Under the pieces are notes generated by a model. The model ran no database searches and had not been told where the DNA came from. It was given only the letters and a program-made list of their open reading frames with translations. A DNA stretch of 64,000 nt from Rhizobiales bacterium 62-17 (lineage in GTDB: Bacteria > Pseudomonadota > Alphaproteobacteria > Rhizobiales > Beijerinckiaceae): contig MKVW01000001.1 in NCBI GenBank assembly GCA_001898965.1, positions 1-64,000 on the forward strand. The letters run 5' to 3'. This document shows, piece by piece, positions 1 through 64,000 of the stretch (positions are counted from its first letter, which is position 1; every line of letters starts with the position of its first letter). Both the position numbers and the translations under genes were made by a program.

Positions 1-1
1 G

Positions 2-508
2 GGGTCGAGCGCGGCATCCATGTCGCAATTGTTCTCGCCGGGCATGGGGGTTTGGGGCATCGCCGGCAATCTGGCGCAGACGGTGTTTGACGCGGGCGCT
101 TTGGCCGCCAAGCAGCAGGGCGCCGAGGAGGCGACCTTGCAGGCGGCGGCGCAATATCGCTCGACGGTTCTGATTGCCTTCCAGAATGTCGCCGATACGC
201 TGCGCGCCTTGCAGAGCGATGCGCGGGCGCTGAATGCGGCGATCGCGGCGGAACGCTCGGCGGCGCAGAACAACGATCTGGTGCGCAAACAGGTGGAGGC
301 CGGCCAGATCAGCCTGCCGCTGCTGCTGGCCGCCCAGCAAGCCTATCTGCAGACCGCCTTGGCGCGGGTGCAGGCGGAGGGCCAGCGCGTCACCGATACG
401 ATTGCTTTGTTCCAGGCTTTGGGTGGCGGCTGGTGGAATCGTCCAGGTCCGCTCGTCCCACCCGTCGTACCCGCCGATCCCACAGCCCAGACCGTCGCCG
501 CGAATTAA
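2..508 (+). CDS. Outer-membrane efflux protein (TolC/NodT type), 3' part
   Basis: Reading frame open from the window edge to the stop, so this is the C-terminal part (about 168 residues) of a longer gene. The protein has long alpha-helical stretches rich in Ala, Gln and Glu (QNVADTLRALQSDARALNAA and LVRKQVEAGQISLPLLLAA) ending in ALGGGWW. This is typical of the second coiled-coil and beta-strand repeat of RND outer-membrane channel proteins. It would form the trimeric exit duct of a tripartite pump; the pump and adaptor genes would lie to the left of the window. The tail after GGGWW is proline-rich and unstructured. An internal ATG at 20 is not a likely start, because the family needs the upstream half. 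Confidence 0.8.
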   Translation, partial: GSSAASMSQLFSPGMGVWGIAGNLAQTVFDAGALAAKQQGAEEATLQAAAQYRSTVLIAFQNVADTLRALQSDARALNAAIAAERSAAQNNDLVRKQVEAGQISLPLLLAAQQAYLQTALARVQAEGQRVTDTIALFQALGGGWWNRPGPLVPPVVPADPTAQTVAAN

Positions 509-538
509 GCGGCAGCGCACTGTCCGTTCGAATGTGAA

Positions 539-910
539 CTAACGAAAGGACGGCGCGAAAACAGGATTGTCGTTCGGCAGCCGCAGATGCGCGCGGCTTG
601 GGCCATCGCGATCTTCGCCGGACATGTAAAATCCGTTCGTCATCTGTCTGCCCAACGGTGCCGGAGGCGGCCCCAGGGGTGGGCGTTGATCGACCCGGCG
701 CTGCACCCGCACGCGTCCGCCGATCCGCGCACAGCCGCCGTCGGTGGTGGCGACGAAGCCCGAGCCATAGATCGCGCAACGATTGGCCTGTGCCAGCCGC
801 GTGGTGTGCGTATCGGCTGCAAAACCCGGCGTGGTCAGCAGCAGACACAATGCGCCCGTCTGCGAGAGGCGGGAAAGCGCTAAAGGCTGAATAGGACGAT
901 GATCCGTCAA
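539..910 (-). CDS. Small secreted protein with a porin-like N-terminal motif
   Basis: About 123 residues if translation begins at the TTG at 910; the frame stays open upstream to 1105, but that part overlaps the end of rsmE. After a hydrophobic stretch resembling a signal peptide (TGALCLLLTTPGFAAD) comes CAIYGSGFVATTDGGCARIG. This resembles the conserved start of mature alphaproteobacterial porins (Cys, YG-GF, Cys, IGG-VR-). No beta-barrel follows: the rest is short, Pro/Arg-rich and low-complexity. It may be a small envelope protein family or a decayed porin. No function can be assigned. Start and coding status are uncertain. Confidence 0.5.
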   Translation of the reverse strand: MTDHRPIQPLALSRLSQTGALCLLLTTPGFAADTHTTRLAQANRCAIYGSGFVATTDGGCARIGGRVRVQRRVDQRPPLGPPPAPLGRQMTNGFYMSGEDRDGPSRAHLRLPNDNPVFAPSFR

Positions 911-1092
911 ACTGTGCCGCCGTAGCTGCTGGATGGGCCGGAAACGAGGATGATATGCCGATACGCAGGCATAAGGCCGATTGGATCGGCTGACCACCGA
1001 TTCATACGAAGATCGTGGCAAGATCAAGATGATGTCGTCTTTCTTACCCGGGTTCCACAATCTAGCCCGGGGTTTCGCGCTCCCGTGGGGTG

Positions 1093-1848
1093 TCAGCCAC
1101 GCCAATCGCCGATGGCGGCTTGCACCACGGCCAGCGCCGCGACGGCGGCCGTATCGGCGCGCAGAATCCGCGGCCCCAGCGAGATGCCGATGACGCCAGG
1201 CACCGCATGGATCAGCCTGCGCTCGGCATCGTCAAAGCCGCCCTCGGGGCCGATCAACACGGCGAGTGTGGGAGCGGGCGTGTCGGCGACCGCCTGGCGC
1301 AGCATCTGCACGGGCTCGGCAATGGCCGCATCCTCGTCGCAGAAGACGAGCCGGCGCGCTGCGGGCCAATCGCGCAAGATCCGCTCAAGATCGATTGGTT
1401 CCGCAACCTCTGCGATGGTCATGATGCCGCATTGCTCCGCCGCTTCGATCGCATTGGCCTGCAGGCGTTCGAGATTGACGCGTTGCACCTGCGTGCGACG
1501 CGTCAGCACTGGCTGCAACTTGCTGGCGCCCATTTCGACGGCCTTCTGAGCCATATAGTCCAGGCGGGCATGTTTGATCGGCGCGAAGAGATAATGCAGG
1601 TCGCAAGCGGGCTGTTGGCTGCGCGCCTGTTCGCTGATGTCGAGGCGCGCCGACTTGCGCGTGCCCGGCGCGATCCGAGCCGACCACTCGCCGTCGCGGC
1701 CGTTGAACACGAGAATCGTATCGCCTTCGCGCAGCCGCAGCACGTTGAGAATGTAGTTCGATTGGTCGCGCTCAAGATCGACGACGGCGCCGGCTGCGAG
1801 CGGATGGGGAACAAAAAGACGTGTAGCGGCAAAATCGTAGCGGGGCAT
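1093..1848 (-). CDS. rsmE: 16S rRNA (uracil(1498)-N(3))-methyltransferase RsmE
   Basis: 251 residues from the ATG at 1848 (MPRYDFAATRLFV); the frame extends upstream, but family members begin here. RsmE methylates N3 of U1498 in 16S rRNA within assembled 30S subunits, using S-adenosylmethionine. Seen: an N-terminal PUA-like domain (NYILNVLRLREGD, VFNGRDGEW) and the C-terminal SPOUT knot with IGPEGGF and LGPRILRADTA, the SAM-binding trefoil signatures. It is transcribed divergently from the secreted-protein/ubiA pair. The neighbourhood rsmE, ubiA, gshA recurs in Rhizobiales. Confidence 0.95.
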   Translation of the reverse strand: MPRYDFAATRLFVPHPLAAGAVVDLERDQSNYILNVLRLREGDTILVFNGRDGEWSARIAPGTRKSARLDISEQARSQQPACDLHYLFAPIKHARLDYMAQKAVEMGASKLQPVLTRRTQVQRVNLERLQANAIEAAEQCGIMTIAEVAEPIDLERILRDWPAARRLVFCDEDAAIAEPVQMLRQAVADTPAPTLAVLIGPEGGFDDAERRLIHAVPGVIGISLGPRILRADTAAVAALAVVQAAIGDWRG

Positions 1849-2122
1849 CGGCAGGAAGATTCCAGGATTTGACCGTCGAGAAAAGCCCAAGAAACGCTGA
1901 GATTGTGCGGTGTCAGGCTCAATCAGAGCCGTTTTCCATGAATCCGTCCTATTTTGAAGGCTAAATCGCGAAATTCTCAGGCTCTTGCCGTCAGTGACAC
2001 TAGATTGTTAAAAAGCCCGCCAATTGAGAGGCTGACTCCTCATGCGGCGGAGCAGTTTCAGCCGGGGTCCGCGGTGATCATGCAGCGGGCCAGATGCGCA
2101 GCGAAGGTAGTAGAGGATGGCC
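1849..2122. other. Divergent intergenic region rsmE / secreted protein
   Basis: About 270 bases between two divergent starts, so promoters for both are expected here. The stretch around 1940-2010 is clearly more AT-rich than its surroundings. I could not identify convincing -35/-10 pairs, a riboswitch or an RNA gene. Confidence 0.4.
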
Positions 2123-2575
2123 ATGAACCCGACACCCCGCGCCGGTTTGAAACCGGTGCTCGCGACCCTGGTCGCTGCCGGGCTGCTCACCGCGGCGGCG
2201 CCGGCATTTGCGCAGTCGTGCAACGAGGACATCGCCAAGTTCCAGCAACGGCGAGAAGCTCAGATCGGCGCGCTGAACAGTCTCAGCAAGAAGGGCAAAG
2301 GCAAGCTCGATCCGATCGCCGCCTGCCCACGTCTGCGCGGCCTCGTGGCGGTCGAGAACGAGATGTTCGCTTACATGACCAAGAACCAGAGCTGGTGCAG
2401 CATTCCCGACGACGTGATGGGTCAGGTCAAGGAAGGTAAGGGCAAGTCCGCCAATCTCGCCGCGCAAGCGTGCAAGGCCGCCGCCATGGCGCGCAAGATG
2501 CAGCAGCAGGCTCGCGAAGGCGGCGGGCAACCGGGTGCGCCGCAGGCGCCGCGGCTGCCCAGCGGCCCGCTCTAA
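2123..2575 (+). CDS. Conserved secreted protein of unknown function
   Basis: 150 residues from the ATG at 2123. That start has AGAGG six bases upstream, while the ATG at 2117 directly abuts the same AGAGG and has no spacing. It has a clear Sec signal peptide (positive N-terminus, then LATLVAAGLLTAAAPAFAQS, cleavage after AFA). The mature protein is helical with four cysteines (SCNED, AACPRL, SWCSIP, AQACKA), suggesting two disulfides, and a Pro/Gln/Gly-rich tail. It lies three bases upstream of ubiA and is probably co-transcribed. No enzymatic motif is recognised; periplasmic location is inferred. Confidence 0.75.
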   Translation: MNPTPRAGLKPVLATLVAAGLLTAAAPAFAQSCNEDIAKFQQRREAQIGALNSLSKKGKGKLDPIAACPRLRGLVAVENEMFAYMTKNQSWCSIPDDVMGQVKEGKGKSANLAAQACKAAAMARKMQQQAREGGGQPGAPQAPRLPSGPL

Positions 2576-2578
2576 GCC

Positions 2579-3532
2579 TTGTCGAGCGAACCATCTTCCA
2601 ATGCTTCACGGTCACTGCCCGATTCTGTTTCGGGCAGCCTTGTTCTGAGATGGGCGCCTGACGCGGCGATCCCCTTCATTCAATTGGCGCGCATCGACCG
2701 GCCGATCGGCTGGTGGCTGGTGTTGTTGCCGTGCTGGTGGTCGGCGGCTCTGGCCGGCATTCAGCAAGGCAGCGGACCCAACTGGTGGCACGTTCTGCTG
2801 TTTCTGATCGGCGCCATTTCTATGCGTGGCGCCGGCTGCGTCTATAACGATATTGTCGATCGCGATATCGACGCGGGGGTTGAACGTACGCGCGGGCGGC
2901 CATTGCCGTCGGGTCGCGTCTCATTGACCGCAGCCGCTGTCTTTCTCGTTCTGCTTTCGCTGATCGGCGCCGCGGTTCTTCTATCGTTCAATCGCTTTGC
3001 CATTGTCACCGGCCTTGCGTCGCTGCTCATTGTCGCGATCTATCCCTTCATGAAGCGCGTGACGTCCTGGCCTCAGGCGGTGCTCGGGCTCGCATTTGCT
3101 TGGGGCGGTCTCATGGGTTGGGCGGCGGCTTTCGGCTCGCTCTCCTGGCAGGCCGTGCTGATCTATCTCTGCGCGATCTTCTGGACCATCGGCTACGACA
3201 CGATCTATGCGCTGCAGGATGCACGCGATGATGCGATCGTCGGCGTCAAATCGACCGCCCGCCTGTTCGCGCAAAATGTGCGGCTTGGCGTGGCAATCTG
3301 CTACGTGCTGGCGCTCGGCTGTGCGGCTCTGGCGATCGCCGGCGTGCATGGCGGCGTTCTCGCTTGGACGGGCTGGCTTGCTTTTGCCGCCCATCTCGGC
3401 TGGCAGGTCAGCCGCATTGAACGCGCCGACACACGCGTCGCATTGATGCTGTTTCGCTCCAACCGCGACGCGGGTCTGCTTTTCTTCGCCGGCCTTGCGG
3501 CCGACGGAATGTTGTCGCGCAGCCTGTTCTAA
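2579..3532 (+). CDS. ubiA: 4-hydroxybenzoate polyprenyltransferase UbiA
   Basis: 317 residues from the TTG at 2579; there is no in-frame ATG before the conserved region, so a TTG start fits. This integral membrane enzyme prenylates 4-hydroxybenzoate at C3, an early committed step of ubiquinone synthesis. Both Asp-rich Mg-diphosphate motifs are present: NDIVDRDID at residues 90-98 and YDTIYALQDARDD at about 206-218. Around eight hydrophobic segments follow the IDRPIGWWLVLLPCWWS opening. It follows the secreted-protein gene by three bases and ends just before the convergent DUF6101 gene. Confidence 0.95.
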   Translation: MSSEPSSNASRSLPDSVSGSLVLRWAPDAAIPFIQLARIDRPIGWWLVLLPCWWSAALAGIQQGSGPNWWHVLLFLIGAISMRGAGCVYNDIVDRDIDAGVERTRGRPLPSGRVSLTAAAVFLVLLSLIGAAVLLSFNRFAIVTGLASLLIVAIYPFMKRVTSWPQAVLGLAFAWGGLMGWAAAFGSLSWQAVLIYLCAIFWTIGYDTIYALQDARDDAIVGVKSTARLFAQNVRLGVAICYVLALGCAALAIAGVHGGVLAWTGWLAFAAHLGWQVSRIERADTRVALMLFRSNRDAGLLFFAGLAADGMLSRSLF

Positions 3533-3538
3533 CGGCTC

Positions 3539-4078
3539 TCAGTGACGCGCGATGATCTCGCGTTCGCCGTGATGCACCACATCCATGCGGACGAGCGTGC
3601 CGGGCTTGCGCCGACGCAGGAAGCGACCGCGCCGGGCGAGCAGCGTCGTTCCCTTGCGCGCATGGTCTTGCGGCCTGGCGCAATCGATATCGCCGAGACG
3701 CCGGCGAATGCATTCCATCTGGCCGCCGGCCCGTTCGACGTAAAGCGGCAGCGCGAAATATTCGCCCCAATATTGCAGATGGGCGAACGCTTCGCGTTCG
3801 TCGCTGGTATCGGCGAGCAGAATGCGCAGGTCCGCATCATTGTGGCTGAGGCTGACCAGATAGCGTTGGCTATTGGCCGCTTCGCCGGTCGCCTTGAACA
3901 CGACGCCGCGATAGGCGCGCGCCGGCACGCGAATTTTCATCCGCACGCCACGGTGCCGCCGGCGGATGACGATGCCTTGCCGCAGCAAGGTCACCTCGCG
4001 CTGGCCGCCGTCGGCCCGCGTGTCGACACATGCCAGCGTCGGCCATTCCGATTTGAGATCCTGTGCTTCATTCGCCAT
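3539..4078 (-). CDS. DUF6101 family protein
   Basis: 179 residues, Arg-rich, soluble and without a signal peptide. It matches the uncharacterised DUF6101 family found in Rhizobiales: a basic middle section (IRRRHRGVRMKIRVPARAYRGVV), then a beta-rich section (RYLVSLSHNDADLRILLADT) and a basic C-terminus. It is convergent with ubiA (six bases between stops) and lies downstream of gshA on the same strand. Family assignment is from memory of the pattern; function unknown. Confidence 0.7.
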   Translation of the reverse strand: MANEAQDLKSEWPTLACVDTRADGGQREVTLLRQGIVIRRRHRGVRMKIRVPARAYRGVVFKATGEAANSQRYLVSLSHNDADLRILLADTSDEREAFAHLQYWGEYFALPLYVERAGGQMECIRRRLGDIDCARPQDHARKGTTLLARRGRFLRRRKPGTLVRMDVVHHGEREIIARH

Positions 4079-4270
4079 TTGACTGCCTCGTCCGGGTTTC
4101 CGGTTCTGAGGTCAGCCTAGGCTTGGATGGGCGCGGATCGCCTAACAGGTCTGGTTAAGGGCCGTTAATCGGCCCGCTATGCGCAGGTTTTGGCCGGTAG
4201 GCTCAACATGGCCTTGGGCCGATAGTTCAAATTGTTCGTATCGGCGCAGGGGTGCCGAAAGGGCGGCGTT
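4079..4270. other. Intergenic region gshA / DUF6101
   Basis: 192 bases between two minus-strand genes. It holds two TTAA tetramers six bases apart (4155-4168), not the seven of a CtrA box. No convincing terminator or RNA gene is seen. Confidence 0.35.
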
Positions 4271-5638
4271 CTAAAGCCGCGCCTCGGCGAAAATCGGCAG
4301 GACGGAATGTTTCCAGGGTCCGTTGAATTCAGCGATGAGGTCCTGCGCCGCGGTGCGGCCGGTCTCGACACGATGATCGAGCAGATCGAGAAAATGCCCT
4401 TCGTCGCGGCCCTGGGCATCGCGCTTGGCACGTCGCTGCAGGCCTTCTCGGGCAAGCGCCAGAACGTCCCGGCCGATGTCGCGCAGACTGCGCCCGGCGA
4501 TCTGCGCGTTGAGCCCGATCTGGGGCACGTCGTCGCGCAGTCTTTGTCGTTCGGTCGCGCTCCAACGGCGGACGATTTCCCAGGCGCCGTCGAGTGCGGA
4601 CGCATCGTAGAGCAGTCCGAAATAAAGCGCCGACATCGCCACCACGTGATCGGCCGAACCCATGTCGGCGCCACGCATTTCCAGAAAGCGTTTCAGCCGG
4701 ACTTCTGGAAAGATGGTCGACAGATGGTTGGCCCAGTCGGAGACCGTGGCGCGCTCCCCGGGCAAGACCTCGAGCGTGCCGGCCATCAGATCGCGGAAGT
4801 CGGCGCCGGCCACGTCGTGATAGATGTCGCCACGTTTGACGAAATACATCGGCACTTGCAGCGCATAGTCGACATAGCGATCGAAGCCGAAACCTTCTTC
4901 GAAGACGAAGGGCAGCATGCCGGCGCGTTGATTGTCGGTATCGCGCCAAATCTCGGATCGTTCCGACAGGCGCCCGTTGGTCTTGCCCTCGGTGAAGGGT
5001 GAATTGGCGAAGAGCGCCGTCGTCAGCGGTTGCAGGGCCAGCGAGACACGCAGTTTTTTGACCATGTCGGCTTCGGAAGTGAAGTCGAGATTGGTCTGCA
5101 CCGTGCAGGTGCGATACATCATGTCGAGGCCACGGGTGCCGACTTTCGGCATATAGCCGGTCATGATCTTGTAGCGGCTCTTGGGCATTTTCGGCGTTTC
5201 GGCCAGCGTCCACAGCGGGCTCATGCCAAGGCCGAGAAAACCGATGCCGTGCCGCTCCGCCACCTGATTGGCGAGCGCGAGATGGGTCCTGAGTTCTGCG
5301 GCCGTGTCGTGCGCGCTGGCGAGCGGCGCGCCCGACAGTTCGAACTGGCCGCCAGGTTCGAGCGAGATGGCGCCGCCGCGATCGTCGAAAAGACCGATCA
5401 GCGCCTCGCCGTCGAAAATCGGTTGCCAACCGGCGTCGGTCTGCATGCCCTCGAGAAGGGCGCGGATGCCATGGTCGCCGTCATAGGGAACCGGCGATTG
5501 GTCGGCCAGGTAGAACGGGAACTTCTCGTGTTCGGTGCCCACGAGCAGATCGCCGCTTTGTTTGATGCCCTGTTCAAACCAGGCGACGAGTTCGTTGCGC
5601 GATTCGATTGGTGTGGTGTCGGACGTGTCGCGCGCCAT
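4271..5638 (-). CDS. gshA: Glutamate-cysteine ligase, plant/alphaproteobacterial type
   Basis: 455 residues from the ATG at 5638 (MARDTSDTTPIESR); in-frame upstream ATGs (5695, 5719) give a Pro-rich extension unlike the family. It catalyses ATP-dependent formation of gamma-glutamylcysteine, the first step of glutathione synthesis. Seen: GTEHEKF at residues 34-40 and SLEPGGQFELSG at 93-104, both active-site signatures of the GCS2/plant-type ligase, and CTVQTNLDF and NSPFTEGK further on. The second enzyme, gshB, is 50 kb away in the same window rather than adjacent. Confidence 0.93.
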   Translation of the reverse strand: MARDTSDTTPIESRNELVAWFEQGIKQSGDLLVGTEHEKFPFYLADQSPVPYDGDHGIRALLEGMQTDAGWQPIFDGEALIGLFDDRGGAISLEPGGQFELSGAPLASAHDTAAELRTHLALANQVAERHGIGFLGLGMSPLWTLAETPKMPKSRYKIMTGYMPKVGTRGLDMMYRTCTVQTNLDFTSEADMVKKLRVSLALQPLTTALFANSPFTEGKTNGRLSERSEIWRDTDNQRAGMLPFVFEEGFGFDRYVDYALQVPMYFVKRGDIYHDVAGADFRDLMAGTLEVLPGERATVSDWANHLSTIFPEVRLKRFLEMRGADMGSADHVVAMSALYFGLLYDASALDGAWEIVRRWSATERQRLRDDVPQIGLNAQIAGRSLRDIGRDVLALAREGLQRRAKRDAQGRDEGHFLDLLDHRVETGRTAAQDLIAEFNGPWKHSVLPIFAEARL

Positions 5639-5895
5639 GAAACTCGTTTTTGAAACGGTGGGTTGCAAAGGGCCCCCCAGGGCCGGAGTCTTCATAGGCG
5701 GGCGCGAGGAGCTATGCAACGGGCGGACGCATAATCGGCCACGGCGCTGATTTCACGGTGATTTGAAGGGAAAAGGGGCGGGCGCCCCGGCCGGCCAAAC
5801 AGGGTTAAATTCCGTGAACGGGATTGGATCTGCCCGGTTAATCAGGCGATTAACAATTATGGCCATACTGGGGGAACTACCGGGAGGGCGTCCCT
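5639..5895. promoter_or_regulatory. gshA / Flp pilin divergent region with an inverted repeat
   Basis: 257 bases between divergent starts. An inverted repeat, GTTAAT - 6 bases - ATTAAC, lies at 5837-5854, about 40 bases before the pilin start. It gives two TTAA elements separated by eight bases, near but not equal to the CtrA consensus (TTAA-N7-TTAA). The pilin ribosome site GGAGG is at 5883-5887. The rest is GC-rich with no gene. Confidence 0.4.
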
Positions 5896-6066
5896 ATGTC
5901 ATGGCTTTTGAAATTCTGGCGCGATGCGAAGGGCGCGGCCTCGATCGAATATGGAATCATCGTCGTCGCCATAGCGCTGGTGATCGTCGCCGGCACCACT
6001 CTGATCGGTTCGCAACTGCGCGACAGATATTACGGTCCTGCGGCCAACAGCATGACGCTGGGATGA
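5896..6066 (+). CDS. Flp/Fap-type pilin subunit
   Basis: 56 residues from the ATG at 5896, with GGAGG eight bases upstream. The sequence opens MSWLLKFWRDAKGAASIEYG, followed by a hydrophobic helix (IIVVAIALVIVAGTTLIGSQ) and a short polar tail. This is the hallmark of type IVb Flp pilins: a short basic leader, a G-A-ASIEYG processing-type site with the Glu at +5, and one transmembrane helix. Such pilins are cut by the TadV/CpaA prepilin peptidase and assembled by the Tad secretion system for adhesion. No tad/cpa gene occurs in the window, so the export machinery must be elsewhere. It may be a structural pilin or a pseudopilin. Confidence 0.88.
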   Translation: MSWLLKFWRDAKGAASIEYGIIVVAIALVIVAGTTLIGSQLRDRYYGPAANSMTLG

Positions 6067-6093
6067 GACGGCCGGCCGGCGAACGACTGCTTT

Positions 6094-6678
6094 TTACTCG
6101 GATGTCGGGAAGCGCGGCTTCGCCCAGAAATCGCGCACGTCGGCCAGCGCCTTGATCCGCACCGCCATCAGCCGGTCGGCGCGCGCTTGCGCGTCCTCGA
6201 CCGTATCGGCCGTGCCATGGTTGACGAGTGCCACGGCGCGACTGAGCTTTTCACGCAGCGCCACCGTCGCCCGCTCGCAAATCGCAGCCAGGGTTTGCGG
6301 ATCGTCCGCGCCCTTGGTCTTGATATGCCGGCGGATCGACGCGACGGTTCCGGTCGCAAGGCGATCGAGGTCGTCGACGATGGCTTCGAAACGACTGCGG
6401 AAGCTGGGATTGAGGCGATTGTAATCGGCGAGCGCGGAATGGCTGCCCGGCAAGACCGAGCGGGAGAAATATTCCTGATAGGTGACGGGCTTCCAGGCTA
6501 GCAGATCGTCGAACAATTCCGGCATTGTCGGCAATTGCTCGATGATCATCAAAATCTCGTTGAAAAGATTAAGGTAATCATTGGCCAGACCAGACGCCGG
6601 GTTGACGAGTGAAGGCGCCGTATCATCCATCGCAGACACGCTGTTGCTGGCCGAACCCGACCCGTTTGACATGTTCAT
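6094..6678 (-). CDS. Conserved hypothetical cytoplasmic protein
   Basis: 194 residues, predicted mainly helical, with no signal peptide or membrane segment. It opens with a Ser/Asn-rich low-complexity section (MNMSNGSGSASNSVSAM). The body carries acidic and aromatic clusters (NDYLNLFNEILMIIEQLPTM, RFEAIVDDLDRLATGT). The ATG at 6672 is an alternative start. It is convergent with the pilin gene and divergent from the SRAP gene. I do not recognise the family; the amphipathic helices suggest protein-protein contacts, which is inference only. Confidence 0.65.
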   Translation of the reverse strand: MNMSNGSGSASNSVSAMDDTAPSLVNPASGLANDYLNLFNEILMIIEQLPTMPELFDDLLAWKPVTYQEYFSRSVLPGSHSALADYNRLNPSFRSRFEAIVDDLDRLATGTVASIRRHIKTKGADDPQTLAAICERATVALREKLSRAVALVNHGTADTVEDAQARADRLMAVRIKALADVRDFWAKPRFPTSE

Positions 6679-6806
6679 CCGTCCGTACCGATTCGGTCGA
6701 GCTCACAAAAGTTGGGGTAATTTAGATGGCGAATGATAATAAGAGATTGCCAAATCATCTGAAATTCGGCCGGCTCTTTGCTTTTTAACGATCTGGATTT
6801 TTGATC

Positions 6807-7547
6807 ATGTGCGGTCGTTTCGCGGTGACGCAGGCCCCCGACAGCATTCGCGCTTTTTTCCGTTACGTCGAACAGCCGAATTTTCCGCCACGCTACAATA
6901 TCGCGCCGACGCAGCCGGTGCCGGTGGTCCGCGTTGCCGACGGGCCCGGCGGTAAGGCGCGGCATTTCACGCTTCTGCGCTGGGGTTTTCTGCCGGGATT
7001 CGTCAAAGACCCAAAAGATTTTCCTTTGGTCATCAACGCGCGTTCCGAAACGATTTTCGATAAACCGAGCTTTCGCAATGCCATGCGCCGCCGGCGCTGC
7101 ATTTTCATCGCCGATGCATTTTACGAATGGCAGCGTGGATCGAAAGCCAAGGGTCGCAGCAAGACGCTCGTGCCCTATCTCATTCGCCGCCGCGACGGTG
7201 CGCCGATGGCGCTTGCTGGTCTGTGGGAAAATTGGATGGGGCCGAACGGCGAGGAAATGGAAACCGCTTGCATCGTCACCACCACCGCCAATGCGGTGAT
7301 GGCGCCGATCCACGATCGCATGCCGGTCATCCTTGAGCCCGAGAATTTCGATGCCTGGCTCGAGAATGATGCGGTCGATGCCGAAGAGGCCGCGGCTCTG
7401 ATGCGACCGGCGGGCGAGGATGTCCTCGAAGTGTTCGAAGTCTCCTCGGCCGTCAACAAAGTCGCCAATGATTCACCGGAAGTGCAGATGCCGGCGACGC
7501 ATGAGAAGCCGCCGCCGGATGACGGCGGCTACGGTATGCTGTTTTGA
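6807..7547 (+). CDS. SOS response-associated peptidase (SRAP/YedK/HMCES)
   Basis: 246 residues. The start is the ATG at 6807, because SRAP proteins must expose Cys2 after Met removal; the in-frame TTG at 6801 would bury it. SRAP forms a thiazolidine crosslink with abasic sites in single-stranded DNA and protects them. The catalytic set is complete: MCGRF with Cys2, Asn32 in RYNIAP, NARSE at 77-81, Glu108 in FYEW and His169 in PIHDRMP. Length is slightly above E. coli YedK (222), with a polar C-terminal tail. No LexA box was recognised upstream. Confidence 0.93.
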   Translation: MCGRFAVTQAPDSIRAFFRYVEQPNFPPRYNIAPTQPVPVVRVADGPGGKARHFTLLRWGFLPGFVKDPKDFPLVINARSETIFDKPSFRNAMRRRRCIFIADAFYEWQRGSKAKGRSKTLVPYLIRRRDGAPMALAGLWENWMGPNGEEMETACIVTTTANAVMAPIHDRMPVILEPENFDAWLENDAVDAEEAAALMRPAGEDVLEVFEVSSAVNKVANDSPEVQMPATHEKPPPDDGGYGMLF

Positions 7548-7576
7548 AGCGTCTATAGGGCTTTCGAGCAAAGACC

Positions 7577-8881
7577 CTAAACGCGCCCTACGCTGATATA
7601 AGTGAAATCGTGCCGGAGCATTTCTTCGGGACGATAGATGTTGCGCAGATCGACCACGATCGGCTTGGCCAACAGATCGCGAATGCGCTTGAGATCGAGC
7701 GCGCGAAACGCATCCCATTCGGTGAGGATGACCAGCACGTCGGCATCCCTCACGCATTCATAGGCATCGTCGCAGAACGTGACGCCAGGCAGCAACGGCC
7801 GCGCTTGCTCCATCGCTTCCGGATCGTAAGCGCGCACGGCGGCGCCGCGTTGCTGGAGCGCCGGCACGATGGTCAGCGCCGGTGCTTCGCGCATATCGTC
7901 CGTATTCGGCTTGAAGGCGAGCCCGAGCACGGCCAGCGTCTTGCCGATGACCGAGCCGCCACAGGCATCGAGAATTTTCTCCGCCATCCGCTGCTTGCGC
8001 GCTTCGTTGGAGGCCGCGACCGTTTCGACGATCCGCACCGGCGCGCCGAAGTCGTGACCCGTGCGGATCAGGGCCATCGTGTCCTTGGGGAAACAGGAGC
8101 CGCCATAGCCCGGTCCCGCATGCAGAAATTTTGAGCCGATGCGATTGTCGAGGCCGATACCGCGCGCCACGTCTTGCACGTCGGCGCCGGCCTTCTCGCA
8201 CAGGTCGGCGATCTCGTTGATGAAGGTGATCTTGGTGGCGAGAAAAGCGTTGGCGGCATATTTGGTCAGTTCCGCCGTCCGCCGCCCCATGAAGACCAAA
8301 GGCGATTGATTGAGATAGAGCGGACGATAGATTTCGGTGAGAATATCGCGGGCTTTGGCATCGTCGGTACCGACGACGATGCGATCCGGCCGCTTGAAAT
8401 CCGAAATGGCCGCGCCCTCGCGCAGGAATTCCGGATTGGAGACCACGGCGAATTCGGCGTCCGGACGTCGTTCGCGGATGATCCGCTCGACCTCATCGCC
8501 GGTGCCCACCGGTACGGTGGATTTGTTGACGACGACGGTGAAGCCTTTCAGGGCGTCGGCAATCTCGGCCGCCGCTGCGTAGACATAGGCGAGGTCCGCA
8601 TGGCCATCGCCGCGCCGCGACGGAGTACCGACGGCGATGAAGACCGCATCGGCTTCCGCAACCGCCGGCGCAAGATCGGTGGTGAACGACAGGCGCTGCT
8701 GGCGGACGTTGCTGGCAACGAGAGGCGCCAAGCCAGGCTCGAAAATCGGTATTTCGCCCCGCTTGAGCGCGGCAATACGGTCGGCACTCTTGTCGACGCA
8801 GACAACCGTGTGGCCAAAATCCGCGAAACAGGCGCCAGAAACCAGCCCGACATAGCCGGACCCAATCATCGCAATACGCAT
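7577..8881 (-). CDS. ugd: UDP-glucose 6-dehydrogenase
   Basis: 434 residues, full length. It oxidises UDP-glucose to UDP-glucuronate with two NAD+, supplying precursors for polysaccharides and uronic-acid glycans. Seen: the N-terminal Rossmann motif GSGYVGLVSG at residues 8-17, the catalytic cysteine in GYGGSCFPKD at about residue 261, and the C-terminal NAD-like domain with LGLAFKPNTDDMREAP. It stands alone, divergent from the monooxygenase gene and convergent with the SRAP gene; no exopolysaccharide cluster is adjacent. Confidence 0.95.
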   Translation of the reverse strand: MRIAMIGSGYVGLVSGACFADFGHTVVCVDKSADRIAALKRGEIPIFEPGLAPLVASNVRQQRLSFTTDLAPAVAEADAVFIAVGTPSRRGDGHADLAYVYAAAAEIADALKGFTVVVNKSTVPVGTGDEVERIIRERRPDAEFAVVSNPEFLREGAAISDFKRPDRIVVGTDDAKARDILTEIYRPLYLNQSPLVFMGRRTAELTKYAANAFLATKITFINEIADLCEKAGADVQDVARGIGLDNRIGSKFLHAGPGYGGSCFPKDTMALIRTGHDFGAPVRIVETVAASNEARKQRMAEKILDACGGSVIGKTLAVLGLAFKPNTDDMREAPALTIVPALQQRGAAVRAYDPEAMEQARPLLPGVTFCDDAYECVRDADVLVILTEWDAFRALDLKRIRDLLAKPIVVDLRNIYRPEEMLRHDFTYISVGRV

Positions 8882-8946
8882 GCGTTCTCCGTCGTTGTCG
8901 TCCGGGCGGCCTTATAGCCGATTCCGATCGCGCGTCGATTGACTGC

Positions 8947-8963
8947 ATACATATTATATGTAT
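8947..8963. promoter_or_regulatory. Palindromic operator candidate upstream of the aromatic hydroxylase
   Basis: ATACATATTATATGTAT is a perfect 7-bp inverted repeat with a 3-bp centre. It is AT-rich in a GC-rich setting and lies 43-59 bases before the monooxygenase ATG. Size and symmetry fit a MarR-family operator, and a MarR gene ends this transcription unit, so autoregulation is the simple inference. It also lies 66 bases from the ugd start. Confidence 0.6.
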
Positions 8964-9005
8964 AGATACAATTACGATGCAGGCAAAAGTACTGGGAGGA
9001 CGAGG

Positions 9006-10199
9006 ATGGCTGCTTCTCACGACAATACGGTGCTGGTCATTGGCGGCGGCATTGGCGGCATGGGCTGCGCCCTGGCGCTCAACCAGGCCGGGTTCGACGT
9101 CGAATTGATCGAACAAGCCGCTGAAATCGGCGAAATTGGCGCCGGTATCCAGCTCGGCCCCAATGCCTTCGCAGCGATGGACGCACTGGGATGTGGTCCG
9201 CGGGCGCGGGCACGCGCCGTCTACACCGACGATCTCATCATGATGGACGCCGTCGACGAGAGCGTCGTCGGCAAGATTTCGGCGCGCGAAGAATTTCGCC
9301 AGCGCTTCAAAAATCCTTATGCGGTGATCCACCGCGCCGACATTCATCTGTCGGTCTATGAGGAAGTGCAGACCAAGTCGAACGTCCGCTTCCACACCAA
9401 TTCGCGCATCGAGAGCATCGACATCGACGACAAAGGCGCGCGCGTGCGCGATGCCAACGGCAAGGAATATCGCGGCATCGCTTTGATCGGCTGCGACGGC
9501 GTCAAGTCGGTCGTGCGCGAAAAACTGGTTGGCGATGGCCATCGCGTGCCGGGCCATGTGGTTTATCGTGCCGTGACGCCGCGTGACGAATTTCCCGCCG
9601 ATCTGCGTTGGAACGCCGCCACCATCTGGGTCGGCCCCAACTGCCATCTGGTTCACTATCCGATGCGCGGTGGCGAGCAATACAACATCGTTGTCACCTT
9701 CCACAGCCGCGAGAAGGAAGAATGGGGCGTGCGCGAAGGTTCGCGCGAGGAAGTGCAATCCTATTTCCAGCATATCGCGCCGCGTCCGCGCCAGCTCATC
9801 GACAAGCCCACCTCATGGCGGCGCTGGTCGATCGCCGATCGCGATCCGGTGGAGAAATGGGGCGAGGGGCGGGCCACCTTACTCGGCGATGCCGCCCATC
9901 CGATGCTGCAATATATGGCGCAAGGCGCCTGCATGGCGCTTGAAGACGCGGTGACTTTGCGCGAAGCCCTCCGCGTTCACAAAGGCGATTTGCAAAAAGC
10001 CTTCCGGCTCTACGAAGAGAAGCGTATTCCGCGCACGGCGCGCGTGGTCTATTCGGCGCGCGAAATGGGTCGGCTGTTTCATGCCGGCGGCGTCGAGCGT
10101 TTGGTGCGCAACCAACTGTGGCAGGGCCGCAGCCAGGAGCGCTACTACGACGCGCTCGAATGGCTCTATGGCTGGTCGGTCGAAAAGTGTCTGGCATGA
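9006..10199 (+). CDS. FAD-dependent monooxygenase, probable 3-hydroxybenzoate 6-hydroxylase
   Basis: 397 residues from the ATG at 9006, chosen over 8958 because GGGAGG lies just upstream. It is a group A flavin hydroxylase: dinucleotide motif VIGGGIGGMG at residues 11-20, the DG motif in IGCDGVKS, and GDAAHPMLQYMAQGACMALE, the second FAD motif. Sequence style (EQAAEIGEIGAGIQLGPNA, IHRADIHLSV) fits 3-hydroxybenzoate 6-hydroxylases, which convert 3-hydroxybenzoate to gentisate with NADH and O2. Salicylate hydroxylase is the close alternative. No gentisate dioxygenase lies in the window, so the substrate is inferred. Its stop overlaps the marR start. Confidence 0.8.
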   Translation: MAASHDNTVLVIGGGIGGMGCALALNQAGFDVELIEQAAEIGEIGAGIQLGPNAFAAMDALGCGPRARARAVYTDDLIMMDAVDESVVGKISAREEFRQRFKNPYAVIHRADIHLSVYEEVQTKSNVRFHTNSRIESIDIDDKGARVRDANGKEYRGIALIGCDGVKSVVREKLVGDGHRVPGHVVYRAVTPRDEFPADLRWNAATIWVGPNCHLVHYPMRGGEQYNIVVTFHSREKEEWGVREGSREEVQSYFQHIAPRPRQLIDKPTSWRRWSIADRDPVEKWGEGRATLLGDAAHPMLQYMAQGACMALEDAVTLREALRVHKGDLQKAFRLYEEKRIPRTARVVYSAREMGRLFHAGGVERLVRNQLWQGRSQERYYDALEWLYGWSVEKCLA

Positions 10200-10654
10200 G
10201 CAGCGCGCGCCCCGACGTCGAACTTTCCGTGGCGCTCGATATGGACGCTATGCCGGGCCACTACATCCGCCGCCTGCAACAGGTGGCGGTGCGGCTGTTC
10301 TCGGAGGAAGTCGGGTCGGAGCTGACGCCCGTGCAATTCGCGGCGCTCGTCGCCATCGCGCAGCGCAGTGGATTGGGGCAGGCGGATCTGGCGGCGCAGA
10401 TCGGCTACGATCGCGCCACCATCGGCGGCGTGATCGACCGGCTCGAAGCCAAGGGCTGGGTCAGCCGCACGCCGTCGCGTGAAGACCGGCGGCAGAATAT
10501 CGTGGCGATCACGCCGGCAGGCGAGCAGGCGATGGCGCAGGCGACGGCGGCGGTGCAGAGGGTGCAAACCCGTTTCCTATCGCCGCTCGATTCGGACGAA
10601 CAGCAGGTGTTCGAGCGGCTGTGCCGCAAACTCCTCGGATATCACCTGGGCTGA
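10196..10654 (+). CDS. MarR-family transcriptional regulator
   Basis: 152 residues from the ATG at 10196, which overlaps the monooxygenase stop as ATGA, implying translational coupling. It has the winged-helix MarR fold: LTPVQFAALVAIAQRSGLGQ, then the recognition helix region AAQIGYDRATIGGVIDRLEA and the wing VSRTPSREDRRQNIVAITPAG. MarR proteins are dimeric repressors, often released by aromatic ligands, which suits control of the upstream hydroxylase. The palindrome at 8947-8963 is the likely target. Confidence 0.93.
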   Translation: MSSARPDVELSVALDMDAMPGHYIRRLQQVAVRLFSEEVGSELTPVQFAALVAIAQRSGLGQADLAAQIGYDRATIGGVIDRLEAKGWVSRTPSREDRRQNIVAITPAGEQAMAQATAAVQRVQTRFLSPLDSDEQQVFERLCRKLLGYHLG

Positions 10655-10874
10655 TATAATAATCCGGACTACCAATCGCGTCCGCGTGGTTTTCCGGTCC
10701 GCTCGTCGCTCAATTGCCATGATTGGCGAAGAAGAGAGCCGGGCTTCTCGTAATTTTGCGATCAAATGCTATGAATGGTCGGCTTCCTGCCAGAATCCGA
10801 CCAGCCGGCGGATGATTTCGTGATGTCCGGCCCTCGGTTCGAGTTCAGCCCTGTATTTTCCGGATCGAGTCCAG
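10655..10874. other. Intergenic region marR / MATE
   Basis: 220 bases, partly AT-rich near 10655-10680 (GATATAATAATCC). No terminator hairpin, gene or clear promoter was recognised. The downstream MATE start has only a weak ribosome site. Confidence 0.3.
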
Positions 10875-12233
10875 ATGTCCTCCGTTCCTTCCCTCGGCAG
10901 TCGCGCCGCCTTCACGCAAGGCCCGATCATGCGCCATGTGATCGTCATGGCGACGACCGGCTCGATCGGCCTGATGGCGATTTTTTTCGTCGATCTGCTG
11001 TCGCTGCTCTACGTGTCCTGGCTTGGCGATCACGCGCTGACGGCGGCCGTCGGCTATGCCACGCAGGTGTCGTTCTTTCTGATCTCGATCAGCATCGGCT
11101 TTTCGATCGCTGTCGGCGCCTTGGTGGCGCAGGCGATCGGCGCCGGCGACAAGGCGCGCGCCGGCCGTCTCGCTGCGTCCAGCCTCGTCCATGTCGCGGT
11201 GGCCTCCGTGGTCTTGACGCTGGCGATGCTGCCGTTTCGTCGCGACCTGCTGCATTTGCTTGGCGCGCGGGATCACGTCCTCGACGTCTCTTCGACTTTT
11301 CTGCTGATCTCGCTGCCGTCGCTGCCGTTGATGTCGGTCGGCATGGCGTTCGCGGCTCTGCTACGGGCGCGCGGTGACGCACGCCGCGCCATGTATGTGA
11401 CCTTGGGCGGCGGCCTCGCCACGGCGGTCCTCGATCCGATCTTCATTTTCGCGCTCGGATTGGGCGTCAATGGCGCCGCCATCGTCACTGTCCTCTCCCG
11501 TCTGTGTTTTCTCGCCGTCGGCGCCTGGGGCTGCATGCGCGTGCATCGCATGGTCAGTCGGCCACAGCGTCAGGCCTTGCTGCCCGATCTAAAAATCATG
11601 ATGAGGATCGCCATCCCGGCGATCTTGACCACGCTCGCGGCACCGGTCTCGACCTCTTATGCGCTGAGCGTGTTTGCCACCTTCGGCCAGGACGTGGTCG
11701 CCGCCTATACGATCGTCGATCGCATCATTGGCGTCTCTTTCGGGCCGCTGTTTGCTCTGTCGGGCGCTGTCGGCCCGATCATCGGGCAGAACTATGGCGC
11801 ACGGCTGTTTCCGCGTATTCGCCGGACGCTGATCGACTGTTTCACGCTCTCGAGCGGCTATAGTCTCGCGGTCTGGCTCATCCTCGCCCTGGCGGCGCCG
11901 TTGATCGTCAAACTGTTCGATGCGTCGGCGATGACGGCGGAATTGATCATGTTCTATTGCCGCTTTGGCGCGATCGCCTGGGTGTTTCTGGGCTGTATGT
12001 TCGTCGCCAATGCGGCTTTTAACAATCTCGGTTACCCGGTGTTATCGATGGTCTTCAATTGGGGCCGTTCGACCTTGGGCACGATTCCCTTCGTTACCAT
12101 CGGTGCTAAGCTCTGGGGGCCTGAAGGCGCGATGATGGGCATGGCGGCGGGCGCGGCTCTATTCAGCCTGATCGCCATCTTCGTCGCCTTCTATGTCACC
12201 GGCCGTCTCGCCCGGGTGCGCGAAATGGGATAA
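10875..12233 (+). CDS. MATE-family multidrug/cation antiporter
   Basis: 452 residues with about twelve hydrophobic segments, the usual MATE size and topology. Such inner-membrane carriers expel cationic drugs or metabolites using Na+ or H+ gradients. Seen: the N-lobe helix 1-2 region (FFVDLLSLLYVSWLGDHALTAA), GVNGAAIVTVLSRL before the central loop, and the C-lobe repeat with PIIGQNYGAR. It stands between marR and the DUF937 gene; a link with the aromatic hydroxylase is possible but unproven. The ATG at 10929 is an alternative start. Confidence 0.9.
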   Translation: MSSVPSLGSRAAFTQGPIMRHVIVMATTGSIGLMAIFFVDLLSLLYVSWLGDHALTAAVGYATQVSFFLISISIGFSIAVGALVAQAIGAGDKARAGRLAASSLVHVAVASVVLTLAMLPFRRDLLHLLGARDHVLDVSSTFLLISLPSLPLMSVGMAFAALLRARGDARRAMYVTLGGGLATAVLDPIFIFALGLGVNGAAIVTVLSRLCFLAVGAWGCMRVHRMVSRPQRQALLPDLKIMMRIAIPAILTTLAAPVSTSYALSVFATFGQDVVAAYTIVDRIIGVSFGPLFALSGAVGPIIGQNYGARLFPRIRRTLIDCFTLSSGYSLAVWLILALAAPLIVKLFDASAMTAELIMFYCRFGAIAWVFLGCMFVANAAFNNLGYPVLSMVFNWGRSTLGTIPFVTIGAKLWGPEGAMMGMAAGAALFSLIAIFVAFYVTGRLARVREMG

Positions 12234-12281
12234 GAAAGCGCAGGTGTGGCATTTGGCGTGGCGTTAGAGAAAGGGACGGAC

Positions 12282-13190
12282 ATGTTTAATCTCTACGAAA
12301 TCGTGCAGGCTTCGCAGGGGGGTGATGGCGTCAAAACCCTGGCGCGCATGTACGGTCTGTCCGACCAGCAGGCGGAAGCGGCGGTCGGCGCGATCTTGCC
12401 GGCGATGTCGCAGCGTCTGCAAGCCAAGGCGCAAGACCCGCAAGGCATGGCTGAACTCTTCTCGGCGATGATGAGCGGTCAGGGCATGGCCGCTTTCTCC
12501 AATCCAGCCGCCGCGCAGGCTGGCGACGCGCGCCAGTTCGGCCGCGACATGCTGGGCCAGATGTTTGGCGATCGCGACACCTCCCGCCAGCTCGCCGCTC
12601 ATGCGGCGCAGGCCGCTAATGTAAGCCAGGACATCATGCAGAAGCTGATGCCGGCGATCATCGCCATCGTGATGGGTGGCCTGACCAAGTCGATGAAGGA
12701 TCAGGGCCTCGGCGGCATTTTGGAACAGATCGGCGGCGCCTTCGGTCTGCCGGGTCCGCAGACCGCGCCGCAAGGCGGGATGCCTCAAGGCAGCGGCCTG
12801 CCGGGCAATGGTCTTCCGGGTGGGCTCCCAGGCGGCATGCCAGGTAACGGTCTTCCGGGAGGCGCCGGCGGCGGTGGTCTCGGCGACATCCTCGGGCAGA
12901 TTCTCGGCGGCGCTCTCGGCCAGCCGCCGCAGACAGGCTCGTCGGGCGGCGGCGACATTCTCGATAAGGTCGGCCAGCCTTCAGGCGCACCCCAGACAGG
13001 CGGCGCTACGCCACAAGCACCTACGCCAGGGCAGGCCGGTCCCGGGCAGGTGGCCTTTCCTGGTGGTTTCGATCCGCAAGCGATTCAGGACATGCTCGGG
13101 AAAATCCTCGGGCATGGCACCCAGCAGGCGCCGCAGCAGCAGGCCAATCTCAACGATATTCTCGGCCAGCTCTTCGGCAACAAGCGCTAG
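12282..13190 (+). CDS. DUF937-domain protein with a Gly/Pro-rich middle
   Basis: 302 residues from the ATG at 12282 (MFNLYEIVQASQGGDG), preceded by a GGGACGGAC ribosome-site-like stretch. Residues 1-150 match DUF937 (LARMYGLSDQQAEAAVGAIL, then a long helix ending KLMPAIIAIVMGGLTKSM). From about residue 160 the chain becomes collagen-like, with repeated GLPG units (GLPGNGLPGG and variants), then Gly/Gln/Pro stretches, and ends with two short copies of a motif like DILGQLFGNK. Function unknown; there is no signal peptide. The repeats may vary in number between strains. Confidence 0.85.
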   Translation: MFNLYEIVQASQGGDGVKTLARMYGLSDQQAEAAVGAILPAMSQRLQAKAQDPQGMAELFSAMMSGQGMAAFSNPAAAQAGDARQFGRDMLGQMFGDRDTSRQLAAHAAQAANVSQDIMQKLMPAIIAIVMGGLTKSMKDQGLGGILEQIGGAFGLPGPQTAPQGGMPQGSGLPGNGLPGGLPGGMPGNGLPGGAGGGGLGDILGQILGGALGQPPQTGSSGGGDILDKVGQPSGAPQTGGATPQAPTPGQAGPGQVAFPGGFDPQAIQDMLGKILGHGTQQAPQQQANLNDILGQLFGNKR

Positions 13191-13193
13191 GTT

Positions 13194-14069
13194 TTATTTC
13201 AACGCAGCGAGGCTGACTGGCGGAACACTGTCCGCCGGTACGAAGAAGTCTTGCGCCAGTGCTTGGCTCGGATTGGCCCGATAGCGATCGAAATCGCGCA
13301 CGCCGTTCTCGTAGAGGAAGGTGTCGTCGATGATGAACTGGCCGGTCAGCGTCTTGGCCGGCGTGCAGAAGATCATATGCGCCGCATCGGCGAGAATGTC
13401 GGGCGTGCGCGAGGCTTGCATCAGCGCATCGCCGCCGAGCAGGTTCTTGATCGCCGAGGTGGCGATGGTCGTACGCGGCCACAGCGCGTTGACGGCGATG
13501 CCTTTGCGGCGCAGCTCGCCGGCCAGCCCCAGCACCACCATGCTCATGCCGAACTTCGCCATCGTATAGGCGGTGTGCGGCGCGAACCATTTTTCCTTCA
13601 TGTCGAGCGGCGGCGACAGCATGAGGATGTGCGGATTTTCAGCTTGGGCCAGGAAAGGCACGGCGAATTTCGACACCATGAATGTGCCGCGTGAATTGAT
13701 CTGATGCATCAGATCGTAGCGGCGCATGTCGGTGGCTTGGGAATCGGTGAGGGAAATGGCGCTGGCATTGTTGACGACGATGTCGAGCGAGCCGAAATGC
13801 GCAGCGGTCTTTTCGATCGCCTCGCGCACCTGCGCATCTTCTCTCACATCGACGAGAAGCGGCAGGGCCTTGCCGCCGGCCTTCTCGATTTCTTCGGCCG
13901 CCGTATAGATCGTGCCGGGCAGTTTCGGATGCGGTTCCGCCGTCTTGGCGGCGATGGCGATATTGGCGCCGTCGCGGGCAGCGCGCAGCGCGATGGCGAG
14001 GCCGATGCCACGCGAGGCGCCGGTGATGAACAGGGTCTTGCCGGCGAGCGTGCCTGCGGGCGTCGTCAT
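13194..14069 (-). CDS. Short-chain dehydrogenase/reductase (HSDL2-like)
   Basis: 291 residues. Classical SDR: cofactor motif TGASRGIG near residue 16, NNAS in DIVVNNASAI, catalytic Ser in MLSPPLDM and Tyr/Lys in AYTMAKFGMSM. The insert KTAEPHPKLPGTIYTAAEEI is typical of the hydroxysteroid-dehydrogenase-like 2 group, often annotated as oxidising lipid or acyl-derived alcohols with NADP. It is the last gene of a minus-strand run acyl-CoA dehydrogenase, enoyl-CoA hydratase, SDR (22 bases after the hydratase), so a role in fatty-acid or side-chain beta-oxidation is likely. Substrate unknown. Confidence 0.9.
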   Translation of the reverse strand: MTTPAGTLAGKTLFITGASRGIGLAIALRAARDGANIAIAAKTAEPHPKLPGTIYTAAEEIEKAGGKALPLLVDVREDAQVREAIEKTAAHFGSLDIVVNNASAISLTDSQATDMRRYDLMHQINSRGTFMVSKFAVPFLAQAENPHILMLSPPLDMKEKWFAPHTAYTMAKFGMSMVVLGLAGELRRKGIAVNALWPRTTIATSAIKNLLGGDALMQASRTPDILADAAHMIFCTPAKTLTGQFIIDDTFLYENGVRDFDRYRANPSQALAQDFFVPADSVPPVSLAALK

Positions 14070-14091
14070 CGTGCTGCTCCGTGATCTCTGA

Positions 14092-14841
14092 TTATTTCTT
14101 GGATTTGGCCATGAAGGCCGTGAAGGCGGCGCGGGCTTCGTCGGACTTGAGCGCCGCGCCGAAAGCCCGTGCCTCCACGCCCATCCGGTCGAGAATGGGG
14201 TCGCGATCGCCGCGCATCAGTCGCCGCGTCGTCGCCACTGCATTGCGCGGTTTGGCGGCCAGCGCGCGCGCCTTCTCCAGCGCATGGGCCTGCAGGCGAT
14301 CCTTGTCGACGATGGCGTTGACGAGGCCGACACGATGCGCTTCGGCGGCATCGAAACTTTCGCCAAGCAACAGCCATTCGCTCGCCTTGGCGATGCCGAC
14401 GCGCGCCGGCACGAGCAAGGAGGCGGCGGCTTCCGGAACCAGGCCGAGATCGACGAAGGGCATGCGGAAAGCCGCATCGGGCGCCGCATAGACGAGATCG
14501 CAATGGAACAGGATCGTCGTGCCGACGCCGATCGCCGCGCCGTCCACCGCCGCGACGATCGGTTTGTCGCAAATCGCGAAGCGGCGGATGAAACGCAGCG
14601 CCGGAAAATCCTCGATCGCGCTTGTCGACGACAGGAAATCGGCGATGTCGTTGCCTGATGTGAACAGCCCGCCGCTGCCGCGCAGCAGCAGGGCGCCGAT
14701 CTTGCCATCGGCCTCGGCGGCATCGATGGCGGCGATCATCGCCTCATACATGGCGCCGGTGAGGGCGTTCTTCTTGTCCGGCCGGTTCATCGTGATGGCG
14801 AGCACGCCATCGGCCGCAGCTGTGGTGATGTGATCGTTCAT
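14092..14841 (-). CDS. Enoyl-CoA hydratase/isomerase family protein
   Basis: 249 residues from the ATG at 14841, whose ATGA overlaps the stop of the upstream acyl-CoA dehydrogenase. Crotonase fold: RPDKKNALTGAMYEAM, oxyanion-hole segments GLFTSGNDIADF and AAIGVGTTILFHCDLVYA, and LGLVPEAAASLLVPARVG. It hydrates or isomerises enoyl-CoA in beta-oxidation. The residue usual for a catalytic Glu in GLVPEA is present; the other Glu position in the hydratase pair is not obvious, so isomerase activity cannot be excluded. Confidence 0.9.
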   Translation of the reverse strand: MNDHITTAAADGVLAITMNRPDKKNALTGAMYEAMIAAIDAAEADGKIGALLLRGSGGLFTSGNDIADFLSSTSAIEDFPALRFIRRFAICDKPIVAAVDGAAIGVGTTILFHCDLVYAAPDAAFRMPFVDLGLVPEAAASLLVPARVGIAKASEWLLLGESFDAAEAHRVGLVNAIVDKDRLQAHALEKARALAAKPRNAVATTRRLMRGDRDPILDRMGVEARAFGAALKSDEARAAFTAFMAKSKK

Positions 14842-16610
14842 GATGCAAGCGCCCGTTCGGCGGTGTGGACGGAGGCGGCGCCGCCGGTCACGGTCCATTC
14901 GAGCCCCTTGCCGCCAACGCAGAGATTTTCGGCGAAGAAGCGGGCGATATCGACGTGGGCTTCGTGGCCGTTGGCATTGAGCGCGGCAAGACCCATGCGG
15001 GCCAGCGCCGTGCCACCGCGTGCCAGGCCGAACAAGCGCAGATAGGGCGTGGCGCCGGCCAGCGCATCGTCCGGCCGTGCGGCAAGCGCGTCCAGCATAT
15101 AGCGTGTCGCCACTTCCAGGGCGTCGATACATTCGCCGAGACGCGCCGCCGTGGCGCCGAAGGCTGGATCATTGACTTTGGCGACATCGGCGACGACGGC
15201 GCGCATGTCGGCGATTTCGCGGGCCACCGTCTCGCCGTTGGAGAGCGGCAGCTTGCGTTGCACCAGATCGATGGCCTGGATGCCGTTGGTGCCTTCATAG
15301 ATCGCGGCGATCCGGGCATCGCGCATGAACTGCGCGGCGCCCGTCTCCTCGATGAAGCCCATGCCACCATGCACCTGCACACCGAGCGAGGTCACTTCAT
15401 TGCCGATGTCGGTCGAGAAAGCCTTCGCGACCGGCGTCAGCAGGCTGGCGCGTTCGCCCGCCTGCTTGCGGGCATCGGCGTCTTCAGCGCGATGCGAACG
15501 ATCGATCGCTTCGGCGGTCATGTAGCAGATGGCGCGCGCAGCGGCTGTTGATGATTTCATGGTCAGCAGCATGCGCCGCACGTCGGGATGCAGAGCGATC
15601 GGGCTCATGCCCTGGCCCGAAAAACCCGTGGCGCGGCCCTGCCGGCGCTCATTGGCATAGTCGATGGCTTTCTGGGTGGCGAGTTCGGCCAGCGCCACGC
15701 CCTGCAGGCCAACGCCGAGGCGCGCATTGTTCATCATCGTGAACATGCAGGCGAGGCCCTTGTTTTCCTCGCCAACGATATAGCCGACGGCGCCATCCTG
15801 ATCGCCATAGATCATCGTGCAGGTCGGCGAAGCATGAATGCCCATCTTGTGTTCGAGGCTGTGGCAGCGCACGTCGTTGAGGGCGCCGAGCGCGCCATTG
15901 GCGCCAGGCAGATATTTCGGCACCAGGAACAACGAAATGCCGCGCGTGCCGGCCGGCGCGTCGGGCAGGCGGGCCAGCACGAGATGGACGATGTTCTCGG
16001 CCATATCGTGTTCGCCATAGGTGATGAAAATCTTCTGGCCGAAGACGCGATAGGTGCCGTCGGCCTGTTTCTCCGCCCGCGTACGCAAGGCGGCGAGATC
16101 GGAGCCAGCTTGCGGTTCGGTGAGGTTCATCGTCGCCGACCATTCGCCGGAAACGATTTTCGGCAGATAGGTCTGCTGTAGCGCTTCGGAGCCGTGGCGT
16201 TCGAGCGCCAGAATGGCGCCGGAGCTCAGCATCGGGCAGAGCATGAAGGCCATGTTGGCCGAGGACCACATTTCCAGGCAGGCGGAATCGAGCAGATGCG
16301 GCAGGCCCATGCCGCCGGCCTCTTGCGAGGCGGTCACGCCGGCCCAGCCGCCTTCGATCCACTGGCCATAGGCCTGTTTCCAGCCCGGCGCGGTCGTCAC
16401 CACGCCATCGGCCAGTTTCGCGCCGTTCTGGTCGCCCTGCCGGTTGATCGGCTCCAGCACGCCTTCGGCGAAGGCGGCGGCCTGTTCCAGGATCGTCCCG
16501 GCGAAACCGTCGCCCAGATCCGTGTAAATGCCATCGGCGACGCCGCGATCCATGCCGGCGGCATGGGTCATGGAAAACAGAATGTCGTTGAGGGGAACCC
16601 GATAAGTCAC
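14838..16610 (-). CDS. Acyl-CoA dehydrogenase, long (DmdC-like) class
   Basis: 590 residues from the GTG at 16610, selected because AAAGGAG sits seven bases upstream and family members begin TYRVPLNDILFSM. It is a FAD enzyme making trans-2-enoyl-CoA. Seen: MNLTEPQAGSDLAALRTRAE (FAD/substrate loop), a Glu-containing C-terminal helical domain with QVHGGMGFIEET and IAAIYEGTNGIQAIDL, and the extra C-terminal helical domain of the 600-residue class that includes 3-methylmercaptopropionyl-CoA dehydrogenase. That substrate is only one option; general medium- or long-chain acyl-CoA is equally likely. First gene of a coupled operon. Confidence 0.92.
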   Translation of the reverse strand: MTYRVPLNDILFSMTHAAGMDRGVADGIYTDLGDGFAGTILEQAAAFAEGVLEPINRQGDQNGAKLADGVVTTAPGWKQAYGQWIEGGWAGVTASQEAGGMGLPHLLDSACLEMWSSANMAFMLCPMLSSGAILALERHGSEALQQTYLPKIVSGEWSATMNLTEPQAGSDLAALRTRAEKQADGTYRVFGQKIFITYGEHDMAENIVHLVLARLPDAPAGTRGISLFLVPKYLPGANGALGALNDVRCHSLEHKMGIHASPTCTMIYGDQDGAVGYIVGEENKGLACMFTMMNNARLGVGLQGVALAELATQKAIDYANERRQGRATGFSGQGMSPIALHPDVRRMLLTMKSSTAAARAICYMTAEAIDRSHRAEDADARKQAGERASLLTPVAKAFSTDIGNEVTSLGVQVHGGMGFIEETGAAQFMRDARIAAIYEGTNGIQAIDLVQRKLPLSNGETVAREIADMRAVVADVAKVNDPAFGATAARLGECIDALEVATRYMLDALAARPDDALAGATPYLRLFGLARGGTALARMGLAALNANGHEAHVDIARFFAENLCVGGKGLEWTVTGGAASVHTAERALAS

Positions 16611-16691
16611 GTGTGGCTCCTTTAGCAATCCTGCCCTTCTTGACGCAGAAGCCCGTGCAGCCGACAAGCCATCAACGGGCGGCGGATTTTG

Positions 16692-16705
16692 GTTTACATG
16701 TAAAC
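16692..16705. promoter_or_regulatory. Perfect 14-bp palindrome, operator candidate for the acyl-CoA dehydrogenase operon
   Basis: GTTTACATGTAAAC is fully self-complementary and is followed by TATATAC, a possible -10 element. It lies 82 bases before the dehydrogenase GTG and 52 before the tsaC-type start. It resembles operators of TetR- or MerR-type regulators of acyl-CoA catabolism, but no regulator gene is adjacent. Confidence 0.55.
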
Positions 16706-16756
16706 TATATACAGCCCATTTCCAGCCCTTGGCAACACGAATCCGGGTGAACGGAC

Positions 16757-17743
16757 ATGATGGCGGAATTGGCGACCCAACTCGAACAGGGAAAATCTCT
16801 CAACCGTATGAATGCAGGGCCGGAAGCGGTCGAGCAGGCGGTCGAGATTTTGCGCTCCGGCGGCCTCGTCGCGCTGCCCACCGAGACGGTCTATGGCCTT
16901 GGCGCCGATGCCACCTCCAGTGAGGCGGTGGCCAGGATTTTCGCCCTCAAGGGTCGGCCAAGCTTCAATCCGCTGATCGCCCATGTCGCCGACATTGTCG
17001 CCGCCGAGCGGATTGGCGTTTTCGACAAATATGCGCTGACGCTCGCCCGCTCGTTCTGGCCGGGCCCGATGACCATAGTCGTGCCGATCCGTCCCGATTG
17101 TCCGGTGTGCGAACTGGCGCGCGCCGGCCTCGACACGATCGGTCTGCGCGTGCCGGCCAATGCGACGACGCTCGCCATTCTTGAACAACTTGATCGGCCG
17201 GTGGCGGCGCCCTCGGCCAACAGCTCCGGCCGGCTCAGCCCGACCACCGCCGATCATGTCGCCGCCGATCTCGGCAACGGCGTCGATCTCATCATCGATG
17301 GCGGTGCCTCGCGTATCGGCGTCGAGTCGACCATCATCGCCTGCCTCGGCGGCACGCCCGTCGTGTTGCGGCCGGGCGGCACGCAGCGCGAGGAGCTGGA
17401 AGTCATTCTCGACACCGAATTGGCTGATCCTGCCGACGACAAGGTCATCGCGCCGGGCATGCTGACGTCGCACTATGCGCCGCATGCGCGCCTGCGCCTC
17501 AACGCCACCGATGTGAAGCCCGGCGAGGCGGTGCTCGATTTCGGTGGGCAATTGTCCGGCGGTGTCGTTCATATCGATTTGTCTCCGGACGGCTTCCTCG
17601 AAGAGGCGGCGGCCAATCTCTTCGCCTCTCTGCATCAACTCGATGCGGCTGCCGTCGATCAGGTCGCGGTCGCGCCCATTCCCAACGAAGGCCTGGGCGA
17701 GGCGATCAACGATCGCCTGCGCCGGGCCGCCGCGCCGCATTGA
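16757..17743 (+). CDS. L-threonylcarbamoyladenylate synthase, Sua5 type
   Basis: 328 residues, the two-domain Sua5 form rather than short TsaC. It makes threonylcarbamoyl-AMP from Thr, bicarbonate and ATP for the t6A37 modification of ANN-decoding tRNAs. Seen: LPTETVYGLGADA, KGRPSFNPLIAHV, FWPGPMT and APSANSSGRLSPT (YrdC domain with its Lys-Arg-Ser-Asn set), then RPGG and PGMLTSHYAPHARLRL leading into the C-terminal Sua5 domain. ATGs at 16757 and 16760 are equally possible starts. Convergent with the following TctC gene. Confidence 0.93.
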   Translation: MMAELATQLEQGKSLNRMNAGPEAVEQAVEILRSGGLVALPTETVYGLGADATSSEAVARIFALKGRPSFNPLIAHVADIVAAERIGVFDKYALTLARSFWPGPMTIVVPIRPDCPVCELARAGLDTIGLRVPANATTLAILEQLDRPVAAPSANSSGRLSPTTADHVAADLGNGVDLIIDGGASRIGVESTIIACLGGTPVVLRPGGTQREELEVILDTELADPADDKVIAPGMLTSHYAPHARLRLNATDVKPGEAVLDFGGQLSGGVVHIDLSPDGFLEEAAANLFASLHQLDAAAVDQVAVAPIPNEGLGEAINDRLRRAAAPH

Positions 17744-17758
17744 TCTCTCAGCGCCGTT

Positions 17759-18751
17759 CTATTCGGCGCTGATTCCGGCTTCCTTGATCAGCTTGCCCCA
17801 TTTGTCGGTCTCGCTGCGGATCAACTTGCCGAAGTCTTGGCCGCTGGCGCCCAGCGGCTCGGCCGCCAGTGCCGCCAGCCGTTGTTTCACATTCGGATCC
17901 GTCAAAGCCTGCTGCGTATCGCGGGACAGACGCGCGACGATCTCCGGCGGTGTCTTCGCCGGTACCAGCGTGCCGAACCAGGCGGAGACATCGAAGCCAG
18001 GCACCGTCTCGTTCACCGGCGGCAGATCGGGTACGAAAGCCGAGCGTTTCAAAGTGGTGACCGCGAGACCTTGCAGCGTTTTGCCCTGCACTTGCGGCAG
18101 CGATGACGTGATGTTGTCGAACATCAGATCGCAGCGCCCGCCCATCACGTCCTGCACGGCCGGCGCGCTGCCGCGATAGGGCACATGCGCCATCTGAATG
18201 CCGGTGAGTTTCTTGAACAATTCGCCGCACAGATGAATCGACGTGCCGACGCCTGATGAGGCATAGGACAGCTTGCCCTGATTGGCACGGCCATAAGCGA
18301 CGAGTTCGGCGACCGATTTGAACGGGGCGTTCACCGGCGCGATCAACATGTTCGGCATCATGGTGATCAGCGACACCGGCGTGAAATCGCCGATCGGATC
18401 GTAAGTCAGTTTTTTGTAGAGGAAGGCGTTGAGCGCCAGACCGATGGTGCTCATCAGCATGGTCTCGCCATTGGGATCGGCGCGCGCCACCATTTCATTG
18501 CCGATATTGCCGCCGGCGCCAGCTTTGTTCTCGACGACGATGGACGTGTTCCACATCTGCCCGAGCTTGTCGGCGACGATGCGGGCGATCACGTCGGTGG
18601 CACCGCCAGGGGTGAACGGCACCACCATGCGGATGGTCTTGCCGGCGGCGAAAGGCGACTGGGCCCAGGATGGATGTGTCAGAATGGCGGGCGCCGCAAG
18701 GCTCGCCCCGATACCCGCAAGCGCCCGGCGGCGCGACATCGTGTCATTCAT
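17759..18751 (-). CDS. Bug/TctC-family periplasmic solute receptor
   Basis: 330 residues. The signal sequence has a Tat-like SRRRALAG start, ending near THPSWAQ. Mature part: KTIRMVVPFTPGGATDVIAR and GAGGNIGNEMVARADPNGET, the ligand-loop signatures of tripartite tricarboxylate transporter receptors, then HVPYRGSAPAVQDVMGG. Such proteins bind carboxylates and deliver them to TctAB permeases; neither permease gene is in the window, a common situation for this expanded family. GAGAGG precedes the ATG at 18751. Ligand unknown. Confidence 0.92.
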   Translation of the reverse strand: MNDTMSRRRALAGIGASLAAPAILTHPSWAQSPFAAGKTIRMVVPFTPGGATDVIARIVADKLGQMWNTSIVVENKAGAGGNIGNEMVARADPNGETMLMSTIGLALNAFLYKKLTYDPIGDFTPVSLITMMPNMLIAPVNAPFKSVAELVAYGRANQGKLSYASSGVGTSIHLCGELFKKLTGIQMAHVPYRGSAPAVQDVMGGRCDLMFDNITSSLPQVQGKTLQGLAVTTLKRSAFVPDLPPVNETVPGFDVSAWFGTLVPAKTPPEIVARLSRDTQQALTDPNVKQRLAALAAEPLGASGQDFGKLIRSETDKWGKLIKEAGISAE

Positions 18752-19017
18752 GTCCCTCTCCCTCTCGCCGGCAGTCTAGCGTGTCCGTCGCTTGATCATA
18801 ATAGACAAAGGTCGTGGGCAGCCGGGTCGGCCTCCAGGAGCTTGGCGAAACGGCTTTCGCGATCGTCCCGCAAGAACAAATGGTCTTTCGCGCCGCCGCA
18901 TCCGTAGTTTCAAATAATTGTCAAAAACAATCGGCAGCGTTTCCCATGAAACGGACGTATTATTTTGCAGATGCGAAGGGCTCGACGACGGCTATGGGTT
19001 TGGGGCAAACTGGCGCC
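18752..19017. other. Divergent region tctC-like / apaG
   Basis: 266 bases between divergent starts. The part at 18908-18970 is AT-rich (AATAATTGTCAAAAACAAT) and is the likely apaG promoter area. No operator palindrome or RNA gene was recognised. The apaG frame is open through it, but the protein family starts at 19018. Confidence 0.35.
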
Positions 19018-19434
19018 ATGTACAAATCAACGACCCACAACATCGAAGTGTCCGTCGAGCCGGAATTCCTGGCCGATCGGTCGCAGCCGGATGCCGGGCG
19101 GTTCTTCTGGGCCTACTCGGTCGATATCACCAATATGGGCGACCATGCCGTGCAACTGATGCACCGCCACTGGCAAATCACCGATGCCAATGGCCGGCGC
19201 GAGGAAGTGCGTGGCCCGGGCGTCGTCGGCGAACAGCCGGTTCTGCAACCGGGAGAGAAGTTCCGCTATACCTCGGGCTGCCCGCTCACCACGCCATCAG
19301 GCATCATGGTGGGCTCCTACAGCTTCGTCGATCTCGAAGCCGACAAGGAAGCGGGCAAAGAAGCGGAAAAATTCGAGGTCGACATCCCGGCCTTTTCTCT
19401 CGACAGCCCCCACGCCCGACGCGTTCTCAACTAG
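19018..19434 (+). CDS. apaG: ApaG (Co2+/Mg2+ efflux-associated) protein
   Basis: 138 residues from the ATG at 19018 (MYKSTTHNIEVSVEPEFL); the open frame runs 68 codons further upstream, but that extension is unlike the family. It has the beta-sandwich ApaG fold with FFWAYSVDITNMGDHAVQLM, HWQITDANGRREEVRGPGVV and GCPLTTPSGIMVGSY. Cellular role is unsettled; enterobacterial mutants affect cobalt resistance and Mg2+ efflux. The ArgE-like gene starts 23 bases downstream, so the two are probably co-transcribed. Confidence 0.92.
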   Translation: MYKSTTHNIEVSVEPEFLADRSQPDAGRFFWAYSVDITNMGDHAVQLMHRHWQITDANGRREEVRGPGVVGEQPVLQPGEKFRYTSGCPLTTPSGIMVGSYSFVDLEADKEAGKEAEKFEVDIPAFSLDSPHARRVLN

Positions 19435-19457
19435 AGCTTCGCGCTCACGGAGTTGGC

Positions 19458-20630
19458 ATGTCTGCCGCGACCGACGATCGTCTCTCCCGCACCATCGATT
19501 TGATGGCGCGGCTGATCGCCTTCGACACCGAAAGCTCGAAGTCGAACCTGCCGATCGTCGCCTTCATCGAAGACTATCTGCGTGAACGCGGCGTCGCTCA
19601 TGTCACCGTGCCGAACAAGGCTGGCGACAAGGCGGCGGTGTTTGCCACCATCGGGCCGATGCGCGACGGCGGCATCGTCCTGTCGGGCCATACCGACGTG
19701 GTGCCCGTCGTCGGCCAGACCTGGACGAGCGATCCGTTCACCGTGCGCCGTGAGGGTAAGCGGCTGTTCGGTCGCGGCACTTGCGACATGAAAGGCTTTG
19801 ACGCCTGCTGCCTCGCCATGATCGAGGAGTTTCAGGCCGCCGATCTCAAAGTGCCGGTCCATATTCTGCTGAGTTACGACGAAGAGACGACCTGTCTTGG
19901 CCCGGTCGATACGATCGCGCGGTTTGGCGCTGATCTGCCGCGGCCGCGTGCCGTCATCGTCGGCGAACCGACGCAGATGAAGGTTGCCGATGCGCATAAA
20001 AGCATCGCCACCTTCGTCACCACTGTGTACGGCCACGAAGCGCATTCCTCCAAGCCTTATCTCGGCGCCAATGCCATCGAAGGCGCCGCCATGCTGGTGA
20101 CCGATCTTTACAGAATGGCCGACGAATTGGCGGAGGAGGGCGATCCGTCCGGACGTTTCGAGCCGGCCTTTTCCTCGCTCAGCGTCGGCACGATCAATGG
20201 CGGCACGGCCCGCAACATCCTGGCCAAGAGCTGCACCTTCCTGTGGGAGTTTCGCGGCTTGCCGGGCGTGGCCCAGAACCGGGCGTTGCGCCGGCTGGAA
20301 GATTATGCCGCCGCGACCGTCCTGCCGCGCCTGCGCCGCTATGCGCCGGACGCACGCATCGAGACGGTAACCGAGGTGGAAGTACCAGGTCTCGCCGCTG
20401 AGCCTGGCTCGGTCGCCGAGACCCTGGCTCTGAAACTGAGCAAATCGAACCGCACCATCGCCGTGCCCTATGCCACCGAGGCCGGCCGTTTCCAGACCGC
20501 CGGCGTGCCGACGGTGGTCTGCGGGCCGGGCAGTATCGACCAGGCGCATCAGCCCGACGAATTCGTCGAGGAAAGCGAATTGGCGGCGTGCCTCGGCTTT
20601 CTGCGGGCCCTGACGGCCGAAATATCCTGA
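19458..20630 (+). CDS. argE: Acetylornithine deacetylase / M20 metallopeptidase (ArgE type)
   Basis: 390 residues from the ATG at 19458. It is a zinc hydrolase removing the acetyl group from N-acetylornithine. Metal and catalytic motifs: SGHTDVVPVVGQ, GRGTCDMKGFDA, YDEETTCLG (catalytic Glu pair) and GEPT, then the dimerisation domain with GHEAHSSKPYLGANAIE and the C-terminal GPGSIDQAHQPDEF His ligand. Alphaproteobacteria often also carry ArgJ, so this may act on other N-acyl amino acids. It follows apaG on the same strand. Confidence 0.88.
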   Translation: MSAATDDRLSRTIDLMARLIAFDTESSKSNLPIVAFIEDYLRERGVAHVTVPNKAGDKAAVFATIGPMRDGGIVLSGHTDVVPVVGQTWTSDPFTVRREGKRLFGRGTCDMKGFDACCLAMIEEFQAADLKVPVHILLSYDEETTCLGPVDTIARFGADLPRPRAVIVGEPTQMKVADAHKSIATFVTTVYGHEAHSSKPYLGANAIEGAAMLVTDLYRMADELAEEGDPSGRFEPAFSSLSVGTINGGTARNILAKSCTFLWEFRGLPGVAQNRALRRLEDYAAATVLPRLRRYAPDARIETVTEVEVPGLAAEPGSVAETLALKLSKSNRTIAVPYATEAGRFQTAGVPTVVCGPGSIDQAHQPDEFVEESELAACLGFLRALTAEIS

Positions 20631-20752
20631 CGATTCTGCTGGGACGTGAAACGCTATCAAGCGTCCGATTGCCGCTGGGGCCTCTGAAGGGATGCGCCGG
20701 CCGGCCGGACCGCCTATATTGGTGGCACTGCAGTCTTTGAAGTGAGACCGGC

Positions 20753-20923
20753 GTGACCCACGACGTCGATACGGGCAACAGCGAAGACCGTTCCGGCCGT
20801 CTGGCCGTGCGGTTGGTGCTGGCCGGTTTCGGCCTCATGTTCGTGGCGGCCATGGCCATGTGGATCAACTTCGGGCCGACCATCTTCATGGATCTGGCGA
20901 CTGCGGTGGCGAGCTGTTTCTGA
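20753..20923 (+). CDS. Small single-pass membrane protein
   Basis: 56 residues starting at the GTG at 20753. A charged N-terminus (THDVDTGNSEDRSGR) is followed by one hydrophobic helix (LVLAGFGLMFVAAMAMWINF) and a short tail ending ATAVASCF. The SCO gene starts 27 bases after its stop on the same strand, so a link to respiratory-chain assembly is a reasonable guess. I do not recognise a named family. Coding status rests on the clean membrane-protein pattern and context. Confidence 0.55.
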   Translation: MTHDVDTGNSEDRSGRLAVRLVLAGFGLMFVAAMAMWINFGPTIFMDLATAVASCF

Positions 20924-20950
20924 GGCTCGCGGAACCGTTAGGAAAGTTTG

Positions 20951-21550
20951 ATGACCAGCGCCCAGCGTCGCCTGATAGTCCCGATCATCTGTCTCATTCT
21001 CGGCGTCGCCCTGTTGGGGACCACCGCTTACGTCACCCTGCGCCAGACGGGCGGCGGTGTCGGCGCGCCGCAGCCGGCGGCGATCGGTGGTCCATTCGCG
21101 CTCATCGGCAAGGACGGCAAGGCGATCACCGATCGCGACATGCTCGGCAAACCGTTCCTGGTCTTCTTCGGCTATACCCATTGCCCGGATGTCTGCCCGA
21201 CGACGCTGTTCGACATCACCGAGACGTTCAAGGCACTTGGCGCAGACAAAAAGATCGGCGGCCTGTTCGTCACCGTCGATCCCGAGCGCGATACGCCGGA
21301 CGTGCTGAAAGACTATCTCTCCAATTTCGATCCGCGCATCGAAGCCGGCACCGGCCCGCGCGAATCCGTCGATCGTGTCATGAAGACCTATCGCGTCTTC
21401 GCGCGTCGCGTGCCGGGCGAGGGCAGCGAATATACGATGGATCACAGCGCCATCGTCTATCTGATGGATAAGCAGGGCCGCTTCGTCACCGCGCTCAACA
21501 CCCAGAAGACGCCGCAGGAATTGGCGAAGGAGCTGGCGCGATATCTGTGA
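20951..21550 (+). CDS. SCO1/SenC family copper chaperone
   Basis: 199 residues from the ATG at 20951, preceded by AGGAAAG. One N-terminal membrane anchor (IVPIICLILGVALLGTTAY) places the thioredoxin-fold domain in the periplasm. Copper ligands are complete: Cys78 and Cys82 in THCPDVCPTT and His165 in YTMDHSAIV. SCO proteins insert Cu into the CuA centre of cytochrome c oxidase subunit II or act as thiol reductants. A degenerate copy of the last 65 bases of this gene lies 300 bases downstream. Confidence 0.93.
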   Translation: MTSAQRRLIVPIICLILGVALLGTTAYVTLRQTGGGVGAPQPAAIGGPFALIGKDGKAITDRDMLGKPFLVFFGYTHCPDVCPTTLFDITETFKALGADKKIGGLFVTVDPERDTPDVLKDYLSNFDPRIEAGTGPRESVDRVMKTYRVFARRVPGEGSEYTMDHSAIVYLMDKQGRFVTALNTQKTPQELAKELARYL

Positions 21551-21575
21551 GCGATGATTGAGAGAAGGGGATTTC

Positions 21576-21851
21576 GTGGGGCAAAGCCAAATGAAATTCG
21601 CGGCAAGAATATTGCGCAAACGAGACTTCTTGCCACGCTATGTCGTCGTTAAAGCAGAGTATGTGAAGGGCCGTACCCAGGCTTTTATGGCCGATATCAT
21701 GCTGAACGAGGCAGGACCGTTCGTCCGAAAAGTTCAGCCTTGGGGCAAGGGATCGGACGTCTTTTTCTTCAATCTGACCGCCCCGCAGTGTGAAAAAGCC
21801 GGCCTTGATACCAATGACGAATGTATCGTCACGATCACGCCGAAAGGTTGA
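21576..21851 (+). CDS. Small hypothetical protein, possibly DUF1905-like
   Basis: 91 residues from the GTG at 21576, which has AAGGGG upstream; the ATG at 21591 is an alternative. The pattern (KFAARILRKRDFLPRYVVVK, FVRKVQPWGKGSDVFFFNL, DTNDECIVTITPKG) suggests a small beta-barrel like DUF1905, but this is a weak match from memory. It sits immediately between the intact SCO gene and the duplicated SCO tail, as if inserted into, or duplicated with, that locus. Confidence 0.5.
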   Translation: MGQSQMKFAARILRKRDFLPRYVVVKAEYVKGRTQAFMADIMLNEAGPFVRKVQPWGKGSDVFFFNLTAPQCEKAGLDTNDECIVTITPKG

Positions 21852-21913
21852 TCACCGCGCTCAACACACAGAAGATGCCGCAAGAACTGGCGAGAAAGTG
21901 GCGCTATCTTTGA
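21852..21913 (+). pseudogene. Duplicated 3'-terminal fragment of the SCO gene
   Basis: These 62 bases align with the last 65 bases of the SCO gene (21486-21550), sharing TCACCGCGCTCAACAC, CAGAAGA and GCCGCA blocks, with a handful of substitutions and a net 3-base deletion. Translated, both read TALNTQK-PQELA- and end in RYL-stop. It has no start or upstream domain and begins directly after the stop of the preceding small gene. It is best read as the remnant of a tandem duplication. Confidence 0.8.
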
Positions 21914-21931
21914 GCCGTGTGCCGAAGCCTC

Positions 21932-21971
21932 GGTGTCATCCCGGGCACCGCAGGTGACCCGGGATGACACC
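21932..21971. terminator. Perfect 14-bp-stem hairpin between convergent genes
   Basis: GGTGTCATCCCGGG (21932-21945) and its exact complement (21958-21971) enclose a 12-base loop. It lies between the convergent ends of the SCO-region genes and the ABC receptor gene. No T-run follows on either strand, so it could be a bidirectional terminator/RNA-stabilising hairpin or a member of a dispersed palindromic repeat family. Confidence 0.65.
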
Positions 21972-21989
21972 AAGATTGCAGCTAGCTGA

Positions 21990-22880
21990 TTAGAAAAATC
22001 CGATCGGAAAATATTTCAGATAGAGTTCCGCATAGACGCCGCGCTGCGCCAAGCGGGCCAGCGCGAAATCCAGGATGCGGCGCATCGGGGCATTGTCGCG
22101 CTTCACCGCAATGCCGACGCCTTCGCCGAAATAACTGCTCTCCAGGAACGGGCCACCGCGAAAGGCGCAGCAGCCTTCCGCATCGCTGCCGTTGAGCCAG
22201 AGCGCCAGCGAGACACCGTCGCCGAAGATAACCGGCACTTCGTCGCGCTTCAGCGCCGAGCGTAAAGCCAAAGCGGAATCATAGGATTTGATCTCCGCCG
22301 CGCTGAAGAATTTTTGCAGATAAGCCTCGTGCGCCGTACGCGCCTGCACGCCGATCACCTTGCCGGCGAGCGTCTCGGGGCGGGGATCGTCGAGCACCGT
22401 GCCGGTGCGCGTCACGAAACGGGCGGGCGTGCGATAATAGGGCTGGGTAAAGTCCGCCCGCGCCAGATTGCGCGGGGTGATGGCAATGGAGGCGATAGCC
22501 GCATCGGCCTCGTTCTTGTCGAGCGTGTCCAAAATCGTGTCGAAGCGCCGCGCCTGGATCGTGCAGCTCACCTTGAGCTCATCGCAGATCGCCCGCGCCA
22601 GATCGACATTGAAGCCGGTCAGCAGGCCGTCCGCCGCGGTAAAGCCGAAGGGCGGATATTCGTCGTCGGTGATGATCCGCAGGCTGCGTAGCGCGCTCGT
22701 GTCCGGGCGCTCGAGACGGCGTTGCGGATCCCAGAACATCGGCACGCCGGACGCGTTGTTTTGTGCTTGTTGGGCGAGGGCCGGGAGTGGCACCGTGGCC
22801 GTCCAGGCAAGCGCGCCGGCCAGCACCGTCCGGAGCAATATCCGCTGAAAGGCCTCTTTGCGCTGTCTGGCTTGCCGCAT
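21990..22880 (-). CDS. Family 3 solute-binding protein (amino-acid ABC transporter type)
   Basis: About 296 residues from the ATG at 22880; an upstream ATG at 22934 is less likely because the signal peptide (ILLRTVLAGALAWTATVPLP, cleaved near ALAQQ) would be internal. Family 3 pattern: LRIITDDEYPPFGFTAADGL, TGFNVDLARAICDEL, DAAIASIAITPRNLARADFT, PYYRTPARFV and GKVIGVQARTAHEAYL. A Cys-rich insertion (GSDAEGCCAFRGGPFL) is unusual. No permease or ATPase gene is adjacent, so it may be an orphan receptor. Ligand unknown, probably a polar amino acid. Confidence 0.85.
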   Translation of the reverse strand: MRQARQRKEAFQRILLRTVLAGALAWTATVPLPALAQQAQNNASGVPMFWDPQRRLERPDTSALRSLRIITDDEYPPFGFTAADGLLTGFNVDLARAICDELKVSCTIQARRFDTILDTLDKNEADAAIASIAITPRNLARADFTQPYYRTPARFVTRTGTVLDDPRPETLAGKVIGVQARTAHEAYLQKFFSAAEIKSYDSALALRSALKRDEVPVIFGDGVSLALWLNGSDAEGCCAFRGGPFLESSYFGEGVGIAVKRDNAPMRRILDFALARLAQRGVYAELYLKYFPIGFF

Positions 22881-23066
22881 TCGCCGATTCGCCACATCCG
22901 GCGCCCAGTGGCGCCCCGCGTCCGCTGGTCGCACGATGTTGTGTCGGACGCAAGTGAAACGGGCCTGTTCGATGCCTCATGAATGGGTTTTCACTGCGGC
23001 GGAAAGTGTTTAGGGTGCGGCGAAATTCGCGCCTGCCGCCGATGGCTGGCGCTTCATCTCCGGGAC

Positions 23067-24779
23067 ATGTCGATGACCGCCGATCCTCTTTCGCTCGCCG
23101 ATGCGGCGCGCGTTTCCGCAGCCTGGCCCTTCGAGGAGGCCCGCAAGATCATTCAGCGCATCGAGCGGACCGGCCAGAAATCGGTTTTGTTTGAAACCGG
23201 TTACGGTCCGTCGGGACTGCCTCACATCGGCACGTTCGGCGAAGTGGCGCGCACCACCATGGTGCGCCATGCCTTTACGGTGATGACCGAAGGCAAGATC
23301 GCCACGCGTCTGCTCGCCTTCTCCGACGACATGGACGGCCTGCGCAAGGTGCCCGACAATGTGCCCAATCGCGAGATGATGGCGCAATATCTCGGCAAGC
23401 CGCTGACGCGCGTGCCCGATCCTTTCTCCAACGAATATCCGTCGTTCGGCGCCGCCAACAACGCGCGCTTGCGCACCTTCCTCGATAAGTTCGGCTTCGA
23501 TTACGAATTCGCCTCTTCGACCGACTATTACACGTCGGGCCGTTTCGACGCGATGCTGCTGCGCATGCTCGAAGTCTACGACAAGGTGATGGACATCATC
23601 CTGCCGACCTTGGGCCCCGATCGTCGCGCCACCTATTCGCCTTTCCTGCCCGTCTCGCCGCGCACTGGCATCGTGCTGCAAGTGCCGATGATCGAGCGCA
23701 ATGCGTCGAAGGGCACCGTCGTCTATGTCGATCCCGACACCGGCGAGAAGGTGGAAACGACGGTCACGGGTGGCGCGGTCAAGTGTCAGTGGAAGGCCGA
23801 TTGGGCGCTGCGCTGGGCGGCGCTCGGCGTCGACTATGAAATGGCCGGCAAGGATCTCATCGATTCCGTGAAGCTCTCCGGCAATATCGTGCGCGTGCTC
23901 GGCGGCACGCCGCCGGAAGGTTTTAACTACGAACTCTTCCTCGACGAGAAGGGCCAGAAGATTTCCAAGTCGAAGGGCAACGGCCTGACGATCGAGCAAT
24001 GGCTCACCTATGCGAGCCCGGAATCGCTGTCGCTGTTCATGTTTCAGAAGCCGCGCGAAGCCAAGCGTCTCTATTTCGATGCCATTCCGCGCGCCGTCGA
24101 CGAATATCTGCAATTCCTCAATGGCTATGAGCGGCAGGACTGGAAGAACCGGCTCGGCAATCCGGTGTGGCACATTCACGGCGGCGAGCCGCCGGCACCG
24201 GAAGTGCTGCATCAGGCGGGCGAGAGCGGCAGCGGCACGACGATTTCCTTCGTCATGCTGCTCAATCTGGCCGCCGTCGCCAACAGCGAGGATCCGCAGG
24301 TGCTCTGGGCCTTCCTGCGTCGCTATGCGCCTGGCGTGTCGCGCGAGACCCATCCGCGTCTCGATCTTCTTGTCGGTTACGCGGTGGCCTACTTCCGCGA
24401 TTTCGTCCGCCCGGCCAAGACCTACCGTCTGCCCGACGATGTCGAGCGCGCGGCACTCGAAACGCTCGATGCGGAACTCGCGAAGCTGCCGGCCGATGCC
24501 AGCACCGAAGACATTCAAACCATGCTCTATGATGTGGCGCGGCCCATCCCGCGCTATCAGGACATGAAGGCCAAGGGCGCGACGCCGGAGCGGCCGGGCG
24601 TGTCGAACGACTGGTTCAACATGCTCTATCAGGTGCTATTGGGCGAGAGCCGCGGGCCGCGCTTCGGCTCGTTCGCGGCGCTCTATGGCATTCCCGAAAC
24701 ACGCGCTTTGATCGCCAAGGCGCTGTCGGGCGCTTTGGTCAGAGAACACGAAGTTTTTTTGCAGAATCGGGCGGCGTGA
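23067..24779 (+). CDS. lysK: Lysyl-tRNA synthetase, class I
   Basis: 570 residues from the ATG at 23067 (ATG at 23073 also possible). It charges tRNA-Lys; alphaproteobacteria use this class I form instead of class II LysS. Signatures: the HIGH-type motif in [13 protein letters not shown] (HIGT at residues 53-56) and the KMSKS-type motif [10 protein letters not shown] near residue 300, followed by the helical anticodon-binding domain. The upstream neighbour is a divergent ABC receptor gene; the TauE gene follows 50 bases later. Confidence 0.96.
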
Positions 24780-24829
24780 AGCGTAAGCTTCAATAAAGAC
24801 CGCCCGTTATAAGAAAGAGGAAACGCCGG

Positions 24830-25600
24830 GTGATAACCCTATCCGCCGGTCTTGCCATCGGCGCCGTGACATTTCTCGGCGCCTTCACGTCGGGCATATT
24901 CGGCATGGTTGGCGGCCAGTTCATCCTGGCGGTGCTGCTCTACTATATGCCGGTCAGCGCAGCGATGACCTTGTTCTCGGCGCTGATGTTCATGTCGGGC
25001 CTGTGGCGGGGCATTCTCTGGCGCCGCCATATCGATTGGCCGCTCACCTGGCGTTATGTCGCCGGTTCCATCATCGGCTATGTGCTGATGCTCTTCATCG
25101 CCTTCGTGCCCTCCAAGCCCGTCGTCTATCTCGGCCTCGGCTTGACGCCGTTGATCGGCAGTCTGCTGCCGAAACATTTGGCGCCCGACATCACCAAGCG
25201 CGGCATGGCGCCCGTTTGCGGCTTCATCGTCATCGTGCTGCAAATCGCCATTGGCGGCGCGGGCAATGTGCTCGACATGTTTTTCCAGGCGAGCCCGCTC
25301 AGCCGCCATGTCATCGTCGCCACCAAGGCGGTGACCCAATTGTTCTCGCAAGCCATGCGCTTTCTCTATTTCGGCGCTTTGGCCTTGGAGGCGAGCGAAT
25401 ATGTGCCGATCTGGCTGTTCGTCGTCTATGTGCTGCTGACGTTTGCCGGCGGCTCGGCGGCCACCGGCGTGCTCAACCGCATGAGCGATGCGAACTTTCG
25501 CAAATGGACGCAATGGCTCATCTGGGCACTAAGCGCGATTTATACCGGGCGTGGCCTGTGGTTGCTGGCCTTTCCGAGCGGTGCCGCAGCGATCTTGTAA
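24830..25600 (+). CDS. TauE/SafE-family membrane permease
   Basis: 256 residues from the GTG at 24830, with AAGAGG upstream. About eight hydrophobic segments in two repeats; GAFTSGIFGMVGGQFILAVL in the first repeat is the family signature. TauE/SafE proteins export sulfite, sulfoacetate or related organosulfur anions, but substrates are rarely proven and no sulfur-metabolism genes are adjacent. Convergent with the following regulator gene. Confidence 0.88.
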   Translation: MITLSAGLAIGAVTFLGAFTSGIFGMVGGQFILAVLLYYMPVSAAMTLFSALMFMSGLWRGILWRRHIDWPLTWRYVAGSIIGYVLMLFIAFVPSKPVVYLGLGLTPLIGSLLPKHLAPDITKRGMAPVCGFIVIVLQIAIGGAGNVLDMFFQASPLSRHVIVATKAVTQLFSQAMRFLYFGALALEASEYVPIWLFVVYVLLTFAGGSAATGVLNRMSDANFRKWTQWLIWALSAIYTGRGLWLLAFPSGAAAIL

Positions 25601-25606
25601 GCGCGC

Positions 25607-26248
25607 CTATTGGCTGGCCCAGACGATGCGCGACATCCAGAGGATGTCGTCCATGTCGATCACATGATCGGCGGCGCCAGGATGCGTCGCTTTCAACGTC
25701 ACCGACGTATCGGTAATGTGCGCCAGTTCCGCAACGTGCAGCGTGCCGGACAGGGTTCTCAAGATGATCTTGTCGCCGGCGCGCGGCACCGATGCCGGTG
25801 AAACGATCAGCCGTTCACCCGTGCGATAGAGCGGCAGCAGATCGTCGCTGGAAAGATCGAGCACGTAGGCCGCTTCGTCGGTGAAGGCGGGGATGTCGCT
25901 ATCAAGCCAAATGTGATCCGATGCATTGCCCGATGGTGCGCCGTTCTCGTCGAAGGCGCCGTCGGTGCCGGCCTGAGCCAGATCGATGAGCGGCAGGAAG
26001 CGGCGTGGCGGTTCGCTGTTGGGCACCAGCAGGGTGACTAAATCCTCGATCGAGGTTTCCGTCGCGGCCAAGCATTTCGCCACCGATTCCGTTGAGGGCC
26101 AGCGCAGGCGGCCATCGGCGGTGGTGCGTTTGGACTTGTTGAACGTGGTCGGGTCGAGCCCGGCTTTGCGCGCCAGGGCCGAGGCGGTGAGCCCCTGGCG
26201 TTCGGCCAGCGCGTCGATGGCGCTCCAGATCTGGTCGTGGGTCAGCAA
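25607..26248 (-). CDS. HTH regulator with a LexA/S24-like domain lacking catalytic residues
   Basis: 213 residues from the TTG at 26248, with GAGGG six bases upstream; an ATG at 26296 gives an atypical extension. The N-terminal helix-turn-helix (TASALARKAGLDPTTFNKSK, residues 21-40) is followed by a linker and an S24 peptidase-like beta domain (DDLLPLYRTGERLIVSPASV). The usual nucleophile motif G-SM-P is replaced by SDDLLP at about 134-139, and the general-base Lys position reads HVAEL. Self-cleavage therefore seems lost. It is probably a stable repressor; targets unknown. Confidence 0.85.
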   Translation of the reverse strand: MLTHDQIWSAIDALAERQGLTASALARKAGLDPTTFNKSKRTTADGRLRWPSTESVAKCLAATETSIEDLVTLLVPNSEPPRRFLPLIDLAQAGTDGAFDENGAPSGNASDHIWLDSDIPAFTDEAAYVLDLSSDDLLPLYRTGERLIVSPASVPRAGDKIILRTLSGTLHVAELAHITDTSVTLKATHPGAADHVIDMDDILWMSRIVWASQ

Positions 26249-26339
26249 GATGCCCTCGTGAAACAGCGGCAGCCCTGTGACAATATTCCTGTCCACTATA
26301 GCTTTTTCGGGATCGATTGCACCGCCCCGCGCCGCCCCC

Positions 26340-26402
26340 TATAGCGTTTTCGAAGTGGACACCGGTTCGCGTGAAGAAAACGCGTCAAAACAAGACGCTA
26401 GG
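26340..26402. repeat. Rhizobiales-type intergenic palindromic repeat
   Basis: Contains GCGTTTTC (26344-26351) and its exact complement GAAAACGC (26376-26383) around a segment GAAGTGGACACCGGTTCGCG, followed by GTCAAAACAAGACGCTAG. From general knowledge this GAAGTGGA-ACCGGTTCGCG / AAAACGCGTCAAAACAA pattern is a dispersed intergenic repeat in Rhizobiales genomes. It sits between the divergent regulator and DUF952 genes, ending 25 bases before the DUF952 start. Function unknown. Confidence 0.75.
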
Positions 26403-26426
26403 GTTCGACGAAAGCTGGAGCGGCGG

Positions 26427-26768
26427 GTGCGGCTGATTTACAAGATTGCCACGCAAGAACAGTGGGATATAGCGCAAAAGAGCGGTTCTTTCGCCGGCGC
26501 GCCGGTCGATCTGGCCGACGGCTTTATCCATTTTTCCACCGCCGATCAGGCACGCGAAACGGCCGCGAAACATTTCGCCGGCCAGTCCGGCCTGGTGCTG
26601 GCGGCCCTCGATGCCGATGCTTTGGGCGCGGATTTGAAGTGGGAGCCGTCGCGCGGCGGCCAGTTGTTTCCCCATCTCTATCGGCCTTTCGCCCTCGCTG
26701 AGGTGATCTGGGCCAAGCCCCTGCCGCTTGCAGCCGGCACCCATGACTTCGCGGGGCTGCTGCCGTGA
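26427..26768 (+). CDS. DUF952 family protein
   Basis: 113 residues from the GTG at 26427, with GGAG upstream; this removes an N-terminal extension that would be translated from the intergenic repeat. Family pattern: IYKIATQEQWDIAQKSGSF, LADGFIHFSTADQARETAAK and SRGGQLFPHLYRPF. DUF952 has an ADP-ribosyltransferase-like look, but its function is not established. Its TGA overlaps the ATG of pyrD by one base, so the two are co-translated; this pairing is common in alphaproteobacteria. Confidence 0.88.
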   Translation: MRLIYKIATQEQWDIAQKSGSFAGAPVDLADGFIHFSTADQARETAAKHFAGQSGLVLAALDADALGADLKWEPSRGGQLFPHLYRPFALAEVIWAKPLPLAAGTHDFAGLLP

Positions 26769-27847
26769 TGAACCTTCTTTGGATGCTGGCGCGTCCCGTT
26801 CTGGCCCAGCTCGACTCCGAACAGGCTCACGGCCTGACCATCGCCGCCATGCGCAAACTGCCGCTGCCGGCGGCAGGCCGGGACGATCCACGCCTCAAGG
26901 TTGAGGCCTTTGGTTTGTCCTTTCCCAATCCGCTCGGCATGGCCGCCGGTTTCGACAAGGGCGGCGATGTGCCCGATGCGGTGCTGCGCGCCGGCTTCGG
27001 CTTCACCGAAGTCGGCACGATCACGCCGCGTCCGCAGCCGGGCAATCAGCGTCCGCGCCTGTTTCGCCTCGTCGAGGATGAAGGCGTTATCAATCGCTTT
27101 GGCTTTAATAGCGAAGGGCATGAGGTCGTGCATCGCCGCCTGACGGCGCGCGGCGCGCGTGCGGGTGTCGTCGGCATCAATGTCGGCGCCAACAAGGATG
27201 CCAGCGATCGTGTCGAAGATTATGTGACCGGCATCAACGCCTTTGCCGATGTGGCGGGCTATTTCACCGTCAATATTTCCTCGCCGAACACGCCGGGCTT
27301 GCGCGATCTGCAGCAGGCCTCCGTGCTCGACGATCTGCTGGCGCGCGTTATCGAGGCGCGCGATCGCAAGGCGCAACGTTTCGGCCGCAAGCCCGTGCTC
27401 TTGAAGATTGCGCCCGATCTCACCGAAGGTGATCTCGACGATATCGTGCGCGTTGCCCGCGCCCGTGCCGTCGACGGCATGATCGTCGGCAATACGACGG
27501 TGACACGCCCCGCAACGCTGACGAGCGCGTTCAAGGGCGAGCAGGGCGGCCTGTCCGGTCGGCCCTTGTTTGCTTTGTCGACGCGCGTGCTGGCGCAAGT
27601 GTTTCAGCGTGCCGACGGGGCTTTTCCGATCGTTGGTGCCGGCGGCATCACCGATGCCGCGACGGCCTTCGCCAAGCTCGAAGCGGGCGCCACTTTGCTG
27701 CAGCTCTATTCGTCGCTGGTCTATGGCGGCATGCCGCTGGTGGATGCCATCAAGCGTGGCATCGTCGATCGGCTGGCTGCGGACAAACTGCCCAACATCG
27801 CCCCGGTGGTCGGCCGCAAAGCGGCCGAGTGGAGCAAGGCGCCTTAA
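26768..27847 (+). CDS. pyrD: Dihydroorotate dehydrogenase (quinone), class 2
   Basis: 359 residues from the ATG at 26768. This membrane-associated flavoprotein oxidises dihydroorotate to orotate and passes electrons to ubiquinone (fourth step of UMP synthesis). The N-terminal helix that docks to the membrane and quinone (LLWMLARPVLAQLDSEQAHG) marks class 2. Other motifs: NPLGMAAGFDKGGDVPDAVL, VGTITPRPQPGN, NRFGFNSEGH, VNISSPNTPGLR (catalytic Ser region) and GAGGITDAATAF. Its stop codon shares bases with the stop of the convergent methyltransferase gene. Confidence 0.96.
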   Translation: MNLLWMLARPVLAQLDSEQAHGLTIAAMRKLPLPAAGRDDPRLKVEAFGLSFPNPLGMAAGFDKGGDVPDAVLRAGFGFTEVGTITPRPQPGNQRPRLFRLVEDEGVINRFGFNSEGHEVVHRRLTARGARAGVVGINVGANKDASDRVEDYVTGINAFADVAGYFTVNISSPNTPGLRDLQQASVLDDLLARVIEARDRKAQRFGRKPVLLKIAPDLTEGDLDDIVRVARARAVDGMIVGNTTVTRPATLTSAFKGEQGGLSGRPLFALSTRVLAQVFQRADGAFPIVGAGGITDAATAFAKLEAGATLLQLYSSLVYGGMPLVDAIKRGIVDRLAADKLPNIAPVVGRKAAEWSKAP

Positions 27848-28683
27848 GCCGGCAGCGCGAACAGGTCGATATGCCCGATCTCGCAGGCTGACGCCTCTCG
27901 GCGCGCCGTGAGCCAGGCTTCGACCTGTTCCGGCGCCACCTGTCCGGTTTCGCGCACCGCCGCCGCGCTGCCTTTGGCCAGCTCCGCAATCAAGGAGCGA
28001 TTGGGGGCCTCAAGCAGCCACGGGCTGTCGCCGGTCGACACGCGATAGCCGTGCCGTTCAAGCGCACGTCGCAGGATCGCGGCCGCCTGCGGGCCAGCGG
28101 CGGGGCCAAAACCCTTGTCGCGCCCCTGATGCGCGTGGAAGGCCGCCAGCATGGCGGCATCGGCCTCATGGGGCGGCGTCCATGTCTCGGTGCCGTCATA
28201 GGTGAGCACCGCATAGAGCGGCAGTTTGCGGGCCGCCAGTTCGCGGCAGAAACCGTCGACCCACTCTTCCGAGACGAGATCGAAAAAAGCCGCAGCGGTG
28301 ACGAGATCGAGCGGCTCCTCGAAAACCGCAGCCGGCTCATCCGCGAGATCGGCCTGAACGAAATCGAGCGTCAGTTTCTTGTCTTTGATGCGGACGCTGA
28401 TGCGGTCATCGTCGCCGGCGAATTCGTCGGCCCAGGCGGTGATCGCCAGATTGGCATGATCGAGCAAGGCCTCGTCATGATCCATCAGGCGCCAATGTTG
28501 GGACTTTGGCAGCAGCGGCGCCAGGCCGCGCAGGTTCGAGCCGGAGCCGCTGCCGAGATCGGCGATGCGGACATGCGCGCGCTGGCCAACCCAGGCCAGC
28601 AGTTCGGCACGAAGCTCTTCGTTGATCGAGCGATGATCGATGGGTTCACGCAGCGCCAGCCATTCAGCGGAAAATCCATTCAT
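27844..28683 (-). CDS. Class I SAM-dependent methyltransferase
   Basis: 279 residues from the ATG at 28683, which overlaps the stop of the glycosyltransferase gene as ATGA. Rossmann methyltransferase motifs: motif I IADLGSGSGSNLRGLAPLL, the acidic loop MDHDEALL, and DFVQADLADEP near motif II/III. The acceptor is not identifiable from sequence. It is the last gene of the dehydrogenase, QueD-like, GT4, methyltransferase set, which suggests tailoring of a glycosylated small molecule. It is convergent with pyrD, the two stop codons overlapping in TTAA. Confidence 0.85.
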   Translation of the reverse strand: MNGFSAEWLALREPIDHRSINEELRAELLAWVGQRAHVRIADLGSGSGSNLRGLAPLLPKSQHWRLMDHDEALLDHANLAITAWADEFAGDDDRISVRIKDKKLTLDFVQADLADEPAAVFEEPLDLVTAAAFFDLVSEEWVDGFCRELAARKLPLYAVLTYDGTETWTPPHEADAAMLAAFHAHQGRDKGFGPAAGPQAAAILRRALERHGYRVSTGDSPWLLEAPNRSLIAELAKGSAAAVRETGQVAPEQVEAWLTARREASACEIGHIDLFALPA

Positions 28684-29738
28684 CTTCTTTCGGCAACCCT
28701 CCTCAGCACGCCTGCAATGATCCCAGTCGTTTCTTCCCAACGCCGCAGCTTCTGCCCGGCTTGCCACGATGCCTCGGCGATTTCGTTGCGGCGCTGCCGG
28801 TCCACGATAGCGGTCCGCAGCGCATCGGCCAATGCGGTGGCTTTTCCCGGCGGCACTTTCAGCCCGGCGCCGTCGGGCACGGTGTCGGCCACGGCGCCGC
28901 CCGTCGTCGTGACGATCGGCAGCCCATGCGCCATGGCCTCCGCCAGCGCCATGCCATAGCCTTCATAATGTGACGCCATGACGAAAATGTCCGCCCCGCC
29001 ATAGGCGGCTTCAAGCGCGTCATCGGCCAGTTCGCCGGCAAAGCTGACCCGTTCGTCGAGCCCGGCCTTGGCGATCTGCTGAACCAGGGCCTGAGCGGTC
29101 TCGGGCGCGCGCTTCGGCGAACCGACGATGGTCAGGCGCCAGTCGTGGTCTTTCAGGCCAGCCAGGGCATCGATGAGAACGTCGTAGCCCTTGCGTGGGA
29201 TGATCGAGCCGATGGTCAGCAGGTGTGGCGCGCCCTCCGACCCCTGCGCCCGTGGCGCGGCGTCGATACCAGGTTCCGCAACAGTGATCCGCTCGCTTGC
29301 AACGGCGAAGTCCCGCCGCAAAGTAGCGGCCGTTGCGGCGCTGGTGACGATCACATGATTGGCCGCGGCCAAGGTCTGTTTTTCGTTGGCGATGAAACGA
29401 GCGCTTTGTTCGGCGCTGAGCCCTGCTTCGAGCCCGAGCGGATGGTGACAAAGCGCCACGACTCCGGGCCCGAGGCTCGTCGCCAGATCGGGCGGCAGTG
29501 CCCCCCAGGCCAAGCCATCGACAAGCAGGATCGCGTCGGGACCAGCGCGCGCCAGCAGGCTCTGGGTCTGGGCGAGATCGGCGGCCGATGGGAAGGGGAA
29601 AGAAGCGGGCAGGACGCACAGCGTCGCATCGATGCCCTGCGACGGCAAAAGCGCCAGCACGCGGCGATCGTAAATCGTACCGCCGGTGAGGCTATTGATG
29701 TCGCCGGGAACGGCGAAGACGACGGAAAGCGGTTTCAC
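28680..29738 (-). CDS. Glycosyltransferase family 4
   Basis: 352 residues from the GTG at 29738, five bases after the QueD-like stop. GT-B retaining enzyme: N-domain FAVPGDINSLTGGTIYDRRV, nucleotide-domain start LTIGSIIPRKGYDVLIDAL, and the sugar-nucleotide EX7E motif in HYEGYGMALAEAMAHGLPIV. No membrane segment. GT4 enzymes build lipopolysaccharide, glycolipids or glycosides of small molecules; the adjacent pterin-synthase homologue and methyltransferase favour the last, as inference. Confidence 0.9.
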   Translation of the reverse strand: MKPLSVVFAVPGDINSLTGGTIYDRRVLALLPSQGIDATLCVLPASFPFPSAADLAQTQSLLARAGPDAILLVDGLAWGALPPDLATSLGPGVVALCHHPLGLEAGLSAEQSARFIANEKQTLAAANHVIVTSAATAATLRRDFAVASERITVAEPGIDAAPRAQGSEGAPHLLTIGSIIPRKGYDVLIDALAGLKDHDWRLTIVGSPKRAPETAQALVQQIAKAGLDERVSFAGELADDALEAAYGGADIFVMASHYEGYGMALAEAMAHGLPIVTTTGGAVADTVPDGAGLKVPPGKATALADALRTAIVDRQRRNEIAEASWQAGQKLRRWEETTGIIAGVLRRVAERR

Positions 29739-29743
29739 GTCTG

Positions 29744-30142
29744 TCAGACCGGCCCTTCGAACCAGGCACGCGCCACATGCGATTCATGCAGGGTGACGCG
29801 AATGCGCGTGATGCCCTCGCCGCCCGGCCCCAGCGCGCCCTTGCGCGCGGCCTCCGCCATGGCATCGAAAATATGCTTCGACAGAAACTCCGTCGTCGTC
29901 TGCTGGCCGGCGAACTGCGGCAGCGCGTCGAGATTGTTGTAATTCAAGGGTGCGAGCGTCGCCTTCAGCGCGTCATGAGCGCGACCGATATCGACCACCA
30001 CGCCATCCGCCGTCAGGCTTTCGCGGAAGAAGGCGACATCGACCACGAACGTCGCGCCGTGCAGCTTCTGCGCCGGCCCGAACAGCTCGCCTTTGAACGA
30101 ATGCGCGATCATGATGTGGTCGCGCACTTCGATGGCATACAT
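29744..30142 (-). CDS. QueD/6-pyruvoyltetrahydropterin synthase homologue with degenerate active site
   Basis: 132 residues from the ATG at 30142, with GGGAGA upstream. The T-fold is clear: His14 in MIAHSFKG, KLHGATFVVDV at 27-37, DGVVVDIGRA, TTTEF with Glu85, and Glu120 in VTLHESHVARAWF. Key residues are changed. The catalytic Cys, expected four residues before the HGH motif, is Ala24; HGH is HGA (third zinc ligand Ala30); the catalytic His of the LDH-NL motif is Tyr68. Canonical PTPS/QueD chemistry on dihydroneopterin triphosphate is therefore doubtful. It lies between an MDR dehydrogenase and a glycosyltransferase gene. Confidence 0.88.
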   Translation of the reverse strand: MYAIEVRDHIMIAHSFKGELFGPAQKLHGATFVVDVAFFRESLTADGVVVDIGRAHDALKATLAPLNYNNLDALPQFAGQQTTTEFLSKHIFDAMAEAARKGALGPGGEGITRIRVTLHESHVARAWFEGPV

Positions 30143-30193
30143 ATGTGTCTCTCCCAAAGCGTTTCGCGCGCAAGGACGCGTCGAACAAGAATC

Positions 30194-31180
30194 TCAGTAG
30201 CGGACGACGGCGGCGATGCCGTCGGATGAGTTGAGGAAGCCCGGCAATAAGCGCGGCAGATCCGCGAAAGCGAATTCATGGGTGATGAGTTGATCCAGGC
30301 GCGCGTCGCCCAAGAGTTCAAGGGCTTTCGCCATCCGGCGGCCATATGTCCAGCGCGGACGACGCGAGGGCGAGACCTGACCGACCTGCGACGAGGCGAT
30401 CTGCAAGCGCTTGCTATGGAAACCGCCGCCTAGCGGCGCGGCGATCGTGCCTGTGCCATACCAGCTCAGTTCGACGACGCGGGTTTCAAGGCCCGCAAGT
30501 TCGATTGCCGTTTCGAGCCCCGCGGTGGTGGCGCTGGTGTGAAACACCACATCGCAATCGGCGCAAGATGTCGTGTCGGGGCAGGAAAACTGTGCGCCCA
30601 AAACTTGCGCGAGGGGCGCACGGCCTTCATCCACGTCGATCAGATGGACTTCTGCACCGGGCAGGCGCGCGCACAGAAAGCTCACTAGCAGTCCGACGAG
30701 ACCGCCGCCGACCACGGCGATGCGGTCGCCAGGGCCAGCGCCCGAATCCCACAGCGCATTGAGCGCGGTCTCCATATTGGCGGCAAGCACGGCGCGTCGG
30801 GGCTCAAGACCATCGGGCAGAGGTGTCAGCAACGAGAGCGGTGCGACGAAGCGTGTTTGATGTGGATGCAGGGCGAAGACGTTGCGCCCGAGCCACTCGG
30901 CTGGCCCAGCCTCAATGGTGCCGACGGCGCAATATCCATATTTGACCGGGAAGGGGAATGCACCCTCCTGCAGCGGCGCACGCATGCGCTCATATTCGGA
31001 GGCGGGCACGCGACCCTGGCTGATCAGGCGCTCGGTGCCACGGCTGATCGCGCTCCACAGGGTTTTCACCAGGGCTTCATCCGGGCCGGGCGACGTCACG
31101 GCGGCGTCACGCAATTGCGCCAGGCCGGGCGAAACGTGCCAAAGCGCTTGTGCGTTCCCACTTTTACTATCGACCGCCAT
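30194..31180 (-). CDS. MDR-superfamily dehydrogenase without zinc ligands
   Basis: 328 residues. It has the medium-chain dehydrogenase fold: an N-terminal GroES-like part with SAISRGTERLISQGRVPAS and KYGYCAVGTI, then a Rossmann part with VVGGGLVGLLVSFLCARL and LIDVDEGR. The catalytic-zinc Cys-His pair and the structural-zinc Cys cluster of alcohol dehydrogenases are absent; the SRGTE signature marks the BchC/bi-domain oxidoreductase-like branch. First gene of the four-gene minus-strand set, divergent from opgH across 62 bases. Substrate unknown. Confidence 0.85.
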   Translation of the reverse strand: MAVDSKSGNAQALWHVSPGLAQLRDAAVTSPGPDEALVKTLWSAISRGTERLISQGRVPASEYERMRAPLQEGAFPFPVKYGYCAVGTIEAGPAEWLGRNVFALHPHQTRFVAPLSLLTPLPDGLEPRRAVLAANMETALNALWDSGAGPGDRIAVVGGGLVGLLVSFLCARLPGAEVHLIDVDEGRAPLAQVLGAQFSCPDTTSCADCDVVFHTSATTAGLETAIELAGLETRVVELSWYGTGTIAAPLGGGFHSKRLQIASSQVGQVSPSRRPRWTYGRRMAKALELLGDARLDQLITHEFAFADLPRLLPGFLNSSDGIAAVVRY

Positions 31181-31242
31181 TGCCGCTCCTAATAAGCTTC
31201 CCCATCTTACGCGACCTTGCGATCAATCAAGAGCCTGTTTTC

Positions 31243-33060
31243 ATGCCTGCCGCAATGCCCGAAATGACTCCGGCAGGTCTGCAGCCCCGCGCGCGGCTGA
31301 CGCGGCGGCGGATCATCGCCACTCTGCTCAATCTCCTGACCTATGGGGCGATGCTGTGGTGGCTGTCGGACATTTTGGGTGCCGGCGGCTGGAGCGTGAT
31401 CGACGTTTTGATCTTCCTCTGTTTCGCCATCGCCGCGCCCTGGAGCGTGCTGGGTGTGTGGAACGCGCTGCTCGGCGTGTGGCTGTTGCATGGCCGGCGC
31501 GATCCGATGGCGGTGGTCGCACCCTTTGCCGCGGCGGGCGATAGATTTGTGCCGGTCGTCAGTCGCACCGCCATTCTCATGACCATCCGCAACGAAGATC
31601 CGTCGCGCGCCTTCCTGCGGCTGCGCGCCGTTCGCGAGAGCGTCGAGGCCACGGGCTTCGGTCGTCAGTTCGCTTATTTCGTGTTGAGCGACAGCGACGA
31701 TCCGCAGGTGGGCTGGGCCGAAGAACAAGCTTTTGCCGTCTGGCAGGCCGAAGTCGGCACCGGTGCCGACGATCTGCACTATCGTCGCCGCGACGATAAT
31801 GCCGGCTTCAAGGCTGGCAACGTTCGGGACTTCTGCGAGCGTTGGGGCAGCGGGTTTGAATTCATGCTGCCGCTCGATGCGGATTCCTTGATGTCGGGCG
31901 AGATGATCGTGCGTCTCGTGCGCATCGGCGAGGCTTGGCCGAAGCTCGGCATTCTGCAAAGCCTCGTCGTCGGCGCGCCTGCCTCATCGGCCTTCGCGCG
32001 CATCTTCCAGTTTGGCATGCGCCACGGCATGCGGCCCTATACGATGGGCAGTGCCTGGTGGAGCGGCGATTGCGGGCCGTTCTGGGGGCACAATGCCCTG
32101 GTGCGTATCGCGCCGTTCCGCGACCACTGTCATTTGCCCGTTCTGCCCGGCGGACCGCCGCTCGGCGGGCAGATCCTGTCGCATGATCAGGTCGAAGCCG
32201 TTCTGATGCGCCGTGCCGGCTTTGAGGTGCGCGTTTTGCCGCAGGAGGGCGAAAGCTGGGAAGACAATCCACCGACCGTTTTCGAGTTCACCCGGCGCGA
32301 TCTGCGCTGGTGCCAGGGCAATATGCAGTATTTCCGTTTGCTCAGCCTCGAAGGCCTGCAGCCGATGAGCCGCTTTCAGCTGATCTGGGCGATCATGATG
32401 TTCGTCGGCATCCCGGCCTGGACGGCGATCATCGCGTTGGCGGCGTTAAAACCGCTCGATGGCGAAAATCTCGCAACCTTCCCGGGTCTGTCGGCGTTGG
32501 CCTTCTATTGTGTGTTCCTGCTCATGTTTCTCGCCCCGAAATTGGCCGGTTTCGCCGATATCGCGCTGACCAGAGGCGGCCTTGCCCGCTATGGCGGCAT
32601 CCGGCGCTTTGCTTTTGGTGCGGTGATTGAGATCGTGTTTTCCTTTCTGCTCGGTGCGGCCACCACATTCCGCACCAGCCTGTTCATGCTGGGCCTCGCC
32701 TTCGGCCGGACCATCCTCTGGAACGGCCAGGCGCGCGATGCCCATGCCTTGTCCTGGACGACGGCGGCGCGCGGGCTGTGGGGCCAGACGCTGTTCGGCA
32801 TTCTGCTTTTGATCGTCGCCTGGCATCTGGCACCGGCTCTGATCGGCCCGTCGCTGCCATTGACGCTTGGCTATTTTGTCGCCATTCCCTTCGCCGTTCT
32901 GACGAGCGCCCCCGCCTTCGGCCGATGGCTTGAGCAAAGGGGCCTCTGCGCCATTCCGGAAGAGATTGCCCCGCCGACGATTCTCCTGCGTATACGATCC
33001 AACGTTCTGGCCAGTCCCCCGGCGCCGCCTGCGGCGCTCGCTCCCAACGAGGTTCCATGA
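31243..33060 (+). CDS. opgH: Glucans biosynthesis glucosyltransferase OpgH/MdoH
   Basis: 605 residues from the ATG at 31243. This inner-membrane GT2 enzyme polymerises UDP-glucose into the beta-1,2-glucan backbone of osmoregulated periplasmic glucans. Seen: AILMTIRNEDPSRAFLRLRA, the LSDSDDP motif, DADSLMSG (DxD), LSHDQVEAVLMRRAGFEVRV, WEDNPPT and RRDLRWCQGNMQYF, plus about seven membrane helices flanking the catalytic loop. The usual partner opgG is not in the window. Its TGA overlaps the next gene's ATG. Confidence 0.95.
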   Translation: MPAAMPEMTPAGLQPRARLTRRRIIATLLNLLTYGAMLWWLSDILGAGGWSVIDVLIFLCFAIAAPWSVLGVWNALLGVWLLHGRRDPMAVVAPFAAAGDRFVPVVSRTAILMTIRNEDPSRAFLRLRAVRESVEATGFGRQFAYFVLSDSDDPQVGWAEEQAFAVWQAEVGTGADDLHYRRRDDNAGFKAGNVRDFCERWGSGFEFMLPLDADSLMSGEMIVRLVRIGEAWPKLGILQSLVVGAPASSAFARIFQFGMRHGMRPYTMGSAWWSGDCGPFWGHNALVRIAPFRDHCHLPVLPGGPPLGGQILSHDQVEAVLMRRAGFEVRVLPQEGESWEDNPPTVFEFTRRDLRWCQGNMQYFRLLSLEGLQPMSRFQLIWAIMMFVGIPAWTAIIALAALKPLDGENLATFPGLSALAFYCVFLLMFLAPKLAGFADIALTRGGLARYGGIRRFAFGAVIEIVFSFLLGAATTFRTSLFMLGLAFGRTILWNGQARDAHALSWTTAARGLWGQTLFGILLLIVAWHLAPALIGPSLPLTLGYFVAIPFAVLTSAPAFGRWLEQRGLCAIPEEIAPPTILLRIRSNVLASPPAPPAALAPNEVP

Positions 33061-34052
33061 AGACGCTTCGCCTGTTCTACGCCGCTCTCGCCAGTTCTGT
33101 CCTTGCCGTTTCGGCTCTGGCGCAAACGCCGGTCACGAAACCGCAAGACAAGTCTGAGCCGAAGCCGCAGGAACTGACGGTCGACATCCGCAACCTGAGC
33201 GAGCCGGTGCTATGCGCCGAAAAGGACAATATCCGCGTCGATTTCGCTTCGCCCGATGTGCGCTCGTTCCGCATTCAGGCGCAGCATCCTGCTTACATCG
33301 GTACGATCGTCACCGATCGTTGGGCGCCGGACTTCACCAGTTGCGACATGTCGGCCGATAGCGCCTTCACCAGCGGCGCCGAGAAGCCCAAACGCATCAC
33401 CATTTGGGAGACGCCGGAATACTGGCTGACTGGCTATATCTTTCCGACGTTCTGGCGCCCCAACAGCGTGCCGCTGACCGTGGAAGGACGCAGCGAAAAG
33501 TTTCATCTGATCCAACTCTGGAAGCTGCATCGCGAACGCGCCGAGGAAGTGCTGGTCGTCTATCCGCCCGATGGCTATTGGCGCGCGCGGCCCTTGCCGT
33601 TCGGCGATATGCGCTGGACGGCCTATGGCTCGTCCTTCCTCGTCGGTCCTGTCGAAGTGCAGGAGCGCCCCATCGTCGCGTTGAAGGATATGGCCTTCGA
33701 TCCGGCGACGATGACCTTCAATCTGAACTTCGTGCGCGGCGGTTCAGCGAAATTGCATGTGGCGACCGTCGATCAGGATCATCTGGCGATCGATGTCAGC
33801 CTCGACCGGACCATGCCCGACGGGCTGCCGTTCGCTTCGCTGCGCTCGATGTATATCACCGAGACGAATTCCGACGTGGCGCGCGTGCAGTGGCGCTCGG
33901 CCGGTTCGCATGCCTGGGGCGAAGGCACGATCATGGATTTCAAGGGCGCCAAGGCGCAGGAATTCTGGGCTGGCCGCACCGTGCCGTCGCGTCATAACCT
34001 GTCGGCGCCGGATATGGTATTCCAGCGCTTTCTCGGCACGGCCGGCAAGTGA
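33057..34052 (+). CDS. Secreted protein of unknown function coupled to opgH
   Basis: 331 residues, ATG overlapping the opgH stop (ATGA). Signal peptide LFYAALASSVLAVSALAQT, cleaved near residue 22; the mature part is beta-rich with many Trp and Tyr (ITIWETPEYWLTGYIFPTFW, VVYPPDGYWRARPLPFGDMR, AWGEGTIMDFKGAKAQEFWA). No known domain is recognised. Coupling to opgH and the acyltransferase gene downstream suggests a periplasmic role in glucan assembly or modification; it occupies the place OpgG would hold but does not resemble it. Confidence 0.82.
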   Translation: MKTLRLFYAALASSVLAVSALAQTPVTKPQDKSEPKPQELTVDIRNLSEPVLCAEKDNIRVDFASPDVRSFRIQAQHPAYIGTIVTDRWAPDFTSCDMSADSAFTSGAEKPKRITIWETPEYWLTGYIFPTFWRPNSVPLTVEGRSEKFHLIQLWKLHRERAEEVLVVYPPDGYWRARPLPFGDMRWTAYGSSFLVGPVEVQERPIVALKDMAFDPATMTFNLNFVRGGSAKLHVATVDQDHLAIDVSLDRTMPDGLPFASLRSMYITETNSDVARVQWRSAGSHAWGEGTIMDFKGAKAQEFWAGRTVPSRHNLSAPDMVFQRFLGTAGK

Positions 34053-34073
34053 CGATCGTGGTGTAAGCCGGCC

Positions 34074-35051
34074 ATGACCGAAGCAACGCGCCCTTTTTCC
34101 CGTCTCTCCATCGTCGATGCCGCCCGTGGCACGGCGCTGGCGGCGATGTTCGTCTATCACTTCGTCTGGGACCTCGGCTTCTTTCGCGTCGTGCCGCCGG
34201 AAATGCCGGCGAGTTTCGGCTTCAAATTCTTCGGCCACATCATTGCCGGCAGTTTCTTGGGCCTAGTCGGCATCAGCCATGCATTGGCCACGCGCAATGG
34301 CATCAAGTGGAAGCCCTGGGCCTTCCGTCTTTCGATGATCGTCGCGGCGGCGGCGCTCATCACGCTCGTCACCTACTACCTGTTTCCGGAAAGCTACATT
34401 TTCTTCGGCATCTTGCATTGCATCGTGGTGGGCAGTCTGCTCGCGCTGCTGTTCACGCGCGTGCCATGGCCGATCACGGCGCTCGCCGGGCTCGCCATCG
34501 TTCTCGGGCCGATATGGGCGCGCGAGACATTCGATCCCGTCAACTGGTGGCTCGGGCTCGGCTTCACCGAGCCGCGCACGAACGATTGGCGGCCGGTGTT
34601 TCCCTGGAGTGGCTTCACCCTCCTAGGGCTTGCGCTGGCGCAAGCCATTCCTGTCGAGCGCTGGCCGGCGGGGTTTCTATCTTGGCGAGAGCACAATCGG
34701 CCGACCCGCTGGCTGGTGCAGGGCGGGCGTCATTCGTTGCTCGTCTATCTCGTGCATCAACCGGTGCTGCTGGCCCTCGCTTTTCTGCTGTCGCTGTTCT
34801 TCGTGCAACGGCAACTGCCGCAGACCACGCCGACGGCGGCTTTTCAGAACGCTTGCGAAGCGCGCTGTCTCGACGTGCAGCCGAACCGGCAATATTGCGC
34901 GGCGGCCTGTTCCTGCGTCGTCAAGGAAGCGCAGACCGCCGGTTTGTGGGACAAGGTGTTGCGCAACAATCTTGAGCCCGGCGAACGCGTCACCTATGAC
35001 GCGCTGACTCAGCAATGCGTGCGCCGCGCCGATCCCGCCATCAGTCCTTAA
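34074..35051 (+). CDS. DUF1624/HGSNAT-like membrane acyltransferase with Cys-rich tail
   Basis: 325 residues. Residues 1-245 hold about seven membrane helices in the heparan-alpha-glucosaminide acetyltransferase-like pattern: SIVDAARGTALAAMFVYHFV with the His30 region, GILHCIVVG with His115, and LLVYLVHQPVLLAL. Residues 250-325 form a soluble tail with Cys at 261, 265, 275, 279, 281 and 315, likely a small disulfide- or metal-stabilised unit. It follows the secreted-protein gene by 21 bases, so it may add acyl groups to periplasmic glucans. Convergent with fumC (three bases between stops). Confidence 0.82.
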   Translation: MTEATRPFSRLSIVDAARGTALAAMFVYHFVWDLGFFRVVPPEMPASFGFKFFGHIIAGSFLGLVGISHALATRNGIKWKPWAFRLSMIVAAAALITLVTYYLFPESYIFFGILHCIVVGSLLALLFTRVPWPITALAGLAIVLGPIWARETFDPVNWWLGLGFTEPRTNDWRPVFPWSGFTLLGLALAQAIPVERWPAGFLSWREHNRPTRWLVQGGRHSLLVYLVHQPVLLALAFLLSLFFVQRQLPQTTPTAAFQNACEARCLDVQPNRQYCAAACSCVVKEAQTAGLWDKVLRNNLEPGERVTYDALTQQCVRRADPAISP

Positions 35052-35054
35052 GCA

Positions 35055-36473
35055 TCAACGCTCCGGCTTGAGCATCGATTCAGGCCGGACGATCGTATCG
35101 AACTCGTCGGCGGTGACAAGGCCGGACTTGAGGGCTTCCTCGCGCAAGGTGGTGCCATGGTGATGCGCCGCCTTGGCGATGGCGGCGGCCGCATCATAGC
35201 CGATCTTCGGCGCCAGCGCCGTGACCAACATAAGCGAGCGCGACAGCAGATTGGCGATCCGTGCTGTGTTCGGCTCCAGGCCCTCGACGCAATGGCTCTG
35301 GAAGCTCGCGGCCGCATCAGCCAGCAAACGGATCGATTGCAGGGCGGCCTGGGCGATCACTGGCTTGTAGACATTCAATTCGAGATGTCCCTGGGAGCCC
35401 GCCACCGTCACCGTCGTTTGATTGCCGAACACACGGGTGCAGACCATGGTCATCGCTTCCACCTGGGTCGGATTGACCTTGCCCGGCATGATCGAAGAGC
35501 CCGGCTCGTTCTCCGGCAAAGACAGTTCGCCCAGGCCGGCACGCGGACCACTGCCGAGCAACCGGATATCGTTGGCGATCTTGAACAGCCCCGTGGCGCA
35601 GGCATTCAACGCACCATGCAGGAACACCAGACCATCGTGGCTGGCGAGCGCTTCGAATTTGTCGGCGGCGCTGACGAAAGGCAGTTGCGTCGCTTGCGCC
35701 ACGCGTTCGGCAACCTGTTCGGCGAAACCGTTCCACGCATTCAGGCCGGTGCCGACGGCCGTGCCGCCTTGCGCCAGCGGCATCACATGCGCCAGCGCTT
35801 CACGCAGGCGCTGCGCGCCATAGCGCACCTGCGCGGCATAGCCGCCGAACTCCTGGCCCAAGGTCACGGGCGTGGCATCTTGCATATGCGTGCGGCCGAT
35901 CTTCACCAGAGCGGAGAAGCTTTCGGCTTTCGCGGTGAGGGCGCCGACCAGCGCATCGAGCGCCGGCAGCAGCCGGTGCGCCACTTCGACGGCGGCGGCG
36001 ATGTTCATCGCCGTCGGCACGCAATCGTTCGACGACTGGCACATGTTGACATGATCGTTGGGATGCACCGGCGACTTGGTGCCCAACTGACCGCCCATCA
36101 TTTCGCTGGCGCGATTGGCGATCACTTCGTTGACGTTCATATTGGTTTGCGTGCCCGATCCGGTCTGCCAGACGACCAACGGAAAATGCTCGTCGAAACG
36201 CCCGTCCATCACCTCTTGCGCGGCGGCGATGATGGCCGTGGCGCGTGGCGCATCGAGCAGGCCGCGATCGCGATTGGCTTCCGCGGCGACGCGTTTGATC
36301 AAGGCCAGCGCATGGATGAGCGCCAGCGGCATACGCTCGCCGCCGATGCGGAAATTTTCCAGCGAGCGTTGCGTTTGCGCGCCCCAGTAGCGGCTCGCCT
36401 CGACTTCGATCGGCCCGAAACTATCGGTCTCGGTGCGCTGACCATAGACGGGCGGTTGGGACGGATTGGACAT
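35055..36473 (-). CDS. fumC: Fumarate hydratase, class II
   Basis: 472 residues from the ATG at 36473. This iron-independent, tetrameric fumarase of the TCA cycle interconverts fumarate and malate. Motifs: [66 protein letters not shown] (catalytic His) and the superfamily signature [14 protein letters not shown] LysR gene lies 112 bases upstream on the same strand, but read-through is not certain. Fumarases can also hydrate mesaconate, which may matter given the next module. Confidence 0.96.
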
Positions 36474-36585
36474 TGCAAACTCCGCTATTGCTGTAGGCCT
36501 TGATCTGATCGCGCCATCGGGGCGGTATTGTGATAGGCGCCTGAAGGGGCGAGCGCCAGCCACGATTGCAACCGCTTTAATACGA

Positions 36586-37503
36586 CTAAATCAATGTTTT
36601 CATGCGAACGGCGAGCTCGCCGCGCAAGGCGGCGGCAATGGCTCGGCGGACGGCCTCGGCCTCGGGCGCCAAGCGTTCTCCGGCGCGCCATAGGCTGCCG
36701 AGCCGCCGGTTGAGCGGCACCTCTCCCAGGCGGATCGGATGCAGGTTCTCGCCCATGCGCCCTTGCAGCGCGAGCAACGGTGCCACGGTGACGGCATATC
36801 CCGATGCGACGAGCTGCAGTGCCGTCGTAATATGCTGCACCTCATGGCGCCAGTTCAGATCGAAGCCGATGATCGGACGAGCGTCTTCCAGCAAACGACG
36901 CAAGCCCGACTGCGGCCCGATGCCGATCAGATCGAGGCCGCTCAACGCGCGCCAGGGCAGGTGGGTTTGTCGGGCTAGGTCGTGTCCCTTGGCGACGACC
37001 AAAACCATCGGCTCCTCGATGATGGCCTGCTGGCTGAAGCCGCGCTCTTCGATGCCCAGATACGTAATGGCGACATCGGCTGAGCCATCGGCGATGTTCT
37101 GGCGAATTTCCGTGGCTGAAAGATCGTGGATCCTGAGGCGAATATCCGGATGGCGTTTGTTCACCGCCGCCAAGGCTTGCGGCAGCACCGACGTGCAGAG
37201 CGTCGGCAGACAACCAAGCGTTACGGTCGGCACGCCGTAACGCACGGTGTCGCGCACGCTCTTCAAGACGCTGGACAGTCCTTCGAGATGCGCGCGCACC
37301 TTTGGCAGCAGCTGGGAGCCCTGTTCGCTCAGGGCGAGACCGCGGCCGGCGCGCACGAAGAGTTTGATCCCGAGCGAGGCTTCCAGGCGCTGGAGCCGGC
37401 GCGACAGCGCGGCTTGCGAAAGCCCCAAACGGCGGGCGGCCGCATGGGCGCTTCCTGAATCGACCACCGCCACGAAAGCGGTGAGCGCAGGCGTATCGAG
37501 CAT
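36586..37503 (-). CDS. LysR-family transcriptional regulator
   Basis: 305 residues. N-terminal HTH ([40 protein letters not shown]) and a two-lobe effector domain ([32 protein letters not shown]). It is divergent from the mesaconyl-C4-CoA hydratase gene across 92 bases, the classic arrangement for a LysR activator and its target operon. A T-N11-A dyad lies in that gap. The effector is probably the pathway substrate or a CoA ester. Confidence 0.93.
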
Positions 37504-37523
37504 CCGCTGGCTCCCACGATAGT

Positions 37524-37536
37524 TGCATTCAATGCA
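37524..37536. promoter_or_regulatory. T-N11-A LysR box between divergent genes
   Basis: TGCATTCAATGCA: a perfect 5-bp inverted repeat with a 3-bp centre, and exactly the T-N11-A spacing of LysR recognition sites. It lies 21 bases upstream of the lysR start and 60 bases upstream of the hydratase ATG at 37596, suitable for autoregulation and activation. Confidence 0.55.
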
Positions 37537-37595
37537 TCAATTGAGCCGATCGACACCCATAGTCAATGGATTACCCGCCCGATTATCGTTGCCCC

Positions 37596-38432
37596 ATGAA
37601 CGCGACCGAGACCCTGAACGGGCGGGAAGAAGCCTGGGACACTTGCGCAGAAACGAACGTTAAGCGTTTGGCCGCGCTGTTGAATCTTGATCCCTCCCGG
37701 GGCGACGAAGGCGAGCTCTTGCCGCTCGGCTGGCAGGTCATCCTGTTTCCGCCCCTGGTGCGGCAGGACGAGCTTGGCCCGGATGGTCATCCAGGGCCGA
37801 GCGGGTTCATGCCGAGTTCGCCTCTGCCACGGCGCGTGCATGGCGGCCGGCGCGTCTGGGGGCATTCTGCCCTGTGCGTTGGAGACCCCGTGCGGCGTCT
37901 CAGCGAAATCGCCTCGGTGCAACACAAGGACGGTCGCAGCGGTCCCCTGATGATCGTGACCGTCCGCCACACGATCTTTCGTGCCGATCGGAGCGAGCCG
38001 GCGATCGTCGAGGAACAGGACATCATCTACCGCGAAGCGAAGAGTTCATCGGATGTCACGAGCCCCAAGGCCAAAAGTCCGCAACGACGCGAAGCGCTGC
38101 ATGAGCGGATATTCCGCCCGACCGCGCCGCTGCTGTTTCGCTTTTCGGCGGTGACCTTTAACGCGCACCGCATTCACTACGATCAACCCTACGCGACCAA
38201 GATCGAGGGCTATCCGGCGCTCGTCGTGAATGGCGGCCTGACGGCTTTATTCCTGCTGCAACTGTTGCGTGACGTGACGGGGCAGGAACCATCCTATTAT
38301 GAGGCGAAGAATTTGGGGCTCTTGTTTTGCGATCGTGACGTCAGGCTCTGTGCCGCACCGCTGGCCGAAGGCTGGCGCCTGTGGGCCGAGGATGACGAGG
38401 GACATATCGCCATCGAAATGGTGACGAAATGA
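37596..38432 (+). CDS. Mesaconyl-C4-CoA hydratase-like (MaoC/HTD2) protein
   Basis: 278 residues from the ATG at 37596; an ATG at 37566 is possible, and neither has a strong ribosome site. Double hot-dog hydratase: N-half LGPDGHPGPSGFMPSSPLPR and C-half with the hydratase-2 motif FNAHRIHYDQPYA at residues 188-200 (Asp and His catalytic), then EGYPALVVNG. Family members hydrate mesaconyl-C4-CoA to citramalyl-CoA. The family's usual VHG reads VNG here. It overlaps the CoA-transferase gene by ATGA. Confidence 0.85.
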   Translation: MNATETLNGREEAWDTCAETNVKRLAALLNLDPSRGDEGELLPLGWQVILFPPLVRQDELGPDGHPGPSGFMPSSPLPRRVHGGRRVWGHSALCVGDPVRRLSEIASVQHKDGRSGPLMIVTVRHTIFRADRSEPAIVEEQDIIYREAKSSSDVTSPKAKSPQRREALHERIFRPTAPLLFRFSAVTFNAHRIHYDQPYATKIEGYPALVVNGGLTALFLLQLLRDVTGQEPSYYEAKNLGLLFCDRDVRLCAAPLAEGWRLWAEDDEGHIAIEMVTK

Positions 38433-39661
38433 GCGAGCCCTTGCCACTAGAGGGCGTCCGCGTCCTCGATCTCACCAGCGTCGTCGCCGGCCCTTCGGCG
38501 ACTTTGCGCCTGGCGGACATGGGCGCCGAGGTCATCAAGATCGAAACCCTCGATGGAGATCTGCTGCGCACCTTGGGCGGCGCATCGAAATCGGGCTCGA
38601 TGTCACCGAAATTCATGCACTTCAATCGTTCGAAGCGATCGGTGGCGCTCGATCTGAAACATCCGCAATGCCGGCCGGTGCTGGAGCGGCTGCTCGGTGA
38701 AAGCGATATTTTCATCACCAATATACGGCCGGAATCTCTGGCACGTCTTGGGCTCGATGCGGTGACCTGTCTGGCGAAGCATCCGCGTTTGATCCACTGC
38801 ATCATAACGGGCTTCGGCCCCGGGCCTTATCGCGGCCGCCCGGCTTACGACACGGTGATCCAGGGCGCCGCCGGCGTGGCGGGATTGTTCATCAAGCGTG
38901 ACGGCCGCCCGAGCTATGCGCCGTTTCTGCTGGCCGACCATGTGGTGGGGGAAGTCACGGCCGGCGCCATCGCCGCGATGTTGTTCCGGCGCAGCCGAAC
39001 GGGGCGTGGCGGCGAGTTGGAAATCCCGATGATGGAGACCCTGGCCGCCTTCGTGCTGCAAGAACATCTCGGCGCCGCCACCTTCCGTCCGGCACGCGGA
39101 GAATCCGGCGACAGTCGCATCCTCGCGCCCGACAACCTGCCCATCGCGACAGCGAATGGATGGGTCAGCGTGACCTGCAATACCGATCCGCAGGTGCATG
39201 CCTTTCTGAAGGCTGTGGGACGCCCGGAGCTGCTCGACGATCCGCGTTTTAAAACCGTGGCGGCCCGCTTCGCCGCGTCCAAGGATTGGTTCGCGATGCG
39301 GGCCGATGCACTCAAGCATCAGCCGACCGAATATTGGTTGCGGGTACTAACCGAAGCGGGCGTGCCGGTGATGCCGTGCCATTCGATTGAGTCCATGCTG
39401 GAAGATCCCCATCTTGTGACGACGGGCCTGCTTCAACATCGCGATCATCCCATTGAGGGGCCGATCATCGATGTCGCGTCCGCCGTGCGTTTCGATGGAC
39501 AGGCATCGGCGACGGGCTTTTCGGCACAGTCCTCGGGCCAGGATACGCACGCCGTTTTGCGAGAGCTCGGATTTGGCGAGGCCGATATCGAGGCTTTCCG
39601 CCAATCCGGTGTGATCGGCGATGGCAAGATGGCCGGACAGACGCGGAGGGCTTCCGAATGA
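38429..39661 (+). CDS. CaiB/BaiF-family (family III) CoA-transferase
   Basis: 410 residues. N-terminal LEGVRVLDLTSVVAGPSATL, LADMGAEVIKIE, NRSKRSVALDLKHP, and PAYDTVIQGAAG carrying the catalytic Asp that forms the aspartyl-CoA anhydride. Family III enzymes move CoA between carboxylic acids; relatives include succinyl-CoA:mesaconate and citramalate CoA-transferases. Coupled by ATGA at both ends, to the hydratase and lyase genes, so it probably activates the same C5 acid. Confidence 0.92.
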   Translation: MSEPLPLEGVRVLDLTSVVAGPSATLRLADMGAEVIKIETLDGDLLRTLGGASKSGSMSPKFMHFNRSKRSVALDLKHPQCRPVLERLLGESDIFITNIRPESLARLGLDAVTCLAKHPRLIHCIITGFGPGPYRGRPAYDTVIQGAAGVAGLFIKRDGRPSYAPFLLADHVVGEVTAGAIAAMLFRRSRTGRGGELEIPMMETLAAFVLQEHLGAATFRPARGESGDSRILAPDNLPIATANGWVSVTCNTDPQVHAFLKAVGRPELLDDPRFKTVAARFAASKDWFAMRADALKHQPTEYWLRVLTEAGVPVMPCHSIESMLEDPHLVTTGLLQHRDHPIEGPIIDVASAVRFDGQASATGFSAQSSGQDTHAVLRELGFGEADIEAFRQSGVIGDGKMAGQTRRASE

Positions 39662-40524
39662 TCCGTTCGCTGCTGTATGTCCCCGGCAATTCCGACAAGT
39701 TCATCGCCAAGGCGCATGAGCGCGATGCCGACGGGATCATTCTCGATCTCGAAGACGCCGTGCTGCCAAGCGAAAAGGCTGGCGCGCGGCAACGACTGGC
39801 GCAGTCCGTCGCAGCGGTCGGCCAGAATGGCGCCATGGTCTTCGTGCGCGTGAATGCCGCCGAGACTGGTTTGCAAGACGACGATGCGGCCGCCGCCTGT
39901 CTCGCCGGTGCACATGGCATCCTGGTGCCGAAGGCGAGCAAGCCGGAAATGTTGCAGGCGCTCGACCATCATCTCACCCGCGTTGAACGCCAGATGGCGC
40001 GGGCCGACCAGATGCGTCTGGTACCGATGATCGAAGAGCCGGGCGCCGTTCTCAATGCCTCCGCCGTTGCAACGGCGACGCCGCGCAATTGGGGCTTGCT
40101 CACCGGCGGCGAAGATCTGGCGACGAGCATGAATGCCACTCCGACGCCCGATATGCTGCGGCTGCCAAAGCTCCTGGTGCATCTTGCGGCCAAGGCCGCC
40201 GGTCTGCGGTCTCTGGGGCTGTTGAGAAGCGTTGCTGACTTCCGTGATGTCGAGGCGATTACTGCGGCCACGTTGGAGGCGCGCCAACATGGCTTTGATG
40301 GCGCAACTTGCGTTCATCCCAATGTCGTGCCGCTCCTCAATCGCGGATTTTCGCCGACACAAGCCGAGTGCGAATGGGCGCGCGAAGTGGTCGACGCTTA
40401 TGCGCGCGCCGAACAGGCAGGTCTTGGCGCGATCACGGTGCAAGGACAGATGGTCGATCGGCCCGTTGTCGAACGGGCGCGGCGCATTCTCCAGGTCAAG
40501 CAAACGTCCGTGGAGACGGCATGA
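39658..40524 (+). CDS. HpcH/HpaI (CitE-like) CoA-ester lyase
   Basis: 288 residues, ATG overlapping the CoA-transferase stop. TIM-barrel CitE-type lyase: SLLYVPGNSDKFIAKA, IILDLEDAVLPSEKAGAR (Mg-binding Glu/Asp), VPMIEEPGAV, LTGGEDLATSM and ATCVHPNVVPLLN. Such enzymes cleave citramalyl-CoA or malyl-CoA to acetyl-CoA and pyruvate or glyoxylate. With the hydratase and transferase it completes a route from mesaconate to acetyl-CoA plus pyruvate (inferred). Confidence 0.92.
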   Translation: MIRSLLYVPGNSDKFIAKAHERDADGIILDLEDAVLPSEKAGARQRLAQSVAAVGQNGAMVFVRVNAAETGLQDDDAAAACLAGAHGILVPKASKPEMLQALDHHLTRVERQMARADQMRLVPMIEEPGAVLNASAVATATPRNWGLLTGGEDLATSMNATPTPDMLRLPKLLVHLAAKAAGLRSLGLLRSVADFRDVEAITAATLEARQHGFDGATCVHPNVVPLLNRGFSPTQAECEWAREVVDAYARAEQAGLGAITVQGQMVDRPVVERARRILQVKQTSVETA

Positions 40525-40694
40525 TTATGTAACAATGGTCATAGGGTTTTGTGAAACTGATCATCCAATCATCGAAGCATGCGCGTGCTTGTGTTGGACT
40601 TGTCCTTGCGGTTCGCGGCCCTAAGACCGCAGCGACGGCTGGACGTACGCATCACGACATAGTAGGTCCACGAGGATACTAGGGAGGGCTATAA
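40525..40694. other. Intergenic region lyase / TctC receptor
   Basis: 170 bases. The ribosome site GGGAGGG for the receptor is near 40682. A weak 6-bp dyad (TGCGGT/ACCGCA) lies around 40607-40630. No clear terminator or promoter was recognised. Confidence 0.3.
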
Positions 40695-41678
40695 ATGGAT
40701 CGCCGTCGTTTTCTGCAATTGACTGCTTCTTCGCTGGCCATGTCGGGCAGCGGCATTGCTTCATCAGTGGCGCAAGCGCAATGGCCGACGAAGAACATCA
40801 CCATGGTCGTGCCGTTCACGCCCGGCGGCTCGACCGACATTCTGGCGCGGCTGATCGGCCAGCGCTTTACGGAAGCCTGGGGGCAGGGCGTTGTCACTGA
40901 AAACCGTCCCGGTGCCGGCGGTGCGGTTGGCAGCGTTGCCCTGGCCCGCGCGCCGGCTGATGGCTACACGGTCGGTATGGGCCATATCGGCACGTTGAGC
41001 GTCAATCCTTCGCTTTATTCGAATTTGCAATACGATCCGATCAAGAGCTTCGCGCATATCAGCATGCTGGCGCGGGTCTACAACGTGCTCGTCGTCCATC
41101 CCTCGCTGCCGATCAAGAACGTGCGCGAGTTCATCGACTATGCCCGCCAGAATCCCGGTAAGCTCAACTACGGTTCCGGCGGCAACGGCAGCGCGGCGCA
41201 TATCGCCACCGCCGCTTTCATGGTCGCAACCGGCACGCAGATGACCCATGTCCCGTATCGTGGGACATCGCCGGCGGTCAACGATCTTCTCTCGGGCCAG
41301 ATCCAGTTCATGATGACCGGCGGTCCCGCGGTTCTGCCGCACGCTCGCGCAGGCACCATGCGCGCGCTCGGTGTCTCCGGTCCCAATCGTTTGAAGTCGG
41401 ATCCGGATATTCCGACCATTGCCGAGGCGGGCGTGCCGGGCTTCGACGCGACCCAGTGGTATGGCATGATGGCGCCGGCGGGAACGCCCGAAGACATCGT
41501 TGCCAAACTGACCAAGGAAGTGCATGGCGCCTTGGGCTCGAAGGCGATGCAGGAAGCGCTGGAGCGCGATGGCGCCGAGGCTTGGCCGACGTCGCCGCAG
41601 GAGTTCCGAGACATCATTGCCAGCGAGACCAAGCGCTGGGCCGAGATCGTCGAGAAGGCCAAAATCAAGGTCGAGTGA
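40695..41678 (+). CDS. Bug/TctC-family periplasmic solute receptor
   Basis: 327 residues, strong GGGAGGG ribosome site. Tat-like signal MDRRRFLQLTASSLAMSGSG cleaved near AQAQ. Mature hallmarks: NITMVVPFTPGGSTDILARL, NRPGAGGAVGSVALARAPAD and MTHVPYRGTSPAVNDLLSG. It is the closest paralogue in style to the 17759-18751 receptor. Downstream of the mesaconate-type operon on the same strand, it could capture the C5 dicarboxylate substrate for a TctAB permease encoded elsewhere. Followed by a hairpin and convergent with the enolase-superfamily gene. Confidence 0.92.
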   Translation: MDRRRFLQLTASSLAMSGSGIASSVAQAQWPTKNITMVVPFTPGGSTDILARLIGQRFTEAWGQGVVTENRPGAGGAVGSVALARAPADGYTVGMGHIGTLSVNPSLYSNLQYDPIKSFAHISMLARVYNVLVVHPSLPIKNVREFIDYARQNPGKLNYGSGGNGSAAHIATAAFMVATGTQMTHVPYRGTSPAVNDLLSGQIQFMMTGGPAVLPHARAGTMRALGVSGPNRLKSDPDIPTIAEAGVPGFDATQWYGMMAPAGTPEDIVAKLTKEVHGALGSKAMQEALERDGAEAWPTSPQEFRDIIASETKRWAEIVEKAKIKVE

Positions 41679-41686
41679 TCTAAAGC

Positions 41687-41714
41687 AAACCGCGTTTCGA
41701 TAGAAACGCGGTTT
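41687..41714. terminator. 12-bp-stem hairpin after the TctC gene
   Basis: AAACCGCGTTTC and its exact complement flank a GATA loop, starting nine bases after the TctC stop; on the plus strand TTTTGCC follows. Probably terminates the receptor transcript. It belongs to the same GCGTTTC-loop-GAAACGC hairpin style as 43012-43039. Confidence 0.7.
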
Positions 41715-41743
41715 TGCCTAGAACCTCATATTTCGAGGCATTT

Positions 41744-42826
41744 TCAACCAGAGAAAGGCGCTTGCACGGCAAGCGCCTTTTTCGATAGCGACAGGCCATG
41801 GCCGGGCGCTGCCGTCGCGCTCATCGTGCCGTCCTTGGCGATGTCTGGCAGTCCATCGAACATCGGTTCGAGCAGCGGAAACTCTTCCAGCCAGCGCACG
41901 GCCGGCGATGCGGCGGCGAGATGGACGAAGAGCCCCGGCAGGAAGTGCGGGCTCACCGAAACGTCGAAAGCCTCGGCGAGAACAGCCAGATCGAGAGACG
42001 GTGTCAGGCCGCCGATCATCGCGAGGTCGGGCTGCACGACGCTGACGATGCCCTCGGCGATGAGGGCCGTGAAATCGCGCAGGCCTTGCAGATGTTCGCC
42101 GGTGGCGATGGGCGCCCCCGCCATGCGGCTGAGCACCTTGTAGCCATGGAGTGCGCTGGCCGGCAGCGGCTCCTCGACGAACAACACATCGTTGTCGCGC
42201 GCATGAGCCATCAGCCATTGCGCCGCCGCCAGATCGCATTTCTCATTGGCGTCGAGCATGACATGGGCGCGATTGCCGATCGCCTGGCGCACGGCCGATA
42301 TCACCTCGACGTCCTTGCGCACGCCGGCGATGCGCGGCTTGACCGCACCCAGGCCGCGTTTCACGGCCGCCTCGGCGACACCGGCTGCCTCAGCCGCCGA
42401 TTGCACGACGTTGAAGCCGCCGCTGCCATAGACCGGCGTGGCGCGGATCTGGCCGCCCATGGCGACGCCCATCGGCAGGTTCTGGCGCCGGGCATGGAGA
42501 TCCCAGGCGGCGACATCGACGGCGGCGAGGCCGACGAGATTGGGGCCAAGGCCCGTGCGATTGAAACTCTGGGAAATCTTCTTCCACAAGGCCCGTGGCG
42601 CCGTGGCTGGTTGTCCGCGCACGAAACGCGCCAGTTGCGCATCAGCGGCGCGCAAAGCCAGTTCACCGCCACCGCCCAGCACATAGGAAAAGCCCAGGCC
42701 CTTGGCGCCATCACTGTCGACGAGTTCGACGACGATCATATCGACGGCCGCGACGCCGGAGCCGCCGACAGCCTGTTCAAGCTTATAAGGAACGAGACTG
42801 GCGCTCGCCCGTTCGATCGTCGTCAT
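41744..42826 (-). CDS. Mandelate racemase/muconate-lactonizing enzyme family protein
   Basis: 360 residues. Enolase superfamily, mandelate-racemase-like set: Lys163 in AVKPRIAG (the second Lys of KxK is Arg165), metal ligands Asp192 (MLDANEKCD), Glu218 (FVEEP) and Glu244 (ATGEH), and the base His294 (SPHFLPG). Such enzymes abstract a proton alpha to a carboxylate: racemases or sugar-acid dehydratases. Substrate unknown. It is the last gene of a minus-strand run TctC, dioxygenase alpha, beta, this gene, though a repeat-filled gap separates it from the beta subunit. Confidence 0.88.
   Translation of the reverse strand: MTTIERASASLVPYKLEQAVGGSGVAAVDMIVVELVDSDGAKGLGFSYVLGGGGELALRAADAQLARFVRGQPATAPRALWKKISQSFNRTGLGPNLVGLAAVDVAAWDLHARRQNLPMGVAMGGQIRATPVYGSGGFNVVQSAAEAAGVAEAAVKRGLGAVKPRIAGVRKDVEVISAVRQAIGNRAHVMLDANEKCDLAAAQWLMAHARDNDVLFVEEPLPASALHGYKVLSRMAGAPIATGEHLQGLRDFTALIAEGIVSVVQPDLAMIGGLTPSLDLAVLAEAFDVSVSPHFLPGLFVHLAAASPAVRWLEEFPLLEPMFDGLPDIAKDGTMSATAAPGHGLSLSKKALAVQAPFSG
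41756..41782. terminator. Bidirectional terminator overlapping the 3' end of the enolase-superfamily gene
   Basis: AGGCGCTTG - CACGG - CAAGCGCCT followed by a T-run on the plus strand; the minus strand has the reciprocal hairpin with GCGCCTTT. It stops plus-strand reading from the TctC gene but lies inside the last codons of the convergent gene (stop at 41744-41746). Confidence 0.7.
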
Positions 42827-43042
42827 GGTGCTTGTCTGCCTCTCTATAGCATTTGCCGTTTGATGAATTCATCAAACGGCAAAGACGCATCATGACAGGG
42901 ATATTAAAGCAAATCGCTTTTCGAGCGAATTGCTCTTTTGCTCATAGCGTTTTGCAGTTTGGCGGAATCGCCAAACGCCACAAAGACGCGTCAAAATAGA
43001 AATCCCGGGCAAAATTGCGTTTCTTTCGAAACGCAATTTGCT
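42827..43042. repeat. Array of three or four palindromic hairpin repeats
   Basis: 216 bases packed with dyads: a perfect 32-bp palindrome centred on GATGAATTCATC (42851-42882); an imperfect AGCAAATCGC/GCGAATTGCT hairpin (about 42908-42934); GTTTGGCG-GAAT-CGCCAAAC (42957-42976) followed by AAAGACGCGTCAAAAT; and AAATTGCGTTTC-TTTC-GAAACGCAATTT (43012-43039). Similar tails (AAAGACGC-TC) follow the first and third, showing repeated units. No gene is present. Confidence 0.8.
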
Positions 43043-43555
43043 CTAGAGAATAAAGCTGACCGAGCCCAGCCGTCCCAGTTCGTGGGCGTGCAGGAATACG
43101 CGCCGCTCCTTGATGCGGAACTGATCGCCATCCTTGCGCAGAATATAGCGATACGTGCCGACATAGCTGAATTCGCGCTGGAAGCGGCGATAGCGATAGC
43201 ACACGAAATTGGCGGTCGCCGTCACCAGGTCGCCTTCGACTTTGAGAACGCGGACATTGGTGATCAGCCGGCAGGTGCGCGACTTCGGAAATTCAGCATG
43301 GCAGTTCGGGTCGAGCACGCGGATGATGCGCTGGCGAATACGCTCGCGATCATCGGAAATGATGTAGAGCGTATCCTTGTGCGAGCCGTCGAGATCGTCG
43401 TTCGGCGGCACGTAATAGGTCGCGTCGTCAGCCAGCAGCGCTTCCCATTCCTTGAGCTTCCACTCATCGAGCAGGGCAGCTTCGTGGTAGAAGAAATCTT
43501 CGACTTCCGCGCGGGTGACTTTCACGTCCGCAAGAGTATCGGCTTGCGCGCTCAT
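43043..43555 (-). CDS. Aromatic-ring-hydroxylating dioxygenase, beta subunit
   Basis: 170 residues, typical small subunit of Rieske non-heme iron oxygenases (cystatin/NTF2-like fold): AEVEDFFYHEAALLDEWKLK, LLADDATYYVPPNDD, RQRIIRVLDPNCHAEFPKSR and FVCYRYRRFQREFSYVGTYR. It has no metal centre and stabilises the alpha3beta3 hexamer. Its ATG overlaps the alpha stop by four bases. Its TAG stop is the first codon of a hairpin repeat element. Confidence 0.93.
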   Translation of the reverse strand: MSAQADTLADVKVTRAEVEDFFYHEAALLDEWKLKEWEALLADDATYYVPPNDDLDGSHKDTLYIISDDRERIRQRIIRVLDPNCHAEFPKSRTCRLITNVRVLKVEGDLVTATANFVCYRYRRFQREFSYVGTYRYILRKDGDQFRIKERRVFLHAHELGRLGSVSFIL

Positions 43556-44859
43556 GCCTGCGCTCCCGTCATCAGCTTGTTCCAGTGGCGCCAGAAGGTG
43601 CGCAGATGATGCTCGTCGCTGTTGAGCTGCTCGCCTTCGCGGCCGAACCCGCGTGACATTTCCGACCAGCGATCGTCCGACCAGTTGGCCAGGCCCTGCT
43701 GCACCAGTTCGAGCGCTTCGACGTCATCGGGCGTGGCGAAGCCGCCGGGGCCGTAGAAGGTGAGGAAGGCATCGAGCCGGCGCGCCCGCGCGCTTTCGCT
43801 TTCTTCCACGGGGCCCAGCGCCCAGGCCGTCACCTGCATCTTGTTCGGCCCATCGGGGAAGAAGGTGCGGATGGTGACGGACGAGCCGTCGTTGATGACC
43901 AGATTGGGGAAAATGACGAGGTTGCGGTTGGTGTCGGCGACGCGTCGTGCCCGATCTTCGCCGAGGCGTTCGACGAGCTCGGCACGGATCTCCGTCATTT
44001 CGGCCTTGGCGCTTTCGCCATAGAGCGGGATCCAGGCGGCGACAGGTCGGCCACGGAAGTTGACGTTATCGGTGGTGAAATGGCCGTTGCCAAGATCGAA
44101 AGCGAAGCCGCGCGTCGGCAGCACCAGATCCTTGTCCTTCGGCGGTTCCACCTTGACGCCGGAGTTGGCCATGAAGTTCAGCCAGGTCGAATGGGTGGTC
44201 GGCAGGTGATAGTCGTCGACGCTGTTCTCGACCATCAGCTTCCAGTTCGCCTGCACGTCATATTCCTGCGTGCCGTGCAGAACTTCCATTTTGCCGGACG
44301 GCGACTGCTCGATGACGAGATCGATGTAGTCGGTCGCCTTGCCGAGATAGTCGGTGAGCGCCGGCACATCGGCATCCAGGCACATGAACCAGAAGTCGCG
44401 ATACTGTTCGAAACGAGCCGGCGATTTCAGCCCGAGGCCGCTGGTGTCGAAATTTTCGATATAGGCTTCATCGCCCGGGATGCGGGCAAGTGAGCCGTCG
44501 TTGTTGTAGATCCAGCCATGATAGACGCAGCTGAAGCGACGGACGTTGCCGTGGCGCTCCGTGCACACCAGCGCGCCGCGATGGCGGCAGGTGTTGAAGA
44601 AGCAGCGCACCTGGCCCTTGCTGTCGCGCGCGAAGATGATGGGGCGGCCGGCGACGCGGCGGGATTGGAAGTCGCCGTTCTTTTTCAGTTCCGAGCCATG
44701 GCCGACATAGATCCAGCATTTCGCGAAGATGTTCTTGATCTCGGCGCGCAGCACATCCTCGGAGACGAGCGCTTCGCGGTCGAGCAGGAACACACCCTTC
44801 TGCGGATCGTCGACGACGAAGGATCGTGGTTCGGTTCTGGACGTTTCCATCGTGGGCAT
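43552..44859 (-). CDS. Aromatic-ring-hydroxylating dioxygenase, Rieske alpha subunit
   Basis: 435 residues from the ATG at 44859, with AGAGGT upstream. Rieske cluster ligands Cys91-x-His93 and Cys111-x2-His114; catalytic mononuclear iron ligands His218 and His223 with the bridging Asp215/216 (SVDDYHLPTTH). It performs O2-dependent dihydroxylation of an aromatic acid or hydrocarbon. No ferredoxin or reductase gene is nearby, so electron transfer partners are encoded elsewhere. Length and LPTTH motif fit benzoate/salicylate-type or phenylpropionate-type oxygenases; substrate not assigned. Confidence 0.93.
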   Translation of the reverse strand: MPTMETSRTEPRSFVVDDPQKGVFLLDREALVSEDVLRAEIKNIFAKCWIYVGHGSELKKNGDFQSRRVAGRPIIFARDSKGQVRCFFNTCRHRGALVCTERHGNVRRFSCVYHGWIYNNDGSLARIPGDEAYIENFDTSGLGLKSPARFEQYRDFWFMCLDADVPALTDYLGKATDYIDLVIEQSPSGKMEVLHGTQEYDVQANWKLMVENSVDDYHLPTTHSTWLNFMANSGVKVEPPKDKDLVLPTRGFAFDLGNGHFTTDNVNFRGRPVAAWIPLYGESAKAEMTEIRAELVERLGEDRARRVADTNRNLVIFPNLVINDGSSVTIRTFFPDGPNKMQVTAWALGPVEESESARARRLDAFLTFYGPGGFATPDDVEALELVQQGLANWSDDRWSEMSRGFGREGEQLNSDEHHLRTFWRHWNKLMTGAQA

Positions 44860-45024
44860 ATTGCACCTCTTGATCTTTAGGCTCAGGCCGCGCCGGAGAA
44901 GCGCCTTTCAGGGCTTCACCGGCGGCGTACTGCGCGATGCCGGCCCATCGGGTCGACATCGAAGATCAGCATCTAGGTGCGGAGCGATAGCAGGTCAACT
45001 TTTGCCGTTTTCGACCATTTTCTC

Positions 45025-45038
45025 TGCACAATTGTGCA
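45025..45038. promoter_or_regulatory. Perfect palindrome upstream of the dioxygenase genes
   Basis: TGCACAATTGTGCA, a 14-bp self-complementary sequence in the 191-base gap between the TctC gene and the dioxygenase alpha start, 166 bases upstream of that start. Resembles operators of GntR/LacI-type repressors. No regulator gene is adjacent. The rest of the gap holds no gene. Confidence 0.5.
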
Positions 45039-45050
45039 TGCTCTCCACAC

Positions 45051-46070
45051 CTATTCGGCGGCTAGAATCTTCTCCATCCGCGCGACGATATCGGGCGAAA
45101 CGCCAATCACGTCGGCGACGATTTTCTGCACCGCTTCGCCGCTGGCCGGGTCGAAATCCAATTTGGCCTTTTCGACTTCGGCGAGCAGGTCCGGATCCTT
45201 CATCGCCGCCATGAACGCTTCACGCAGCGCCTTGACGCGATCGGCTGGCACGCCCGGCGGTGCCATGAATGCGCGGCCGATGTCGGCGCTGCTCGCGGCG
45301 AAAGCGAGCAAGGCACGGTCGGCGTCGTTGGTGGCGAACTCCGTCACCGCCGGCACGTCCTTCAGATCCTTTGAACGCTCCAGCACATATTGAATGGAGA
45401 CGGCGGCTTTCTTGCCGGTCAGCCAATCCATGCGCGTCGTCTTCATGGTGTTCCAAGAGGTGAGCGCCGAGTCGGTTTCGCCGCGTTCCATGGCGAGCAG
45501 GCCATCGGTCGAGCCCGGATAACCGCGGATGATCTTGAACTTCGTGCCGGCCAGCGCATTAAGCAGCTTCGGATAGCTTTCCGACGGCGAGCCGGGGCCG
45601 GTGCTGGCGGTCGGCACTTCGACCTCCTTCATGCCTTGCATCGTCGTGCCCTTGGTGCGTGTCGAGACGACTTGCACTTCGATGTTCGACGTGGCGCGGC
45701 CGATCCAGTTGAACTCCGCGGTCTTGTATTGAACGGCCTTGTTCTTCAGGGCTTCTTCCTGCGCGATGGTTTGCGCGACGATCGCCATGGCGGTGCCGTC
45801 TTTCGGTGCCACGCGATAAAGCCAGTTGGCGGCGGTCAAGGAGCCAGCGCCCGGCATGTTCGAAGCGATCACTGTCGGCTTGCCTGGCACATATTTGCCG
45901 AGATAGCGCGACAACATGCGGCCGAACAGATCGTAGGTGCCGCCGGGCGAAAAGCCGATGGTGACGGTGATGGTTTTACCGGCAAAAAATTGCTCGGGCG
46001 ATTGCGCCATTGCCGGGCTGACGCCGACGAGACCGGCAAGAAGGATTCCTCCCAAACCCAAAGATTTCAT
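45051..46070 (-). CDS. Tripartite tricarboxylate transporter receptor (TctC), catabolic cluster
   Basis: 339 residues, Sec signal (SLGLGGILLAGLVGVSPAMAQS). Mature part: KTITVTIGFSPGGTYDLFGR, SRYLGKYVPGKPTVIASNMP, GAGSLTAANWLYRVAPKDGT and FKIIRGYPGSTDGLLAMERG. It lies upstream of the dioxygenase genes on the same strand and may bring in the aromatic substrate. Divergent from, and clearly paralogous to, the receptor at 46276-47295. No TctA/TctB in the window. Confidence 0.92.
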   Translation of the reverse strand: MKSLGLGGILLAGLVGVSPAMAQSPEQFFAGKTITVTIGFSPGGTYDLFGRMLSRYLGKYVPGKPTVIASNMPGAGSLTAANWLYRVAPKDGTAMAIVAQTIAQEEALKNKAVQYKTAEFNWIGRATSNIEVQVVSTRTKGTTMQGMKEVEVPTASTGPGSPSESYPKLLNALAGTKFKIIRGYPGSTDGLLAMERGETDSALTSWNTMKTTRMDWLTGKKAAVSIQYVLERSKDLKDVPAVTEFATNDADRALLAFAASSADIGRAFMAPPGVPADRVKALREAFMAAMKDPDLLAEVEKAKLDFDPASGEAVQKIVADVIGVSPDIVARMEKILAAE

Positions 46071-46275
46071 TTTTCTTCCCCTCAGAAGCCGTTTATTCGG
46101 CGGTATGAGAACGACGGGCTATAGGACAGCTTCGATATTGTCCGCAACCCGGCATTATCATGCAGATATTGCAAGAAGTTACGCTTTGACGCAGCTCATT
46201 GCATGCCTATATTGCGTCGCAAAACATTGAAAGCCATTCCAAATCACGGCTTTCGCATAAAGGGGAGGAATAAAG
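46071..46275. other. Divergent promoter region between two TctC paralogues
   Basis: 205 bases. The plus-strand ribosome site GGGGAGG is at about 46262-46268. TTGCATGC and ATATTGC near 46198-46216 are AT-richer, but no perfect operator dyad or -35/-10 pair was identified. Confidence 0.35.
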
Positions 46276-47295
46276 ATGATGCGTGGAAAGAGCGCTTACC
46301 GGACCTTGGCTTTGATCCTTTTGTCCACGGTCGCGGGCGCAGCGCAGGCTCAATCACCGGCGGAATTCTACAAGGGCAAGAACATCAATGTGCTGATCGG
46401 CACCAGCGTCGGCGGTGAATATGATCTGCATGCGCGGCTCGTCGCCCGTTTCATCGGTCGTTATATTCCGGGCAATCCGGTTGTCGTGCCGCAGAATATG
46501 ACCGGTGGCGGCGGCGCCAAAATGGGCGCCTATCTGGCGGAAGTCGCCGCCAAGGACGGCACCAACATCGGCATGATGGCCAATAACTTCCCCGCCATGC
46601 AGGCGGCTGGCGTCGATCTCATCCGCTTTGATCTCGGCAAGTTCAACTGGATCGGCTCGATCTCGCCGACCGTCGAAACGATGACCGTTTGGAAGTCCGC
46701 CGGCATTAACACCATCGACGAAGCCAAGACGAAGGAAATCATCGCGGGTGCCACCGGCAAGGGCGCGATCACCTATACGTTTCCCGGCATGCTCAACGAA
46801 TTTCTAGGCACCAAGTTCAAGATCGTCTCGGGCTATCCCGGCGGCAACGATATCAATCTCGCCATGGAACGCGGCGAAGTGCAGGCGCGCAACAACACGT
46901 GGTCGAGCTGGAAAGTCACCAAGCCGGAATGGTTGAAGAACGGCGACATCAAAGTGCTCGTCTACGCCGGCCCGCGCCAGGCCGATCTCAAGGACGTGCC
47001 GATCGCCTCCGAACTGGTCAAGGATCCTGATACCCGCCGCATCGTCGATCTCATCACCTCCGGCACCAAGCTCGGCCGGCCGCTCGCCACCAATGGTGGC
47101 GTGCCGGCGGACCGGGTGGCGGCCCTGCGCGACGCATTTGACAAAACGATGCAAGACCCCGATTTCCTCAAGGAGGCGGCTCAGTCCCGGGTCGATGTCG
47201 ATCCGGTACGGGGCGTCGATATGCAAAAAGTTGTCGCGGACGTTTTGGCCACGCCCAAGCCTCTTGCGGAGCGGGCCAAAAGTTTGATCGAATAG
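46276..47295 (+). CDS. Tripartite tricarboxylate transporter receptor (TctC)
   Basis: 339 residues from the first of two tandem ATGs, strong GGGGAGG ribosome site. Sec signal ALILLSTVAGAAQAQS. Mature part parallels its divergent neighbour: KNINVLIGTSVGGEYDLHAR, ARFIGRYIPGNPVVVPQNMT, FKIVSGYPGGNDINLAMERG. Located 59 bases before the molybdenum hydroxylase gene on the same strand, so the two are likely co-expressed and share a substrate class (inferred). Confidence 0.92.
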   Translation: MMRGKSAYRTLALILLSTVAGAAQAQSPAEFYKGKNINVLIGTSVGGEYDLHARLVARFIGRYIPGNPVVVPQNMTGGGGAKMGAYLAEVAAKDGTNIGMMANNFPAMQAAGVDLIRFDLGKFNWIGSISPTVETMTVWKSAGINTIDEAKTKEIIAGATGKGAITYTFPGMLNEFLGTKFKIVSGYPGGNDINLAMERGEVQARNNTWSSWKVTKPEWLKNGDIKVLVYAGPRQADLKDVPIASELVKDPDTRRIVDLITSGTKLGRPLATNGGVPADRVAALRDAFDKTMQDPDFLKEAAQSRVDVDPVRGVDMQKVVADVLATPKPLAERAKSLIE

Positions 47296-47354
47296 CCAAA
47301 AGGCAAAGGCCAAAAGGATTGACCAACAATCCGAGGGTTCAATAAGGGGACAGC

Positions 47355-49673
47355 ATGTCGTCGAAGTTTAATGGCCGTCGCGAGGATTTTCGCCTGGTGA
47401 CGGGGCAGGGGCGTTACACGTCCGATTGGTCGCTCCCGCGTGAAGCCCATGCCTGTTTTCTACGGGCCGACCGGGCCCATGCCAAAATCCTGTCGATTGA
47501 CGTCGAGGCGGCTCTGGCCGCTCCCGGCGTCCTGACGGTGATTACTGGTAAGGACGCACGCGAGGCGGGCCTCGGCCCGATCCCGAACATGGTGCGTTAT
47601 CCCGGCAAGGGCGGGATGAAGCTCATCGAGACCGGGCGCGACGTCCTAGCTATTGATCGGGTGTTGTTCGTCGGCCATAGCGTCGCCATCGTCGTTGCCG
47701 AGACGCAGCTCCAGGCGATGGATGCGGCCGAACTGATCGCCGTCGAATATGAGGATTTGCCGGTCGTCGTCGGTGGCCGCGAAGCGCTTAAAGACGGTGC
47801 TCAGCAGCTTTACGATCACATCCCCAACAACCTGGTCTTCGACTACGAGTATGGCGACAACGCCAAGACCGACGAGGCTTTCGCCAAGGCCGATCACGTC
47901 ACCAAGATCACGGTCGAAGCGCCGCGCATCGTCGGCAATCCGATGGAACCGAAGGCCTGTCTCGCCAGCTACGACGCGAAGAAGGACATGTACGATGTCT
48001 ATGCGCCGTCGCAGGGCCTGACCATGATGCGGCCGGGCCTGTCGGCGGGTACGGGCGTGCCGCAAGAAAAAATCCGCTTCCATGCCTGGGATGTTGGCGG
48101 CGGTTTTGGCGTGCGCAGCGAAGCCTATTCGGAATATTGCGCTTGCATGCTGGCCTCCAAGCAGATCGGCCGGCCGGTGAAATGGGTGGCGACCAGAGCC
48201 GAGACGATCCTGAGCGATCATCATGGCCGTGGCGCCATTCTGTCGGGCGAACTGGCGCTCGCCAAGGACGGTAAGTTTTTGGGGCTGCGGATCGAATGGA
48301 TCGTCGATTGCGGCGGCTATCTGTCGGGCTCCGGTCCGCTCACCAATACGGCGGGGCCAAGCTCCAATCCGACGAGCGTCTATGCGATTCCGGCGGTCTA
48401 TGGCTTGCACCGCCTCGTCGTCACCAATGCCACGCCGACCTGTCCCTATCGCGGCGCTGCGCGCCCGAACGTCGTTTACCTCGCCGAACGGCTGATCGAG
48501 GAAGCGGCGCGCGAAACGGGCATCGACCGGGTCGAGCTGCGCCGCAAGAACCTCATTCCGCGCAAAGCCTTTCCGTATAAGACGCCGACGGGCGCCACTT
48601 ACGACAGCGGCGATCCGCCGGGTCTGCTCGCCGATGCGCTGAAAACCGCCGACTGGAAGGGCATCGCCAAACGCCGCAAGGCGGCGGAGAAGCGCGGCAT
48701 GCTTTTCGGCGTCGGTCTGTCGGTGTTTATCGAACCGTCAGGTGGCGGCGGCGTTCCGCGCGAAGAAGCCGCGATCAAATTCGGCGAATCCGGCAATCCG
48801 GTCATCTACACGGTGTCGGGTCCGTCGGGACAAGGCCATGAAACGGTCTATCCGGAAATCGTTGCCGCGGAACTCGGCATCGACCCGGAACAGATCACGC
48901 TGCGCTTCAGCGATCCCGATGGCCCTGATCTGAAGGGCTCGGGCAGCATCGGCTCGCGCGGCGTCATGAACCATGGTGGCGCGTTGACGGTCACGGCGCG
49001 CGAGGTGGTGCGCAAGGGCAAGGAGTTTGCCGCCAAGCACCTGGAAGCCGCCGAAATGGATATCGAATTTGATAAGGGCACCTATCGGGTGCGCGGCACC
49101 GACCTGTCGATTGGCCTCGTCGAACTCGCCAAGACTTTGGCCAATACTTCGGCAAAGAAGGACGAGAATCCGCTCGACACGCTCGATGGTGTTCCCGTCA
49201 GCCTGTCCTTCCCCACCGGCGCGCATATCGCCGAAGTGGAGATCGATCCGGCGACGGGTATGATCGAGGTGGTAAAATATGTGGCTGTCGATGACTCTGG
49301 CGTCATCATCAATCACACCTTGGCCGAAGCGCAATTGCACGGTGGGCTGATGCAAGGCATGGGGCAGGTGCTGGGTGAAGTGATCACCTATGGCGAGAGC
49401 GATGGCCAGCCCGTGCAGGGCAGCTTCATGGATTACTTCATGCCGCGCGCCGATCTTTTGCCGCAGCTCGAACTGGTGGATCGGCCTGTGCCGAGCCCGA
49501 CCAATCCGCTCGGCGCCAAAGGTGTTGGCGAAGCCGGTGCCACCGGTGCCGTGCCCACGGTGACCAATGCGGTGATCGATGCGCTGCGGCCGCTCGGCAT
49601 CAATGCGCTGGAAATGCCCTATACGCCGCATCGCGTTTGGGCCGCGATCAATGCGACGGGCAAATATAACTGA
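47355..49673 (+). CDS. Molybdenum hydroxylase large subunit (xanthine dehydrogenase/CoxL family)
   Basis: 772 residues, full length for the MoCo subunit. Seen: the N-terminal ald_Xan domain (EDFRLVTGQGRYTSDWSLPR), IVGNPMEPKACLASYD, DVGGGFGVRSEAY, PYRGAARPNVVYLAERLIEE, GPSGQGHETVYPEIVA and the active-site Glu in GAKGVGEAGATGAVPTVTNA. The CO-dehydrogenase form I signature AYxCSFR is absent, so it is not a true CO oxidase. Normally a FAD and a 2Fe-2S subunit are adjacent; neither is present here. Probable role: hydroxylating an aromatic or heterocyclic carboxylate. Confidence 0.92.
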   Translation: MSSKFNGRREDFRLVTGQGRYTSDWSLPREAHACFLRADRAHAKILSIDVEAALAAPGVLTVITGKDAREAGLGPIPNMVRYPGKGGMKLIETGRDVLAIDRVLFVGHSVAIVVAETQLQAMDAAELIAVEYEDLPVVVGGREALKDGAQQLYDHIPNNLVFDYEYGDNAKTDEAFAKADHVTKITVEAPRIVGNPMEPKACLASYDAKKDMYDVYAPSQGLTMMRPGLSAGTGVPQEKIRFHAWDVGGGFGVRSEAYSEYCACMLASKQIGRPVKWVATRAETILSDHHGRGAILSGELALAKDGKFLGLRIEWIVDCGGYLSGSGPLTNTAGPSSNPTSVYAIPAVYGLHRLVVTNATPTCPYRGAARPNVVYLAERLIEEAARETGIDRVELRRKNLIPRKAFPYKTPTGATYDSGDPPGLLADALKTADWKGIAKRRKAAEKRGMLFGVGLSVFIEPSGGGGVPREEAAIKFGESGNPVIYTVSGPSGQGHETVYPEIVAAELGIDPEQITLRFSDPDGPDLKGSGSIGSRGVMNHGGALTVTAREVVRKGKEFAAKHLEAAEMDIEFDKGTYRVRGTDLSIGLVELAKTLANTSAKKDENPLDTLDGVPVSLSFPTGAHIAEVEIDPATGMIEVVKYVAVDDSGVIINHTLAEAQLHGGLMQGMGQVLGEVITYGESDGQPVQGSFMDYFMPRADLLPQLELVDRPVPSPTNPLGAKGVGEAGATGAVPTVTNAVIDALRPLGINALEMPYTPHRVWAAINATGKYN

Positions 49674-49683
49674 GCCAAAACAA

Positions 49684-49717
49684 AAGCCCCGGTGCAAAAC
49701 CGGGGCTTAATTGTTTT
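49684..49717. terminator. Bidirectional rho-independent terminator
   Basis: AAGCCCCGG - TGCAAAA - CCGGGGCTT followed by AATTGTTTT on the plus strand, with AAAACAA on the far side serving the minus strand. It lies between the convergent molybdenum hydroxylase and rdgB genes. Confidence 0.88.
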
Positions 49718-49732
49718 AGCGGTGCCGGAAGG

Positions 49733-50374
49733 CTATTTCAGGCACATCCGCGCCAGCTCTTGAAACGCGCGTGCCCGATGCGACAGGGCCTGCGAGCCGT
49801 CGGCCGGAAGGCCGTGCTTCTCGTCCGATGACATCTCGCCGAACGTTCTTGAATGACCATCAGGCAGGAAGAACGGATCATAGCCGAAACCGCGTTCACC
49901 ACGCGGCGGCCAGACGATTTCGCCGAACACTTTGCCTTCGACTGTTTCGACATGTTTGTCCGGCCAGGCGACGGCCAGGGCCGAGACGAAATGTGCGCGT
50001 CGCTGGCGCGGCAGGGTCGCGCCCTTCTCGCGCATCAACGTGTCGATCTTCGCCATGGCGGCCTTGAAGTCGCCGGCTTCGCGCGCCCAGCGCGCCGAAT
50101 AGATGCCGGGATCGCCGCCCAGCACGTCGACGCAGAGGCCTGAATCGTCGGCGAAGGCCGGCAGGCCGGTGGCATCGGCCGCTGCTTGCGCCTTGATGAT
50201 CGCATTGGCGATGAACGTGTCGCCGGTTTCATCCGGCTCAGGCAGTCCAAGCTCGCCGGCCGAGACGACTTCAACGCCATAGAGCGCGAGCAATTCGCGC
50301 ATCTCGTTCAGCTTGCCGGCATTATGCGTGGCAATGACGAGCTTGCCCGTGATCTTGCGATGATCAGCGCTCAT
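49733..50374 (-). CDS. rdgB: dITP/XTP pyrophosphatase RdgB (HAM1 family)
   Basis: 213 residues. It hydrolyses non-canonical ITP, dITP and XTP to monophosphates, keeping them out of nucleic acids. Motifs: KLVIATHNAGKLNEMRELL, FADDSGLCVDVLGGDPGIYS, and RGFGYDPFFLPDGHSRTFGE followed by EKHGLPADGSQALSHRARAF. It starts immediately after the rph stop (no gap), a conserved rph-rdgB pairing in alphaproteobacteria. Confidence 0.96.
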   Translation of the reverse strand: MSADHRKITGKLVIATHNAGKLNEMRELLALYGVEVVSAGELGLPEPDETGDTFIANAIIKAQAAADATGLPAFADDSGLCVDVLGGDPGIYSARWAREAGDFKAAMAKIDTLMREKGATLPRQRRAHFVSALAVAWPDKHVETVEGKVFGEIVWPPRGERGFGYDPFFLPDGHSRTFGEMSSDEKHGLPADGSQALSHRARAFQELARMCLK

Positions 50375-51088
50375 TCAGGCGATCGCCTGCTTCTGCTTTT
50401 CGATCAGGCTGGCGATGCCCTGTTTGGCGAGCGCCATCATCTGCTGCAATTGCGCTTCGTCGAAGGGGGCGCCCTCGGCGGTCGCCTGCACTTCGACCAG
50501 ATGGCCCTTGCCGGTCATAACGAAATTGGCATCGGTCTGCGCGGCGGAATCTTCGGCGTAATCGAGATCGAGCACCGAGACACCGTTGGCGACGCCGCAG
50601 GAGATCGCGGCGACGTGATCGCGCAGCGGCATGTCGCGAATGATCGAGCGGCCATGCATCCACTTCAAGCAGTCATGCAGCGCCACCCAGGCGCCGGTGA
50701 TGGAAGCGGTGCGCGTGCCGCCATCGGCCTGCAGCACGTCGCAGTCGATGGTGATCTGGCGTTCGCCGAGCGCCTGCAGATCGACGACGGCGCGCAGCGA
50801 GCGGCCAACGAGGCGCTGGATTTCCTGCGTGCGGCCCGACTGCTTGCCCGACGTCACTTCGCGACGCGTGCGCGTGTGGGTGGCGCGCGGCAACATGGCA
50901 TATTCGGCCGTCACCCAGCCACGGCCCTGGCCGCGCAGCCACATCGGCGGTTTGTCTTCGAGCGAGGCCGCGCACAACACATGCGTTTCGCCGAACTTGA
51001 TCAGGCAGGAGCCCTCCGCATAGCGCGCAACACCGCGCTCGATGGACACAGCCCGCATTTCATCAGGCGCACGCTTGGATGGACGCAT
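50375..51088 (-). CDS. rph: Ribonuclease PH
   Basis: 237 residues, phosphorolytic 3'-5' exoribonuclease trimming tRNA 3' ends. Motifs: [78 protein letters not shown]-type segment (here [20 protein letters not shown]) and [20 protein letters not shown]. Phosphate-binding Arg residues of the family are present. Two-gene unit with rdgB. Confidence 0.96.
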
Positions 51089-51228
51089 CAGAATTCCCCT
51101 TCGAGCAAATCACCTGTCCGCGGACATGCAATTTCGCCGTTTATGTCTGTTTTGCCGTCTTTTTGTCGAGCAAAACACTCTGGTCGGCGCCTTTCCTAGC
51201 CCATGCGGACGGATGGGAAAAGGCGTTT
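51089..51228. other. Intergenic region pfkB / rph
   Basis: 140 bases upstream of rph. It includes an AT-richer stretch TTTATGTCTGTTTTGCCG at about 51138-51155. hrcA, often divergent from rph in this group, is absent. Nothing else recognised. Confidence 0.3.
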
Positions 51229-52164
51229 TCAGAGTTCGTGTAGCCAGGGTGGATCGCTCCCGCGCCGCGTGCATGTCAGTGCCGCGACCTTGTTTGCGTG
51301 ATCGAGCCAGCGGCCGACGGCGTTGGAATCGGGGTTCAGGCGGTGGGAACCAAGCCGGTTTTCGTTCATCAGCGCGGCAAGAAGTCCCGCGGTAAAACTG
51401 TCGCCAGCACCGACCGTGTCCATCACACTGACCTGCGGCGGGACGCGGGTGATGGAGCCGCCCGCCCACGTCGCCGTCGCGCCTGTCGCACCACCGGTGA
51501 TGATCACGAGTTCGGTGCCGAGCGCCAGCCATTGCCGCGCCACGCGTTCCGGCGGTTGATCGGGATAGAGCCAGGCGATGTCGACGTCGCTGGCTTTGGT
51601 GAGGGTGCAGGCCTGGATGCGCGCTTCGACCAATCGCACGGTCTCGCTGCGTTCCGGCATCAGCGAGGGGCGAATGTTCGGATCGAAACTCACCGAAATC
51701 CGCTCGCGGGCCGCTTGCATGGCCGCCAGCGCGCTCTCGCCTTGCGGGCCGAGCAGGCAACGGAAGGAGGCGGCATGCAGATGGGCGACGTCGTCGGGCA
51801 AAGGACGGGGAAGCGCCTCGCGCTCTTCATGCGCGGTGCCTTGCAGATAGAGCGTGAAATCGACGGCGTCCGTCGCAACGTCGGATCGCGCCAGCGCCAG
51901 AGGCATCGGCCGGGTGCTGCGTTGGCACCAGCGCAGGCCGACATGTGCCTCGGCAAGCTTTTGCGCGAAAGCTTCGCCGTTGACATCACGCGCCAAGGCG
52001 CCGGCGAATTCGGCGGCGACACCGAGCCGGCCCAGGGCCAGCGCCGTGTTGAACGACGAGCCGCCCGTGGCGCTTTCAAACGCCGTCGGATCGGCTGCCG
52101 TGGCCACGAGGTCGAGAATGGCCTCGCCCATGACGAGAATGGTCTTCCCGTCTTGCGGCGACAT
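51229..52164 (-). CDS. PfkB-family sugar kinase (fructokinase-like)
   Basis: 311 residues. Ribokinase fold: ILVMGEAILDLVATA, ATGGSSFNTALALGRLGVAA (sugar-binding Gly motif), SFDPNIRPSLMPERSE, ITGGATGATATW and the catalytic anion hole/Asp motif DTVGAGDSFTAGLLAALM. Phosphorylates a sugar at the primary hydroxyl; fructose is the best guess, not proven. It begins five bases after the pheA stop on the same strand, an unusual partner. Confidence 0.88.
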   Translation of the reverse strand: MSPQDGKTILVMGEAILDLVATAADPTAFESATGGSSFNTALALGRLGVAAEFAGALARDVNGEAFAQKLAEAHVGLRWCQRSTRPMPLALARSDVATDAVDFTLYLQGTAHEEREALPRPLPDDVAHLHAASFRCLLGPQGESALAAMQAARERISVSFDPNIRPSLMPERSETVRLVEARIQACTLTKASDVDIAWLYPDQPPERVARQWLALGTELVIITGGATGATATWAGGSITRVPPQVSVMDTVGAGDSFTAGLLAALMNENRLGSHRLNPDSNAVGRWLDHANKVAALTCTRRGSDPPWLHEL

Positions 52165-52169
52165 CGCCC

Positions 52170-53024
52170 TCAGTCGCTCTGCAGCTCGTTACGGAACGCA
52201 TGCGCCGGATAGACGCCCAGAATGCGCAGCTCCGTCGTGAAGAAAGTGAGTTCTTCCAGCGCTCGTTTCAGCGGCAGATCTTCCGGATGGCCCTGCACGT
52301 CGGCCAGGAACATGGTGGCGGAGAATTCGCCGTCGACCATATAGCTTTCGAGCTTGGTCATGTTGACGCCATTGGTGGCGAAACCGCCGAGTGCCTTGTA
52401 AAGCGCCGCTGGTACGTTGCGCACGCGGAAGACAAATGTGGTCACCGTGTTGCCGTTGTTCGGCCGCGCCCAGTCGGCGACGCGCGAGAGCACGACGAAG
52501 CGTGTCGTATTGTGCTTCTCGTCTTCCACGTCGCGCATCAAAATCTTCAGGCCGTAGATTTCGGCAGCCAGCTCCGGCGCCAGCGAGGCGCGCGTCAGAT
52601 CGCCCCATTGCGAGACTTCACGCGCCGAGCCCGCCGTATCGACCGCCGTCACCGGCGTCAGCTCGAGCTTGCGGATGATCTTGCGGCACTGGCCCAGCGC
52701 GTGGATATGGCTGTGAACGGTGCGGATGGTCGCCAAGGTCGCGTCGGGCAGCGCCATGAGCTGGAAGCGGATCGGCAGAAAATATTCGCCGACGATATGC
52801 AGGCCCGAGCCCGGCAGGAAATGATGGATGTCGGCAACGCGCCCGGCGATCGAATTCTCGATGGGGATCATGCCCAATTCGGCTGTTCCGTCGGCGATGG
52901 CGGCCAAAGCGTCTTCAAACGTGTTGCAGGGAAGCGGTTCAAAATTCGGATACACGGCCCGGCAGGCAATGTGGGAATTCGCACCGGGTTCGCCCTGGTA
53001 GGCAATTTTCTTCGCTTTCGCCAT
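52170..53024 (-). CDS. pheA: Prephenate dehydratase
   Basis: 284 residues from the ATG at 53024 (ATG at 53033 lacks spacing to the AGG). Converts prephenate to phenylpyruvate. Catalytic domain: IAYQGEPGANSHIACRAVYP, GMIPIENSIAGRVADIHHFL, VHSHIHALGQCRKIIRKL, and the key NTTRFVVLS (TRF) motif. C-terminal ACT domain for phenylalanine feedback (NVPAALYKALGGFATNGVNM, LESYMVDGEFSATMFLADVQ). No chorismate mutase domain: the monofunctional form. Confidence 0.95.
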   Translation of the reverse strand: MAKAKKIAYQGEPGANSHIACRAVYPNFEPLPCNTFEDALAAIADGTAELGMIPIENSIAGRVADIHHFLPGSGLHIVGEYFLPIRFQLMALPDATLATIRTVHSHIHALGQCRKIIRKLELTPVTAVDTAGSAREVSQWGDLTRASLAPELAAEIYGLKILMRDVEDEKHNTTRFVVLSRVADWARPNNGNTVTTFVFRVRNVPAALYKALGGFATNGVNMTKLESYMVDGEFSATMFLADVQGHPEDLPLKRALEELTFFTTELRILGVYPAHAFRNELQSD

Positions 53025-53178
53025 CAGTTCCATCCTGGGGGCGGGCTCTGCCCACCCAAGTCGTTGCGGGCTGTCCTTAGCAGGTCGTCCAGCGCGACGC
53101 CACGTTTGCCGGTGTCACAGGGCTTCTGCTATCTCTGCGGCCTGGGCCGCGCAGGCGGCAACGCTCTGGGAGGGGCAG

Positions 53179-54537
53179 ATGCGGGATTGGGTGATCCGGG
53201 GCGGCACCATCGTATCGATGGACGACGGGCTCGGCGATCTGAAGGGCGACATTCTGGTCCGCGACGGCCGGATCGCCGCAATCGCGCCTACCCTGGAGAC
53301 GTCGGCCGGCGCGGAGGTGATCGATGCGCGGGGCATGATCGTCATGCCGGGCTTCGTCAACGCCCATATGCACACCTGGCAGACGGGTTTGCGCGGCGTC
53401 GCGGCCGATTGGACGATCTCGCAATATCTGCGCGCCATTCACGCTGGCCTCGCCACCCATTTCCGTGCCGAGGATATTTACATCGCCAATCTCACCGGCG
53501 CGCTCAATCAGATCAATTGCGGCACGACCACCTTGGTCGATTGGTGCCACAACAATCCGACACCTGATCATACCGACGCGGCGCTTGAGGGCCTGCGCCA
53601 GTCGGGCATCCGCGCGTTGTTCTTGCACGGCTCGCCCAAGCCCGATCCGAAACCGGGCCAGAAACATTTCAGCGAAGTGCCGATGCCGCGTGGCGAGGTC
53701 GAGCGGCTGCGTCGTGGATCATTGGCGAGCGACGATGCGCTCGTCACCATGGGGCTCGCCATTCTTGGGCCCGGCATGTCGGTCTATGACGTCTGCGATC
53801 ATGATTTTCGCTTGGCGCGTGAACTCGACATGGTCGCCAGCATGCATGTCAGCGGCGCTATGCTGACGCCCGATGGCTTTGAGCGGCTGGCCGCCTTGAG
53901 CCTCCTTGGTCCGCACCTTAACGTCGTCCACGGCAATGTGTTGACCGATGCGCAGCTCGATCTTCTGGTCGATGCGGGTGTCAGTTTCTCGGTCACGGCC
54001 GAAGTCGAAATGCAAATGAGTTTCGGCCGGCCGCTGACGGGGCGCCTGCGTCAACGCGGCGGCCACATCAGCATCGGCTCCGACATCGAGTCCGGCATGG
54101 CGAGCGACATGTTCACCGTCGCGCGGATGACCCTGCAGGCACAACGTTTCATCGATGCGCTCGACAGTTTCGCGGCGCAGGGCAAAGGGCCCGCGGAAAT
54201 CACCATCCCCTGCCGCGAGGCTTTACGCTGGGCGACGATCGACGGTGCCCGCATGGCGGGGCTTGATCGGCGCACCGGCTCGCTCACGCCAGGCAAGCAG
54301 GCCGATATCGTGCTGTTGTCGGCGCGCGATCCGAACATGCATCCGGTTGTCGATCCGGCCGCCTCCATCCTGTTGCAGGCCGGGGTCGCCAATGTCGATA
54401 CGGTGATGATCGGCGGGGTGCTGCATAAGCGCGGCGGCAGGCTGCTCTATGGCGACCTGCCGCGACGGCTCGATGAACTCTCGCAATCGAGCACGCGCAT
54501 CCTGTCGGATTTCAACCGGGCGCGCGCTGCTGCTTAG
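53179..54537 (+). CDS. Amidohydrolase family protein (chlorohydrolase/cytosine-deaminase-like)
   Basis: 452 residues, strong GGGAGGGG ribosome site. Metal-dependent TIM-barrel hydrolase: His63 and His65 in VNAHMHTWQTG, MHVSGAM (His), VVHGNVLTD (His), IGSDIESGM (Asp), and the beta-sandwich end TGSLTPGKQADIVLLSARDP. The family covers atrazine chlorohydrolase, guanine and S-adenosylhomocysteine deaminases. No signature fixes the substrate; an N-heterocycle deaminase is likely. Its stop overlaps the convergent GST stop. Confidence 0.88.
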   Translation: MRDWVIRGGTIVSMDDGLGDLKGDILVRDGRIAAIAPTLETSAGAEVIDARGMIVMPGFVNAHMHTWQTGLRGVAADWTISQYLRAIHAGLATHFRAEDIYIANLTGALNQINCGTTTLVDWCHNNPTPDHTDAALEGLRQSGIRALFLHGSPKPDPKPGQKHFSEVPMPRGEVERLRRGSLASDDALVTMGLAILGPGMSVYDVCDHDFRLARELDMVASMHVSGAMLTPDGFERLAALSLLGPHLNVVHGNVLTDAQLDLLVDAGVSFSVTAEVEMQMSFGRPLTGRLRQRGGHISIGSDIESGMASDMFTVARMTLQAQRFIDALDSFAAQGKGPAEITIPCREALRWATIDGARMAGLDRRTGSLTPGKQADIVLLSARDPNMHPVVDPAASILLQAGVANVDTVMIGGVLHKRGGRLLYGDLPRRLDELSQSSTRILSDFNRARAAA

Positions 54538-55163
54538 GCGGCTTGAGCGAGCCCCTGCATCTTGAGCATGTTCTGCACCGACGGGCGCTTGTTCATGCGC
54601 GCATAATGGGCGGCGACATTGGCGGGCATCGGCAATTTGGCCCATTCCGCCACCCAGAACTCGAAGAAGTAGAACGCGCAATCGGCGATGGTGAAATCGC
54701 CCATCAACCAGTCCTTGCCGGCGAGCTGCTTGTCGAGCAAAGCGAGACCTTTCTCGACCATCTCGCGGCCCTGCGCTTTGATCTTGGGATGCTCGTCCTC
54801 GATGCTGCTGTAGCGCACGGTGCGCCAGATGCGCGTCCAGGCCTGCATATGCAAGGTGGCGACGATATAGTCGATCGTCTCCAGGGTGCGCGCCAGTTTT
54901 TCCGGGTCGGTCGACAACAGTTTCTTGTCCGGATTGGTCAGGGCGAGCCACACTGCGATGGCCGGAAATTCGGTGAGCGTGGAGCCATCGTCGCGCACCA
55001 GCACCGGCACTTTCGATTTCGGATTCACGGCCACGTAATCGGGCTGGTATTGCCCTTGGGCGGCAAAATCGACCTTTTTCAGATCGTAGGGCTTGCCGAT
55101 CTCCTCGAGCAGGATGTGGATGCCCGTGGCGCAGGTGCCGGGGGCATAATAAAGCGTCGTCAT
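54534..55163 (-). CDS. Glutathione S-transferase
   Basis: 209 residues from the ATG at 55163, with GGAGGAAA directly upstream. Beta-class-like GST: LYYAPGTCATGIHILLEEIG with Cys as the possible catalytic residue, NPKSKVPVLVRDDGSTLTEF (G-site cis-Pro and Glu-Phe), and a helical C-domain with GDFTIADCAFYFFEFWVAEW (N-capping box TIAD). It conjugates or reduces electrophiles using GSH. It is 200 bases from the divergent gshB gene. Confidence 0.92.
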   Translation of the reverse strand: MTTLYYAPGTCATGIHILLEEIGKPYDLKKVDFAAQGQYQPDYVAVNPKSKVPVLVRDDGSTLTEFPAIAVWLALTNPDKKLLSTDPEKLARTLETIDYIVATLHMQAWTRIWRTVRYSSIEDEHPKIKAQGREMVEKGLALLDKQLAGKDWLMGDFTIADCAFYFFEFWVAEWAKLPMPANVAAHYARMNKRPSVQNMLKMQGLAQAA

Positions 55164-55364
55164 ACGTTTCCTCCGAAGCGGGATGCGGCGCCATTCTGGC
55201 CGGGCCGCCAGGGTCTGACCAGTGCGAAATTGTTCAGATGGGGCCACGAGGGCGGGGCTCAGTCATGCGGGCCTTGCAGTTGACGCCTGGTGCGCCGATA
55301 TGCGTTCTGTTCCCGGCGCGGTCGGTCCGCGCCTGTCTGTTGTTTTGCTCTGCCGGAGAACCGT

Positions 55365-56309
55365 ATGCCGCTTACCGTCGCCGTCCAGATGGACCCGATC
55401 GAACGCATCAATATTGCCGGCGATTCGACCTTCGCTTTGCTTCTGGAAGCGCAAGCCCGCGGTCACGAACTGCTCTATTACACGCCCGATCGTCTTTCCA
55501 TGGTCGGCCAGAGCATCGTCGCCGACGCCCAGCCGCTGCAGGTGCGCGACGAGGTCGGCCATCATTTCACTTTGGGCGATCGCCGCCGCACCGATCTTGG
55601 CAGCGAGGTGGATGTCGTGCTCTTGCGCCAGGACCCGCCTTTCGATCTCGCCTATATCACCACGACCCATTTGCTCGAGCGCATTCATCCGCGCACCCTC
55701 GTGGTCAATGATCCCGCAAGCGTGCGCAATGCGCCTGAAAAACTCTTCGTCATGCAGTTTCCGCAGCTCATGCCGGACACGCTGATCACCCGCGAGCGCG
55801 ACGAGATCGAAGCCTTCCGTCGCCAGCATGGCGACATCGTCATGAAGCCGCTCTACGGCAATGGCGGCGCTGCCGTTTTCAAGATGGCGCAAAAGGATCC
55901 GAATTTCGGTTCGCTGTTCGATCTGTTCTCGGCGACGTTCCGCGAGCCGTGGGTGGTGCAGCGCTTCCTGCCGCGCGTCACCGAGGGCGATAAGCGCATC
56001 ATCCTTGTCGATGGTGAGGCATTGGGCGCCGTCAATCGCGTACCGGCGGAGAACGATATCCGCTCCAACATGGTGCGTGGCGGCGCGGCCCGCGAAACCG
56101 ATCTTTCGCCGCGCGAACGGGAAATCTGCCAGACCATCGGACCTGAGTTGAAGGCTCGGGGCCTGATTTTCGTCGGCATCGATGTGATCGACGGCAATCT
56201 GACCGAAATCAACGTCACCTCGCCGACGGGCCTGCGGGCCATTCGCAAGCTGGGCGGCCCTGATTTGGCGGCCGCCATCTGGGATGCCATCGAGCGCAAG
56301 CGGGCCTGA
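55365..56309 (+). CDS. gshB: Glutathione synthetase
   Basis: 314 residues from the ATG at 55365 (GGAG upstream). ATP-grasp ligase joining gamma-glutamylcysteine and glycine. Motifs: [73 protein letters not shown] (ATP-grasp Lys and Gly loop), [20 protein letters not shown] and [19 protein letters not shown]. It completes glutathione synthesis with gshA at 4271-5638. The 201-base gap to the GST gene holds no other gene. Confidence 0.96.
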
Positions 56310-56425
56310 GCCGAGAAACATTCGCCAACGATAGAAAATACGTCGCGAAACGCCTGGAACCCGTTACCTCGCAAGAGTCAGTTGCCCTGGCAGATTTCAG
56401 GCGTATTTGCGAAATGGAGAGCCGC

Positions 56426-56830
56426 GTGAAAACCGATTGGAATCTGATCCGGGCAATGATGGGCGCGGCGATTGATGCTTGTGAGCGGATTGAGGCGGCT
56501 GGCTACACCGAAAACGACCGGGAAGCGGCCATAGATATAGGCGGCCAACGGGTTAGCGTGCATGACTTTCTTGTCAGTGCCTGGACGCTGCCGGAGAACC
56601 TCCGCTATCAAATCATCCGCGAGCGCCACGACCAGGCGGCAGACCTTCCTTATGTGCCAGAGACGGCCCGCATTCTCATTGCAACCGCACAGGCGAGCGC
56701 GGAACTCATCGGCGCCGGCGAAACAACTCCGGCCGGAAATGGTGTCCAGAAAATGATTCAATGGTTCGCCGATCATGCCGCGCCCGGGATCGAGCAAGCT
56801 ATTGCCGATCGTCGTCGCGCTGTCGGGTAA
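56426..56830 (+). CDS. Hypothetical protein, N-terminus DUF2513-like
   Basis: 134 residues from the GTG at 56426, with GGAGAG five bases upstream. It opens KTDWNLIRAMMGAAIDACER, reminiscent of the phage-associated DUF2513 start, followed by VSVHDFLVSAW and a mixed helical C-terminus without further motif. Weak family match from memory. It lies in a short patch with fosA and an IS fragment, so recent acquisition is plausible. Confidence 0.55.
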   Translation: MKTDWNLIRAMMGAAIDACERIEAAGYTENDREAAIDIGGQRVSVHDFLVSAWTLPENLRYQIIRERHDQAADLPYVPETARILIATAQASAELIGAGETTPAGNGVQKMIQWFADHAAPGIEQAIADRRRAVG

Positions 56831-56892
56831 CTCCTCAATTGAACGACAGAAGAGGAGCATTTAGCCCGTGAACTCATAAACGGCCGGTTCCA

Positions 56893-57309
56893 TCAGTCGA
56901 AGACCGTCACCCCTTTGGACGGGTTTTGGCGATAGTGGGCCAGTCGTGTTTTGAGCGACCCTATGTGGATTTCAAGCTTATGCCCATCTGGATCGAGGAA
57001 GTAGGTGGACGCCCCTTCGCTCTTGTCTTCCTTCCACACAACGCACTGAGCAACTAAGCGCCTGCTCAGATCAGCGTAATCTGCCTCGGAAACGCTGAAG
57101 GCGAGATGGGTATAATCCGGGTGTGGCGATGTCCTCGCCTCATCGTCATGGGACAGGCAAAGCCAAAGCGGCCCAGCTTCGAGATAGGCGCCATTTGGCC
57201 AAACAGCACGCACGGCTAATCCGAGCTGGTCGCGGTAGAAGGCCAACGACCTTTCAACATCGGCGACTGCCAGCGTGATATGGTTCAATCCGGTTACGCG
57301 TGCCTTCAT
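56893..57309 (-). CDS. FosA-type fosfomycin glutathione transferase
   Basis: 138 residues from the ATG at 57309 (GAGGTGAG upstream). Vicinal-oxygen-chelate fold. Metal ligands: His10 (GLNHITLAV), His68 (YTHLAF), Glu113 (HKLEIH). The residues that bind fosfomycin and the K+ loop in Pseudomonas FosA are matched with a constant offset: Thr12, Lys93, Ser97, Ser101, Tyr103, Arg122. FosA enzymes open the fosfomycin epoxide with glutathione using Mn2+ and K+. Intact and adjacent to a broken transposase fragment; gshB lies 600 bases away. Known FosA length is 135. Confidence 0.9.
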   Translation of the reverse strand: MKARVTGLNHITLAVADVERSLAFYRDQLGLAVRAVWPNGAYLEAGPLWLCLSHDDEARTSPHPDYTHLAFSVSEADYADLSRRLVAQCVVWKEDKSEGASTYFLDPDGHKLEIHIGSLKTRLAHYRQNPSKGVTVFD

Positions 57310-57373
57310 CGTCTCACCTCTGTCCGGATGATGCCCGCTTCCATTTTGCCCCGAAAGCTGATTCAGCGTCGGC

Positions 57374-57580
57374 ATGAGCCGATATAATCTGGCCGACTGT
57401 GAGTGGCGCGTGATCGAGCCAATGCTGCCCAACAAGCCGGGAGGCGGGCCGCGCGTCGATGACTGCCTCGTGCTGAACGGTATCTTCTGGATATTGCGAT
57501 CCGGCGCGCCGTGGCGTGACCTGCCCGAGCGCTATGGCCCACGCACCACCTGCTACAACGCTTATAGGCCTACGACTTAA
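57374..57580 (+). pseudogene. Truncated IS5-family transposase (DUF4096 N-terminus)
   Basis: 68 residues: DCEWRVIEPMLPNKPGGGPR, LNGIFWILRSGAPWRDLPER and YGPRTTCYNAY, the typical N-terminal domain of IS5-group transposases, then a sudden change to RPTT-stop. The catalytic DDE part is missing, and no terminal inverted repeats were identified. A relic of an insertion beside fosA. Confidence 0.88.
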
Positions 57581-57835
57581 ATTAAGAACAAAGCAAGAAC
57601 ATTATTCCGCCAATCTTGCCTCGTATTTTGAACGCGATTCAATGTAGCGATGGCATCGCGGATGGGCGCAGAACCGAGGGGAACAGGACAAGTCTTCAAG
57701 ACTGCCGGCACGCCACCGGGCGGCCCTCCCATCCGGATGTTTGCTCCGGCGAGGGGGGCAGGCAATTCTGAGGAACAACCCCATGCAAGGGCCATTTTCC
57801 CATCATGCCCCGCATCCGTGCTATGAGTTGGTTCC
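57581..57835. other. Gap between IS relic and glnD
   Basis: 255 bases. The first part is AT-rich (AAATTAAGAACAAAGC), then GC-rich. The rest of the insertion sequence is not recognisable here. The glnD promoter is presumably near the right end; no clear elements seen. Confidence 0.35.
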
Positions 57836-60691
57836 ATGAGCCTGACCGTTGTTCCGACTGAGACACCCCGTCGCCCCGCCCGTCCGCCGAAACTCGCCCA
57901 TTCGCGTTCGGCCATTCTGGATCGCACGGCCCTGCAGGCCCGTTTGGACGCCATCGGGGCGGATTTGGGCGCCGATCGAGGCGCCATGCGCACCGCTGCC
58001 CTGGAGGAACTGCGTCAGGCGCTCACCGGCGGCCAGGCGGTTGTCCAGAGCTGGTTCGAGCTCGACGGGCAGGGGCTCAAATGCGTCCATCATCTTGGCT
58101 GGCTTGAAGACGAGATCATTCGCGCCATCCACCACTTCGTCACCACCTGGATGTATCCGGCCGAAAATCCCTCGACCGCCGAGCGGATCGCCATCGTCGC
58201 CGTGGGCGGCTATGGCCGCGGCACCCTGGCGCCCGGCTCCGACATCGATCTCCTGTTCCTGCTGCCCTACAAGCAGACCGCCTGGAGCGAGAGCGTCATC
58301 GAGGCAGTGCTCTATCTGCTCTGGGACCTGCGCCAGAAAGTCGGCCATGCCACCCGCACGGTGACCGAATGCCTGCGCCAGGCCATGGGCGACATGACCA
58401 TTCGCACCGCTCTGCATGAAGCGCGCTTCATCCTCGGCGATGAAGCTTTGTTCGAGGACCTGCGCGCCCGTTTCGACAAGGAAATCGTCAGCAAGACAGC
58501 CCGCGAATTCGTCGCCGCCAAATTGGCCGAGCGTGATTCGCGTCTGTCGCGCTCTGGCGGCGCCTCGCGCTATGTGGTCGAGCCCAACGTCAAGGAAGGC
58601 AAGGGCGGCCTGCGCGATCTCAACACGCTCTTCTGGATCACCAAATACGTCTATCGCGTGCGCGACATCGCCGAACTTGTTCCGGCTGGCGTGTTCACAG
58701 AGCGCGAAATTCTCACCTTCCGCCGCTGCGAGGAATTCCTGTGGCGGGTGCGTTGCCATCTTCATTATGTCTCGGGCCGGTCGGAAGAACGCCTGACCTT
58801 CGACTATCAGCGCACCATCGCCGAGCGGCTGGGCTATGTCACCCACGCCGGCCTGTCCGATGTCGAGCGCTTCATGAAGCACTACTTCCTCATCGCCAAG
58901 GATGTCGGCGATCTCACCGCCATTGTCTGCGCCGCGCTTGAAGAACGGCAGGCCAAGCCGCGCGCTTCGCTCAATCGCTTCATGGGCAAATTCCGGCGCC
59001 GCGCCGACGCGTTGGAGTTTCCGGGCTTCGCTATCGAAGTCGATCGCGTCACCGTTGCCAATGACAAGGTCTTCGAGACCGATCCGGTCAACCTCATCCG
59101 CCTGTACTGGCTGGCCGACAAGCATCGTCTCGCCATTCATCCCGACGCGACGCGCCGGGTGACGCTCTCGTTGAAGCGCATCGATGCGGCGGTGCGCGAA
59201 AATCCGGAAGCCAACCGGCTGTTCGTCGAAATCCTGATGTCGCGTCATGCGCCTGAAACGGTGCTGCGCCTGATGAATGAATCCGGCGTGCTCGGCCGTT
59301 TCATTCCCGACTTCGGCCGCATCGTCGCGATGATGCAGTTCAACATGTATCATCACTACACGGTCGACGAGCATCTCATTCGCTGCATTGGCATCCTGTC
59401 GCGCATTGAATCGGGCGAGCTGGTCGAGGACCATCCGGTCGCCAGCGAAATCCTGCCGCTCATTCACAATCGCAAAGTGCTTTATGTCGCGATGTTTCTG
59501 CACGACATCGCCAAGGGCCGGCCGGAGGATCATTCCATCGCCGGCGCCGAAGTGGCGCGTAAACTCTGCCCGCGTCTGGGCCTCAGCCCGTCCGAGACCG
59601 ACAATGTCGCCTGGCTGATCGAGCATCACCTCGACATGTCGAACGTGGCGCAGGGCCGTGATCTCTCCGATCGCGGCACCATCGAAAGCTTTGCCAAGCC
59701 GATCCAGACTCTGGAGCGCCTGCGCATGCTGCTGGTGCTCACCGTCTGCGACATCAGAGGTGTTGGCCCCGGCGTGTGGAACGGCTGGAAGGGCCAGTTG
59801 TTGCGCACGCTCTATTGGGAAGCGGAGCTGGTGTTGTCGGGCGGTCATTCGGCCATCGATCGCAAGCAGCGCGTCATCCACGCGCAGGAAGAATTGCGGC
59901 GCGCTCTGTTGTGGTCCGATCCCGATTTCGAAGCCTATGCGGCGCGCCACTATCAGCCCTATTGGCTGAAGGTCGACCTCAAGCACATGGTGCGCCACGC
60001 CAATCTCTTGCGCCTGTGCGAGGTCGAGCTGCGCTCGCTTGCCACCGAATATGCCACCGACACATTCACCGGCGTGACCGAACTGACGGTGGTGGCGCCG
60101 GACCATCCGCGCCTGCTCTCGATCATCGCCGGCGCCTGCGCCGTATCGGGCGCCAACATCGTCGACGCGCAGATTTTCACCACGACCGATGGCCTGGCGC
60201 TCGATTCCATTTCGATCCGCCGTGCCTTCGACGACGACACCGATGAGCTGCGCCGTGCCGCGCGCGTTGCCGCCACCATCGAGAAGGCCTTGCGCGGCGA
60301 GATCCGTCTGGGGCAGGTGGTCGCGGAAAAGACGGAAGGGCCGAAGAGCCGCGAGAAGGCTTTCCGCATCGAGCCGGAAGTCGTCATCGACAACGCTTTG
60401 TCGAACCAGTTCACCGTTCTGGAAGTCTCCGGCCTCGACCGGCCGGGTCTGCTGTTCGAGCTCACGTCGCAATTGTCGAAGCTCAATCTCAACATCGGGT
60501 CGGCTCATATCGTCACCTTTGGCGAGAAGGCGGTCGATTCCTTTTACGTCACCGATCTCACCGGCCTGAAAATCACCAATGCCAGCCGCCAGGCGGCGAT
60601 TCGCCGGCAATTGACTGAGATTCTGGGGGCTCCCGAGGCCACCGGCCGGCCGAGTGGACGGAAGGCGGCTCCAGAAGCAGCAGGAGCTTGA
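57836..60691 (+). CDS. glnD: Bifunctional uridylyltransferase/uridylyl-removing enzyme GlnD
   Basis: 951 residues, full length. Primary nitrogen sensor: uridylylates PII proteins when glutamine is low and removes UMP when it is high. Domains in order: nucleotidyltransferase (GGYGRGTLAPGSDIDLLFL at 124-142), linker, HD domain (FLHDIAKGRPEDH near 554-566), and two ACT domains (VVAPDHPRLLSIIAGACAVS about 750 onward; EVSGLDRPGLLFELTSQLSK about 863 onward). In alphaproteobacteria it is often near murJ or trpS; here grpE follows on the same strand. Confidence 0.97.
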   Translation: MSLTVVPTETPRRPARPPKLAHSRSAILDRTALQARLDAIGADLGADRGAMRTAALEELRQALTGGQAVVQSWFELDGQGLKCVHHLGWLEDEIIRAIHHFVTTWMYPAENPSTAERIAIVAVGGYGRGTLAPGSDIDLLFLLPYKQTAWSESVIEAVLYLLWDLRQKVGHATRTVTECLRQAMGDMTIRTALHEARFILGDEALFEDLRARFDKEIVSKTAREFVAAKLAERDSRLSRSGGASRYVVEPNVKEGKGGLRDLNTLFWITKYVYRVRDIAELVPAGVFTEREILTFRRCEEFLWRVRCHLHYVSGRSEERLTFDYQRTIAERLGYVTHAGLSDVERFMKHYFLIAKDVGDLTAIVCAALEERQAKPRASLNRFMGKFRRRADALEFPGFAIEVDRVTVANDKVFETDPVNLIRLYWLADKHRLAIHPDATRRVTLSLKRIDAAVRENPEANRLFVEILMSRHAPETVLRLMNESGVLGRFIPDFGRIVAMMQFNMYHHYTVDEHLIRCIGILSRIESGELVEDHPVASEILPLIHNRKVLYVAMFLHDIAKGRPEDHSIAGAEVARKLCPRLGLSPSETDNVAWLIEHHLDMSNVAQGRDLSDRGTIESFAKPIQTLERLRMLLVLTVCDIRGVGPGVWNGWKGQLLRTLYWEAELVLSGGHSAIDRKQRVIHAQEELRRALLWSDPDFEAYAARHYQPYWLKVDLKHMVRHANLLRLCEVELRSLATEYATDTFTGVTELTVVAPDHPRLLSIIAGACAVSGANIVDAQIFTTTDGLALDSISIRRAFDDDTDELRRAARVAATIEKALRGEIRLGQVVAEKTEGPKSREKAFRIEPEVVIDNALSNQFTVLEVSGLDRPGLLFELTSQLSKLNLNIGSAHIVTFGEKAVDSFYVTDLTGLKITNASRQAAIRRQLTEILGAPEATGRPSGRKAAPEAAGA

Positions 60692-60745
60692 TTTTTCGGC
60701 TCAGGACCCCGATATCGGGGGTAATTCCCTTATTTTGAGAGAGCT

Positions 60746-61345
60746 ATGAACGATCCCCAGACGAACCCGGCTGTGCCGGGCGAGGAACCGCAGGACCAAA
60801 CGAATCCGGAGGCCGGCCAGCCCGATCCGTTCGTCGTGCTGGAAAAGCTGACGGCGGAAAATGCCGAGCTGAAGGATCGCACCCTGCGCACCCTCGCGGA
60901 GATGGAAAATCTCCGCCGCCGCACCGAAAAGGAAGTCGCCGATTCGCGCGTCTACGGCATCACCAATTTTGCCCGCGACATGCTGACCTTCGCCGACAAC
61001 CTGCATCGCGCCGTCGAATCGGTTCCAGCCGAGGTCCGCGCGGCCGCCGAAGGCCCCTGGAAGGCTCTGATCGAAGGCATCGAGGTGACGGAACGCGATT
61101 TTCAGTCGCGCCTCGCCAAATACGGCGTGAAGAAAATCGATCCGAAGGGCGAGAAGTTCGATCCGAACATGCACGAAGCTCTGTTCGAAATGCCCGATCC
61201 GTCGGTTCCCGCCGGCACCGTGGTGCAGGTGATGGAAGCTGGCTATTCGATCGGTGAGCGCTGCCTGCGTCCGGCCAAGGTCGGCGTTTCCCGCGGCGGC
61301 CCGAAGGCAGCGGCGGCGGAACCCAGCGACGCCTCGGCCAAATAG
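60746..61345 (+). CDS. grpE: Nucleotide exchange factor GrpE
   Basis: 199 residues. Co-chaperone that releases ADP from DnaK. Acidic N-terminus, long dimerising helix (LEKLTAENAELKDRTLRTLA, then MENLRRRTEKEVADSR), and the beta-wing domain with FDPNMHEALFEMPDPSVPAG and VMEAGYSIGERCLRPAKVGV. hrcA, dnaK and dnaJ are not in the window. It starts 54 bases after glnD; stop three bases before the convergent alkB stop. Confidence 0.96.
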   Translation: MNDPQTNPAVPGEEPQDQTNPEAGQPDPFVVLEKLTAENAELKDRTLRTLAEMENLRRRTEKEVADSRVYGITNFARDMLTFADNLHRAVESVPAEVRAAAEGPWKALIEGIEVTERDFQSRLAKYGVKKIDPKGEKFDPNMHEALFEMPDPSVPAGTVVQVMEAGYSIGERCLRPAKVGVSRGGPKAAAAEPSDASAK

Positions 61346-61347
61346 TT

Positions 61348-61968
61348 TTAGTTCATTGGAGGCGTGACGCGCCGCATCGTCAGGTTGATGCGGCCGCCAT
61401 CGCTGAGTAGCGTCGACGTACCGGGAAGAATCCGGTCGACGCCGTGAAAGACGAAGCGCGACGCGCCGCCGATGACGAGCACGTCGCCGGAATGCAGTTT
61501 CAGTGATTTCGTCCGCCCGCCGCGCTGTTCGCCGCCGAAGCGGAACAGGCACGAATCCCCCAGCGAAATCGAGACGACCGGCGCCTCCTGCGCCGCTTCG
61601 TCCCGATCCTGGTGCAGGCCCATGCGGGCTGTTCCATCGTAGAAATTGATCAGACAGGCCTCCGGCGGCGCCGGATAGGCTGAGGTCTCGCGCCAGGCCT
61701 TTAAGACGAGATCGGGGATGGCGGGCCAGGGCTCGCCCGTCACCGGATGGCACGGCTCGTAGCGATAGCCGCGTTCCGCATCCGACATCCAGCCGAGCGT
61801 GCCGCAATTGCTCATGCGCACCGAGAAGGCTTTGCCGGTGCGTGGCATGCGGGGCGTATAGAGCGGCGCGGCACGCAGGCAGAGGCGCAATTGCTCCACC
61901 AGCGCGGCTTGTTCGTCCCGGCTGTAGAAGCCGGGGAAGTAATGGAGGCCGTCGGCGATCTCGTTCAT
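61348..61968 (-). CDS. alkB: Alpha-ketoglutarate-dependent dioxygenase AlkB
   Basis: 206 residues. Fe(II)/2-oxoglutarate enzyme reversing 1-methyladenine and 3-methylcytosine damage in DNA and RNA. Iron ligands His119 and Asp121 (GLHQDRDE) and His175 (RFVFHGVDRI); 2-oxoglutarate Arg193 and Arg199 in RINLTMRR. Nucleotide-recognition lid around PRTGKAFSVRMSNCGTLGWM. It follows gpmA by 28 bases, so is probably the last gene of a dapB-gpmA-alkB transcript. Confidence 0.95.
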   Translation of the reverse strand: MNEIADGLHYFPGFYSRDEQAALVEQLRLCLRAAPLYTPRMPRTGKAFSVRMSNCGTLGWMSDAERGYRYEPCHPVTGEPWPAIPDLVLKAWRETSAYPAPPEACLINFYDGTARMGLHQDRDEAAQEAPVVSISLGDSCLFRFGGEQRGGRTKSLKLHSGDVLVIGGASRFVFHGVDRILPGTSTLLSDGGRINLTMRRVTPPMN

Positions 61969-61996
61969 GACTGATCGCCTTGGGCGCGAGATTCCG

Positions 61997-62617
61997 TCAG
62001 GCCTTTAGAACGACTTTCGATTCCACCGTGGAATCCGCCTTCAGCCGATAGACCACTGGCACGCCGGTATCGAGTTCGATGCCCGGGATCGTCTCCGGCG
62101 TCGCCTTCTCCAGCACCATCAGCAGCGCGCGCAGCGAATTGCCATGCGCCACCACCAGCGTGTTCTCGCCACGCAGCACGCACGGCAGGATTTCCTGGTT
62201 GTAGTAGGGCAGTGCGCGCGCCAGCGTATCGCGCAGGCTTTCGCCACCCGGCGGCGGCGTGTCGTAGGAACGGCGCCAGACCATCACCTGCTCGTCGCCC
62301 CACTTCTGTGCCGCCTCGGCCTTGTTGAGGCCGGAGAGATCGCCGTAGTCACGCTCGTTGAGGCGCATGTCCTTGGTCATGGCCAGGTTCGGTGTGCCCA
62401 TCGCTTCAAGCGCCAGGCGCGCCGTGTGCTGGGCGCGCGACAGGGCGGACGTGAAGGTGTGTTGGAAGGTCACCCCATGGGCCTTCAGCCGTTCGCCGGC
62501 GGAGATGGCTTCCTTGACGCCGACTTCGGTCAGCGCCGGATCCTTCCAGCCGGTGAACAGGTTTTTCAGGTTCCATTCGCTCTGGCCGTGGCGCAGGAGG
62601 ACGAGAATGCGATCCAT
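61997..62617 (-). CDS. gpmA: 2,3-bisphosphoglycerate-dependent phosphoglycerate mutase
   Basis: 206 residues. Glycolysis/gluconeogenesis: interconverts 3- and 2-phosphoglycerate via a phosphohistidine. Catalytic His10 in [10 protein letters not shown], Arg61 (SRAQHTA), Glu88 ([10 protein letters not shown]) and His158 ([11 protein letters not shown]). The short alphaproteobacterial form, lacking the C-terminal tail of enterobacterial GpmA. Lies 27 bases after dapB. Confidence 0.95.
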
Positions 62618-62644
62618 CAGATTTCCTCGCAGATTTTCTTGATG

Positions 62645-63460
62645 TCAGATGTCGGAAAGGCCGAGCACGTCGGCCATGGTGTAATGTCCTGGCTTCTGGG
62701 TGCGGCCCCAGAGGGCGGCGCGCACGGCGCCACGGGCGAAAATGCCCCGGTCCTCGGCCTTGTGGGTGAGGACGAGCCGCTCGCCGGGACCGGCGAAAAT
62801 CGCGTCATGATCGCCAACCACCGTGCCGCCGCGCAGCGAGGCAAAACCAATGTCGCCGTCCTTGCGGGCGCCGGTGTGGCCGTCGCGGCCACGGGCCGAA
62901 TGTTCGGCAAGCGCGATGCCGCGCCCCGCCGCCGCCGCCTCGCCCAGCATCAGGGCCGTGCCCGAGGGCGCGTCGACCTTGGCACGGTGGTGCATTTCGA
63001 CGATTTCGATGTCGTAGTCCTCGCCCAAGGTCGCCGCGACCTTCTTGACCAGGCCCGCGAGCAGGTTGACCCCGAGGCTCATATTGCCGGAACGGATGAC
63101 GACCGCATGCCGTGCGGCGGCATCGATCTTGGCGATATCTTCATCCGAAAGCCCTGTCGTGCCAATCACATGGACGATACGGGCCTGAGCCGCGAGACCC
63201 GCCAATTGCACCGTCGAAGCTGGGCCGGTGAAATCGATCACGCCATCGGCTTTCACAAGCGTTTCAAGGGGTTCGCCGCTGATCGGCACGCCAATCTCGC
63301 CCAGGCCCGCGAGCACGCCGGCATCCTGGCCGAGCGCCTTGGAACCGGCATGTTCCAGGGCGCCGACCAATTGGGCGCCCTTGGTGGCGTGGATGATCTG
63401 AACAAGTGTCCGCCCCATACGCCCGGCGGCGCCGGCGACCACCAGCCGCATGTCGCTCAT
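62645..63460 (-). CDS. dapB: 4-hydroxy-tetrahydrodipicolinate reductase
   Basis: 271 residues. Lysine and diaminopimelate synthesis: NAD(P)H-dependent reduction of hydroxy-tetrahydrodipicolinate. Seen: [15 protein letters not shown] (Rossmann), [32 protein letters not shown] and the active-site signature [20 protein letters not shown]. dapA is not adjacent. Confidence 0.96.
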
Positions 63461-63599
63461 CGAAATCCTCGCAAGTTAAACTATTGGCGGCTCTATAGCG
63501 GGGTGGGCCGCGAATGGCCAGCCATGGGCTCGGCAGCGAAGGGTTCGAGCCGTATTTTCCAGGCCGTATTTCGCCGCAATTTTTTAATTGTCATCGGCC

Positions 63600-63712
63600 T
63601 GTGATGCATCCGCGCTAGCCCTCTGGGGCCGCAAGCGCCATTGTCCCCCCGGCGCGTCTCCCCAAGCGGCAATCTTGTCGCCGGGCACGCCGATGGCCCG
63701 GCGGCTTTTTTT
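63600..63712 (+). ncRNA. Possible trans-acting small RNA
   Basis: Non-coding stretch in the 423-base gap upstream of dapB. Seen: a GCCC-TCT-GGGC mini-stem inside a GCGCT/AGCGC arm (about 63612-63638), a GCGCC/GGCGC hairpin (63635-63655) whose loop is ATTGTCCCCCC, and a strong terminator at 63677-63712. C-rich loops that could pair with Shine-Dalgarno sequences are typical of alphaproteobacterial sRNAs. No plus-strand gene lies upstream for over 2 kb, so the terminator needs its own transcript. The 5' end and promoter are not identified. Confidence 0.35.
63677..63712 (+). terminator. Strong rho-independent terminator
   Basis: GCCGGGC (63680-63686) pairs exactly with GCCCGGC (63696-63702), and pairing extends outward three more positions (one G-U); T7 follows at 63706-63712. 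It reads on the plus strand only. Confidence 0.8.
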
Positions 63713-63837
63713 GTGGCGGCCGTTCGAGCCTCCAATCATTGACCCTCAAAATGAATCGTTAGCCGTCATGATTCGGCAACAATCACTCGCTACGGTCACG
63801 ACAGTTGCAGATTGTGCTTGTCGCTTTTTGCAGCGGG

Positions 63838-63864
63838 ACGCCGGGCCGGATGTACGCCCGGCGT
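63838..63864. terminator. Hairpin downstream of pyrF
   Basis: ACGCCGGGC and its exact complement GCCCGGCGT flank a nine-base loop, beginning 20 bases beyond the pyrF stop. No good T-run on the minus strand, so it is a moderate candidate for pyrF transcript end. The remainder of 63713-63837 holds nothing recognisable. Confidence 0.5.
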
Positions 63865-63883
63865 TATCATTTTCAGGGGGCGC

Positions 63884-64000
63884 TTAGGCGACGGCGCCCT
63901 CGATTTCCTTGACGATGCCGCTGGCGGCGGCGCGTGGATCGGCCGCCTGCGTCACCGGCCGGCCGATCACCAGGTGGTCGGCGCCGGCCTTGATCGCCTG
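63884..64000 (-). CDS. pyrF: Orotidine 5'-phosphate decarboxylase, 3' end
   Basis: The last 38 codons of a gene running off the right edge. The translated end [20 protein letters not shown] and [18 protein letters not shown] is the conserved C-terminal phosphate-binding segment ([12 protein letters not shown]) of PyrF, which decarboxylates OMP to UMP. Only the C-terminus is visible. Confidence 0.88.

Follow-up and report, generated by a model that had tools for sequence, protein, structure and literature searches.

Four adjacent minus-strand genes in the window (by which we mean the whole 64,000-nucleotide stretch of Rhizobiales bacterium 62-17 that was analyzed) seem to be half of a widely shared bacterial pathway to a sugar-carrying, methylated pterin-like molecule. 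On balance we lean, modestly, towards reading them as the late part of a dedicated GTP-derived pathway whose early part, a RibA/RibD pair, would lie in this genome on another contig, C9 (Table 1). The reading frames confirm the order given in the initial annotation, namely MDR dehydrogenase, T-fold protein, GT4 glycosyltransferase and methyltransferase, and the frame coordinates reproduce its spacing of 51 and 5 bases followed by a 4-base ATGA overlap.

Table 1. Genes of the four-gene unit, its divergent neighbor and the second locus on contig C9
Feature	Position	Strand	Details
MDR-superfamily dehydrogenase, distantly BchC-like	30194..31180	-	328 aa; bchC profile and fold model
T-fold PTPS/QueD-like protein, SCO6650 family, altered active site	29744..30142	-	132 aa from its ATG; PF01242
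GT4-type glycosyltransferase	28680..29738	-	352 aa; PF00534
Class I SAM-dependent methyltransferase	27844..28683	-	279 aa; ATGA overlap with GT4 gene
opgH/mdoH-type membrane glucosyltransferase, divergent neighbor	31243..33060	+	NF003963 900.8 bits, cut-off 884; start is an ATG chosen by us within the longer open frame
Reductase-only RibD	C9:1382586-1383305		240 aa; RibD_C sole Pfam match at E 0.001, no deaminase domain
Extra GTP cyclohydrolase II (RibA)	C9:1383566-1384606		PF00925 169.5 bits, cut-off 23.3
Cytochrome b561	contig C9		gene overlaps RibD gene by four bases

The four genes are inherited together, as had been proposed: all four occur in the same order and on the same strand in 57 of 80 fetched relatives, a sample that includes the window's own genus and is hence not one of independent genomes, and 13 of the 23 relatives lacking the full set have the T-fold gene at most 2.6 kb from an end of the fetched stretch. 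This arrangement is not due to chance. A divergent opgH/MdoH gene is present at 52 of the 57 complete loci. We also hand-picked 63 loci so as to thin the window's own genus, which is represented there by L045 alone, and among the 58 of these that had 5 kb or more of sequence on either side, partners within 8 kb were the MDR dehydrogenase (56), GT4 (54), the methyltransferase (54), RibD (41), RibA (24) and cytochrome b (22). The hand-picked set's counts retain two Streptomyces plasmid relatives, L130 and L146, in which the T-fold gene stands without the usual neighbors. The methyltransferase was not found in the 8-kb scan at L056 and L182; GT4 is absent within 8 kb at L144 and L187 and lies about 4 kb off at L133, so glycosylation may not be universal. 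When the predicted frames of interrupted or partial loci (L044, L052, L083, L098 and L103) were inspected by eye, no extra pathway gene stood out. The genes for creatininase, MDR dehydrogenase, PTPS, GT4, methyltransferase, RibD and RibA form a single run in two genomes, whose sizes are 1.4 and 1.6 Mb. OpgH and a CDP-alcohol phosphotransferase tend to alternate as neighbors (both at 2 of the 58 loci, the phosphotransferase only at 14, OpgH only at 28, neither at 14; p 3e-4). On the MDR+PTPS tree the OpgH label requires 9 changes, against 21 when shuffled, and the starred branches force at least 5; the alternation is largely clade structure and is only suggestive.

The proposed early genes sit in this genome at about 1,382,000-1,387,000 of contig C9, unlinked to the four. 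The initial annotation had left the linked GTP cyclohydrolase as FolE or RibA; the linked enzyme that we find is of the RibA type, an extra GTP cyclohydrolase II (GCHII) accompanied by a reductase-only RibD, and not FolE. The extra RibA also exceeds the NF006456 cut-off (485.3 against 464) and has the zinc Cys motif and the Tyr equivalent to E. coli Tyr105. This Tyr is found in 55 of 55 regex-matched frames, a count in which overlapping loci enter more than once; the RibA of Streptomyces locus L129 has Met instead. The genome has a further GCHII match (C9:630438, a 406-aa frame) and six RibD_C matches, one of them in a 380-aa frame (C3:254543) of the size of bifunctional RibD. The pair on C9 thus consists of extra copies, and the other GCHII and the RibD-sized gene presumably serve riboflavin. 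The best solved match of the RibD-type reductase is 6P8C, a 2,5-diamino-6-ribosylamino-pyrimidinone phosphate reductase (2.2e-23), and its RibD_C-only architecture likewise recalls the early riboflavin route of archaea and fungi. It differs from that route, however, in scoring under the archaeal equivalog cut-off (TIGR01508, 94.5 bits against 186.45) and slightly closer to bacterial RibD (TIGR00326, 104.5 bits against 156.35). Because the bacterial model scores slightly higher and the other solved matches are mostly RibD proteins, it is possible that the substrate has already been deaminated by the housekeeping RibD.

Across 385 alphaproteobacterial genomes the T-fold gene and the RibD-type reductase are tightly associated (both in 38, T-fold only in 7, RibD only in 1, neither in 339; Fisher p 3e-44), with the provisos that related genomes are not independent and that the threshold for RibD, 110 bits, was set after the scores were seen, the next match being at 108.5; the split into strong and weak RibA was likewise set after the scores were seen. 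In 34 of the 38 genomes with both, the two genes are at most 6 kb apart. One of the seven T-fold genomes (of 45) without a RibD match at 110 bits, G075 (locus L174), has RibD beside the cluster by tblastn, and RibD was not found in the fetched stretch at L145, L167, L173 and L186. Carriers of the T-fold gene thus make up 45 of the 385 sampled Alphaproteobacteria. Methylosinus trichosporium OB3b carries the gene set with RibD adjacent. Sampling 398 genomes phylum-wide gave 27 carriers that are not Alphaproteobacteria; the gammaproteobacterium Thiodictyon, Streptomyces and Microbacterium are also carriers.

What the sequences establish is gene content, joint inheritance, the extra copies of both entry enzymes and the altered T-fold active site; each reaction of the scheme that follows, and the order of reactions, we infer. 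The extra GCHII would convert GTP to 2,5-diamino-6-ribosylamino-pyrimidinone phosphate, and the RibD-type reductase would reduce the ribose to ribityl; because it has no deaminase domain, the 2-amino group of a pterin could be kept. Shaping of the intermediate, perhaps by pteridine ring closure and oxidation, may next fall to the T-fold protein together with the BchC-like dehydrogenase, after which GT4 would attach a sugar and a methyl group would come from the methyltransferase, at a position that is likewise conjectural. The partners of the set that belong to the membrane (cytochrome b561, with OpgH or the CDP-alcohol phosphotransferase) suggest that the product acts at or beyond the membrane. 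The earlier interpretation is partly borne out in that the set is co-inherited and comes with a GTP-consuming entry enzyme, the association that the initial annotation had proposed to look for; that the product is glycosylated, methylated and pterin-like is still our interpretation. Against the scheme, its two halves are unlinked in this genome, some T-fold genomes gave no RibD match, RibA is close at only 24 of the 58 loci, and the extra carbons of a pteridine ring have no assigned donor. A more elaborate version, which we think unlikely, is a new class of membrane-linked redox cofactor or envelope component in which a GTP-derived 8-ribityl-pterin-like core, made by the extra GCHII and the reductase-only RibD, would be glycosylated, methylated and carried on a phospholipid in CDP-alcohol phosphotransferase lineages or on the periplasmic glucan in OpgH lineages, and charged by cytochrome b561.

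One alternative is that the T-fold gene does no more than supply this genome with QueD for queuosine synthesis, and that it has nothing to do with its neighbors. The protein is indeed like QueD and 6-pyruvoyltetrahydropterin synthase (PTPS) in matching PF01242, the PTPS superfamily (74.4 bits, gathering cut-off 22.4); QueC (C3:522168) and QueF (C3:348963) are encoded in the genome, which has no other PF01242 protein, and 6-carboxytetrahydropterin synthase is the public label of the plasmid relatives. Catalysis by QueD and PTPS depends on a catalytic Cys, three zinc His and an Asp-His dyad. Among 131 distinct relatives the first two zinc His (His14 and His28) are always retained, but the catalytic Cys and the third zinc His are always Ala (Ala24 and Ala30), and the dyad His is Tyr (Tyr68) in 124. 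The comparison proteins L156, L157 and L127 retain HGH and DH, with the Cys only in L156. The QueD model TIGR03367 scores 33.5 bits against a cut-off of 89.25. Judged by these residues and scores, the T-fold protein does not function as QueD. Neither queC nor queF is in the window, as first noted, and no queuosine gene is adjacent to the T-fold gene, whose actual neighbors are conserved; in three genomes that also carry it (G040, G053 and G060), QueC matches are partial only and no QueF is above cut-off. Neighbors, active-site residues and the distribution of QueC and QueF all disfavor a queuosine role, which we regard as very unlikely, and uphold the original view that this is not an ordinary queuosine set.

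The protein instead belongs, by sequence, with SCO6650 of Streptomyces coelicolor (PDB 3D7J, described there as uncharacterized; phmmer 1.5e-45 over residues 1-129), with which it shares a GPAQ..HGAT motif. A Streptomyces fungicidicus relative, 60% identical, is flanked by MDR dehydrogenase, GT4, methyltransferase, RibA, creatininase and CDP-alcohol phosphotransferase genes. The Streptomyces locus, where RibD was not found within 8 kb, differs from the window, which has an OpgH neighbor and keeps its RibA, RibD and cytochrome b561 elsewhere. We take SCO6655 to be a Met-type GCHII with formyl-intermediate chemistry; PMC2853524 lists it in a table as GTP cyclohydrolase II. The idea that a need for creatininase arises only with a Met-type GCHII failed at L158 and L159, where creatininase accompanies a Tyr-type RibA, a combination that a simple formyl-intermediate scheme would not call for.

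Other origins for the product deserve weighing. Biopterin glycosides of cyanobacteria arise by the FolE route, and the four genes might serve a FolE-derived pathway of this kind, in which the T-fold protein would act as PTPS. A PTPS-type protein does adjoin a glycosyltransferase here; glycosylated pteridines occur in cyanobacteria and Chlorobium, and pteridine glycosyltransferases are described in both (PMC5683033 and, for the compounds, PMC13259868). Yet the linked entry enzymes are GCHII and a RibD reductase, not FolE, and the PTPS active-site residues are gone, so the cyanobacterial analogy drawn initially holds for the idea of glycosylation only and a FolE route is quite unlikely. It is also possible, if unlikely, that GCHII feeds a secreted natural product of the toxoflavin or azapteridine sort and not a pterin glycoside. 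Toxoflavin synthesis, too, draws on a methyltransferase and a RibD homologue besides GCHII, but the many families, the fixed gene set and its presence in genomes of 1.4 and 1.6 Mb would be less expected of an antibiotic than of something with a cofactor- or envelope-like role. Finally, the four genes might decorate the periplasmic glucan of the divergent opgH, with the T-fold protein recruited to that task. The constancy of OpgH at complete four-gene loci and its presence within 8 kb at 30 of the 58 loci speak for this; it is not nearby at the other 28, 14 of which have the CDP-alcohol phosphotransferase instead, and RibD, at 41 of 58, accompanies the genes more constantly, which leaves this reading very unlikely.

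A search of titles and abstracts, with most subscription papers outside its scope, found no description of the cluster, and the pathway is apparently undescribed. In the Agrobacterium PruA-PruR-DcpA system a pterin acts outside the cytoplasm, by a membrane-crossing route that is not known, and the pterins there are of the monapterin type, made with PruA; the available part of that paper (PMC13259868) names none of the present genes. If a dedicated GTP-derived pathway is indeed what these genes encode, a sizeable share of Alphaproteobacteria, together with Thiodictyon, 11 of the 27 carriers from outside that class, Streptomyces and Microbacterium, would make a GTP-derived compound, for which we found no name, from a gene set that public annotation masks under queuosine and riboflavin labels. 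The two entry enzymes, having predictable reactions, would offer a direct handle on the product, for example by isotope labeling.

Of the other proteins of the unit, GT4 is above the PF00534 cut-off (117.2 bits against 26.4). The methyltransferase scores 24.1 bits with Methyltransf_25, under the Pfam cut-off of 27; that model is matched at E 0.001 by 31 of the 34 proteins aligned, including the window's, and the predicted structure folds like a methyltransferase (mean pLDDT 96.6). A scan of 27700-31300 for inverted repeats gave two short palindromes only, neither of note. For the dehydrogenase, a Pfam search at E 0.001 gave no match; its predicted structure has an MDR fold (mean pLDDT 92.7), and the bchC profile is matched at E 0.001 by all 32 aligned members, with the window's at 44.8 bits and under the cut-off of 291.25. 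In this alignment no Cys, the zinc ligand of zinc-dependent MDR enzymes, falls in an invariant or 90% column, and the commonest Cys column reaches 22 of 32. Relatives of the dehydrogenase are publicly labeled 'zinc-binding alcohol dehydrogenase'.

Across 385 genomes of the class, and with a RibD cut set after the fact, the T-fold gene and the cluster-type RibD (a RibD-type reductase) occur together in 38, the T-fold gene only in 7, RibD only in 1 and neither in 339. The lone RibD-only genome is 74% complete, and at least one of the seven genomes scored as T-fold only (G075) carries a RibD match next to the cluster, so that 7 overstates this count by one or more. In 34 of these 38 genomes the two genes lie at most 6 kb apart; one of the four exceptions is the window's own genome. 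At order level the T-fold gene is present in 5 of 24 genomes (leaving out a 28% match at 2e-4 in G059), with the cluster-type RibD in three of these five and a strong match to RibA, the extra GTP cyclohydrolase II (GCHII), in four. None of the 19 genomes lacking the T-fold gene has the cluster-type RibD at E 1e-20, and the RibA matches in three of them (G037, G041 and G059) are weaker, at 1e-37 to 1e-44 against 1e-66 or better. Among genomes without the cluster, G046 and G048 each have one GCHII match, and G037 and G041 each have two.

The initial annotation described four frames with gaps of 51 and 5 bases and then an ATGA overlap, and a frame check confirmed this arrangement. Pfam support is clear for the T-fold and GT4 genes; the methyltransferase has a Pfam match below cut-off only, and a Pfam search with the dehydrogenase gave no match at E 0.001. 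AlphaFold models built from alignments of each of these two window proteins with relatives are confident (mean pLDDT 96.6 for the methyltransferase and 92.7 for the dehydrogenase), and Foldseek, over the best 50 matches of each, groups the first with class I methyltransferases and the second with MDR dehydrogenases. The dehydrogenase is usually annotated as 'zinc-binding', but no conserved Cys is found across 32 aligned members. Its best curated-model match, as for 32 of 32 aligned members, is BchC, with the window protein scoring far under that model's cut-off.

Within the window's genus, the T-fold gene is found in 35 of 37 genomes, in one case (G016) as a contig-end fragment. Named bacterial genomes, when scanned, gave at least 584 stretches encoding a T-fold relative, and among the best 80 of these, 57 have all four genes in the same order, 52 of them with divergent opgH as well. 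Of the remaining 23, 13 have the T-fold gene close to the stretch end, eight lack the dehydrogenase and two the methyltransferase. Of the four proteins, the T-fold protein varies least (77-95% identity in same-genus loci); GT4 and methyltransferase identities there are 44-67%, except in a close relative, L003 (81-86%). GT4 is absent between the PTPS and methyltransferase genes in three loci (L133, L144 and L187), and L133 and L144 have a PfkB/ribokinase-family gene close by, as if a kinase stood in place of sugar transfer. In several of the relatives listed, an FkbM methyltransferase lies between opgH and the gene for a 331-aa protein.

In many Hyphomicrobiales among the loci listed, divergent opgH is followed by the four genes, then by convergent cytochrome b and RibD genes, and then by RibA. 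In the window's genome RibD, cytochrome b and RibA sit together on another contig (C9), where the reductase and cytochrome b genes share a four-base overlap and RibA is divergent, followed by a gene for a YfhO-like membrane protein. These RibA and RibD genes are extra copies, as the genome has another GCHII match, in a frame of 406 aa, and further RibD_C matches, one in a frame of 380 aa and four that are weaker. Frames clustering with the YfhO-like protein occur in 16 of 54 loci. A membrane sulfatase/LtaS-like protein is encoded near the cluster in L101, L131, L132, L147 and L148 (5 of 54 loci by clustering), the Sulfatase match in L132 being slightly below the Pfam cut-off. Annotated plasmid relatives carry, around the same four genes, a varying selection of RibA, RibD-family, cytochrome b, CDP-alcohol phosphotransferase, flippase-like and creatininase genes. 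In L145, opgH lies upstream on the same strand, and the fetched stretch holds neither RibA nor RibD.

Features of the window and of other contigs in the same genome
Feature	Location	Strand	Remarks
YfhO-like membrane protein	L149:11176-13497 (G000:C9)	+	PF09586, 32.6 bits (cut-off 28.5); directly after extra RibA
331-aa protein	window 33057-34052	+	near opgH in many relatives; no Pfam or NCBIfam match at E 0.001
QueC	G000, C3:522168		full-length match
QueF	G000, C3:348963		full-length match

Judged by its residues, the T-fold protein is not a working QueD. In all of 131 distinct sequences Ala occupies both the catalytic-Cys position and that of the third zinc His, and in 124 Tyr replaces the dyad His. 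The comparison set was three further PF01242 proteins with intact HGH and Asp-His motifs, only one of which has the Cys; two of these proteins are encoded close to QueC or QueF matches and, from frames judged by eye, to queE. Since QueC and QueF are present in the window's genome and our search found no PF01242 protein there besides the altered one, queuosine synthesis in this genome is left with no evident enzyme for the QueD step. Among solved structures there is a single relative at E 0.001, 3D7J ('Uncharacterized protein SCO6650'), whose describers reportedly likewise saw a loss of zinc and catalytic residues together with a pterin-like pocket. A late Glu (position 120) is kept in 131 of 131 T-fold sequences and is found in one of the three comparison proteins. 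In the PTPS superfamily this residue holds the pyrimidine edge, and because it is kept we propose that the T-fold protein binds the pyrimidine ring.

The route most likely begins with RibA converting GTP to the 2,5-diamino pyrimidinone. This product is expected because RibA keeps a Tyr, the mark of ordinary GCHII chemistry, in 55 of 55 regex-matched frames (overlapping loci being counted more than once); the residue is Met in the Streptomyces locus. The RibD-type protein has the reductase domain only and, among solved structures, matches a diamino-type reductase best, so the next step may leave the 2-amino group in place, although bacterial RibD models slightly outscore the archaeal diamino model. 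If the group is retained, the ribitylaminopyrimidine would be one condensation short of a pteridine. MshA is second among the solved matches of the GT4 protein, and GT4 enzymes such as MshA act on polyol phosphates; a ribityl phosphate is similar to these. For ring closure, step order, the sugar and the methyl site, the route is what we infer. The membrane partner differs between lineages, with OpgH in 30 of 58 loci, CDP-alcohol phosphotransferase in 16 and both in two, a difference that mostly follows clade in the tree.

We file the cluster as a GTP-derived pteridine/pyrimidine pathway, whose entry and gene set differ from those of queuosine, folate, biopterin glycosides and riboflavin. SCO6650, a T-fold protein, and SCO6655, a GCHII, are each already on record, and a literature search, thin on subscription papers, found no account of the whole gene set or its product. 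In the parts seen of a 2026 review of bacterial pterins (PMC13259868), the terms 'cyclohydrolase II', 'PTPS' and 'biosynthetic gene' are absent, and how pterins cross the membrane is described as unknown.

A phylum-wide search with a Thiodictyon protein at 1e-15 gave matches in 27 of 398 genomes, 11 of the 27 outside the class, and plasmids of Streptomyces, Microbacterium and Arthrobacter also carry relatives. In a quick tree (SH-aLRT support only, midpoint root) the cluster-bearing Streptomyces and Microbacterium loci are nested in a 20-locus group that is otherwise proteobacterial, suggesting that the cluster has been transferred between phyla. On two Streptomyces plasmids (L130 and L146) the SCO6650-type T-fold gene stands alone, with cupin and MEKHLA-domain genes nearby and none of the cluster partners sought within 8 kb. 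In two small genomes (1.4 and 1.6 Mb), creatininase, MDR, PTPS, GT4, methyltransferase, RibD and RibA genes form a single run.
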